Source: Pempheris klunzingeri (Eukaryota; Chordata; Actinopteri; Acropomatiformes; Pempheridae). Taken from it: a DNA stretch of 64,000 bases. Below, piece after piece: positions 1-64,000 of the stretch. The stretch covers positions 4,521,144 to 4,585,143 of the forward strand of contig NC_092034.1 in the NCBI RefSeq assembly GCF_042242105.1. Reading direction: 5' to 3'. Under the pieces are notes generated by a model. The model saw only the letters and a program-made list of their open reading frames with translations. It made no database searches and was not told the DNA's origin. Position 1 is the stretch's first letter; every line of letters begins with the position of its first letter. A program made the translations under genes and the position numbers.

Positions 1-2431
1 TTCTCATTTAGGGACTGTACAGAGATGATTAATGTTGTCTTAGGACCATCTTCTTGAGTGAAAAATAACATACATCCCCCTCCCTGTAATATCTCAAATC
101 AACGTGACACACTGTGTTAGTGCAGCTGACACTTTTCATGGCATAATGACTACTTTTCATCATAAAGCAATACGTTGGACAAATCAAAAAAACAGGTTAT
201 CATCAAAGTTATTACAATGCACTGTGATGGGGAGCGTGAGGGGGGGGGGGGGGGGGGGGGGTGTACATGCGTTGGCTGACAATATAAAGCAGTAGGATTT
301 GAGAGAGGATGAGTGTTTGTTGTGAAGCAGTGGAATCCTTCTGTCCGTCTGCTGGTTCTTCTCATTAAAGACACGCTGCCAGTTTCACATAAAAACAAGG
401 ATTCGCTAATTTGTTGTGAAATCAATGCCAACCAAACCAATGGGATCAATCATCTGACAAGCTGAGAACTCCAATCTTTTCTTTTCGGTGTTGACTTTAA
501 TTACCGGAGTGACACATCGATGATTTTGACGTTTCATCTAAAAAAAACCAAAAAAAACACTGGTCCTTCCCCCCCAAAATACTTTCATTCATTTCTCTGC
601 TCCAGATTATTTACAGCACGCTTAAAACGAAGCTTTTCAGACTGAGGTTGGACTGTAACCCAGCTAATGGAAGAAGAAGAGACTCCCAGAGAAAGAGAGT
701 ATTGAACATATTCTGACACAGTGAATGGCCATGCTCCAATGGGTGGGCTTTTAAATTATAGTGTATTAACCATCAGGGATAAAAGCAAGTACAAAGAACT
801 CAACTGAGCGAAAGACACACACACACACACACACTGACAATCTTCTATACAATCAGGGGTGGTTTTCGAGCTTTTAACTGCAGAGCAATGCAGCTGTGAG
901 AGCGGCTAAACACGTGCAGAGAGCAGAGGCAGTGGGCGTCAGAAAAAAAAGAAAGGAACAATAAAGGTTGTGGAAATAATGATGGAAGAACTTGTTTTAT
1001 AGTCCTTTTACGTGTTGTTTTACAGCCAAGTGGTGAGTGAACACTGACAGAATAAGTAAATACAACAAGTGTGCAACAATATTTCACTTTATGAAAACTG
1101 TGTTCAAGCTAAACCTGCTTCAGGGGTTTTCACAACGACAAAAACGCTGCAAAAATGCAAAAAGAGAGATGCGTGAAGCGCTGCGAGTATCTTTGAGGCC
1201 TGACGAAAAGGAACGGCATTTCTCATAAAACAAGCGACGTTTACATCGGCTAGCAGTCGCTTTCACCACCACACTGTAATGTTCCCTGGGGCATCACCGC
1301 CAACTATCCAACTATCCAACTATCTAACGGTGGAGTAGCGCGGCTTCTACACAGTCAGCAGTGTGTGTGTTAGCAGAGCATGAGATGCAAACCACATGGG
1401 CAGCAGCTGATTAAAACGTTGCTCCACGGCACCACTTGTGGTCAAAAACTCTGGAGGGCACCTTTAAGTCCTCAGCCGATTATCTGCAATGTAACAGAAA
1501 CTGTAGTGTAAATGTTATGCAAATTAGTACTTTTGCATTTTATTTTACTGATTCCAAAAATGGCATCAGCGAAGGATATAAAATTTAAAAAAGATAAAGT
1601 AACATGAACAGAGAGAGATGGAAGAGAAAGGGGAAGATAGTGGAGATATCACACAAACACAGAGTAGGTCATTATCACCTTTCAACAAGAACATGAGACA
1701 AAGTGAAACCTCGAGCAGAGTTTGTCAGCTCTGCAGTCACACGTCAGCAAACCTCCGCCGTAGGGAACTCATCTGGGTTTGAAGCTCGTCACACCGTGTT
1801 GTGACAGTTGTGAAGAAATACTGACTCACAACAGTACAAGCACAAGCCCCTCTTTTAATTTATCTCATCTAAAATAGAAATGAATCAAAAAGCACTAAGG
1901 CTGCTTACATAACACTGGGCCATGGCAGCTGGTGTAATTAACAATTATCGTTTAATTTGGGTTTTTTTTTCCTTTTTTAGCTTTTTCAGCAACACGTGCT
2001 GTTTGCAGATTGTGGAAATGTTCGTATAAGACATGGAGAATTACAATTAGTTTGTTTATCTGTTATTCACAAGCGATTTAATCCCCAAAAGTTCCAAAAA
2101 ATTAAAGAACAGGAAATTCTTGTGTCTTGTCTCTGGGCTAAAAAAAAAAATTTATGTCTTTATAAGAATCTTTTGTTTTCAGGAGTTTCTTTTTCTTTTA
2201 AATCCACACATCCAAACATTTCAGTATGACTTTTTCCAAAATAAATAATTTTTGTAATAATGGAAGTACCTTTGGCTCAATATCTGTTGTAAAAACACTA
2301 TAATTACATTACTTTATCATGGATCTCTGAAGAAATACTCTGAGGGAATGACGAAGGGGAGGCGTCTCTAGGTTACAACATATTAAAGTAATCCCCTCCG
2401 TCCAGTCTCTTGGTTCTGAGCCATCCCTCCT
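1..2431. other. Non-coding flank downstream of rab38
   Basis: No convincing coding exon was found here. The stretch lies on the 3' side of the minus-strand rab38 gene, so its right part probably holds that gene's 3' UTR; a minus-strand AATAAA (read TTTATT on the plus strand at about 1538-1543) is one of several possible poly(A) signals and cannot be singled out. Simple repeats are present: a run of about 22 G at 240-261 and a short CA tract at about 813-833. The short open frames here have no recognisable motif and no splice context. Confidence 0.5.
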
Positions 2432-3210
2432 TCAGTCGTTCTCTCTGTCTCTGGGTCTAAACGAGGTGCATCCTGCACATCCGCCCAGTCCCTTCTCCTT
2501 CGTGTTGTAGTCAAAGCGAGGAAGAACCAGGACGCTGCCTTCCGCCTCGGTTCTGGCGGCGGCGGCGGCGTTAGAGTCGCTCAAGGCTCTCTCCTCCTCC
2601 GCAGACATGATGTTCTTCACCAGGCATGTGATGGCAGCATCGATGTTGGTGTTGTCCTGGAGGGAGGCGGCACGGGAACAGCACAGCACATGAAAATATA
2701 GTAAGTGCAGCTGAAATTGATGAGCAAACACAACTGCTTTACCAATTATCAATTCAAATCTGTTATTTTCAGTTAAATTAAAAATGATTTCCTTTATCAT
2801 TGAAACTCTCCACCCTTATGTTACTGTACATAGATTAGTGGGGCCACGTGTGGGCTATTCAGGTTTATCTCTTTTATTTCTTCATTGTGAACTTTGAACA
2901 CACACACCTCCAAATACAGATCAATTGAATAAGTAGATAGATGAAATCTAATCAGCCAAATGGAAACACATGTACCACAATAGGTTCCTTGTCCGCAAAT
3001 CCTTTTAACCTCTCAGTTACAAAGGAACATGCAGTTTACTGCTGTGGCAGGAAGAAGACTTCATTACCCACAAAACCAAGTGATGTGAGTAAATATAGAC
3101 AGAAAAGAAGAGCTAACTGAAGTGGTGGAGTGGGTGAGCTAATAAGGCACACTGACATTTGTTTACACAGAGAAAAGACGAGGACAATATTTGGATCCTG
3201 TGAGGACAAG

Positions 3211-3250
<40 letters not shown>

Positions 3251-5297
3251 CTTACCTTGGCAGAGGTTTCATACCAGCCAACAAATCCGTACTCTCTGGA
3301 AAAGTTCTCCAGTTTGGGCAGCTTGGGACACAAGCCGTGACGCCGCTGGTCACATTTGTTGGCCAATAGAACGGCGGGAACAGACCTCCCGTTGCCGAGG
3401 GCGACCTGACAAAACAGGAAGCGGACAACTGGTAAATACAGCATTTCACATGTGGCGTCATGAAAAGCCACTAGAGGGTGTAACATGTAACATTTACAGT
3501 TTGCTTCTAATACTTTATTTGAATATTTCCACTTCATGCTTCTTTATACTTCTAGTGAAATACATCAAAGACTTTTTCACCAGTTTATATGTCTGTCTTT
3601 ATTTTTACAGATTTATTTATGCAGCGCACATCTTCTGTGTTTTTCTTTTTTTTTTAAAGCTGCTTTAAGGAAGGTTGATGATAAAGTAAAGTAAGCTGAG
3701 GTGAAGTGACTTCTTCCTGACTTTTACCCACTTCTCTTTACTCTGCTCCAGTATAATGTGCAGTGAAACAAGTATATGTTAGGGCTGTTGAGGTTATTAA
3801 CAGCTTTATGGGTAATGTGGTGAGTCATGACTGAAGCAGAAGTAGACAAGAGAAGTGGAGGCGGCTGCAGTCAGTTAGTGTTTGATAAGAAAACAAAAAA
3901 AAAAAGTCCTTTACACTTTACACTGTTGTTCCAGATTGATGTTTTGGTCTTTTAACTACTTTTCTCTCCCTCCTCCCTCCCTTCCTTCCTTCCCTCTCTC
4001 TGTTATTTCCTACTCATGCTCCTCCTACCTTCCTCTGTCATGTTTACCTTAGAGTCCAGGTCTCCTTTCCACTTGAGGACGGCCTGAAACGTGGACAGTC
4101 TGGTCATGTCGAAGACGACGAGGGCCCCGACCGCCTCTCTGTAGTAGACGCGGGTCATGTTGCCGTAGCGTTCCTGCCCTTTTAAAGACAGCAGAGTAAG
4201 AATACAGTTTAGGAGATCTGTGTTACATTCAGGGTTTTGTTAACCATTTAGTTTTGTCAGAGGAGTCACATGTCATTACTTTGTATCAAAGCACATCTGA
4301 CTTGATAAAACTTGATTAGATACCTGAAAATAAAAGGCTAAACTTGATTACAGAGCAACTTAAAATACAAATAAAGGAGACTTGTAGTGAGTCTTTCATT
4401 CTGCCCTGCCCTCAAAATGAATTAAAGGGTAAACTCTCTTTTTTTTGTGACTGGTAGGTATGAAAAGTTTTGAAATTGGTCCCTACAGAGAGAGACCTGG
4501 AAGATGTTATATGTTATATGTTATATTAGCCCATATATCGCTTGGTTCAAAGCAACCAGACTCCATTGACAAAGACAGCAATTTTACAGAATCGTTGCTG
4601 GTCTGTCGCTGTCTCAGTCAGTCAGTTTGTTTGTGGTATCGTTTGACTTTAGTGTTTTAAAGGGTTAGTTCAGATCCAGCAGAGGATTTGGGGCGAAACT
4701 CAAACTAACTAGATTGAGGGAGCAGAAGGCAGCCACTCGTGTATTCTACCAGGTAAAGTGACAGTTTTAGCCAATGGAGTCCAGTGAGTCTGAGTAGCTG
4801 CCTGTTCTCACCTGCCAGCAGCATCGATCTACTGGACCAATCGTTTCTGTATCTGCCATCGTTTTAGAACCCAACATATATAAAAATAGGGCCATGGTTT
4901 AAAAATACGACTGTTCCCCTTTAATTAATTAAGAATGATTAATTATTCACAAGACCTTTGCAGCATTATTTACCTTTGACATCGGACTTTTCAGGTTTCA
5001 GGATGGCAACAAACAATTATTATAATTATTGATGAATCTGCTGAATTTAATAAATGTTTGCGTACGTTTGGCATTTTTGCTTAAATGATCATTCAATTAT
5101 GACAACACCTAATTGATTAATTGACCACTAGTTCCAATGTCCACGCAGAAAAATCTTCTTCTGTTGCATGCAAGTATTTGTGAGACCACTTGTGTGTGTG
5201 ACTGAATATATGAATAAGTCTCTATCCTGGATGCTAACCTCCTCCACATGATCCTAATATAGTGGTGAATCAGCAAGTGAGTGTCTGATCACACACA

Positions 5298-5358
<61 letters not shown>

Positions 5359-7351
5359 TGACCTATGCAGAAACCCTTCCATAGACATTGACAGTCAGTC
5401 CTAAAACCTGGACACATTGAAGCTTTGGGTTTCTTTAACAGATTTCTGACGCTTTTCTCCACAAGATTTTCACTTTATACACAAAAATAGGAGACAACAG
5501 TGGTGTTTTTAAATCAAAATGTCAAAAATGTACCATAACATGTGCTATATTAGCTCAAAGTGTCAGTATTAACTATATTCAGTCTTTCCAGAGCATCACA
5601 AAGGGCTTCACGTGTGCTTCACACACTAAAATAACACACAGCTATATCAGGTTTTAAAATGCAGTTTTTCAAACTTCCTGTTTGCACATGATGGTATCAA
5701 CCTGGAAGTCAGAGTCATTCAGGGCTCAATAGGCCAATTCTCTGTGGTCTTTTTCATCTTAAAATCTGCTTGTTTTTTAGTTTTATATAAAGCGTCACGC
5801 TCGCTGCTTGTGAGTATTTGGCTGAATAAACAACTGAAGGGCTAGGCTAACGATCTCCTGGCTGTAGCTTCAGATTTACTGTCCAGACATGAGAGGAGCA
5901 TCAGTCTTCTTATCTAATCTACCAGCAAATAAACAAATAAAGTGTATTTCCCAAAATGTTAAACTATTCCTTTAATATCTACACGCTGAATTTCAAATTC
6001 CCAATGTTATCTAGGCCTGTTTGTTTCATTGTCATTGAGTGCGTTGTTAAAATATAGTTAAAGGTGTGCAGATGTTTGAAGATTATCTTATTGAACAAAA
6101 TATGTGACTATCAGCCTGTAAATCTTTATTCATTACAATGAAATGCAAAACTTCCATTGGAAATCTGTTAATTTATCTCTGAGTGAAGCTAAACTTCCAG
6201 GTTGGTCTACAAAATGACGTCATAACTCGATCAGTGTTTAAAACAGCATTTAAAGCTGACTTTGTTACTTTAGCGTGCTGTAATTTAACCCGACACCTGC
6301 AGCTAATAAAATATTACAAACTTTATAGAGCTTTGAAGCACTGACACGGATAATCTGCCACCTCTGTGTGTTTGAGAGAAGGAGCCATTGACCTAGTTTA
6401 AAAGCCTCCATGCAGCGACTCCAATGTGACGCCATAACTACTGGTTACTGGTCTAAAGTCCGTCCAGCTTACAGCCGATGGCGGATGACTCCATGTAAAT
6501 GAGGCCTCTGATCAGATGCCATGTTGTTCAGCAAGAGGAGACGGAAGATAAACTACACTGTGTAAGAGACAGCTGACGGATGAGGAGGAAAAGAACATCA
6601 CATTACATGCAATTAGGGAGGAATGATGTCTTAGAAGCAGAATACAACAAGCTGTTCTTTTTAAAATACCTAATCTGATAGGTAATGGGACATACTGGAG
6701 GGTAAACTCCACATTTCATCTGCAGAAACAGATGTTAACCACATTTTCTAGGCGGTCACTTCTTGAGTCATGCACCATCATCGCTGGATGTGTCAGCAAG
6801 ACGCTGCCAGCGGGTGAGAAAACAGTGCAGATTAGTGTTTGTGTGTTTGTGTGTTGGTTAGTTTAACCAAGTGCAAATTCAAATTTGAGATACTATTGTA
6901 TCCTAACTGGTGGGAATCAACCTGTCAGATGTTTAAAGTGCTCGTGTGCCGTGAATTTGATGCATCTAAGTTCAAATAGAAAATACATCATGTCTTAAAT
7001 TACTATGACTGCTTCCATACAGACCCCACTCCTGTTTTGTTCCCCATCTGAGCACTAGATATGTGAACTCCAATTAATATGTGTATCATACCATATCAGC
7101 CAAATGCAAATAGCATACAAAGTGTTGCACTGCCATCAACATAGGAGCTCCTGCAGGAGGTTGATGTAACCCTGAATCCATAAAAAACTAATTTTAACAT
7201 TATCACATTACCTTAAACCCGTCATGCTTGTGCTTACACACTGTCTCTTGTTTAACTATGCAAATGAAGTGTGAATGCAAGCTGCTCTTTAAATGCAGGT
7301 GTTTCTGTGACTCACACAACCACAGTCTGTGGAATAACATCTCATCCCCAG

Positions 7352-7445
<94 letters not shown>

Positions 7446-7665
7446 CCATGCAGGCGCACTTTTACGCACCGGCTATGTCCCACAGCTGCAGCCGCACCAC
7501 CGTCTTGTGATCCCAGTTGAGCACTTTGAGGGCGAAGTCCACGCCGATGGTGGCGCGGTAGTGCTGGGAGAAGACCTGGTGCACGTAGCGCTTTATGATG
7601 GACGTTTTACCGACTCCGAGGTCGCCGATGACCAAAACTTTGAGCAGGCGCTCGTGCTGCATCAT
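2432..7665 (-). CDS. rab38: Rab38-type small GTPase, 4 exons
   Basis: Exons on the minus strand: 7665-7470, 4178-4048, 3405-3256, 2656-2432, all with GT/AG junctions, giving about 233 residues. Rab32/38 GTPases act on melanosomes, lysosome-related organelles and phagosomes. Visible motifs are the P-loop GDLGVGKTS, switch I ATIGVDF, the Rab32/38-specific switch II WDIAGQE (Ile where most Rabs have Thr), NKCD and ETSAK. GDLG, TVVRL, YYREA and GFVGW favour Rab38 over Rab32, though the [10 protein letters not shown] stretch is Rab32-like. The start is one of two adjacent Met codons (7663-7665 or 7660-7662), matching the short Rab38 N-terminus; an upstream in-frame Met at 7719 looks like 5' UTR. 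Oddity: the last exon carries two cysteines (GGCAGC) followed by 11 more residues ([11 protein letters not shown]), so the cysteines are not at the very end. The hypervariable tail also has a short alanine run. Confidence 0.9.
3212..3248. repeat. (CA)n microsatellite next to rab38 exon 3 donor
   Basis: An uninterrupted CA tract of about 37 bp. In the rab38 transcript it reads (UG)n and starts only about 7 nt after the exon 3 splice donor. Confidence 0.95.
4472..4700 (+). repeat. Interspersed repeat, copy A (MITE/SINE-like)
   Basis: This stretch contains CTACAGAGAGAGACCTG, then ATATCGCTTGGTTCAAAG, then a CAGACTCCATTGACAAA block and a TTTTAAAGGGTTAGTTCAG end. The same ordered blocks recur at 56690-56830 (plus) and 57177-57345 (minus), which shows it is a dispersed element. 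It lies in intron 1 of rab38. The class is not determined. Confidence 0.6.
5308..5351. repeat. (CA)n microsatellite in rab38 intron 1
   Basis: CA tract of about 44 bp, preceded by a short CT run. Confidence 0.95.
5828..5977 (+). repeat. MITE fragment (right half of the CCCAAAATGT family)
   Basis: Contains the order GCTAGGCTAACG, TGGCTGTAGCTTCA, CAGACATGAGAGGAGCATC and the end CCCAAAATGTTAAACTATTC. The same order is seen at 24430-24622 and, partly, at 17470-17690 and 26700-26820. It looks like the right half of a non-autonomous DNA transposon widespread in fish. Confidence 0.55.
7352..7443. repeat. Long (CA)n microsatellite next to rab38 exon 1 donor
   Basis: About 45 CA units. In the rab38 transcript it reads (UG)n starting about 26 nt after the exon 1 splice donor. 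The open frames that cross it (His-Thr or Cys-Val repeats) are artefacts. Confidence 0.97.
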
Positions 7666-9639
7666 TACTGCTCCGGTACGAGAGCGCGCGGTGGAAGGAT
7701 GGCACGGTGAGGTCTCCAATTATGGGACAATGCACAGGGTTTGGCTACAGACAGTCGGTCTGAAGTCATGTATGGTGGAAAACAGCTTTAATACCGAGTG
7801 ATTCTGGTAATATTAGACGTTTAAGTAAAAAAAAAAAAAGACTTAAAAATAAGACTTAAAAGAAAATTATATATATTAAAAAAATGCAATATGAACCAAA
7901 ATATCAACAATTTAAGTGGTAACTTCAATAAATGTTCTATAAAAGTAATTTTTTGAATCCCACTTTGTGATAAAAGGTAGAACAGGAGAGAAAAAGCCAG
8001 TTAAATGTCGCAGCCTGCTCCAGGTCGTCACGTTATCATCGTTCCCGTCCCAGCTGGTGTCCACTGGCCTCAGTCAGCTCCGTGAGAAAAGTTAACTGAA
8101 CAGTAAAAGGAAAAAAGAAGAAGTTGCTGCATGTGACACGCTGTCTTCGCCAAATTAAAGGGAGGAGAGAAAAAAAACAACAACTAGTTATGTGTTTATC
8201 CTGCATGTCCTCATGTAGTTTCATCTGCGGCCACATCCTCAGAGCAGAAGCTGAGGTGAGGAGCCTGTCAGCACTTTGGGCTGGAGCTGTGGGGAGGACC
8301 ACGCCCCCGCACCGTGTGTGTGTGTGTGTGTGTGTGTGGTTTACTGAGTGCACTTGCATTTTAATGAAGGCATTAGGGAATCATGTGGCTGCAACTCAAA
8401 AATAGCACACTGTGGAAAAAAAAGCTAGTCCTTCTTTCCTGTGCAGACTTCAGTGTCCATCACCTTATGTGTTCTTTCTGCTTTTGCAATTGTTTTGCGA
8501 GTGCAAGTGTGTTTTGTGTATGTGCTGTGATGCAGGGAGGGTGGACACAAAAAGAAAACCGAGTACAACTGAAGCCTGTAAGTACTTTAAGACACTGGTG
8601 GACTGGTGGGGAGGGCAGGGGATCATCATCCCTCATGTTAGGTGGTAGAAAAAGTGGAGGAAGTGCGATTCGGTGCCTTCTAGTGGAGAGAACATGATGC
8701 AGTGGCCTCTATAGGGAGGATAGATATGGTTGTTGTGTTTATATTTATAGTTTATCATGTATTTATGTCATTTATGTCTCTTCTTGTACTCTGTGTCCAA
8801 ATATTGAGCCGCTGCAACAAATGAATTTAACCAGTGTGTAATAAACGGGAATAATAAAGTTCATCTCATCTGTTTTCATCACAGAGGCATAGCAGTTATA
8901 ACATAATGTGAAGGAAGATATGAAGATATTTACTGAAATGATGAAGCAGATGATGAATATAACATATGTGACTGAGTAAATCAGAGTAAATCAGGTAATT
9001 TCTCAGCAGTACACACAGTCGTTAAGCTTAGTAACATGAACTACAGCAACACTAACATTAGTGTTAACATAGTGTTCTACCAGACTGCCTCAACAGGTGG
9101 GTATAATAAAGATGCTTAAATCTAAATAAAATGACTAATTTCAGTTTAAATACCAACCGAACAACATAAGTTCTAAAGTGTGCCAGTAAACGTCGCTGCT
9201 GATCAGGAGTATCTCTGACTGAAGAGTCGGCACTTTCATAAAATGATGATTTTCAGCAGCACAGAGCAGCATTTTGTTCAATGAGCCCAAGATTGAGTTT
9301 TGCTGACTACAGTGACTTGCAGTTTCCAACATCTCAACCTGAAACAGCATGAAAATGTTATTGTTAAAGCCAAAAAAATCACTTAAAAAAAGCCTCTTCA
9401 CATAGAGCATCTTCAAAAGTTTTAGTCTTATGATCTAAAATTCTAAAGTTCATCTTAACTTCACCTTCATCTTCATCCTGGAACCTCTGCAGCCTTCAGC
9501 TCCCCTCATCTGTTTAACGACAGATGTTGAAGGGTAGAAACTACAAACGTACACATACAAACACACACTATTCCTACTGCGTTTGTAATTTTTAAAAAGA
9601 AAAAAAAAACTACACTTCCCGCCTTGCAGTTCGTCCAGA

Positions 9640-10570
9640 TCCACTTCCGTGCCTGCGCACTGATGCGTGCGCGCACAGCGCGCACTGGCGCAGTGAGTGT
9701 GCAGCTTTCCTCTTGTTGCACTAATTGTGCGGCAGCAGCAGCAGCAGCTGTGGCCTCTGTTGAGATAAAAACACTGATAAAAGTCATTCTAATGTTACTT
9801 TAGTACTTTAATAAAGCAGAACGCCTGTGTTTGTGAGTTTCACCTCCTATCACCACAGTCACTTCATATCTGCCTACTTAAAGACACTCAAACACATTAA
9901 TGCTCCTGTTATTATATCCCCAAAATGACACTACAGACATTTTGTATTGAGGAAATCTAACAATGATAATAATGCACAATAATCTCATTATATGACTGAT
10001 CTTTTTCTTCCGCGGTGCGCCTCTCCGCAGTCCTTTACGGTAGTGGTACTGATGCGGGATGAGTCAGGCTATATGATGCTGCTGCTACTGCTGCCATTTC
10101 ATCAGCAGCGAACCCCCACAAACACACAGCAAACACAGAAGTGATACCACGGGATCCCCCTCCCCTCCCTGACAGCGCACATCCTGCCTTCACAAACATC
10201 CACATCTCTCGGCGTCGAAACAGAGAAGAGAAGCTTGTGGTTTATTCGCGGCTCCGTTTAAACGTGAGAGATCCGGTTTTTTACTGCACCTGCTCTGGAT
10301 GCGTTTGTCTTTCAGCTCTCGATCGGGCCTGACATTAACAAGGAAATCAGCCCCGGAGCTCAGGGCCTGCTGTCCACCAGGCTCTGCTGTCGGGCCGTGA
10401 GACCAACACGGACGCTTTCGGTCCTTACGCTGCGTCCTGAGGATCCATCCAGCCGGACCCGTCGGTGCCATGGAGCCCACATCAGCCTGGTCCTGAACGG
10501 AGCGAGGAAGCAGCGGAAGAAGAGCAACCACTCCGGCCTAAACTCCACTCCTGCTCCAGGTAGGCTCTGC
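9640..10570. promoter_or_regulatory. CpG-rich segment, candidate promoter / non-coding first exon
   Basis: CG dinucleotides are dense here compared with the AT-rich surroundings, including alternating GC-rich NRF1-like text around 9651-9690. A good donor (CCAG|GTAGGC, boundary at 10559/10560) ends a GC-rich stretch on the plus strand. This could be a promoter with a non-coding first exon of rab39b, whose start codon lies 3.3 kb downstream. This is inference only; no TATA box or transcript evidence. Confidence 0.3.
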
Positions 10571-11139
10571 TTTTATCATCATTCACAGTCTGTGTGTTTG
10601 CATCACCTCGTTAAGCCTAAAAGCGGTTTAAGGTCTCCTAAAGAAAGCTCGAGGCCTATTTTCCAGTCATGATGTGCACTGGTCTGATAATTACCTCCAG
10701 TTAAAACAATCACTGCTACAAGCCGTGTTATAAGTGCGACCATCCCATGTGATGGCAATAAAATCTCCAAATAAGCCTGACACACAACAGTGATCTACTA
10801 CAGTCCTGTCACCAACAGCCCCACATGTGAGATGTGGCTGGTTTCTAAATGTTGGGGGTGTGATGCGCCCTGCTCCGTGGTGGACCTCCAGATTGTCCCA
10901 GCGCATCCGGTGTGAGAGCCCATAAGGCTGCTATTCACCGGGGATTCGGCCACTAATGTTTGCATACCGACCGAGCTACGCAACCCGACCCCACAGAGGC
11001 ACGGAGGGGCTGATGGGAGGCTGCGTGTGTCTGGCTCCCTGCCCGCCTGCTGGCCTGGCCAGGCTGAGCCGTGGGGGTAAAAATGAGCAGTAAGAGTAGG
11101 TAGCATCCAGAAAAGCTTTTGTTAGATCATCTATTTTAT

Positions 11140-11960
11140 TTCAGCAATGGTGGACGAAGCACTCACATGTACAAAAGTAGCAACACCACAGTGTAGAAAT
11201 AAGTCCTGCATCTGGAATCCTATTGAAGTAAAGTATTACCAGGAAAGTGAAAGTACTCATTAGACAGAATGACCCTTTCCTGCATCATCTCATTGGATTA
11301 TAATTCATTCAGTACATCATATTTTGTCTTATTTATCTGAATCTGCATTGATGTTGTCAAATGCATGTCCTGCTGAAGGATAGTAGAGTAGAGTAGAAGG
11401 ATAAAGCAGCACAAAGTGGAAACGCTAAAGTAAAGAACATGTTAGCACATAATTATTCACAAGTTCTGCACTTTTTGCATCCAAAGATCTTAACCCTTGT
11501 GTGATGAGTGCTATGTTGAGATTGGCTTTAGATCCTCATTGTACAATAATAATTGCAAAATTTCCTAACTACTTTTTTTTTTACTGTTATTGTAACCCCA
11601 TAAAAAAATCAGCGGAACAAGTAAAAGTACTCAGATCCTTCAGTGAAGTCTGAGTAGAAACACCATCATCTAAAAATACTCAATAAAAGTAAAAGTAATG
11701 AGTTCAAAATGTTACTGAAGTAAAAGCAGAAGTCTCATCAGTATCATCAAAAGTACTAAAGCAGGTGTTTTATTATAGAATATTATATTATATTAGTCAT
11801 CAATGACTTTATATACTACTGGGCAGATGTGCTACTGTATAGTAAGCACACATGTAACCATAAGTGTCAAATAACTGTAGTGGAGTAGATATAACAAGTA
11901 GCATTAAATGGAAATACTTACACAAAGAACATCAAATTTGTACTCGCACTTGATTAGATG
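11140..11960. repeat. Dispersed 'AAGTAAAAGTACT' type repeat cluster
   Basis: Repeated wording such as GTACTCAGATCCTTCAG, AAGTAAAAGTAATGAG and GTAGAAATAAGTCCTGCAT marks one or more degraded copies of a common fish non-autonomous element. Related text occurs at 14270-14560, 27590-27720 and 54365-54490. Confidence 0.5.
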
Positions 11961-12592
11961 TACTTGCTTGCATTGCACAACTGCAGACCAGACCTGCAGA
12001 TCTGGAACAGCTAGAGCTGAGTGAACATTAATGTCGACACCAAATCACAGATGTAGAGCGTATTAACTTTATTTTACCTTGTTTTACAGCAGGGGTCTCC
12101 AGACAGACCTGGTATCTGGCATCTGAAAGATAGAAATGAGGCAAATTCATGAAGTATCAAGGTGATAAAACAATATCAGAGCTGCACATCTACTGATTTT
12201 ACTAACCCGTCTTTAGCAAATCAGTCCATTTCCAAGGCTGATCGCGTGTTTTGTAAATAAAGTCTTAACCTGCAAAGTTACTACAGCTGTCAGATAAACG
12301 TGGTGGAGTAAAATCATAGAGTTCTGTGGCATGAAATGGAAATAATAATGCACATGTACTCAGTGGAAGTATTTGGAGGGTCACACATTCAAAACGCCAA
12401 AGCCTCATATCAAAAAGGGCATTAGGCTGCGGCCAATAATCCCAAAAAGCTGCAGGCTTATTAAAACATCAATTGACGGCATCAAGTGACGAGAAAAGAG
12501 GATTTTCTTGTATATCTCGTGGTTTTAATTGAATCACGCACTGAATACAATGAAGCACAGTGAGCCAGTTATACGTGTGTGAGAGGGGAGGG

Positions 12593-12625
<33 letters not shown>

Positions 12626-13695
12626 CAGTCAAAAGTTATATTTCTGTAACCAAATCTAGGAAGAATGAATAAAGGAATATGTATATTTGTTTTCATATTT
12701 TGGACTTTTTAGTGTTTCTAATGTTATAGAATGGTGAATCCCATAACTCTTCTGTTACTGAGGACTGAAGGAACAGCGGACATCTTGGGAATCTATGACA
12801 GCATCACAGCAGAGTGGAGACGAAAAACTAAAGAGTCATAAAATATAAGATTACTTGGCACTTCTTTAGTGCCTGAAGACGACCAGTCCGTGGGGACGTC
12901 ACAGAGGCAGAGGACGTGCTTAGTTGTATTATGAAGATATTACAGGAGATGCACTCGCTCTAATTTAAAGTCACATTGCAGAGGCCACTACTCAAAACTT
13001 TATACGGCAAAGACAATTATGTGATCGTAAAGAAAGTTTCCCTAAAGTTCTCAAGAAAGACATTTATTAAAAATCCCCTCCAGACATGTTTTAAAACACA
13101 TCAAATACTCTGCTTTGAATGATAATGACTCTTTTATTTGAGTTTTGACGCCTCCGGGCCACGACGTTAAGCTTTCCACCAATTTTTTTAATTAACAAAA
13201 TACTGTAAAAATGAACACTGAGGTATAAACTGTGTCTCGTGTCTTCGTGTTTTGCTCTCTCAAAAAGTCTCCATCCAGAATGAACATGTGAATGTTTTTC
13301 ATGCTGGACACAAAGCGTCTCCTTCTTCATGGATATAGAGCAGGAGCATGTCCTGGGGGGGGGGATAGGGGGTGGAGGGGTCACCTGGGGTGGCTCAGGT
13401 CACCCTGAAATCTACCTGACCAAAAAAAACCCCTGCTGAAACATCCTTGTCATGTTTGGTTCGGCTGTCAGATGATGTGACACCAACTCCTGCTCACAGA
13501 TCCACACAAAAAACAAACCGCTCATGTTTACTGCACCTTATTCTGCCCCAGTAAAGAACCACAACATAACACATTTATGAGTGGGGGGGGTCATTTTCCC
13601 CTCATGTAATGAATCATTTCAATAAATAAATAAATAGAAAACTGTAATAACTGAAGAGAATCTGTTCAGATGTGTTACTTAAGTAAAAGTGTTAA

Positions 13696-20902
<7,207 letters not shown>

Positions 20903-22423
20903 TCTGGCAAGAGTTTTGGGACTGAAGGTGAAAAGGGGAGGGATCCAGGAAGGATTCAGAGGGGAGCGGCTGACGGACTGAGGCGTCAGCTCTCTGACTG
21001 AAACTGTTGGTAACCCTCTATTGTTCTTTCTTCAGACTGGATACAGAAAGGGATGTTTGAAGAATTTCAATGAAAACGCTGGCAGAAGGCGGAGAAGAAC
21101 ACCTTGATCGTGGGTGGATTGCTGAAGGCTTGTGCCCATTTCTGTACACCTTTTATTTCTCGAAGAGGAAGGATCACAGATGCTCATTTACTCGTGAGGG
21201 CTCCAACGATTCAGTTCCTTTAGCTTTGGTTTGGGCTTCCTGCCTGAAAATCCCTCGCTGAAAGTCTTAGAAAGGCCTTAGAAAGAGGACCCATCTTGGT
21301 CCTTCGCCAAAAATACAATGAAACTCTCGACTTGTTTAATCCTTCTTTGTCCCATCATCTCTTCCTTCACCTCTCCTCCCACTACTTCTTCAACTCCTCC
21401 TCTCCTCCAATATGCAATTACATGATCACATACGATACGATCACTTTTACGTTCCAACATCCTCCTAGCACATATCATTTGAAAAAACGTTTTTCGTCAG
21501 CACCCGTAGATTCAACCGCCCTTGTTGACAAGAGTTGAGTCTCTCTTGTGCTGACATTTTGCTCCACATTCCACTACTAGAGCTCAATGGGGAAGTCCTG
21601 GAGGTCCTAAATGTAACAAGGGAAGACAGATTTCCTTCCTTGAGCTGTGATCTTGTTGCCAGAGACCACATTATTTCTCTTTGGAGCAATTTAGGCCTCC
21701 AGCGAGCTCAATGACATTGACTAGAGGGTTATACCCACTATCATTCTGCTAAATACCGCACTATAACCAAACATCGTCACTCATCTATAATGGGAGGAAG
21801 AAGAGACAACGTGTACAGCATAACTGACCGAGGTGGGCGAGCTTAGCAGCTCCTAACTGTCCGCCTTTAACTGGGGATTTGTTAAGGTGGACCAATAGGA
21901 ATGTCGGCGCCAGAAAGCACCTTAATATCCAAGAACTGCGGAGCATCACTTGGGACTTTTAAAGGGTGCTAAACAAGCAGGAGACAATTTATTTCTTGAA
22001 AGCAAAGCAAACAAAGAGGGACCAGACCACGGACTCCACAAAAGAACCACATTATCCACAATGCACGCATACGGACATTATAATCATGCTAAGAAAGTCT
22101 AACTGGCAGGCACTGAACCAAGCCAACACAGATACAGGCACGGGGGAAACTACAGCGTTACATTTTGTTCTGAGCAAGTGGTTTATATGCCTTTTTTAAT
22201 GTGTGTGCACTGGTTTGATATCTCATCAACCCTTTCTTTTTATTTCAATACACTCCCGTGGCTACATTAACCAGCAGGCTGATGTAACCAGAGTAGGGAC
22301 TTGGGAATTCTCTGGAGTTCAAAGATCCACTTCAGCTTAGAAACTTCATGCCTTGGAAGATGATTTTAGATGCACTGTAGCCAGATGTTGAAAAGGTGTA
22401 AATGCATCTGCGTTGGAGAGACA

Positions 22424-22733
22424 TACACTCAGCTGCCATTTTATAACGCACACCGAGCGGAAACTAACTACGGTTATAATGTTCAGCTTTGTTTAAACTG
22501 TTTTAGAAACGGTTAAATTCAACTTTATGATAATTTTGGAGGGGTTATACCGAGAGGTGCTTCTATTATCTGGACATGATATGAGAAACACTTTTCAGTA
22601 TGATGCAACACAACTCAACAGCACCATAAAATTACATCCTCCATTACGGCCTTCATGACAGCAGGATTTACGGCAGGGGTATTGTACTATTAATTTGAAC
22701 AAGGTGCACCCAATAAAATGGTCACTGTGTGTA
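22424..22733. mobile_element. Short non-autonomous DNA transposon with TIRs
   Basis: The left edge TACACTCAGCTGCCATTTTA and the reverse complement of the right edge (TACACACAGTGACCATTTTA) match at most positions over about 20 bp. The element is about 310 bp with no open frame. Both edges resemble the AGTGGCCACTTTATT wording of common fish MITEs. Confidence 0.55.
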
Positions 22734-23897
22734 TGCAATCATCATTCCTTCCAAGTGTGACTATCAGTAGTCGGCCTGTGGGGAATGAAGTGTCAATGGG
22801 GGTAAAACTGTAACCGTAACTACTGCAGAGGTTTAAGAGACAAGCTGTTTGCCATCATCACCATTTAAAGGCAAAACGTCTCCGTTTGGAGTTTGGCCAA
22901 CACATTTAAAGGTTTACATCTTCTGCCGTTTGGTTCCGTGTGAGCGTAGGCATTTATTTTACTGTTACATTAATGTTTTCTTGCCTTTACCCAACATGTC
23001 TGGCCAGTTACTGACGTTTCTTTTAATAAATCAGAGGCAGTGAATGACACTGTTTCAGGGCAAAAACTTGAACAATGGTGTTTTCAAGGGGACATAACAA
23101 AAAAAAAAAAAATCACGCGAGTTGGCAGTAATACACAAGCAGATTCCCATTCAAACTGCATATTCCTATGAGATTAGCACTGGACCAAATATTAATGATC
23201 TGTTTTTATGTGTGTTTTTGTGAGCCACATCTACCTACATATTTGGCTGCATTTGCTATAATTCAATTAAAACTTTTTTTTCCATTTAAAGGCTGACGAG
23301 TAACGGAGAAACTTTGGTAGCAATTAAATGTACTTTACCTCATCTACTTTAAGTAACTTAAACCTGGCTTTGTGTAAATGTTTATTTCCTTACATCATTT
23401 TTTCTTCTTGTCATATTTGATAAGTATCTTTGACCCTCACACACAATCCTACATTGTTGCCTTTGTCTCTGCTGTATTTCTTTTTTTGAATTAATTTGTC
23501 CAATGCCTTTCTGCCTGCAGTTCATAATTACAGTCCTCTGTAGAGTGAGGTGACTGTAAGTGCTTCATTTTCTCACGCTGTATGCCTTCTTTTTACATGC
23601 CTCCAAAGAGTTGTGCTCGCGTTATCTTATTTTTACATGAATGTATCCGCAAGGGGGGAAAAGGTGAGACTTCACACCCATTTCTCAAAAAGATGAAAGG
23701 TGCGTGTGAGAAACATTTCCAGTCAAAGCGACACGCCCCGTTTCCTTCCACAAAAGCCTTGACAGAGGTGATTTAAATGCTTTGAAACTCGAATGGAAAT
23801 CATTCAAGTGACACGGCTAGACACACTGCATTATTTCCTACTGAAATGAGTGAAATGTTGCCAGGTAGAAAAGATCGATCTGCACAAATCCTTCCAG

Positions 23898-23922
23898 AAA
23901 TAATAATAATGATAACAATAAT

Positions 23923-23956
<34 letters not shown>
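23898..23956. repeat. (AAT)n microsatellite
   Basis: Mostly AAT units with a few interruptions near its left end. Confidence 0.9.
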
Positions 23957-24299
23957 GCCTGCATTCTCCCTGTTGCCCTTTTAGAAATTCAACATTGTCT
24001 GTTTTCCTTTCTCCGCCTGCTGTATCATCACCAGAGCTTTCTACTGAAACACGTTTTAAGCGCTCCCAAGTGGACGTCATGGAGTAGACAGTTGAGAAGA
24101 GCGAAGGTCTGTGGGTGTGGGTGTGGGTGTGGATGCAGTCTCCTGTGTGTGTGCGGCTCCTCCTTATTGGCTGCCAAGACTCTTTCACCAGATGTCAGCC
24201 AGCTGGTGGATCTGCTCTGCTGTACAGCACCCAGTTGGATATCTCTACGCTCTGTAATATCTTGCTTCCACTCTGAAATATTGTTTTGAAGAAATGCAG

Positions 24300-24622
24300 C
24301 AGCTCCACATTTTGGGAAAACGTGCTCACTTGGTTTCTTGCTGAGAGTCCGATAAAACCACAAATTGTTGTTTTAACACTTTGGCTTTTGCACTGATTAA
24401 ATAAATGCGACATGATGTGTTAATGAGGGGGCTTTAGAGGTGCTAGTAGATGGAGCCAGGCGAGCTATTTCCCTGTTTTTAGGCTTTATGCTAAGCTAAG
24501 ATAACCAGCTGTGTGTTTTTTTTCTTAGAGTACAGACATGAGAGGGGCGTCTGTCTTCTCATGTGACTCTCAGTAACAAAGCAAATAAGCACACTTCCCA
24601 AAATGTTGAACTATTAATTTAA
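24300..24622. mobile_element. MITE, near-complete copy of the CCCAAAATGT family
   Basis: The left edge has CACATTTTGGGAAAACGTGC and the right edge has CACTTCCCAAAATGTTGAAC, which are inverted. Inside are TTTCTTGCTGAGAGT, a GCTTTATGCTAAGCTAAG block and CAGACATGAGAGGGGCGTCT. This copy defines both ends of the family whose halves occur at 5828-5977, 17470-17690 and 26196-26820. Confidence 0.6.
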
Positions 24623-26195
24623 GTAGCTACAATAAAATACAAAGTCTTTAAAATGTCATGTTTGGAGTTTACTTTTTGACTCCCTCCGAATTCATGTTTG
24701 ACTTCCTTGTTCAATTTTTGTTCCCTGTTAAAAAATTCTTTGCATCTTCTTACTTTAGTGTTGCTGTGATGTGCTTTTGATGCTCCCTTTAATACATCAT
24801 TCCATGAATTATTCTATTATTTTAAGAGCCAGTGATACTTCGCCTTAAAAGATGAATTTATGGAATTTAAATTTGAACTTGGCTGAAAGTAAACAGACTA
24901 AATACAAGAAAATGATGCAAAAATGCACAAAAAAGTGTTTTAGAATGAAAAATAAGATAAATCTTAGCCATTTATTGGTTCTGTAATGAAGAGGCATTTT
25001 TCTTTTTGTACCCTTCAGTTCTCGGTTCTCCACTGAAAACCATGCATCTCCAAATTTGGTGACTTTGGATTTTTCTTATTCAAATTAAATAAATAAAAGA
25101 TAAAACATCATCAATGGGTTGAGCTCACCTACTTCTTAGGCTAAATCAGCCCCTGAGACGGTTTGGTCATAAAGCTTAAAGCAGCTCTCTGTCTTTGCTT
25201 GTGAAAAGGTCAGACCACGTAGACCAGAACAGGCAACATTTTGGTGAAACTGGCTCATTGTCCTTCATTTTTTAACACATTCAATGGTGCTTGAATGTCA
25301 ACAAAAACATTAAGCCCTCTTTAAGCTTCTCACATCAATGATTGTAAAATATGTCCACTGTTAGAAGAGCTGACAGCTAAAGGTTTAAAAGAACGTCTTC
25401 AAATCACATATTTAAATGACAAAAAAAAAAAAAAAGATGCCACCAAACAGCAGATATAATTTGTGTATTTTGAGCTGACAAATGTGTAATATGAACTCAG
25501 TACACATGCTTTTTAAAGTGGGCTGTCAGGTCTGATCCTGAAGCTGCCAGACTTACTGCAGGGATGCTGATTCCAGTATAATATAATGTAATAAGCAGCA
25601 AGCGATTAAACACCATTAGAGGCCTCTTCAGCTGCTAAAGGTCTGGGGGCGGATGTTAATGTTTTTGGCTTCACTGTTAGTAAAGCGAATTAGTGTCCTT
25701 CGTCGATTTCAGTAAGTCACATGACAGTGCTGAACTTGGAGGAGGCGGTTTTCACCGTCTACTCTGTCAAGGTTGTTTTTTCACACAAGCCTCTTTGGTC
25801 TTTTTTTTTTTTAATTTTTTTTTTTTATTGATCCGATCTTTGTGCAGACAAAGATTTGAAAACTCAGAGCCGTGTTGACAAAGTCACCTCAGGACTCGTG
25901 AAGGGATCAAGGGCAACGTTTAAGGGAGGCGCTCGTACGATAGAGAGCAGTTTTATGTTTGACAGCAAAGCAATCTGCAGTCTTTTGGCTTGTTTACAGA
26001 CAAGCAAACACTGTGATTTACTGGCACTGAGCAGCGTCCTCTGCCAGGATCCTTGGCAGCGTTTGGTTTCACCGAGGCTGCTTTCACATACAGAATACAT
26101 TAGACTGCCAAACTGTCCTCAGAGAGGCCGAACTGCACCCTCACACGGGCTGGAAAAAAAAGGGCTCTGTTGAATTCCTTGTTACAACTTTTTGT

Positions 26196-26820
26196 TTCAA
26201 AGGAATAGTTTGACATTTTGGGAAATAAACTAATTTGCTATTTTACAGAGAGTCGCATGAAAAGATCCATTTCACTCTAATTTGTTTCATTCGTACAAAA
26301 ACAAAAAACTAAATAGTAAAATTACACTTAATCTTGAGCTGAGAACAACTGCTTCTTTGAGTCTTACCTTAAATATATTGGGCCTCAGTATTGATTCATC
26401 CAGGTCATAGTTATTCCTTAGGAGTCAGCTGGACCTGTTGAAGGTACTTGAAGACGTTTCGCCTCTCATCCAAGAGGCTTCTTTAAGTTGTGCCTCTTGG
26501 ATGGGAGGCGAAACGTCTGTTTCAGAGTTAAATGACTGAGTATTTTAAACATCTATCACCTTCCTCAGAGGAAGAACAGATGCGTTCCTCTGTGACTCGA
26601 TTGTAACACTAATGCCAATACATAAGTAGCATAAACTCGGAGTGTTCTGAGCAATAAATAATAAGTCAAATCAAATAAGCGTGTGGCCAAAACGACCTCT
26701 GGACAGGGACACGCTAGCTGTTTCCAGTCTTTATGCTAAGCTACTCTAACAGATGCTGGATGTAACTTAACATTAACCTGACAGACATCTTCCTCGTCTA
26801 CTTCTCAGTCTTGCATTCCT
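26196..26820. repeat. Split MITE with an internal hairpin-containing insert
   Basis: The left half (AGGAATAGTTTGACATTTTG, 26201-26300) and the right half (CTTTATGCTAAGCTACTC, about 26700-26820) of the CCCAAAATGT family are separated by about 400 bp that includes the 26453-26517 hairpin. This suggests nested insertion. Confidence 0.45.
26453..26517. repeat. 26-bp inverted repeat (hairpin)
   Basis: Arm one starts GACGTTTCGCCTCTCATCC and arm two ends GGGAGGCGAAACGTC. The 26-bp arms differ at one position and are separated by 13 nt. Confidence 0.9.
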
Positions 26821-27589
26821 CGTTAGGAATATCGTCCCTGGTCTTAAGGAATCTGCAGCCTGAGACAGACGGGAAATGACCCTCCATAAGCAGGCTAGTT
26901 AATCTGTAGGCCTTCTTTTATTTTAGTAGTTTAGTAGAGTTGGGTAAAACTGGTGACAGGAGAAATGGCTTAATTACTCCAGACTTTCCACACAGACCCT
27001 GCATACACACACTTTTATGGTCAAGGAAAGATAAAGTGATTCAGACAAAAGGGTAGGAAATAAACACAAGCCACTGTCGGTGCGTCGCCGTGTTTAACCT
27101 TTAGCTGGGTTTTCTACTCTGAAGGGCGACAGGTCGTCAGTGTGCAACAGCTATATCCTCCCCTCAGGGTAACCCGGAGCAGTGACAACAAAAATTAGGT
27201 TTCTCTTTTCACCTTTCAACCTTCTGAGCTGTACAGACAATTAAGTTTAGCACTGTCCTTTATCCTGCTGGGTCAAAGTGGACAGACTCTCCTTCCTCCA
27301 CCCTCCTCCTCTCTCAATAAACTGAAATGAAAGAAAAATAAAAATAAAATGTGACTGGAAAACAAGCATATTTCTTAACCCAGGTTGTTGCTTTTTTCAT
27401 CTTAAGCTGGTTGTTGAGAGAAGGATGCTGTTAAAACACCAACTTTATTATTATTATTAATTCAGCTAATCCTGACCCCTGCAACTAATTTCCTTTAAAT
27501 TAGATACTTCTTCTTCAGCCTCCACAAACACAGCACATCTGCATTATCAACCGGGCAAAGGAGACAAGACACAGAGGTCCCAGAGGCAG

Positions 27590-27720
27590 CGGTGGAGGAA
27601 GTAATCAGATTTTTTTTTAATTTAAAGTACTAACACCACACTGTTAAAATACTCAAATACAGGAAAGCCCTGCATTCCACACCTTATGTAAGTATTATCA
27701 GCAAAATCATCAGAAAAATG
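27590..27720. repeat. Dispersed 'AAGTACT' type repeat
   Basis: GTGGAGGAAGTAATCAGAT, AAAGTACTAACACCACACTG and AGGAAAGCCCTGCATTC match the wording of the element at 11140-11960. Confidence 0.45.
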
Positions 27721-28067
27721 GTCCCTATCATTGTGTACTATAATGTATTTTTGGATTAATATCACGGCTGCATTACTGTTTGATGCATAAATGTTTACAG
27801 TTTGGCTAATGTTAACTACTTCATGCACTGTTCTGCAGTTTAACCTACAGCAACACATCGTGGTCTATGACATCATCATGTGTTTGTATTGCAGATGTCC
27901 CGTGAGATCCACACACCTCTAACAAGTTTTGAGAAGAACAGCCTGCTTTTAGCTTTGTGGGATTTTAAATATGGAAATAAAGAACTATGAACGTGCAGCT
28001 TAGTGTCGGTGGATATTCATGACAGTAAAAAGGCAGCTAATGAGAAATCCAAGGCATTCTGATGGTG

Positions 28068-28137
28068 AATATTAAAAATCCTTTAACTCATGGATGAACC
28101 AATGCGTTTCGACTTGCATAAAAGGATTTTTAATATT
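28068..28137. repeat. 17-bp perfect inverted repeat (hairpin)
   Basis: AATATTAAAAATCCTTT at 28068-28084 is exactly the reverse complement of AAAGGATTTTTAATATT at 28121-28137, with a 36-nt loop. Confidence 0.9.
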
Positions 28138-29183
28138 GACTCTCAGTGTTGTGCATCATGGATTTCCACCCACACTGAGCTGGACAGTCAGAGCTTCTTA
28201 TTTATATATTTCTACTGGCTCCATTCTGAACGAGCACCTGAATTTTCAAACTAATATCTCAATTTTTATCATCATCAGTGATGCAGGATGTCTAAATAGT
28301 TAATCTTGAGAAGTAGGAGCACTTCACTTTCCCGTTTATCAGAAACAGGAGGGATATGAAAACCCCTGGTTTGTGCACTCGCTTCCTCTTTTAAATACAC
28401 TGTTGTGCTGTAGTTCCACTTCCCACCACTGGAGGGAAGCACCGAGGACGCCAAACAGCACAGGTGTGGTTACCTGCGTTCAGTCGGCTCGTACGCTTAA
28501 AGCTCGAGCATCACTGCACAAACACGTTCAGTTAAAACGCCTTTGTGTTTCCACTACGAGCTGCTCATTAAGGGACAAGATGTATTAAAAGGTGGAGAGG
28601 GAAAAGTTAAAGACCAAGCAGCAGGAGGAAGAAGAGGAGGGAAATCATCTTCAACATGTCAGCGACACGTGTTACAGCTGAGGGTGGTTTACTTTTAGCT
28701 GCATCACAGGAAATTATAATCTGAGCTGCCTATGGACGACCATGGAAATGATTATGAAGCATTTCATTGATATCCAACAGGACAATAAATACAGGAATGT
28801 GTAAAAGATTTTACAAATGAATTAGTGAATCCATAAACAAATAGCCTGAATATTCCATTAAGTGGCATTTAAATGGGCAATAAAATTAACTTTTAATATA
28901 TTAATAAACAGGGAAAAACAAAAACACAAAACTATAAATATATCAATTTAGTCGTTTACTAATTTATATTCCAATTGGATATCAATTACTAAAATGCTTT
29001 CTAATCATTTCCGTACCGTCCATCTTCAGCTGCAGTTCCTGTGAACGTCATCAGATGAAGAATGAACACACAGAGCACGAGGTCAAGGTCTTGTCTCTTT
29101 GCCCAAATGTTCTTCTTTTACTTCATTCATTGTTTAATGAACACAGTGAGAGACAAATAAATACAGGCAGAACAGTGGCTATA

Positions 29184-29282
29184 AGGAGAGGAGGAGGAGG
29201 AGGAGGAGGAGGAGAAGAAGAGATGGTCGGGTGAGGAGAGTCAAAGGGGACGGAGGAGGAGGAGGAGGAGGAGGAGGAGGAG
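29184..29282 (+). repeat. Paired (GGA)n purine tracts
   Basis: Two GGA tracts (about 29184-29222 and 29251-29282) separated by about 28 bp of mostly purine sequence. Confidence 0.9.
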
Positions 29283-29772
29283 CAGCAGGCTCGGAGCGGG
29301 ACTACAACTGATCCTCTGAACTCAAAGTCCTGCAGTGAGTGAAAAGTGGAGCCACAAGGCAGAAATATTCTGTATTCTTCGTCTCGACCGCTGTCGTCCT
29401 ATAAGCCTGATTCTACGGAGTATAACGGCAACTGGGAGCGTTTCAGGAATTAACTTAACTCAGGTCCCATGTGTGATTGGTGTTGCAGGTAGAGTGGAGA
29501 AAAAAAAACAAGCGCAGGTCAGTAAGGAGGGAAGATTTAGCGAACTAAAGACGATGCGAGAGAACCCTCACTCACAACCCTGCCGAAGATAACAGGAACA
29601 TACTTTAAATCAATAAAAAGAATACAAAAATCGCCTCGTTGCCTTTGTTTTTTTTGTTAGTTTTTACTTGAAAAAATACTTTAAAAAGTAACAAATCAAC
29701 AGAAAACAGTAGTGGTGGAAGTGTGAGCTTCACCTGATAGAGGGCATATTAGAAAGAAACCACAACTATGAA

Positions 29773-29855
29773 AGCGTGCTTGATTTAGCTTTCCTTCCGT
29801 TTGGCGCCATTCACAAGTCTTCTAAATAATCTCAGTGAGTTAAATCAAGCACGCT
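29773..29855. repeat. 15-bp perfect inverted repeat downstream of vbp1
   Basis: AGCGTGCTTGATTTA (29773-29787) pairs exactly with TAAATCAAGCACGCT (29841-29855), with a 53-nt loop. It begins 137 nt past the vbp1 stop, in or just beyond the 3' UTR. Confidence 0.85.
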
Positions 29856-29991
29856 GCAGCTTTTCCAGATGTTTCCAACATGTCCTCCTATCTGCCGAGC
29901 TCTGGGGTGAACATACACATGAGTTGGGGGACAGGGTTCCTTTTTTATTGACTACAGAGGAGATAGTTATGTGGACGACCGCCTGTCGATA

Positions 29992-32900
29992 TTAAGACTT
30001 GTCTGCTGATTTGAGGAGGTTTTCTTTGCTCCTTCTCTTCACGTCCCAGTTGTAGACTCGCGCCATGTCTGAGGGGAGCACCGAGTTAAGGAACAGCAGC
30101 AGCAGCAGAGCGACAGTTTTATTTCATAACGTACTGGAGCTGGAGGTTTCCAGGTTTTGTCCCGAAGAATTATAACAATCAAGGCTGAACTTTTGTATCT
30201 AAGAGGCAAAATTTGGTGCTAAAACACTCAGAAAATGAATCATCAACTATTGTGATGATTTTTAAAAGCAACTACTAATCAATTCCAGCTTCTCAAATGT
30301 GACGATTAGCTCCGTTTCTCAGTTTCATTTCATTGTAAAGAGATTACTTTTAGGTTTTGGGCTGCTGGTCAGACAAAATGAGCAACCTGAAGACTATGGG
30401 TTCATTTTTTAACCAGTTTCTGATTAATTCATCTATTAATTAATCAGATGGTATGAGGTGGATCAATGCACAGGAAACACACACTTAGAAGACTAAAGCT
30501 GAGAGATTTAAGGTGCCTGACAAACTTGAACATTAGGCCTCACAAACAGCGTTAAAGGATCAGTTCACTCAAAGTACAAAGCTACATGTTTTCTTTCTTG
30601 CCTGTAAATTTGTGTTAACTGACCCTTTACAGGAAACCTTCAAAACTATTTTTTGGCTTAACATCTGAACTGGTCAATTAGCAATTAATAATGTGTTATA
30701 TGTCAAAAATATGTCAAAAAATATTTTGAAAAAGGCTTTCATCTTGACCGGTTTCTACACAAGTAGGTGTCAACAAAAACTACTCATTTAATTGATTTAC
30801 AGTCGTTTTAACAAGAAAGACTTCACGTTAAATAAGTAAAGATGAGTCATTTTAAACAGAACTGTGTTACAGTACCAAGGATCACTGTAAAACTCAGTAT
30901 TAGGCAACACGTCAAACTACAGAATATTAATATTAACACTTCCGATTTGTTCATTTTGTATTTCTTACCTTTTCTTGTTCTACCTTTTTATTACTTCTGT
31001 CACATGGGACAGAAACTGTTAGGAGAAGCATAACAAGACTCAAAGTCGCCCAGTGTGAACCTTTCAAAGCAGAACTAGGAACAGCAAGATGTTTCCTTGA
31101 ACTCACTCAGACGAAGCTACGTGGTGGAAGGATACTGACTTCGGTGGTGGTGAACTGGTCTCGCAGGAAATCCAGGTCGTCCTCGAGCGTCTCTAGGTTA
31201 CGAGATGCCGTGGAGAGGTTCTTCTCTAGGAGAGCCTGGGCTTCATCAATGTCGTACTCCAACATGACGTTAGCCTGTGGGAGGGAAGAGTTGGAGTGAA
31301 AGACGGGACCCAATTTACAGCCTTTACCCCCATGACAGCACCAACACTAACACAGCAGTAAATAAAACTGGCTTTAATCCGAGGTCCACTCACCCCTAAC
31401 CATAGGCAGACTTTGTCGGTGGGCGGCACTGAGGCCTTGCAGTAAACGTTGTCAGCCAATAGGAAGTGTGTTTCCATGGGTGCCGTGGTATCCTGGGAAA
31501 ACAAATCATTACAGCAAACTGGTCAAAAAAAACCCTCCATCGTTCATTTTTCAAATCACGCTGACGAGGTTTTCTTCAACGACTCAGACAGACAAACGGC
31601 ACAGATGATAAATCCTTCAGAGGAAAGTGTCAGCTATGAAATAAACAACAGGATTTACAATAAGCAGTTGTATGTGGTTTTGTAGGATTTATACAATAAG
31701 AAAAAAGGTAAATCTTTGTAGAATTTACTTACTCAAGAGGATTTTGTTTGCACCCTAAACATATACGTAGTTTAAAATAGGTTTCAAAATGTTTGAATTA
31801 ACTATTGAGGAATGTTAAGTTAAAGGGAATCTTTAAGCTCATCTGAAATACTCAAGTTTTTAAGTAAGTAAGTAAGTAACAGTTTATTTATCTATTTTGA
31901 CAGTAACTGTTTGAATCATGCTGAAGTGAACATCCTGTACTGAGCAGTTTGGGATAAATACACAAACTGTTACTCCCCTAATGGGAAATTCTAATAATGA
32001 AGATGATAATAATGATAAGAGGATTATTCAGACACAAATTCAGATATGTATGTGCAGCAGCATCTTATAGCACAATAAACTGAGGACAAGCAGGTTTGGT
32101 AAAACTAGCAGTCAGGTTTAATCCAGATTATAGTCCGTTTTCTGTAACATTTCAACATTCGTTTCCAAAGATGATACACACCTTTTTCTTCTGCATGTGC
32201 CGTAGGATTTCTAGCGTCTGTGTGATTTGAGGGATCTGGCTTTTCAACCTGCATATCCAGAGAAATGACAAGTCTCAGTCAGGAAAGGACAGTCGTGTAA
32301 CGGCCACAGTGTGAAAATGTCACAAGACGACTTACAAACCAACAAAATCAGAATACGACGTGAGTTTACTGGGATTAAAGCAAGAAATGTTTGAGAGCCT
32401 GAAAAATTAAGTCCTTGACAAAGACGTTAACAAGAAAATGTGTCATCAGTGCTATTAGTGATGCTATACTTTCGTCGCTGCTGTGTGAAAGCCACTGCTT
32501 TTCTACGTCCGTCCTTTTTTCGTCTTGCCCTGCAGCTTCTTGCAAGTCGCACATCACTTTGACTCCGTGCATGTAAGCTAAATTAGTGAAAAACAAATCT
32601 GCCGCCTGTCTAGTGCACGGCTGCAGGGCCCCTTTGAGCTCCACCTGACAGAGACATCCCGTCTCCGGGCGGACACAGGTGTGAGCGGTGACGCGTCTCC
32701 GCTGTCAGCAGATCAACGAAACGCATGTTGAAACAGAGTATAAACAGCTTTGTTGTCGTCGTTACCGGAGTTTCTTTTGAGACAGGTTGAGCTCCATGTA
32801 TTTATATTTCTGGTACTGTTCGTCAAGCTTCCTCAGCGCCGAGTCTGCCGTCTCGTTGCCTGGCTGCTTCATAAAAGAGTCGACATCCTCCTGTGAAGTC

Positions 32901-34632
32901 CAGCAGAGGAGAGAGACAGAGAGAGAGAGAGCACACAGTGAGCCAAGACGTTAACCAACACCAACTAATATCAGAGTTTGAGTCCAGGTAACAATACATC
33001 AGCTGGTCAGTTGGGCTTTTTTCCAATACGCATTTGAATCTTTTGATTCTACATTATTGAAGAAAGAGTAAACTCATCATTGCTCTCTGGTGGACAAACA
33101 AAGTCATGGCAGCACTGTTTTTAAATGAACTCAAACACATCTTTGACATTTCCGCACTGCTATTTCTCATGAGCCGATGAATCAGCAATATTGAAAAATA
33201 GGTGTCTTCCAATAACAAAATCAGCCTTCTATTTTGAGCCTCGGTGTGAAACTAGTGCAGGCTGGACAGCTGCACTCCAGCCCTCAGATCACTACGCTGG
33301 CTACAAGTTTCTCAAAGAGAAAGCCTCAAAATGTTATTTCTTGCCCATAAATCACTGAATGGTTTAGGCCCAAGTTACTGATCGGATCTCCAGACCCAGA
33401 ATGAACTTCACAGACCTCTCAGGTCGGCTGGTTCTGCATTACCGCCTGTTCCCAGAGTCTAAACTAAAAATGGTGAAGCTGCTTTTAGCTTCCTGTGGAA
33501 CGACAAACTGAAAGTAGAGCCAAGGCTGGAGACCTGCCTGCTTAACATCGCTATTAATTCATTTTCTTTCCAATTAAATGTTACCACCACTATGTTGATA
33601 ATGCCTAAAACTCAATAGTCACGCTCCTTCATCTTCCTCGGGGAGAGACGGACGCCAGAGGCACCAGGTGCTGAGGAGGCTCCATCCTCCATCTCCGCTC
33701 TGTGCATTTAAACTCCCCTCTGTCTCTCTGCACCACTATTACTGTGTCTTAGTGGCATCACAACCATTACAGCTCTGTGGTTCACAGGACACCACAGGTC
33801 CCATGTGTAAAGAGAAGGTTTTAAATTAACCTCACACATGCTCCTGTACTCCATATGTAATACTGTACATAGCACAGCCATTTGGGGAACTTGAATTTGG
33901 ACATTGTGTATTGGATTTATTTACTGGATGATATAAACACCACATTTTTTTTTACTACACCTTATTTTTTGGCATTGTGTATTTCTAAAATTGCATTTCT
34001 AGAAATTACAATTACACCCTGAAGTTACATTTCTGGTATCTTTTTGAATCTGCTGATCCTGAACTGCTCACTTTCTGTGGACTACATTTTGTTATCTACA
34101 TTTATATTTAGGACACTCACCATTAACCTGATATCTGACTACATCAACAGTCTCTCCTACTTTGAGCTGCATGTGCTGCACCACACCTTCCTCTGTCCTG
34201 ACTGTTTCTACCTAAACTCATCATAATTAAGGAGAAGGGAAGGGCTGCACCACAAGCAGCTCACGGCTAAATCAACTGGCTGACTCAGACACTTAAAAGC
34301 GCACAGAGGAAACGAGGCAGGGTGAAAATAAGAAGCTACAACACACAGTGACACGGTGATGTCCATAGATGGAGTGGAGCAGCCGCCCAGCCTGCACACA
34401 CAGCAGGATTAGCTCACTTAGCTCCCATGCTAACTCGGCTAACTAGCATGACGAGCCCACAAACGTGCTGCGGGTACAAAACGCGTCTTTTCAGCGGTCT
34501 GCTCCCATCGTACACAGGCGGTAAAACGGGAAATAACATATCTGTACCCACCACAAACACAGCTTCGGGGATGCCGAGGTGCTTTTTCTTTGTCGCCTGT
34601 ACAGCATTGCTGTTGTCTATGGTCGCCGCCAT
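29992..34632 (-). CDS. vbp1: Prefoldin subunit 3 (VHL-binding protein 1), 6 exons
   Basis: Exons on the minus strand: 34632-34552, 32890-32766, 32248-32182, 31492-31394, 31274-31136, 30068-29992, giving about 195 residues (human 197). Prefoldin is a cytosolic hexamer that hands unfolded actin and tubulin to the TRiC/CCT chaperonin; subunit 3 is one of its two alpha-type subunits, with two coiled-coil helices joined by beta hairpins. Recognised blocks are [36 protein letters not shown], the hairpin region [53 protein letters not shown] and [13 protein letters not shown]. The exon 5 donor (A|GTATCC) is fixed by restoring EVNMARV at the join; reading on gives a false tail. The start has a strong context (AAGATGG). 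A minus-strand AATAAA lies 43 nt past the stop (29944-29949). rab39b is next, as at human Xq28. Confidence 0.95.
33230..33570 (+). mobile_element. LINE fragment (end of reverse-transcriptase ORF), degraded
   Basis: One frame reads [15 protein letters not shown] then a stop, followed by text resembling SDL..LRS and FSFLWNDKL. This is the usual C-terminal end of L2/CR1-type reverse-transcriptase ORFs (KSLNGLAPSY..., LRS..., LWNSLP). It has stops and frameshifts. It lies in intron 1 of vbp1. Confidence 0.65.
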
Positions 34633-36380
34633 CTTGGAGAGAGGCTGCTCCTTCCTCCCTCACCAAGAAGTCTGAGGAGGAGAGAGGAGGCTCTGCTGCC
34701 CCCAGCGGCCACCAGCCGCAACTGCAGCCACGGCTGCGCCCAAATTAAATAATAATACAAGAATGAATCAATTCCCAGTTAGATTTCAGAGGATATTTAT
34801 TGTAGAGAGTTTTTTCATTGTAATCCTTGGATTATTTGGCCTCGCTGTTCTGATTATCTGTGAATATCCTGATTTGCATTGTCTGTCAAAGCAGTTTGTT
34901 TTTAAAGGTGCCACTCAAATAAAGTTTTCTTTTACTGGTCTGGGTGGTCTGGGTCTGATCTGGGTACTTTTATGCCCGGAAGTCGAATATCTTACGGCTT
35001 CATGTGGTACCAAGCACATGTGTATCCACTTCCATGGGCTTCCAGGGGGTTTTCAGGACGGTCTGCTGCTGAATGGCTGGAGGAGGTCACATTATGACAT
35101 CATAAGGGGAGCCGAGTCTAAAGTCCTCACACACATTTACTGAAAATGAAAGAGGATGGTCTTTTCTTATAGTTTGACTGTGTCTAGACACTCCAGGAGA
35201 CACGTTTATGTTGAAAAGACACGAAAAAGGGACCTTTAAATAGCCGAGCTGCCCCTGAAGCATGACCTTTGACATGGTGTGGACCACGTGTTGTGTGGCC
35301 GTATGATAAAGTGATAATATTTTTTGTTGCTAACTTGCAAAGAGACCCCTTGAGCTCTCTTAAAAAGCATTTTTGCATGAGAGGTAAATCAATAAATCTT
35401 AAATTTACGAGCAGTGAAGGTGAAGTTTTTGAACGTTCATTTTTCCCAGGACCAAAATGTCTTTTAACTTTAACTTTTAACAGTTGGATAAATATGAGCC
35501 CTGACTTGTCAGTATGGTAACAATGGTGGGAATGAGATGATGAAAACACATGAACACACTTACTTCACATGGCCCATATATTCATTAATTGACATCATTA
35601 TTGAAGCCATTTGAAACAGTTTGATTAATTTAATTGATCTTAAGTTTGATAATAGAGCAAATATACCACTGATACTTTCTGAGATTACCACAAGTGTTGC
35701 TGTAACATAATCAATCAAATAAATGAGGCCATCACTACAATGATTTAACATCATTTCTGTATTGTCATATCCATCTTACCCCCCCCACCCCCACCCCACA
35801 TCAGATGGGAAAGGTTTTTAAATCCTTAATTAAATCTCATATTTTTACCTTAACTGTCACTCAGCTGCTTAGTCTTTGATGCCTCTGGGCATTACGAGGA
35901 ACCGTGTTTCTAACGGAACGGCTTCTTGTCGCTCTAAACCTCTGAACTCCTGCCAAACAAGCACAAAAGCCATCTTAGCCCCCGGCCCACGATGCTTGTT
36001 TCCTTCTTCTATCTGCATGCTTGAACTTCGCCTTTCGTGCGATTGATTTAGTCCGCAGTCCTCAATCTGTGCAAAGAACTCACGGAAATAGTTCACAATG
36101 TGCCCAAGCATGAATGTGTGTTTGCAACGAATGGACTATTAAAAACAAAGTCAAAGTCTTACCACCTCACTGTCTCACTGTGAATCAAACTTTTATTTGC
36201 ATAATTCAAGTCATACACAAAATACATTGTCAAAAAATTGCCTTATTTCATGGCTTGTCGTGTCCCTGCTAGTCAGATTGATTTAGATGAACAGGACCAG
36301 AGGCTTTCATCTCTGGTTCTCCCTTCTTTTTCTGACTCAGCGCTGTCTTTGTGACAATCAGCTCTTCTGGGCTGCATATG
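34633..36380. other. Region between vbp1 and the Tc1 element
   Basis: The first 100 bp contain the vbp1 promoter side (GC-rich, with CCCCCAGCGGCC). The open frame at 34763-35143 has no recognisable family and ends in repeat-like text (GGAGGTCACATTATGACATC) that is common in fish DNA. An 80-residue minus-strand frame (36111-35869) is intact but unrecognised. No gene is called. Confidence 0.45.
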
Positions 36381-36382
36381 TA

Positions 36383-38055
36383 CAGTGGTGTGAAAAAGTA
36401 TTTGCCCCAAGGAAATAAAATATATAAAGAATAAATTTTTTCATTGCTTTTTTCTTGGTGAGGACGTTAAAAGGCTTAATATCAGACATAGATGACCTGA
36501 GTAAACACAAAAAGCAGTTTTTAAATGATGATTTCATTTATTAAGGGAAAAAAGCTATCCAAACCAACCTGGCCCTATGTGAAAAAGTAATTGCCCCCTA
36601 AACCTAATAACTGGTTGTGCCACCCTTGGCGGCAACAACTGCAATCAAGCGTTTGCAATAACTGGCGATGAGTCTTTCACGTCGCCGTGGGGGAATTTTG
36701 GGCCACTCTTCTTTGCAGAATTGTCTTAATTCAGCCACATTGGAGGGTTTTCGAGCATGAATGGCCTGTTTAAGGTTCATGCCACAGCATCTCAATCGGA
36801 TTTAAGTCCAGACTTTGACTAGGTCACTCCAAAACCCTCATTTTGTTTTTTTTTGAGCTATTCAGAGGTGGACTTGCTGGTGTGCTTCGGATCATTGTCC
36901 TGCTGCATAACCCAAGTGCACTTGTGCTTAAGGTCACGAACTGATGGCCGGACATTCTCCTTCAGGATTTTCTGTTAGAGAGCAGAATTCATGGTTCCAT
37001 CAATTACGGCAAGTTGTCCAGGTCCTGAAGCAGCAAAGCAGCCCCACACCATCACACTACCACCACCATGTTTGACTGTCGGTATGATGTTCTTTCTCCG
37101 AAATGCTGTGTTAGTTTTACGGCAGATCTAACGGGACACACACCTTCCAAAAAGTTCCACTTTTGTTCCGTCAGTCCACAGAATATTTTCCCAAAAGTGT
37201 GGGGGATCATCAAGATGTTTTTTAGCAAGTGTGAGATGTGCCTTTGTGTTCTTTTTGGTCAGCAGTGGTTTTCACCTTGGAACTCTCCCATGGAGGCCAT
37301 TTTTGCCCAGTGTCTTTCTTATTGTTGAATCATGGACACTGACCTTAACTGAGGCAAGTGAGGCCTGCAGTGCTTTAGATGTTGTTCAGGGTTCTTTTGT
37401 GACCTCCTGCATGAGACGTTGTTGCACTCTTGGAGTCATTTTGGTAGCCGGTAGTCCTGGGAAGGTTCACCACTGTTCCATGTTTTCTCCATTTGGGGAT
37501 AATGGCTCTCACTGTTGTTCGCTGGAGTCCCAAAGCCTTAGAAATGGCTTTGTAACCCTTTCCAGACTGATAGATGTCAATGACTTTGTTTCTTGTCTGT
37601 TCTTGAATTGCTTTAGATCGGGGCATGATGTGTTGCATTTTGAGATCTTTTAGCCTACTTCATATTGTCTGTTTAAGTAATTTCTTGCTTCTACAGCTCT
37701 GGCAGTAATCAGGCCTGGGTGTGGCTAGTGAAATTGAACCCAGCTTTCAAAAATGTGGTTAATCACAGTTAAGTCATGATTTAACATGATTTATTTCAAA
37801 CGCTTGGTTGCAGTTGTTGCCGCCAAGGGCAACAAGGTTTAGGGGGTAATTACTTTTTCACATGGGGCCAGGTTGGTTTGGATAGCTTTTTTCCCTTAAT
37901 AAATGAAATCATCATTTAAAAACTGCTTTTTGTATTTACTCAGGTCATCTATGTCTGATATTAAAATTGGTTTGATGATCTGAAACATGTAAGTGTGACA
38001 ATAAAGCGCAAACAGAAGAAATCTGGAAGGGGGCAAATACTTTTTCACACCACTG
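36383..38055 (-). mobile_element. Tc1/mariner transposon, full length, defective
   Basis: The 1673-bp element begins CAGTGGTGTGAAAAAGTATT and ends in its inverted copy, with TA target duplications at 36381-36382 and 38056-38057. Each end carries a roughly 220-bp inverted repeat with a second, inner GTGAAAAAGTAATTGCCCC-like motif (about 36579-36604 and 37837-37866), the IR/DR arrangement of fish Tc1 elements. The flanking host DNA (CATATG) is intact on both sides, so the insertion is clean. The transposase on the minus strand is broken. Confidence 0.92.
36604..37638 (-). pseudogene. Tc1-like transposase, decayed
   Basis: Only separated pieces remain in different frames. The N-terminal piece (37638-37375) starts MPRSKAIQEQTRNKV after an upstream Met and contains the paired-like helix-turn-helix stretch GYKAISKALGLQRTTVR and WRKHGTVVNLPRT, the DNA-binding part. 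After this it shifts out of frame. The C-terminal piece (36795-36604) holds NVAELRQFCKEEWPKIPP and CKRLIAVVAAKGGTTSY, the usual transposase end. The catalytic DDE core between them is not readable in one frame. The element could be moved only by another copy's transposase. Confidence 0.88.
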
Positions 38056-40417
38056 TACATATGCATGTGCACATTGGAAGCATTGAAGGCTTAGAAATAC
38101 CCCAAGGCTTGAAATACCAGTTATCTTTGAGGGACTTTCTGCTCTGTAAAAGCTGCTTCACGAGAATAAATGCAAATGTGAGTTGAAATTTGATATCACT
38201 GTGAATTTTACAGGTGTGTGGGTTTCTGTTGGCAAATATAATTATTAAGCATTGGCACAGTCTGTATGTAAGTACACTTCAGCTGAGATGCATATCTGTC
38301 AAATGAAGACACGGTGAGTGATTTGCTGTCAAGGATTCAAGAATTCGTCGGTTAATTAATTCATATGTACAGATAAAAACAAGCTTCACTGCACAATGAA
38401 ATCCTTGCTCTGCCGTTTCGCCTTAAATGCTGCGTCAGGATTTAAAAAAAAAAAGATAGATAGATAAATAGAAAAAGAAAGGAGACAAATAAGTAGTTGC
38501 TATACAGTATACACACACACAATATTAGAAAATATGTTCAAGAAGTTCAAGTAGTAGTTTGATTTTAGTGCATTAACTAAAGTGCTACACTTAAGTGTAT
38601 ATTTGAGGCATGTTGTGGACGATCAGCTCGTGGTTAATATGTGGAGACACGTCGTCATATGAGTCTAGAGACTTATTCCGAACAATTTACTTACAACTTG
38701 CTTGAGTGTTTCCACTTCATGCTGCTTTCTGCAGAACGTCTGTGCCACTACTTTTCTGTGCTTTTCAGAAAGTGTGCACACGAAACATATGTCAGTTTTC
38801 AAAATGTGCTGCACTGTTGTATGTGAACCGTATTACATACCTCAGATGGGTGTTTCTGTCATTGGCTTTACCCTCATTGCACAAATGGGGTGATCAAAAT
38901 AATAGAAACAAATGTCAGTCAAATCCCGAATCACAATTTGCTGCAGGGGGCTTTGCAGTCTGTACGGCAAACTGACCCTTAGATCCTCAGATGAAGAACT
39001 ACTCCTCCAAAAAAACATTTTAACAGGGAGATAATGGTAGAAACCTCAGAGAACAGAGCAGGGATTCCTCCAGGACAGACGGACATGCAATAGATGCCAC
39101 GTGTACAGAACAGACCAACAAAAGTCACAGCATACTCAAATTACAACGACGAACAATAGAATTGAGCAGCACCACAAACTGCAGCCTCCAAAATGACCAC
39201 AAAGTCAAATCAACACCTAAAACTCAAACAGCTTCAACAAACATTTATTGCATGAATGTTGTATTTGTATTTGTTTTAGTTAAGTTTACTGAATAAACTG
39301 ACAAGTGGGTGTGATTTGCTTCATCTTTTCAATGCAAGACTTTGCAGAAGAAAGGGTTAACAAGCACAGTTGTATTTCTCGATCTGTCGCTCTCCTATAA
39401 AAGTATCTTCCAGTGGATATGTAGAGTTATGCTTTGCATTACGGGAATAAACTTTACTATTATTTTTGTGCGCTTATATATATATATTATATGTCAACAT
39501 TTCTGATTAATCTCTGGAACATAAACTGTAAGGAAGCAAAAACCCATGAAATAAAGGAGAAGAGTGATGCGTTCCATGGAAGGGAATGAGCCTTGTGCCA
39601 AGAGATGACAGCCAGATAACAGCTTTGAGCTTCTCACCAAGATGTCAGATACGTGATCGATCAGGGGGAAGAACAACACGTGTACGTCACTTTTATGCAT
39701 CTATTCTATATCAAGTAGAGCCTACATTTTAAAACTGAGAGTTATTTAGAGTTTAATCTCGTCTTCTGTCTGGATAAACAAAGAAAAAAGGAAAGGTGTC
39801 ACCAATTTATGGATGATGAAGGATTTCATACCTTCATCATGTATTTTTATTGCCTTCTGCACGATGTATGATCAAAATATCTAAATTGTAAAACTGCATT
39901 GCATTACAGTATATAAAAGATGTCACTTTTTGATGAAGAAAAAGTAGCCAGATTACATGTTTTGCATGTTTTAAAACCTCTCAGTAAGAAATCAGGTACT
40001 TGAATGACACGAGGAAGTACAATAAAGTTTTCTTTGCTGCAGTGGCATCTCAATTGTATTTGCATTACAGTATATAAAATATTTTAACCACTTTAATGCG
40101 CCTATATTCAAGAGATAAGATCAAGAAGAACCTACATTTTAAAACTGAGAATGATTTCGATTTTAATCTCAATGTCTGCCAAGAAAAAAGGGAATTAAAT
40201 TACTAATACCAACATCAAAATGCAGCTGAAACAATATTAAAGGGAATATTGTGCATTTGGAATTACTTGATGAAGGCAGCCTGATCTCTCCAGTAAACAA
40301 CAACGTCATGTCAGGAGTGAGGACAGATTTGTGTTTGATTGATTTAACAGAATGGCATTTTGCCAATACCACAGATCCTCTGTAACTGTCTAAGGGAGGC
40401 ATGTGACAACACATCCT

Positions 40418-40458
<41 letters not shown>

Positions 40459-40470
40459 ACAACTGAAGGA
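38056..40470. other. Upstream flank of C1q-like gene copy 1
   Basis: No coding exon. From 38895 onward it is the left part of the duplicated segment shared with 43875 onward. About 220 bp (39320-39540) present here are missing from the second copy. Confidence 0.6.
40419..40458. repeat. (ATC)n microsatellite 13 bp upstream of a TATA box
   Basis: About 13 ATC units here; the matching tract in copy 2 (about 45279-45297) has only about 6. Both sit just upstream of the C1q gene TATA box. Confidence 0.9.
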
Positions 40471-40477
40471 TATAAAA
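40471..40477 (+). promoter_or_regulatory. TATA box of C1q-like gene 1
   Basis: TATAAAA lies 104 nt before the start codon, predicting transcription start near 40500 and a 5' UTR of about 80 nt. The same box is at 45314-45320 in copy 2. Confidence 0.6.
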
Positions 40478-40580
40478 CAGCCAAAGCAGCCATCCTTTGA
40501 ATCACAGCTTTGGAGACAGAGCAAAGACCAGCAACAAACAGTTTGCCTGCAATATCAGCACGAGTGATCAGCCGAGAGAG

Positions 40581-42136
40581 ATGGACGCCCTGGTCGTTAG
40601 ACTGGCAGATTTGCAAATCAAGCTGAAAGCTTTGGAGGACAAAGGTAGAGTGAAACTTTCTCATTTGAGACTTTTTAAAAAAAAAATGTATTTATTGATT
40701 CATTCATTTATTAAAGAGCAACTTGTAGTTAATCATGTTGCTGCTCTTTTGTTATGAAATCCACAAGATCAATAGAAAAGAAATGCTTTGACAAAATAAC
40801 ATAACAATTTCATTTATATAGCTACAACCCAGGTGGCATTCAGTGCAGTGGCAGCCTATGGTGGGACCTACGGACCCTTCGATGTAACCATACCTCTGGT
40901 TTACAACGAAGTGATCACCAACGTTGGTAACTCCTACAACAGCAGCACAGGTAAATACATCACATGCAACCACACTGGTAATCCCCCCTGCTGATTGTTT
41001 GCTTGTTGAATATACTGTATACTTTATGTTTTTATATTTACAATAGATTAAATGACTTCATATAAGGTGAAAGGGGTCACATACTCTACACACTCTTCAG
41101 TACCCATCAGCTCTGTTTATCATCCTTTTATTAAACTCACTGCAACAGCACCAAACCGCAGACATTACAAAATCTAGCTAGAAAACAGAGCAGAGCATCC
41201 AGCATGTTGAGCAGTCGGTGGAGACGAATCCTGAGCTAAAAAGAGGGTGAATTTTGGACTCCCGTGTATGCTGGAGGTGTAAACAGTCAGTTCAGAGCCA
41301 TAATTACTTGGCAAAGGAAGATCATGGGTGTGTTTTTTCAGCTGCTTAAGCGTGAAAATGCAGATGCAGATTTAAAGAGACATAGAAAGATCAGAACATT
41401 ACACAAACAATGTGAAAAAATAACATACAGTATATATTCTGTATTCTCGACAGTATGTTTATAAAGTATTAACAGTATTTATGTCTTATTATATAATCTT
41501 CCCTTTATCTTTTTTTTTGTTTTAGAAGTTTTTAAAGATCAGGGGATCTGTCTTAATCTTCTTTTAGACTTTAGACTTAAAGTTGCCAATAATACAATTA
41601 CAAATTGTACTTTTAGGTTTTGAATGCGTTTTGATGCTACTTTCCATTTTCCATTCCAATCCATTTTGTCCATTGTTGATTACTCAACCATATTAATATA
41701 CAGTAGTGGTTTGCTTGCTATCCTTTAATGTGTCTTTCTAATTGTAATGCAGGCAGAATGTTATGTATCAATAAAAGAGCTCAGATCTTCCAGAAAGCTT
41801 TTCAGAAACCTTTAAATTTGAGGAATAACCGGATGTTTTTCCACAGGCATCTTTGCTGCACCCGTTGATGGTGTTTATTTTTTCACCTTCTTCTACCATG
41901 CCGGAGGAGAACATCCATCAAACCTGACACTGGTCCGCAACAGCGACACCATTGTCACTTCAACTGATCAGAGATCATCTGCTGATAATGCTGATAACGG
42001 AGGAAATGCAGCATACCTGCACCTGAAGAGAGGGGACCAAGTGCACGTCCGCATGGAAAAATCTACTACTATCTGGGCGCACGACAGCCACACCTCCTTC
42101 AGTGGTCACCTGATCAGTCAGACTTCAGAGGAATGA
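40581..42136 (+). CDS. C1q-domain protein, copy 1, 3 exons
   Basis: Exons 40581-40644, 40822-40950 and 41847-42136 give 160 residues. The protein is a short N-terminal helix-like segment (MDALVVRLADLQIKLKALED, residues 1-20) joined to a single C1q globular head: VAFSAVAAYGG, FDVTIPLVYNEVITNVGNSY, then FAAPVDGVYFFTFFYHAGG, the L.L.R stretch, AYLHLKRGDQVHVRM and a final TSFSGHLI. The aromatic core (GVYFF) and closing FSG are the C1q/TNF-fold hallmarks. Fish carry many such C1q-like proteins, which act as trimers in pattern recognition or cell adhesion. No signal peptide or collagen repeat is visible in this first exon, so either secretion is unconventional or an upstream exon is missed; the TATA box argues against the latter. 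ATTAAA at 42264-42269 is a likely poly(A) signal. The gene converges on the TRIM gene to its right. Confidence 0.88.
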
Positions 42137-42224
42137 AGCCATAAGCCCAACGGCAATGATGCATCTACTCTAATACTGCTGTATCACCATTGGCACCAAG
42201 TTAAATTGACATGAAAACAGATTG

Positions 42225-43101
42225 CTGTTGCTGTCATATTACTGTATTCTACCAGAATATGCCATTAAAACAGTCTCAATCCGGTCTCAGTGTTTAGTAT
42301 TTGATGTCATGACAGTGAAACAACATATTATCATTATTATTTTCATAATTATTGTTATTATCATTATTATGATCATCATCATCATTATTGTTGTTATTAT
42401 TGACAATAAGACAAATATAAGAGTGATATCAATCCTGTCATCAACAATATAAGTAACCTGCTGTTAAACAAAGTGCACCAGCAAAAAGATTTTAAAGATG
42501 CACCTCTCCTCATTTTAGTGTCTTTCAGCTCATTGTTTTACATTTTGCTTCAGTCTCACCACATTTATCAACCTGTTTCCAGCTTCAGGAAGAAGTCGAT
42601 CTCAGAGAGAAAGCTCTAAAAACACACTGTGTGCTACTTTCTCGGCATCAAATGGCAGATAAAGTTACTTACTAGCTAAATGGCTAATGGAGCTTTTTGC
42701 AGGTAATAATGCAGCACGAGACAAAAACAGAGCTAAAAGGCGAATCAGTATTTGACTTAACATCCCTTAGGTGGCTCCAAATGAGTGCGAACGTAAATTA
42801 TAAAAGTGTCCGGCCCCCAAGTGGTGAAAAAAAAATCCATCCAACAAACATGAGCTTGTCACTATGCAAATTTTCATGCCTGAACTCAGCTATACAGAAG
42901 ACTTTGCACAGTTTATTTAACCTTCGTACTAATCCTTCCTTCTATATCCTCCCAGCATGGTTTGGAAAATGGCCTCTAAGAATGCAAAGTGCATGGAAAC
43001 ACCAAAGGTCTGTTGGGACAGATGCAAAAGTTTTGCAAAACAGAAAAGGTTTCTGGTCCAAGAGTAATCCTTATTTATTTCAAAAGCAAGTCATATATAT
43101 A
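42225..43101. other. Region between C1q-like gene 1 and the TRIM 3' end
   Basis: It holds an (ATT/ATC)-rich tract (about 42335-42402), the right edge of the duplicated segment (42413) and no supported gene. The 139-residue open frame at 42697-43116 has no family signal and probably is chance. Confidence 0.5.
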
Positions 43102-43329
43102 CACTGTTGCCCATAAAGTTGGAATAATAGTTCAGTACCCCCAATTTTGTTAAAGCCTGAACACACAGTTTGCAAAGGTTAATTGTGGTTTAAGTTTCAC
43201 TGTGATATGTTTGGGAGAGTTTGATCAATAAAGTTGAGAAGATATACACTTTATTTATCAAGAATAAATCACATTGTCACAATCATTTCATGAGAAGAGG
43301 TATTTATTACAACTTTATGGGCAACAGTG
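43102..43329. mobile_element. 228-bp Tc1/mariner-type MITE with perfect 20-bp TIRs
   Basis: The ends are CACTGTTGCCCATAAAGTTG (43102-43121) and its exact reverse complement (43310-43329). TA dinucleotides flank both sides (43100-43101, 43330-43331). There is no coding capacity. It begins 95 nt past the stop codon of the TRIM gene, inside its probable 3' UTR. Confidence 0.93.
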
Positions 43330-43423
43330 TATGTACTGTTGGTGTTTTTACAGTAGAAACCCAGATACTGAGAGAACAACGCTTGTATGAAATACTGAAA
43401 CTCCCTCAGGCTCCTCCTCAAGT

Positions 43424-46400
43424 CTACGTCTCATGATTAACAGCTGTGATTACCAATGGTGCAATATTCTTCCCGTCGTCACAAACCCCTGGGCTGAAGA
43501 AGGGGAAGATCCTCTCAGAGAACAAACACCCAGTGAAGGTGTAGATGTGAGACCTGGCCTCCACGTTAAAGAAGGACACCGTCCCTTCCTCGTAATCCGT
43601 AAACACTCCGACAGTCTGTGGCTTCTCCTTGAGGGAGAGAAGGATGGAGGGGGAGTCCAAAGAGCGATATTCATCCCCGCTCCTCAGCCGCACCGTCCAA
43701 TAGCCGTTCTCCGGCTTGGAGGTGATCATCCCCTTCCTGTTGACAGACTCTTTGACCACACCCAGATCCCAGAAGGTCTTTGTCCCCACTGCAACCTGAT
43801 TGAAGATGCAGGAGAATATGTGATACTGAACATGGAAACTACATTATATAACAAGTCGATTTGAAGGTGGAGTGCAAAATAATAGAAACAAATGTCAGTC
43901 AAATCCCGAATCACAATTTGCTGCAGGGGGCTTTGCAGTCTGTACGGCAAACTGATCCTTAGATCCTCAGATGAAGAACTACTCCTCCAAAAACATTTTA
44001 ACAGGGAGATAATGGTAGAAACCTCAGAGAACAGAGCAGGGATTCCTCCAGGACAGACGGACATGCAATAGATGCCACGTGTACAGAACAGACCAACAAA
44101 AGTCACAGCATACTCAAATTACAACGACGAACAATAGAGTTGAACAGCACCACAAACTGCAGCCTCCAAAATGACCACAAAGTCAAATCAACACCTAAAA
44201 CTCAAACAGCTTCAACAAACATTTATTGCATGAATGTTGTATTTGTATTTGTTTTAGTTAAGTTTACTGAATAAACTGACAAGTGGGTGTGATTTGCAAA
44301 ACCCATGAAATAAAGGAGAAGAGTGATGCGTTCCATGGAAGGGAATGAGCCTTGTGCCAAGAGATGACAGCCAGATAACAGCTTTGAGCTTCTCACCAAG
44401 ATGTCAGATACGTGATCGATCAGGGGGAAGAACAACACGTGTATGTCACTTTTATGCATCTATTCTATATCAAGTAGAGCCTACATTTTAAAACTGAGAG
44501 TTATTTAGAGTTTAATCTCGTCTTCTGTCTGGATAAACAAAGAAAAAAGGAAAGGTGTCACCAATTTATGGATGATGAAGGATTTCATACCTTCATCATG
44601 TATTTTTATTGCCTTCTGCACGATGTATGATCAAAATATCTAAATTGTAAAACTGCATTGCATTACAGTATATAAAAGATGTCACTTTTTGATGAAGAAA
44701 AAGTAGCCAGATTACATGTTTTGCATGTTTTAAAACCTCTCAGTAAGAAATCAGGTACTTGAATGACACGAGGAAGTACAATAAAGTTTTCTTTGCTGCA
44801 GTGGCATCTCAATTGTATTTGCATTACAGTATATAAAATATTTTAACCACTTTAATGCGCCTATATTCAAGAGACATGATCAAGAAGAACCTACATTTTA
44901 AAACTGAGAATGATTTCGATTTTAATCTCAATGTCTGCCAAGAAAAAAGGGAATTAAATTACTAATACCTACATCAAAATGCAGCTGAAACAATATTAAA
45001 GGGAATATTGTGCATTTGGAATTACTTGATGAAGGCAGCCTGATCTCTCCAGTAAACAACAACACTGGTCGACGGTTTAAGTGGGTTAAAACGACAGTGA
45101 CAGATCTTACTGTAACCCGCATAAAAATGCAACTTCATCATCCAAGTGATGAATGATTTTGTGTCATGTCAGGAGTGAGGACAGATTTGTGTTTGATTGA
45201 TTTAACAGAATGGCATTTTGCCAATACCACAGATCCTCTGTAACTGTCTAAGGGAGGCATGTGACAACACATCCTAATCATCATCATCATCATCATCAAC
45301 AACAACTGAAGGATATAAAACAGCCAAAGCAGCCATCCTTTGAATCACAGCTTTGGAGACAGAGCAAAGACCAGCAACAAACAGTTTGCCTGCAATATCA
45401 GCACGAGTGATCAGCCGAGAGAGATGGACGCCCTGGTCGTTAGACTGGCAGATTTGCAAATCAAGCTGAAAGCTTTGGAGGACAAAGGTAGAGTGAAACT
45501 TTCTCATTTGAGACTTTAAAAAAAAAAAAATGTATTTATTGATTCATTCATTTATTAAAGAGCAACTTGTAGTTAATCATGTTGCTGCTCTTTTGTTATG
45601 AAATCCACAAGATCAATAGAAAAGAAATGCTTTGACAAAATAACGTAATGAGAATGTTTTCATTTATATAGCTACAACCCAGGTGGCATTCAGTGCAGTG
45701 GCAGCCTATGGTGGGACCTACGGACCCTTCGATGTAACCATACCTCTGGTTTACAACGAAGTGATCACCAACATTGGTAACTCCTACAACAGCGGCACAG
45801 GTAAATACATCACATGCAACCACACTGGTAATCCCCCCTGCTGATTGTTTGCTTGTTGAATATACTGTATACTTTATGTTTTTATATTTACAATAGATTA
45901 AATGACTTCATATAAGGTGAAAGGGGTCACATACTCTACACACTCTTCAGTACCCATCAGCTCTGTTTATCATCCTTTTATTAAACTCACTGCAATCCGC
46001 CTGCACAGCACCAAACCGCAGACATTACAAAATCTAGCTAGAAAACAGAGCAGAGCATCCAGCATGTTGAGCAGTCGGTGGAGACGAATCCTGAGCTAAA
46101 AAGAGGGTGAATTTTGGACTCCTGTGTATGCTGGAGGTGTAAACAGTCAGTTCAGAGCCATAATTACTTGGCAAAGGAAGATCATGGGTGTGTTTTTTCA
46201 GCTGCTTAAGCGTGAAAATAAGGGAACAAATGCAGATTTAAAGAGACATAGAAAGATCAGAACATTACACAAACAATGTGAAAAAATAACATACAGTATA
46301 TATTCTGTATTCTCGACAGTATGTTTATAAAGTATTAACAGTATTTATGTCTTATTATATAATATTCCCTTTATCTTTTTTTTTGTTTTAGAAGTTTTTA

Positions 46401-49400
46401 AAGATCAGGGGATCTGTCTTAATCTTCTTTTAGACTTTAAACTTAAAGTTACCAATAATACAATTACAAATTGTACTTTTAGGTTTTGAATGCGTTTTGA
46501 TGCTACTTTCCATTTTCCATTCCAATCCATTTTGTCCATTGTTGATTACTCAACCATATTAATATACAGTAGTGGTTTGCTTGCTATCCTTTAATGTGTC
46601 TTTCTAATTGTAATGCAGGCAGAATGTTATGTATCAATAAAAGAGCTCAGATCTTCCAGAAAGCTTTTCAGAAACCTTTAAATTTGAGGAATAACCTGAT
46701 GTTTTTCCACAGGCATCTTTGCTGCACCCGTTGATGGTGTTTATTTTTTCACCTTCTTCTACCATGCCGGAGGAGAACATCCATCAAACCTGACACTGGT
46801 CCGCAACAGTGACACCATTGTCACTTCAACTGATCACAGATCATGTGCTGATAATGCTGATAATGGAGGAAATGCAGCATACCTGCACCTGAAGAGAGGG
46901 GACCAAGTGCACGTCCGCATGGAAAAATCTACTACTATCTGGGCGTCCGACAGCCACACCTCCTTCAGTGGTCACCTGATCAGTCAGACTTCAGAGGAAT
47001 GAAGCCATAAGCCCAACGGCAATGATGCATCTACTCTAATACTGCTGTATCACCATTGGCACCAAGTTAAATTGACATGAAAACAGATTGCTGTTGCTGT
47101 CATATTACTGTATTCTACCAGAATATGCCATTAAAACAGTCTCAATCCAGTCTCAGTGTTTAGTATTTGATGTCATGACAGTGAAACAACATATTATCAT
47201 TATTATTATCATAATTATTGTTATTATCATTATTATGATCATCATCATCATTATTGTTGTTATTATTGACAATAAGACAGAGTGCAGGACTTTTACATAT
47301 AGAGGGGGGAGACAAAAGTTCTGCACTGCAGGCTTGAAACACTTCAAAGTAAAATCCATCATCAACCAAGACACTGACCTGGAAGTAGAACCTCCCAGAC
47401 ACGAAGCCTCTCTTTCCCACAACGCAGATGACGGGGTCGAAACGTTGGGGGTTGTCTGGCACGATGTGCAGCAGCTCGCCGCGGCCCGCCTGCTTTCCGT
47501 CAGCCGAAAGGACGATGTTGGGATGAGCAGTGTCTGGGTCTAACACCACATCAGCTAGGGGGACAAGATGGAGACAAGTTCATATAATACGAACTCTATT
47601 GTACTGTACTATCAATACAATCACAAGAGATTCATCTAGATGCTAACAAGCATCTTTACTTCCAGCTTGACTCCCTGCTACTGTCACTACTACTAGTTCT
47701 GCTACACTTCTATGAGACATAAAGCCACGTATGCCACCTTTATCCACTCTTGTAAAAGAAAATTAGTGAAGGACAGACTGCTGTGTTAAATACAGAAATG
47801 ATTGAAAATAAATAAATTAGTAAATTCAAAGCTATTATGTATACAGGGTGTTATTATAGTATAATTATTCTGGTGCAATGTTCTTATTTTGTAGAAAGTA
47901 TTAGGTAATTTGGTGAAAAATGGTGTCCAATTACTAATAATACTGTTTTTTTGGGGGTTTTTTTATTCACCCACCACCACTAAATGCACCAAACATATCA
48001 AATCCTTCCATATTACTTTAAATATATAACAATCCAACATACCAAAATGCATTTGACCTGAATATTTAAACTGGATAATTAAGAGTGCGGATTTACCTGC
48101 ATATTTGTGCATCCTCTTCATCTCTGTCGGGAAGATAGGAATCAGTTTTGGAAGCTTCAATGAGACATTTTAGTCAAAAAATGTAATTAAATTAAAATGA
48201 ATTGAAATGTGATATAAGTTGGGAGCAAGTTCCGTTTGTGATTTTTTTGTAATATTTGATTTTTCTTTCTTGCAGTACAAATTGCTTTGCAGAGCACATG
48301 TAGTTCATGCCATGCTTGGCTGAGGCAGGACCTTTCAGTTCACTTTACCTTCCTTCTTCAGACTGTCCAGTTCACTCCTCAGGGTGTCGTCCAGTTTGGA
48401 CAGCGCTCCCCTCACCGTCCCCACACAGAGTTCAGGGTGGACGCCGATCTCCATCCACTCCCTGGTGGGTGGAGGTGACGTAAGGGACGGCAACCTCTAC
48501 CAGGAGGGAAACACAGTGAAGAAATGTGAATATTACTGTATGAATAAGAGCAGTGCATTGATTTACACTGCTGCACTGCCAGTGTAAATATTCAGTGTTT
48601 AGTTTCTGTCATACATGTAATCCTCACTATGGTGAAAAAAAAGCTGAGGAATTGTTAATGTGGTGCTGAAACTGTACTGATTGTAACAAAAAGGATTTAT
48701 TTTTGACCAATGTCTTTCCTTTAACCTACTTGTGGCTCCTTAATCAACAGCTGACATGAGTTAAAACACCACAGATTAAGGTTGATTTTAACCTGTAAGA
48801 GATGCAGGTGGTCCTCGCTGTTCCTCAGCTCCTCCAGCTCAGCGTTTCTCCTCTGCAGTTCAGCGATCTCCTGCTGCAGCTCGGCGATGAGCTCCTCTGC
48901 CCTCCTCTCTGCTGCTTTCTGCTTCTCCTCGATGTCTGTGTTGACCTCAGCTTGCCTCTCCTCCACGGCGCGAAACAGAGAGTTAAAGAGACGTTCGCTC
49001 TCCTTCATCTCCTTCTCTGCACTCATCTGGTCAGGGATAAACAACAATGAATAACAGATACTGATGATGTGTTTTCCACCCAAAAAAACTAGTTCCTTTA
49101 ACCTACATTGTGTTATTCTGTACTGTAGCTGTGAAAGCACATTCTGGTCTGCTGAAGCTGCTGCTATTAGACAAACTGGTGGCCCTGCTGCTTTGACAAG
49201 TGTTTAGTATTTATGTTAATAAATATATAAGTAAAAAGTGATTAAATCTAGAAAGACACCCTTGCTCTTCGATTCTGAGGGACTAACACAAAAAATGTGA
49301 TGTTTACTGCTGCATTTATGTTTTAAAGATGCTAAGAAGTCATCTGTTATCATACTTTGTTGTAGCTAAAGTGGAGACATCTCGCCTGCATCACACGTCA

Positions 49401-50808
49401 TGTGAGTAGTTTTAAGTGACATTAACAGCAAATATAAGTAATCCTCCAAACAAACGACCCACTGTGACTCTCACAATCAATCCAAATGCTTTGTGACCGT
49501 GATTAATGTTTCCGTTAACGCCCACCTTGCTGAGTCTCAGGCAGTTTTTGATCTCCTCCACTTTCCTCAGTCGCTCCTGGATCACCTGCTGAAAGTCTTC
49601 CTCAGTCTTCTTCATTTGGACCTAAACAGGCAGAACAGACGTGGAAACCTTCAGCTGGCAGACTGCAAGTTCGTCTCAACCAGTGCCAGCAGATGAGACA
49701 ATGGACAACATTGATGACTTCATGCATTTCTCTCCACAAAAGTCTTCAGACTAAGTGCACTGATTTACAATTTACCTCAGGTGCTATTAAATACATATGC
49801 AGAATGGTGAGTCACTGTGCTTTTACACAGACCACGTTCTTTGATAAAACAACCCTAGAACTGCTGTAATAAATATCACAGCTGCAACAGAGAAGTCCAT
49901 GTAAACATGACATTTTATTTGTCATGAGTTCCTGTGTTAAGCTGTTATTTTTACACTCTGTTGCTGTTGTAGTCTTTTGAATGGCTGATCAATGTAAAAC
50001 TGGTGCCCTGTGATGGTGCAATGGTAGACCTTTAATCATTTTGTCCTGTTTAATGAAAATGTTTTGTTGTGATCTTTGGAGTGTAGCTTTGTTTAATATG
50101 TTAATTCCCATGAAAATTAGTCATGAATATGATTATCAATGCACTCGCCAATGCATTAGTGTTGATTTTTAGACTTCTGAAACCCCTTTAAAGCAGCAGA
50201 CTGTAGGTGACACTACATACCTTCCTCTCCGCACTCTCGTCCTCTATCGTAACCGCCTGGTGATCTTTGTGCTCGGTCTCGGTGCAGAACTGGCACACAC
50301 ACTTCTGTTCATCCCTGCAGAACATCTCCAGCAGCCTCTCGTGCTTCTTACACAACCTGTCCTGCAGGTTCTTCACCGGCTCGATCAGCTTGTGCAGCTT
50401 CAGGGTGGCGACTCTCTGGTGAGGCTCCAGGTGGGCTTCGCAGTACGAGGTCAGACACACCAGGCAGGACTTCAGGGCCTTCACCTGCAGGGACATCGCA
50501 GCGCAGACATCACACACCACCTCACCTGGTTTGGCTGCTGACAGCTGCGAGGCCGACGAGCACACTATTATCTTCCTGAATGTGTCTGCCAGCTCTTTGA
50601 AGGCTGTGTTGACGCTTAATTCAGGCCGGGGGCTGAATGATTTGTTACAGGTGGGGCACTGGCAGACCTCGCTGCTGCCCCACGCGCTCTGGATGCAGGC
50701 CTGGCAGAAGTTGTGCCCGCAGGGGGTCGTGACTGGGTCGGTGAACACTTCCTGACAGATGGAGCACTGGAACTGCTTTTCTGGTAGCATGTTACCTGAG
50801 GAGGCCAT
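43424..50808 (-). CDS. Bloodthirsty-type TRIM E3 ubiquitin ligase (RING-B-box-coiled coil-B30.2), 7 exons
   Basis: Exons on the minus strand: 50808-50221, 49621-49526, 49026-48793, 48496-48349, 48123-48097, 47554-47379, 43795-43424; 546 residues, all junctions GT/AG and in phase. Domain order: RING about 13-55 (CSICQEVF, TPCGHNFC, CPTC), B-box region about 95-185 (CDVC, CLVCLTSYC, CKKHERLLEMFC, CVCQFCTETEHKDH), coiled coil about 197-310 (AAERRAEELIAELQQEI), then PRY (LDPDTAHPNIVLSADGK, DNPQRF) and SPRY (FWDLGVVKESVNRKG, NGYWTV, SFFNVEARSHIYTFTG, FPFFSPG). Exon sizes 96, 234 and 27 bp are classic for TRIM genes. This matches the teleost bloodthirsty/TRIM39-like expansion, whose members are mostly tied to antiviral and inflammatory signalling. 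ATG at 50808 (ACAATGG) is preferred to an in-frame ATG nine nt upstream, because an acceptor sits there. The B30.2 is split by a 3.6-kb intron that holds C1q-like gene 2. Confidence 0.92.
43870..43876. repeat. 7-bp direct repeat, left side of inserted C1q segment
   Basis: GAGTGCA here and again at 47280-47286 flanks the second copy of the duplicated segment, like a target-site duplication. Confidence 0.75.
45314..45320 (+). promoter_or_regulatory. TATA box of C1q-like gene 2
   Basis: TATAAAA, 104 nt before the exon 1 start as in copy 1. The upstream ATC tract is shorter here. Confidence 0.6.
45424..47002 (+). CDS. C1q-domain protein, copy 2, nested in a TRIM intron, 3 exons
   Basis: Exons 45424-45487, 45672-45800 and 46713-47002; 160 residues, with all splice sites and the frame kept, so it looks functional. 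It differs from copy 1 at 8 coding bases: V to I and S to G in exon 2; Q to H, S to C and H to S (two bases) in exon 3; plus two silent changes. The S to C change (DHRSCADN) adds a cysteine that copy 1 lacks, in the loop after the first half of the C1q domain, which could add a disulphide. Like copy 1 it has a short helical N-terminus, no visible signal peptide and no collagen stretch. It is transcribed antisense to the host TRIM gene from its own TATA box. ATTAAA at 47130-47135 is a likely poly(A) signal. Confidence 0.88.
47280..47286. repeat. 7-bp direct repeat, right side of inserted C1q segment
   Basis: GAGTGCA, matching 43870-43876; lies 93 bp from TRIM exon 6. Confidence 0.75.
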
Positions 50809-51781
50809 TGTCTGCAAAACAGTTAAACATTTACAAAAGGAAGTTAGGCCATCAGTTGCTCAGGAAGATATTTTATAGAGGAAATGCATGCAAATGTTTA
50901 TATCCACACAAATGCATAGTCACATGTAGAAACACTGAACTTCCCCAATGATTGAAACATACTGTTAATCTAATTCAACCACACATATCTGCTCTCACAG
51001 ATGTTTATTTATTACCTAATGCAAATATGTGGAGCTGTTCATGTCTTGCAATTCGGGACTCTTAGTCTTAGTCATTGTTGTCTCAGCTAAATACACACAC
51101 CAGTCACACCCACACATCCACATAATTACACCAGCACTCCAACACCTTATTACCAATGGAAAAAAAACACTCAGACCTGGTATTTAGTGGTAATTATTCT
51201 ATACAGACACCATTAATTAATCTAGTCTTGCTTTATTAGAATAATATTTAGTTATATCCTGACCATTATGTTATTTTCCTGGCATATTATTTCATATCTT
51301 CCAAGTTTACATGATTAAAAACCATTTTGTGTGTCCGATCAGGTATTTCTACCACATTTCAGCTTCATCTGTCACTGTTACTGGGCGTAAGCATTTAGTA
51401 ACAAGTAATCTCTTTAGATCTAAACACTAACTAGCTTGTGTACTTGAAAACATAAGTAGATGAACTGCATTTAAATCTAGCGAAACAGCAAGCTCAGCCA
51501 CCAGGAAACATGGGTTTTACAGTCATATAAATGTAATGCAATTAACAAGGCAGCTTCTCCAGCGCAAAGTCTAAGCTGGCTATGAAAAGATAGAAGGATT
51601 TTAAAATGCTTTAGACCAGATTGAATGTTAAGTAACATTTTAAAAAACAGCAAACATTATAACCAGTTCCCATCAGCCATTGAGAACATACATTTACAGC
51701 GCAGATAGTCAGATATCTTACGTGCTATTTAAACACAACAAAACACATTTTTAGCTCTTACTGCATGTTGCTCGTACTTAC

Positions 51782-51870
51782 AGCTACTTCTCTAAAAGTG
51801 AAGCCGGCTGGTCACACTTCTTGTCCTCAGTGACGGCAGAGCAGGTGACTCTCCTCCCGTATGAATGAGC
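51782..51870 (-). other. Possible 5' non-coding exon of the TRIM gene
   Basis: On the minus strand AGAAGTAGCT is followed by a perfect donor GTAAGT (boundary at 51782/51781). The coding exon downstream has a clear acceptor (TTTTGCAG) three bases before its ATG, so an upstream non-coding exon must exist; this is the best candidate. Its 5' end is a guess. Confidence 0.35.
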
Positions 51871-53159
51871 ATGAATACATAACAGGGCTGGCTGCTAAAC
51901 AGGAAAACGTCAACACAGTTATTCATCAGCTCGGCCCTCCCTGCCCTGAGCCCAGCACTGGTTTATCTGTTTATCTGCTTCACCTGGTGTTGTAACATTT
52001 CCACAGCACAGTTTACTATTAGTTACTCTGTCTGTGCTGTCGTGCTCACAGATGTGTGGTAAGAACTTTGTGTGTGAGTTTATGATCACAGGAATACATA
52101 ATAGCAGCTCCCACACAGGGACTGAGTGTGTTTGCCTCATGGGTGTGGTGTTTGAGTCCACTAGTTAACATTTTCCACTTGGGACACACCTGAAGTATAC
52201 TTTAGACACCAGCCTGACCTGAGGAATGCTGCAGCTCTGCATTGCATTATAAATATGCCATGTTTAGGGCATGGTTATAGGGACCTGGTGGCTTCAGATA
52301 AGAGCGTTATCAAACATGTCAAATTACTTCCTTAGTTACGCTGGAATAAAAGCCATGAAAAAGAACACATGTGGGAACAGTAAAGGTAATTTAATGCCAT
52401 CTTTTTAATAGAGCAGTAGTGGCTAGTGCGCTGTTTGCTTGTTAGGTAACACCTGGATCCAGGCCAGTGTTCCTAAATTGGTGGCTCATTTTCAGATCAT
52501 GTGACAGGTGTGTGATTTTATAAGCCCATAAAGTACAAACAGGATAAGCTGTAACAGACTCTAGTAGTTAGCTAACTATATGTACTTCATTACATTAACC
52601 ACCTTTAAGCATATACATTTATAGACTACTTGTGCATCCAGGGATATACAAAACATTCAGGTGGTTATAATTTATTCATAAGTCATTTTTAGTTGAGGAT
52701 CAGGGTTTTGCACCTGATATTTAAATGTGTCAAATATTTCTTCTATGGTTTAGATGCTGCTGCTCATTTGTTATAATTTAGCATGTTTGACTTTGTTATT
52801 TTATTGTTAAAAACTGAACATAAACATGATTTTATAACTGTGAAAATAGATAAATTATAAAAGCTGTTAATCCAGAAGGATACAGTTGTGCATGTGATAT
52901 GTAAAAGCATGTCAGACTCAAGATGCTGATAACTAAACACCTCCTGCACCTGCATCTGCATCCTTATCTATAAAATGAGGAGTATTAAGAATTTGGACAT
53001 TGCTCAGGCTAGTCTGGTGTCTGCAGGGGTTAAATTGGATCCGATCTGTCCGTGTCTCCGTCCTGGCACACAGGCCGGCACTCTTATGTTAACAGGGGAT
53101 TCTTAACTTTGCACATCTTTGGTAGCAAACTGTTAAATTGAATTCAGAGCACAGGGTTT

Positions 53160-53345
53160 TCTCACCTTGTTGTATTTTATATTTGACACCCACCCCCAAC
53201 ACAAACTGTTCACTCTCCTCCCCTCAGGCCGGAGGTACAGGAGTCTGAAATGCAGGATGTCCAGACTCAGAAACTCCTTCTTTCCCTCCTTCTGCACTGT
53301 ACACTTGACAATAAACGCTTTGAATCTGAATCTTGAATCGTTTAT
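53160..53345 (+). mobile_element. LINE 3'-end fragment
   Basis: One frame reads LFTLLPSGRRYRSLKC then MSRLRNSFFPS, the common C-terminal end of teleost non-LTR retrotransposon ORFs, followed by the CTGCACTGTACA and CAATAAACGCTTTGAATCTG tail. It is 5'-truncated. Confidence 0.7.
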
Positions 53346-54251
53346 CAAATGATACCAATCAGATTTTGTAGTCTGTGCACACACACATACACTCATGGCA
53401 ACTCTGAAACCACAGAGCCCTCCCATATAAAAAATCCCAATCTAACACCTGGGTGTCGGCGTATATTCAATCAAATGCTGTGGTAAATAACCATATATTG
53501 ATTTTATAAAAGGGGAAGGTTATATTCACTTGTCCAAACAAGGAATCACACACTTGTTAGCATACCGTTTGCATCACGTGAGGCAGAACGTGTGGCTTTA
53601 CATCCGCTTTGCATCTTTGATCACAACAACATTTTCTAAATCATCCATGGCCTTAACCTTCACTGCAGGTTTGATGCATGAGAATAAGAGTCACTTCCAC
53701 TCCTGTGGTACAAAGATTCATTTCAACTCCGTCCATGTGGAAAAACTATGCGGTTGTGTCAGTCAGATCAGTGTGATTTGTGGGAGTCTGCCTTTAAATC
53801 TGCTGCTCTTGGGATGGACATTAGTGTCTCGAAAGGAGTTGCAAGAGATCGCATGACAGATTTCAGGAGAGGAAGGTGGGTGCTTTGCATATCAAGGGGT
53901 AAAAATTTGATCCAAGCAGAGGAAGTAAGAAGAAGGCGAAGACAAGGAGGGAGAAACAGGGATGTAGAAAGGCAGTTGCAGAGTTTGTAAGAGGAAAAAA
54001 AGTGATATGTCACCAGTCTGCAGTCCTGTGTGTCCAGGTAAGAAATCTGTTTTAAAATATGGACTTTAAGACACACTTTGTTATTTTGAGAAAAGCAGGA
54101 GGAGCAGGCTCTCTTCACTGTATATGGAGGGATGTAAATGGAAGAACTGGAATTGAGTCTATGGCTGCCTGTATACAAATTCATGTGTATAAGTTGAATA
54201 TACATTTTTTTTAAAGGATCTTTCTCACCCTCAGGTATTAGAGGGACTGTG

Positions 54252-57200
54252 ATGTGTGTCCTTTTATCAGGTCAGTCTGCATGTATACTGAGTGGATACT
54301 GTGTTGTATTTATATTTTGCTAATTAGATTTGTCAGACAGATGTAGGTATAATATTACCCTCTGAGATGTGGTGGAGTAGAAGTATAAAGATGCATAAAA
54401 TGTTAATACTCAAGTGCGGTACAAGTACTTTGAATTTGTACTGAAGTACAGTACTTGAATGAATCCACTTAGTTACATTCCACCACTGGCTGGTTCTCTC
54501 AGGTAAACCTCAAACCTCAAACAGTGCTGAAAGGTCCATATTAAAATAGATACGACAGAAATAATAAAAAAAAAAGTTTCTGCTCATGTTGCATTATTTC
54601 CAACAGCAGCTGACCCGTCTTTGCCTCTGTGTGCACCGCCCCGGTGGCACAAGCATCTGTTTTAGAGACAAAGACCTTTAATACAATCATTTTCACTGGA
54701 ATTACTCTATGATTTTATAATAATGGCAATTAATCACATTCTTTTTGATTAAGTCTCTATTTGCAAAATACATTTGTCGACACTGGACTGCAACATAAAA
54801 AGTTTGCTTCCTGTTTCTTATCAACATTTGACCAAGATCGCTCCCTAACCTTAACCAGGGGGTTAGTACTGTAACCACAGTCAAGTTTTAATGCAAATGT
54901 GGTGCAAATTGCACCCAAATTTCCAGCAACTTTGAAAAAAGAAAATCCAAATGAAAGCATGTTTCCTTAAGTTTTAACAGAAACAGATGCTTAAATATCT
55001 GCATGTTTAATCACATTAAGTGAAACTTCTACAATTAGGAAATGAATTAGACTTTTTATTCAAAAAAATAATCCTTCTTGTCTGAGACCAGCTGGTAAGC
55101 CGGTGAGAACTAACGCTAAAATAAATGTCACTTTGTTCACAGGGCTCTGTTCATGCCTTCATCAGTACTACCTAATTGACGAGCTGAAGACTTGGCAAGA
55201 AGCCCAAAAGCACTGCAGAGAAAAGTACTCAGATTTGGCCACCGTAGTCAGCACGGAGGACGTGGAGCGGCTGGTTGCAGCTGCTGGCAGTGGCTATGAG
55301 GGGAGGGTGTGGATAGGCCTGTATGACACTCCCATGCGCTGGGTATGGTCTCTGTCAAAGCAGGGCTTCTATGGAGCAGGAGGAACCACCTTTAGGAGGT
55401 GGAAAACTGGTGAACCAAACAACACGAGAAGTCGTGGGCATTTGTGTGTTTCTTTTCAACAAGGGTACTGGCGCGATAAGCTCTGCAATAAACCACTCAC
55501 CTTTGTCTGTCTTACCAACACAAAGACATCTGGTGAGTAACAAATTATATTTGTTTCTTTCTTTCAGTCCCAAAAATAGTAATTTTCCTATAATCCAATG
55601 TAATAAAACTTTTTTTTCAGTTTTATTTAATACAAATATTTGATTTAAAGTATTATTTAAAGTATAAGTAAATGTAATTGAGACTATTGTTATTATTTCT
55701 AATAGATTAAAACCTTCCATAGTCATTTATTTTCATTTATCTTGTTGTGTATTTTTCATGAGTTTTTATGAAACACTCCTATAAAATGAGAATATTCACA
55801 CAGATGTCACCTCAAGTTTATGTGCGGAGGATTCAATTCAGTACTGTTTAAAATAAAACTGAGAAAAACAGTAAATCTCCATATTTAAGAGGCAGTTTTG
55901 CTTAATAAATTACTACTTAGAATTAACTTATTGTTAACTCACAACAAAATAATTGAAAACTGCAAATATGTGATAGGTGTTTTTAAGGTGGTTTTTCTCA
56001 CCATGCTATCACCTTATTCTATGAAGACATTTTAGTTTCAGTAGCAGGAAAGTAATAACACAAAAAAGGTGTTTTACAATTCACTGTGTTTATGTACAAA
56101 TAAATCCAACTGAACGTTCTTTCAGATTTGTCAACCACTTCCAGTGACAGATATGTCTTTATCAATGAAAAGAAGGTATGGACTCAGGCTCAGGCCTACT
56201 GCAGAGAGCACTACACAGACCTGGTCAGCGTGAGGAGCAACAATGAGAATGCGTTGATCCAGCAGGTGGTACCAGGTGACCAGATGGTTTGGATCGGCCT
56301 GTTTAGATTGAGCTGGGTCTATTGGTCAGATAAGACTCACACCAAATTCGAAAACTGGGCAGACGGACACCCGTTACGTTTAAATGAGAGCTGTGCTGCC
56401 AGTGTGATCAACGCCACTCACCTCGGAAAGTGGGTGGAAAACCAGTGTGCAGAAAAATATCCCTTTATGTGTCAAAACAGTAAGTTATTTCCATCTATAA
56501 GCCTCTTCACTTTAATGGGTAACTGATGTTTTTACATATATTAGAATCACAGTTGGTAACCTCAGCTGGCAGCTGTAAAACAGGCTCCATGGCTGCATTG
56601 CAATCATTAGGGGGCATTATCAAAGCATGTCCACTAAAACAACTGGTTTTGCCCCTGAGAGCATTCAGAGTGTCTGACAACATTGTGGAAAGGATCCCTA
56701 CAGAGACAGACCTGTACAATCCTTTTTGTTTGATCAGAATTAGCCGTTATATATCGCTCTCGTCAATACTACCAGACTCTATAGACAAAAACAGTCATTT
56801 AACCTTGCAGAGCACAGAGGCTGCTAGCATAGACTGTATATAAGAAATGAACTGTGGGCTGCTGATTTGAAGCCTCGAGTTTGGCATTTTAGCCGTCGCC
56901 ATCTTGGTTTTGCAATCAGAGGTGACGCTCATGCCAGTGATTGGTTAGGTTTAGACATGACCCGCCTCCGATTGATTAGTCCCAGAATTAGGGTCATTTT
57001 CTCATAGTCTTTTATACAATCAGATATCCTTTTGTAACGCCCCTCACTTCCTCATTTGCTTCACTTTTAAGACCTGGAAGCTACGTCCACTTCTTTTATA
57101 CATTTATACTGTTTTCTGGTCTACCGTTGCCTCACACAGATGTTTTGTTTATGTTATTGTGCAACTTTGGTGTTTTAAAGGGATAATTCTGTCACAAACT

Positions 57201-57951
57201 GATCCTTTAAAACAACAAATAAAGTCTTCTGTGAGGCAAAATTACTATTTTTGTCAAAGTAGTTTGGTGACTTTGAACCAAGCGATATTACAGGTTTCTG
57301 GTTAAACACAGGTCTTACAGGTCTTTCTCTGTAGGAATCTTTTCCATGATTAGTTATTAAACACAACAATCTCTGGCAAAAACAAGCCTTTTAGTGGACG
57401 AACCAAAAATATGTAAAACAAAAAGGGCGTGGGTTTAAAAATACCAGAATTATCTTTAGCTATGTGGATTTATACGTATAAGTTCTTGTCTTTTTTTCTA
57501 AATGTTATGTACATTTCTATTTTATCACCAGACAAGAAGCAGGTGTTTAATGTTAAACTGAACATGGCACTGAAATCCACAATCGATCTGAATGACCCTG
57601 CTGTCACAGAGGGCATCTTAAATCTGGTAATTGTCACGTCATATCTGTGGGTTTATGGATATTTGTATCTCAATCCTGAGTGCATGATGGGACATTTTGA
57701 ATAATAAATAAAACTTAAAAAAAATAAATTAATTAACTTGTTTAACTGACATTTAGTTAAACTTTTATAGATTTTTTTGTTGTAAACTCATCATTATTAT
57801 TGGAACAATCATTCTTGTTTTTCAGGTTAAGGAGAAATTGAACGAAAAGGGGATTAAAAGAGATTTCAAAATTGCCTGGATAAAGAAACCCGACGAAAAT
57901 ATCTTCCACAAAGAAGAGGAGAATGCAGATGTAGTGAAGACGGACCTTTAA
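54252..57951 (+). CDS. C-type lectin with two CTLDs and a short conserved tail
   Basis: Exons 55143-55532 (CTLD1), 56126-56479 (CTLD2), 57532-57626 and 57826-57951 are well supported and join in phase. A tentative first exon 54252-54270 (MCVLLS then G) restores the LLSGLCS join typical of fish lectin leaders, giving about 327 residues, but it is too short to be a full signal peptide, so the true first exon may be elsewhere. CTLD1 has YYLIDELKTWQEAQKHCREK, WIGLYD, the EPN sugar-binding triplet, and WRD in place of WND, with LCNKPLTFVC closing. CTLD2 has TWQ-like VWTQAQAYCREHYTDL, WIGLF and WVENQC, but no EPN or WND, so it probably binds no calcium; it has N-glycosylation sites NES and NAT. The tail (LKSTIDLNDPAVTEGILNL, VKEKLNEKGIKRDFKIAW) ends in an acidic hydrophilic stretch with no membrane segment, suggesting a secreted protein. 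Confidence 0.78.
54365..54490. repeat. Dispersed 'AAGTACT' type repeat
   Basis: TGTGGTGGAGTAGAAGTATA to CTTAGTTACATTCCACCACT, a degraded copy of the same family as 11140-11960 with short inverted ends (GTGGTGGA / TCCACCAC). Confidence 0.55.
56690..56830 (+). repeat. Interspersed repeat, copy B
   Basis: Contains CTACAGAGACAGACCTG, TTATATATCGCT and CCAGACTCTATAGACAAAAA, matching the order in 4472-4700. In intron 3 of the lectin gene, and in inverse orientation to copy C at 57177-57345. Confidence 0.6.
57177..57345 (-). repeat. Interspersed repeat, copy C
   Basis: On the minus strand it reads CTACAGAGAAAGACCTGTAA, ATATCGCTTGGTTCAAAG and TTTTAAAGGATCAGTTTGTG, matching copies A and B. Confidence 0.65.
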
Positions 57952-57964
57952 TATCTAACCTCAT

Positions 57965-58310
57965 TTACTATTCACCTGTTTAATCAAATCAAATCAACTT
58001 TATTGACCAAGTTTGAGCAGGCAAACAAGGGATCTGACTTGGTGAAACTTGACTCTCTATGTACAGTAATAAACAATATAGAACTCTTTGTCAACAGGTA
58101 TATACAACGGAGGTAGATGTAGTGCAGAATTGCAGTGCAAGAAAGTAGTGCAAAAGTTGCAAATGTGCAGAGGGGTGGAACTATTTACAGTGGATCCTGA
58201 GACTCTGAGGTTAGTGAGAGTTCATCAGGGTGACGGCCTGGGGGAAGAAACTGTCTCTGTGAGGGGTCTGCAGAGATGTTACCTGCCCTCCTCCAGACCC
58301 TGGACAGGTA
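57965..58310 (-). mobile_element. Non-LTR retrotransposon fragment downstream of lectin gene
   Basis: AAATCAAATCAACTTTATTG begins a stretch with GTGCAAGAAAGTAGTGCAAA and GGCCTGGGGGAAGAAACTGT, wording typical of the 3' part of widespread teleost LINEs. It starts only 14 nt past the lectin stop, so its AATAAA at 58068-58073 may serve the lectin mRNA. Confidence 0.55.
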
Positions 58311-61031
58311 GAGGTTATCAAAGGTTTAAAATATATTTATAAGCTATCTTGCTATTCAATAAGCTTTTAAGGTTTGAATAATAATCAGTATAAACTAAAC
58401 AGAAATAATAGTAGTATATATCAGATTTACAGGACTTATTTGATTTAACCTCACCAATATGGCTTTTAGATATTAAAGTCTCTGTTGTACACGTGCCTTG
58501 GTTGTTAAATATCATTTTAAAGTCAAATCTATGTGTCTGTGTCAGGGTGTCTCAACAGTTTTTACTGGAGGTATTCAAATCCCTTTTCTGAGGGCGACTA
58601 TTTATTCATGAGGCTGTTTTAAGATCATAGTTAATGTCAGTTAAATAAAAAATAACTCTCAGATGTCACTGATTACCGTTCTGTAATGACTTATCATATT
58701 TGACAGTTTCCTGATGAAATTCAAAACATGTTGTGAAATATTCTGAATAAGCCTGGTCTGACGATGTTGCTCAGTTTAAGCATTTGAATTCACAGCACAT
58801 TAATTTTTAATTTGTGCATAATCTATAATACATAGAAATTATATAGGACGCCACAATTACATGTACAAACTTGGAGTGATACATTACAACCTGCAAGTGC
58901 ACATTTTATATGTAAGAATAATAACACAAGTCATTTAGAACCACAGGGGATCTTTAATGGCATTTTATTTGGTGGTCTGATGGTATAGAAAGCATTTCCT
59001 GCAATGTCCTGACTGCTCCACTCGGTGGCATTAAGGTATAAGGGAGGCAGCTGCCTGTCAACATAAAAACCCAAAGTTTATACGTTAGTTGAAAAGGGAC
59101 ACCAGAAACCACACAGCAGTGACTAACATCCTCTAAACAGATTTGTTTTTTTTGTTTTTCATTGTGTTCTGCTTCACCACTTATCTTAAGTAAACGTGAT
59201 AATGTACAGCGGCGCAGCATAGTGGTGGCGACTCTCACAGCAAGATTGTAAAAAGGTGCAGCTTTAGTGTTGCACAAAAAGATGGACAAAGCACACGCTC
59301 TTACAACAAATACTTACTAATAGATACATGACCACACTCAAACAACTCTAATCACATCTCACTGTGTCAGATTAAAAAGTTGATCGTAGCAGTTTAGAAG
59401 CAGCCTGGTTGATAGTGGGATGTTTCCTCCATCGTTACATTTTCCCTTTCTTGTGTGAGTGACTAGATGACCTTCTGCTACCTATTTTTCTTCTGCATGA
59501 GCTGGAAAGTTAGTTCCAGGTTCAGCACAGGGTGTGGCACTGTAGAGACCTGCAGGCTGCCAATCTGCAAGCTGTCTGTTGAAGGTGTTAATGTTATTAT
59601 AAGAGAGTGGCACTGGGGTGTGTTTGGACTGATGTGCCAACATCTAATTCACTGCTATCAACTGTCTCACTGTCTCAAGTGTTTCAAACACCCCGTACAC
59701 TCATTGGGCTGGTGGACATTCCTCCATATTCCCAGCTGTCCGCAGCACATTATATGACCCCCCGTGGTTCAGAGTACCTGTGCTCAGCCGTCCGTTTGTT
59801 GATTTATGAGAAGCGTGACTCGTCTGTGTTTCTGAGACTGATAACAGACAAAGACAAAGAGGAGAACCAGAATTACCTGTTAAACAAATGTGAGTGTGGG
59901 AGGACCTTTTTAAACGAAGTGTTCTGACATATGTTCTGACTCTGTTTTGATCACGTTCATACAAGTGCTGTCAAGACATCTGTCAAGGAGTATCTGTCTG
60001 TCAACCCACACAGGTAAGATATATTATTTATACTAGTCTTATTTATGTATTAGTGATAAAAACAATGGATGGCACAAAAATGGAAAACCAACATGCAACA
60101 GTGCTGTGTCAAGTACATTAATTGGCATCAACATGAGCCAGCTGCACGAGTAAGACAGTCCGACTCTTCGTCAATTTGTTCTTATTTAACAGAGGATCTT
60201 CTTCTCTGTTTGCACCTGTGCAGCAACATTATTTCACTTTACAACAGATCGTAGCTCAATAGATTAAATGTTAATATCAAATGTTGTGCTGGATCCTGAC
60301 CGACCATTTAAAACACCAAAATCACTCAATAGCACAAACAAACTAAGTGACTGAGACAGTGACAGAGCAGCAACTCACAATAGTACAAAGCCAAGACTCA
60401 AAAGGAGAAATCAAGAAATATCAGTAACACCATCGCTGTGTCTTTCGTTCCTACAGGGCTGATGTGAGGATAGTACCACAGAAATAACATCAAGTTACTG
60501 GAACACGTTGGACAGCGTGAGTTACAGTGAGTAATACATGTTCTAATTCCTTTTATAAGAGCAGTACCTGTTGTTCTCGTCCAAAGATCAGTCACTGTTT
60601 GAGTGAAGGACTTACTCATCTTAAGGGTGTCCAAATATTTTTATGATGACCATAAATGTTGCTAATTAATGTATATATGTATCAGTATGACTAAGACTCA
60701 CATTGTTTACTTACAAACGGATGAGGATGAAGCCTGGCTTTGTACAAATTTGTTGTTTTAAGCCAACTTTAACTTTGTCAAGGGAGGGTTGGATTTGATC
60801 CTTTTTTCGCTGCTGTATTACACTGGATAGTACAACCCTGGTGAAGTCTCAACAATTAAGCAAATGTAAGTTATATATTCATTTATATGCTCAAAAGTTA
60901 TATGTTCAAATCCGACAAAAGCAAGGAGTTGAGTAAATTCTTCTCAAGGGCATTTTTACATTATAATATGTAAAAGAAATCCACAACACGTTTGCATATG
61001 CATGTATAAGTAAAACAATTGTGTTTTTCAG
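58311..61031. other. Region between lectin gene and second TRIM gene
   Basis: No supported coding exon. Several open frames (58954-59289 minus, 59467-59927 plus) lack motifs or splice context. The promoter and any 5' non-coding exon of the second TRIM gene should lie here, because its coding exon starts at an acceptor (TTTTTCAG ending at 61031). Confidence 0.45.
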
Positions 61032-61039
61032 TTAGAAAC

Positions 61040-64000
61040 ATGGCGTCTGCATTATCTGAGGATCAGTTTCAGTGCAGCATCTGTCTGGACATCTTCAACA
61101 ACCCTGTGTCCACCCCATGTGGGCACAATTTCTGCCAGGGATGCATCAAAGGTTTCTGGGATACAAAAGATAAGTACGAGTGTCCGCTCTGTAAAGATGC
61201 CTTCAAACCCCGTCCAGAACTCAGGATCAACGTTGGCCTGAGAGACATCACTGAGCAATTTAGGCGGTCAGTTGATATTGTAATTTTTCCGTGCATACAC
61301 ACAAACAATATCCTACAAAATCAAGTTATTTGGTTGTATGTTTGACTTAAATTAACCTGATCTACATTAAATCGGAAGGTCTATGAAGAGCAAGCAGCCA
61401 TACAAGCCGATCCCAAAGAGACGTTCCTTAAAACAACCTTCTAAGTCTGATAACGTTCCCTGTGCCATCTGCCAGCTGCCAGACAAGTTAACAGCGGTCA
61501 AGTCGTGCCTCGTCTGCCAAAGGTCTTACTGTGAAACTCATCTGATGCCTCATCTGGAGGATCCAGTGATGAGGCAGCACAGGCTAACAGATCCAGACAC
61601 GTTCGCCACCAGTCACATCTGCAGAGATCACAACAAGCCCCTGGAGATGTTTTGCAAGAGAGACCGGGCACCCGTTTGTACTGAATGCACAGAGAGGGAC
61701 CACAAACATCATGATATCGTCCGGATGGAGAAGATGGGGACGATGAAGACTAAGGTGAGGAAGAGAGGTGTATTTAATCTATGTTCAGTCATTTTATGTT
61801 TATTTTATCATATAATACCACTGAAAATGCACAATGATACACAATTTCTGCCTGCTTGACTCAATACAGTTTGGGAACCACAATGGAAAACAAATCATGA
61901 TTTTCTTTTATTTTGTTACTGTAATGGGTGCATTGTGGTCTTTATTATGCACAATTTCATTCTTAACTATATAAAACAATGCATTGCTTCTCTTATAAAG
62001 CATATCTAAGTGATTCAAATTGAAGTGAATGTCTTCACCTTCAAACTTTACAGGCTCAAATGAAGAAAACTGAAGCAGAGTTCCAACAGATGATCCATGT
62101 CAGACTCAGAAAGATTGAGGAGATCAAAGACTCTGTGGAGATGAGCAAAGTAAGATTTATATCTCCCTGCTTTCCGACTATAAGTATTATTTAAAAAAAA
62201 AGATAAAAGTATATGTGACTGAAACTTGGAGTGATTTTCCTGGAAGCTGCTCGGCCAAATTGCTCGCTGCTGAAGGGAACAAACTGTCCTGTCTTTCCTC
62301 TTTAATCCTCCATTTACATTATTTGTGTTATACCTGGACAACAAATTTCCTAAATTGTGGTTCTATTTGTGCAAGGATCCTAAATACGAGTAGTCCTCTT
62401 GTGTTTTGAAAGAAGGAGTAGGACAACTTTGTAATTATGATCCAGGACAAAAACTAGATTTTTCATATGGATATCTGCAGATGAATAAAAACAGACAGAT
62501 ACAAACGAGCAGCCAGGTCTTCTCCACGTTGGTGAGCGTCATTGAGAGAAACCGGGCTCTGCTCGTCGAGGAGATCGAGCAGAAGCAGGAAGCAGCTGAG
62601 AGGAGAGCAGAGGAGCTTCTCAAAGAGCTCGAGCAGGAAGTCGCTGAACTGCAGAGGAGACAGAGTGAGCTGCAGCACCTGCAGCACACCGAAGACACTC
62701 TTTATCTCCTACAGGTTAGAGAGTCCTGTACATACCAAAATCCCTCTTAATATCTTCTTCCACACTCTATTATTCATGCCAAAGATTTCTTACACAATTT
62801 TACTGGGTAAGTACAAGCATCCCTGAAGAAATATGTGTCGCTGTCGTCTTGTTTTACTGTAGGGTTTCCCCTCTCTTAGTGCTCCACTGGCCACCAGGAG
62901 CTGGTCCAATGTCAACATCGACTCAGACAACCACATAGGGACAGTGAGGAGAGCTTTCTCCAAGCTGCTGGACATCTGCCATGAACTTGAAAAAAAATTG
63001 TCTACAGGAGGTCAGTAACTTCTGTCTTGATAATATTGTTGTCACCATTTTATTACCTGTACCTGTAGGATTAGTACCAAGACTTAATAGAAACAAAATT
63101 AACATTTTTCTTTTGTTTTGTAGAAGTGAGCAAGCTCAGTCAATATGCAGGTATGTATATGGATATAAACATAAAACTCTTGTGTGTTTTGAGTGATAAA
63201 AGGGCAGAGAGACTGCAGTATTTCATTTTGGATGGATTACTCCTCAAAATATGTGAATTCATTCACATATTCACTTATTCTTTTCCTCTCCAGTGAGCGT
63301 CACTCTGGATCCTGCGACTGCTGCAGGCTGGCTGGTTCTGTCCCCAGACGGAAAAAAGGTAAAGTAGCTCTGGTCATAGTACAATAACTACTGAGATTTG
63401 ATGATTCTGCTTACAGCTGGTTCAAATCATATAAACGGATGGTTCAAAGGCCGAAAATGGTTAATAAACATGTCTCTCAATGGTCAATATTAGGCCCACC
63501 TCACTGTAATATCCATTTTTATGCTGATGATGCCATCTTGTACGCCAATGTTCATTTCATGTTCCCAAACCTATCCAGGCTCTAAAAAAGAGATCCATTA
63601 TGGAGATATTCTGTATGCTCATGCTGCTGCCACTGCCACTTAAACCACTGAGTGCTTTCTACAAGCTATCACGCTCACCACTGTCATATACCATATACCA
63701 TATACCAACTCTGAACTGGGGAAGATTTATTTTTCGTATCAGGCACCTTGCCATTCGAAGAAACGACAACACAGTTTGAAAATAGAGCCGTCCAGGTGGT
63801 GTGGTGAACAAACAAGCAAAAAAAACTGATTATGAAGTGGCTGACTGATGATGACACGACTTCTTCTGTGACATGTTCTCTGTACTGATAATGTCCATAT
63901 TGTTGTTGACGGCAATGGTGATGATCCACAGGTGAGTGTTGGCTGCCAGCAGAGGAAACTCTCTCTCCCTGATGACCCCCGCAGGTTCGACTCCTGCCTC
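61040..64000 (+). CDS. Bloodthirsty-type TRIM E3 ubiquitin ligase, second copy, 3' end outside window
   Basis: Exons 61040-61266, 61379-61754, 62054-62149, 62481-62714, 62863-63010, 63124-63150, 63294-63358 and 63932 onward; all in phase. RING: CSICLDIF, TPCGHNFC, CPLC at about residues 13-56. B-box region: CAIC, CLVCQRSYC, CRDHNKPLEMFC, CTECTERDHKHHD. Coiled coil: VEEIEQKQEAAERRAEELLK. Then the linker exon (FPSLSAPLATRSW, IGTVRRAFSKLL), the 27-bp exon (VSKLSQYA), and PRY (VTLDPATAAGWLVLSPDGKK, then VSVGCQQRKLSLPDDPRRFD) cut off by the window end. Exon sizes 96, 234, 148 and 27 bp equal those of the first TRIM gene, showing common descent. Differences: a short 112-bp intron splits the RING from the B-box, and another intron (63359-63931) splits the PRY after DGKK. 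Whether the SPRY half is intact cannot be seen. Confidence 0.85.
63415..63610 (+). mobile_element. LINE reverse-transcriptase remnant inside a TRIM B30.2 intron
   Basis: One frame reads WSILGPP then IHFYADDAILYANVHF, which is the reverse-transcriptase QGSILGP... and catalytic YADD motif region with an internal deletion between them. It ends at a stop after NLSRL. It lies within intron 7 of the second TRIM gene, in the sense direction. Confidence 0.75.

What the first reader, a model, noticed from the sequence alone, without database searches (positions are those of the whole stretch)
43870..47286. C1q gene copied as a 3.4-kb unit into a TRIM intron with a 7-bp target-site-like duplication
Seen: 43877-47279 is nearly identical to 38897-42413, keeps all introns, and is bounded by GAGTGCA on both sides; the same repeat is not at the edges of copy 1. 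Without the insert the TRIM intron would be about 170 bp. A gene with introns cannot have moved by mRNA retroposition, so a DNA-level insertion with staggered cuts is implied. Known 7-8 bp duplications come from some cut-and-paste transposon families or end-joining repair. The result is an antisense nested immune gene inside another immune gene.
Basis: partly seen in the sequence, partly recalled or inferred. Interest (0 to 1): 0.8.

Follow-up and report, generated by a model that had tools for sequence, protein, structure and literature searches.

The report
Fish C1q gene copied into TRIM intron
In what looks like a fish chromosome, a 3.4-kb piece of DNA holding a small immune-type gene was copied from next door into an intron of a neighbouring gene, most likely by error-prone repair of broken DNA rather than by a jumping gene; the kind of event is known, but this copy is long and carries a whole gene.

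Summary
Window 43877-47279 is a direct copy of 38897-42413 (30 substitutions, several indels), sits in the PRY-SPRY intron of an antisense TRIM gene, and is flanked by GAGTGCA (43870-43876, 47280-47286). Without insert and one GAGTGCA the intron would be 173 bp. One correction: the CA of the left GAGTGCA is also present beside the donor (2-bp microhomology). The 7-bp repeat has a chance of about 1-4 in 10,000. Direction is supported too: an old dispersed repeat runs through copy 1's left edge and is cut there in copy 2, so copy 1 is the donor. That argues against a transposon: the left end lies inside an old repeat, the ends show no inverted repeats or poly(A), and no other full unit was among the 40 genome-wide candidates scored. 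Best fit: repair-mediated (template-switch or strand-annealing) duplication of nearby DNA at a staggered break, as Pace et al. 2009 describe for vertebrates. It differs in length: 3.4 kb with a three-exon gene, against at most 619 bp in their nearby-donor set. Both C1q frames are open; expression and function are untested. The empty site in a sister species, the right-end search and long reads were not available.

The parts
38895..42413 (+). Copy 1 (donor) unit
   Evidence: BLAST and alignment to copy 2; old repeat runs through its left edge
43877..47279 (+). Copy 2 (inserted copy) inside the TRIM intron
43870..43876 (+). Left GAGTGCA; its last two bases CA also precede the donor segment
47280..47286 (+). 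Right GAGTGCA
38842..38923 (+). Old dispersed repeat running across copy 1's left breakpoint
   Evidence: nhmmer profile of 17 genomic sites, 47.3 bits, E 6.8e-14; copy 2 gives 27.2 bits, mainly from the shared part
40581..42136 (+). C1q-domain gene, copy 1: coding exons 40581-40644, 40822-40950, 41847-42136; 160 aa
   Evidence: Pfam C1q E 1.2e-22
45424..47002 (+). C1q-domain gene, copy 2: coding exons 45424-45487, 45672-45800, 46713-47002; 160 aa
   Evidence: Pfam C1q E 9e-22
39320..39538 (+). 219-bp segment absent from copy 2, read as a deletion in copy 2
   Evidence: parts of it match five other places at 66-86% identity
45064..45162 (+). 99-bp segment absent from copy 1, read as a deletion in copy 1
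   Evidence: only its own place was found in the genome
43796..47378 (-). TRIM intron between the PRY and SPRY exons, 3583 bp with the insert
43424..43795 (-). TRIM SPRY exon (coding part)
   Evidence: Pfam SPRY
47379..47554 (-). TRIM PRY exon
   Evidence: Pfam PRY on PRY+SPRY joined in frame; frame
48721..50817 (-). TRIM RING/B-box (50188-50817) and coiled-coil (48721-49140) open frames

Best explanation
A break with staggered ends, or a stalled fork, arose in the short PRY-SPRY intron of the TRIM gene. The repair polymerase copied about 3.5 kb of the neighbouring C1q locus, which ends 1.46 kb away in direct orientation, entering or leaving the template at a 2-bp CA microhomology. It then rejoined the intron so that GAGTGCA was made twice, by filling in the stagger or by re-entering 7 bp back. 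Later the two copies each lost segments (219 bp from copy 2, 99 bp from copy 1). Shown: the duplication, its edges, the 7-bp repeat and the microhomology. Supported: copy 1 as the older unit. Inferred: the break, the losses and the repair pathway (strand annealing, microhomology-mediated replication and end joining cannot be told apart here).
For: Exact edges and 7-bp repeat. CA shared at the left junction. 1,463 bp between donor end and insert start. Old repeat spans copy 1's left edge: profile of 17 sites scores 47.3 bits over 38842-38923; left flank alone: copy 1 summed score 208.5 against 1000 single-base shuffles with mean 125 and maximum 156.5, copy 2 131.5 with 227 of 1000 shuffles as high. 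No inverted repeat between the 100-bp ends above shuffles; no other full unit among 40 of 464 candidates scored. Pace et al. 2009 (passages and sections 7 and 12): nearby-donor duplications with microhomology 2-9 nt and target duplication 4-21 nt; 3 of 39 have both, 2 more have both with filler; 80 events in zebrafish. Tan et al. 2021 (section 8): 160 of 281 animal Pack-TIRs lie under 15 kb from the parent, microhomology at one or both breakpoints in 190, median 2 bp.
Against: The length (3.4 kb) is well above the 619-bp maximum of the nearby-donor set in Pace et al., though their search depended on interrupted repeats. A target duplication is in the minority of their nearby cases: 6 of 39 (3 MH+TSD, 2 MH+TSD+filler, 1 filler+deletion+TSD). 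A 2-bp microhomology has a 1 in 16 chance by itself. The polarity evidence has weak sides: a profile of the left flanks alone gives copy 1 only 8.9 bits, E 0.12, though it is the best hit in the window, and an ungapped comparison to the consensus barely separates the copies (10 against 8 of 16 bases). No sister-species empty site was seen.
Confidence: 0.77

Rival explanations
1. A DNA transposase moved or copied the unit as if it were an element, leaving a 7-bp target-site duplication.
For: 7-bp duplication with clean edges; inverted-repeat elements lie nearby at 36373-38065 and 43096-43335. The right end was not searched genome-wide with an answer.
Against: Ends: best inverted local score 10, reached by 66 of 200 shuffles. 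The left end cuts through an old dispersed repeat. No second full unit among 40 of 464 candidates scored. Copy 1 has no repeat abutting both edges.
Confidence: 0.05
2. A cut-and-paste transposon once sat in the TRIM intron with GAGTGCA on both sides; after it left, the gap was filled with neighbouring C1q DNA, so the 7-bp repeat is the footprint of a vanished element.
For: Gap filling with nearby DNA in and around animal transposons is described, although that paper found breaks inside elements a better fit than excision.
Against: Every base at both junctions belongs to the donor or the intron, with no leftover of an element; one more step than the simple model. Transposon families with 7-8-bp duplications are recalled, not tested.
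Confidence: 0.08
3. Ordinary tandem segmental duplication followed by loss of part of one copy; GAGTGCA is a coincidence.
For: Tandem duplication of immune genes is common (recalled); the copies lie 1.46 kb apart in direct orientation.
Against: The 1.46-kb spacer with the TRIM SPRY exon is not duplicated in the window, so a deletion ending exactly at a 7-mer match (about 1e-4) would be needed.
Confidence: 0.05
4. Reverse transcription of an unspliced transcript by a LINE-type enzyme.
For: Retrotransposed segments with poly(A) also show target duplications (12 of 17 in Pace et al.).
Against: No poly(A) or poly(T) tract at either end; the unit starts about 1.7 kb before the coding start and ends about 280 bp past the stop codon.
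Confidence: 0.02
5. Assembly artefact: two alleles or a misjoin shown as two loci.
For: No reads were available.
Against: Each copy has its own flanks, 30 substitutions and large private indels. The TRIM DNA right of the insert (47270-48500) matched only itself and five short motif hits in the genome, and the 7-bp footprint is what a real insertion leaves.
Confidence: 0.03

Closest known systems
Repair-mediated duplications by capture of proximal DNA (Pace, Sen, Batzer, Feschotte 2009, PMC2671141; abstract, passages, sections 7 and 12 read)
   Same: Donor within 5 kb on the same chromosome, microhomology at a junction, short target duplication, no poly(A); also found in zebrafish.
   Different: 3.4 kb here against a maximum of 619 bp (mean 162 bp) in their nearby-donor set; carries a whole three-exon gene; the acceptor is a short gene intron, not an interrupted repeat.
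Single-copy Pack-TIRs made by gap filling (Tan et al. 2021, PMC8277862; abstract and section 8 read)
   Same: Capture biased to nearby DNA, microhomology of median 2 bp, transposition not needed.
   Different: Those lie inside a terminal-inverted-repeat element; none was seen framing this insert.
Breakage-replication/fusion (Zhang et al. 2026, PMC12807874; abstract and outline only)
   Same: Duplicated segments arise from replication and joining of broken ends.
   Different: Its hallmark, adjacent parallel breakpoints, was not tested here.

Membership tests
Repair-mediated duplication (nearby donor) | Donor on the same chromosome within 5 kb | tested here: met
   Donor ends at 42413, insert starts at 43877
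Repair-mediated duplication (nearby donor) | Junction marks: microhomology, filler, deletion or target duplication | tested here: met
   2-bp CA at left, 0 at right, 7-bp GAGTGCA
Repair-mediated duplication (nearby donor) | No poly(A)/poly(T) tail | tested here: met
   Junction sequences
Repair-mediated duplication (nearby donor) | Pre-insertion empty site in a relative | not testable with these tools
   No relatives of G000 are held; only the joined flanks were shown
Repair-mediated duplication (nearby donor) | Size in the published nearby-donor range (up to 619 bp; a range, not a definition) | tested here: not met
   3403 bp
Cut-and-paste DNA transposon | Terminal inverted repeats at the unit's ends | tested here: not met
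   100-bp ends
Cut-and-paste DNA transposon | Other copies sharing both ends | tested here: inconclusive
   No other full unit among 40 of 464 candidates scored; the left-end 20-mer recurs, but as the inside of an old repeat; the right-end pattern search did not complete
LINE-mediated retroposition | Introns removed and poly(A) tail | tested here: not met
   Both introns kept, no tail
Tandem segmental duplication | Intervening DNA duplicated with the unit | tested here: not met
   Spacer 42414-43869 is single in the window
C1q-domain protein | Pfam C1q domain | tested here: met
   PF00386, 80.9 and 78.1 bits, cut-off 23.7

The most novel reading that the evidence does not exclude
Break repair copied a whole immune gene with its upstream region in one step into the intron of another immune gene. 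The nested antisense copy is expressed, is diverging in its C1q head (of the 8 coding differences between the copies 6 fall in exon 3 and 6 change an amino acid; 5 of the 7 polarised ones are derived in copy 2), and its transcription interferes with the TRIM gene. This would be a route by which nested gene pairs and C1q diversity arise without transposons or retroposition.
Probability: 0.12. Interest if true: 0.55.

Novelty: new member of a known kind. Interest (0 to 1): 0.36.

Why it matters
It is a young, well-preserved example in which donor, acceptor, target duplication and the likely direction of copying can be read from one genome. It suggests that repair-mediated local duplication in vertebrates can carry a complete gene with its introns and upstream region, not only the short pieces in the survey read here, and that it can create antisense nested gene pairs.

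Tried and rejected
Rejected: transposition of the unit (no inverted repeats at the ends; left edge inside an old repeat; no other unit among 40 of 464 candidates scored). Rejected: copy 2 as the source (repeat cut in copy 2). Rejected as less likely: the 219-bp segment as a young insertion in copy 1; parts of it match five other places at only 66-86% identity. Rejected: the 99-bp segment as a dispersed repeat inserted into copy 2; the search found only its own place.

Led little: a third C1q gene on the same chromosome (L062, about 312 kb away, 54 of 98 residues identical in exon 3) polarised 7 of 8 coding differences, 5 as derived in copy 2 and 2 as derived in copy 1, 1 uninformative; too few to decide anything. 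Coding against non-coding divergence: 8 of 483 against 22 of about 2798, p 0.07; exon 3 alone 6 of 290, p 0.04 without correction for choosing it. Paralogous TRIM DNA for an empty-site comparison: only itself and five short hits (33-43 bp of the query). Rfam: nothing at gathering scores. Right breakpoint of copy 1: other genomic matches begin about 98 bp beyond it and do not span it, so it gives no polarity. Literature: terms C1q, TRIM, nested, antisense, fish and intron together gave 8 papers, 7 listed, none on this by title; templated sequence insertion with target site duplication gave 2, neither on this by title.
Full report
Setting. The window lies at C23:4521144-4585143 of an assembly of 645.9 Mb in 439 contigs; C23 is 18.65 Mb.

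The duplication. Self-comparison finds one long direct pair: 38895-42413 and 43875-47279, in three blocks of 98.8, 99.5 and 97.1% identity. Base by base there are 30 substitutions, a 219-bp segment only in copy 1, a 99-bp segment only in copy 2, a 15-bp microsatellite difference and indels of 1-10 bp. Non-coding divergence is 22 of about 2798 sites, 0.8%, so the event looks young. With teleost mutation rates of a few per billion sites per generation (recalled), it would be of the order of a million generations.

The junctions. Copy 2 starts after GAGTGCA at 43870-43876 and ends before GAGTGCA at 47280-47286. On the + strand no other GAGTGCA lies in 36-51 kb; its reverse complement lies there three times. 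A chance 7-mer match is about 1.3e-4 to 2.2e-4, or 4.4e-4 in a simulation of blunt local insertions. The last two bases of the left GAGTGCA, CA, also precede the donor segment, so the left junction has a 2-bp microhomology; the right junction has none. Joining the flanks gives a site with one GAGTGCA, and the TRIM intron becomes 173 bp instead of 3583 bp. Copy 1 has no repeat abutting both edges; 5- and 6-base words are shared between its flanks, GTGAT (touching the left edge, about 10 bp past the right edge) and ACAAAT (near the left edge, across the right edge).

Which copy is the source. The 20 bases at the unit's left end recur in the genome: 49 matches at up to 2 mismatches, two of them the window's own, against 19 for the reversed control. 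I fetched 17 of the 47 sites outside the window, namely all 12 of the commonest two-mismatch form and all 5 one-mismatch sites. Many of them share an old repeat that continues to the left of the unit's edge. Copy 1 carries that left part; copy 2 does not. A profile of the 17 sites hits copy 1 over 38842-38923 with 47.3 bits (E 6.8e-14) and copy 2 over 43864-43903 with 27.2 bits, mainly the shared part. With the 58 bases left of the edge alone, copy 1 sums to 208.5 over the 17 sites (1000 single-base shuffles: mean 125, maximum 156.5), while copy 2 sums to 131.5, which 227 of 1000 shuffles reach. Weaker results: an ungapped comparison to the consensus of the 12 main sites barely separates the copies (10 against 8 of 16 bases), in part because copy 1 needs a one-base gap there; a profile of the left flanks alone puts copy 1 first in the window but only at 8.9 bits, E 0.12. 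Together these say that the breakpoint cuts an old repeat, that copy 1 is the donor, and that the left end of the unit is not a transposon end.

What the large indels mean. The 99-bp segment of copy 2 was found nowhere else in the genome, so it was probably lost from copy 1. Parts of the 219-bp segment of copy 1 match five other places at 66-86% identity, which suggests an old repeat that was there before a 0.8% duplication, so it was probably lost from copy 2. A third C1q gene about 312 kb away served as outgroup for coding differences: copy 1 agrees at 5, copy 2 at 2, neither at 1 of 8.

The genes. Both C1q copies splice to open frames of 160 aa with a Pfam C1q domain. Eight coding differences: two silent, six amino-acid-changing, altering five residues; dN 0.0165, dS 0.0179. 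In-frame stops lie upstream of the ATG in both copies; no signal-peptide predictor was run. The TRIM gene on the other strand has RING, B-box, coiled-coil, PRY and SPRY parts in open frames, and the PRY and SPRY exons join in frame; the whole TRIM transcript was not assembled. Nothing here shows expression of either gene.

Mechanism. A unit with a defined pair of ends moved by a transposase is disfavoured: no inverted repeats between the ends, left end inside an old repeat, no second unit among 40 of 464 candidates scored; the right-end pattern search did not complete. Retroposition is disfavoured: introns kept and no tail. Tandem duplication with loss does not explain the unduplicated spacer and the 7-bp repeat. 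The pattern matches repair-mediated duplications by capture of nearby DNA in Pace et al. 2009: same chromosome, donor within 5 kb, microhomology 2-9 nt, target duplication 4-21 nt, no poly(A) in any of 39 nearby cases. Of those 39, 3 show microhomology plus target duplication, 2 more with filler, and 1 filler, deletion and duplication; the other 33 show no target duplication. Gap filling from nearby DNA, with microhomology of median 2 bp where present, is also reported for single-copy Pack-TIRs in animals (Tan et al. 2021). The pathway here is inferred.

What is unusual. The nearby duplications of Pace et al. reach at most 619 bp; this one is 3.4 kb and carries a whole gene with upstream sequence. 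Their method depended on interrupted repeats, so its size range may understate what occurs. I rate it a new member of a known kind, of moderate interest.

Noticed in passing
47307-47332: A 26-bp motif in the TRIM intron, about 20 bp right of the insertion site, occurs 24 times in the genome at up to 2 mismatches (4 exact, window included) against 0 for the reversed control; the flanks of the five other copies aligned are not clearly alike. Possibly the conserved core of an old repeat or a bound site.
   Followed up: partly
40801-40808, 41140-41145, 41350-41365 and their partners in copy 2: Three clustered differences between the copies look like small complex indels, as if repaired by templated end joining (sequences). 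Not polarised.
   Followed up: no
43901-44131 (also in copy 1): An old dispersed repeat of about 235 bp may have inserted within the old repeat of the left edge, whose further part seems to resume at 44131 (weak profile hit, 8.8 bits, E 0.048).
   Followed up: partly
22552-22651: Another, gapped match to the left-edge repeat profile in the window (24.2 bits).
   Followed up: no
36373-38065: Inverted-repeat arms, the longest 130 nt and 98% complementary, about 800 bp left of copy 1; looks like an inverted-repeat element.
   Followed up: no
43096-43335: Small element with 32-nt inverted ends (94% complementary) between copy 1 and the TRIM SPRY exon.
   Followed up: no
L062:2685-4456: A third C1q gene of similar exon layout on the same chromosome, about 312 kb away; its first exon seems to extend further upstream in frame than in the two window copies.
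   Followed up: partly
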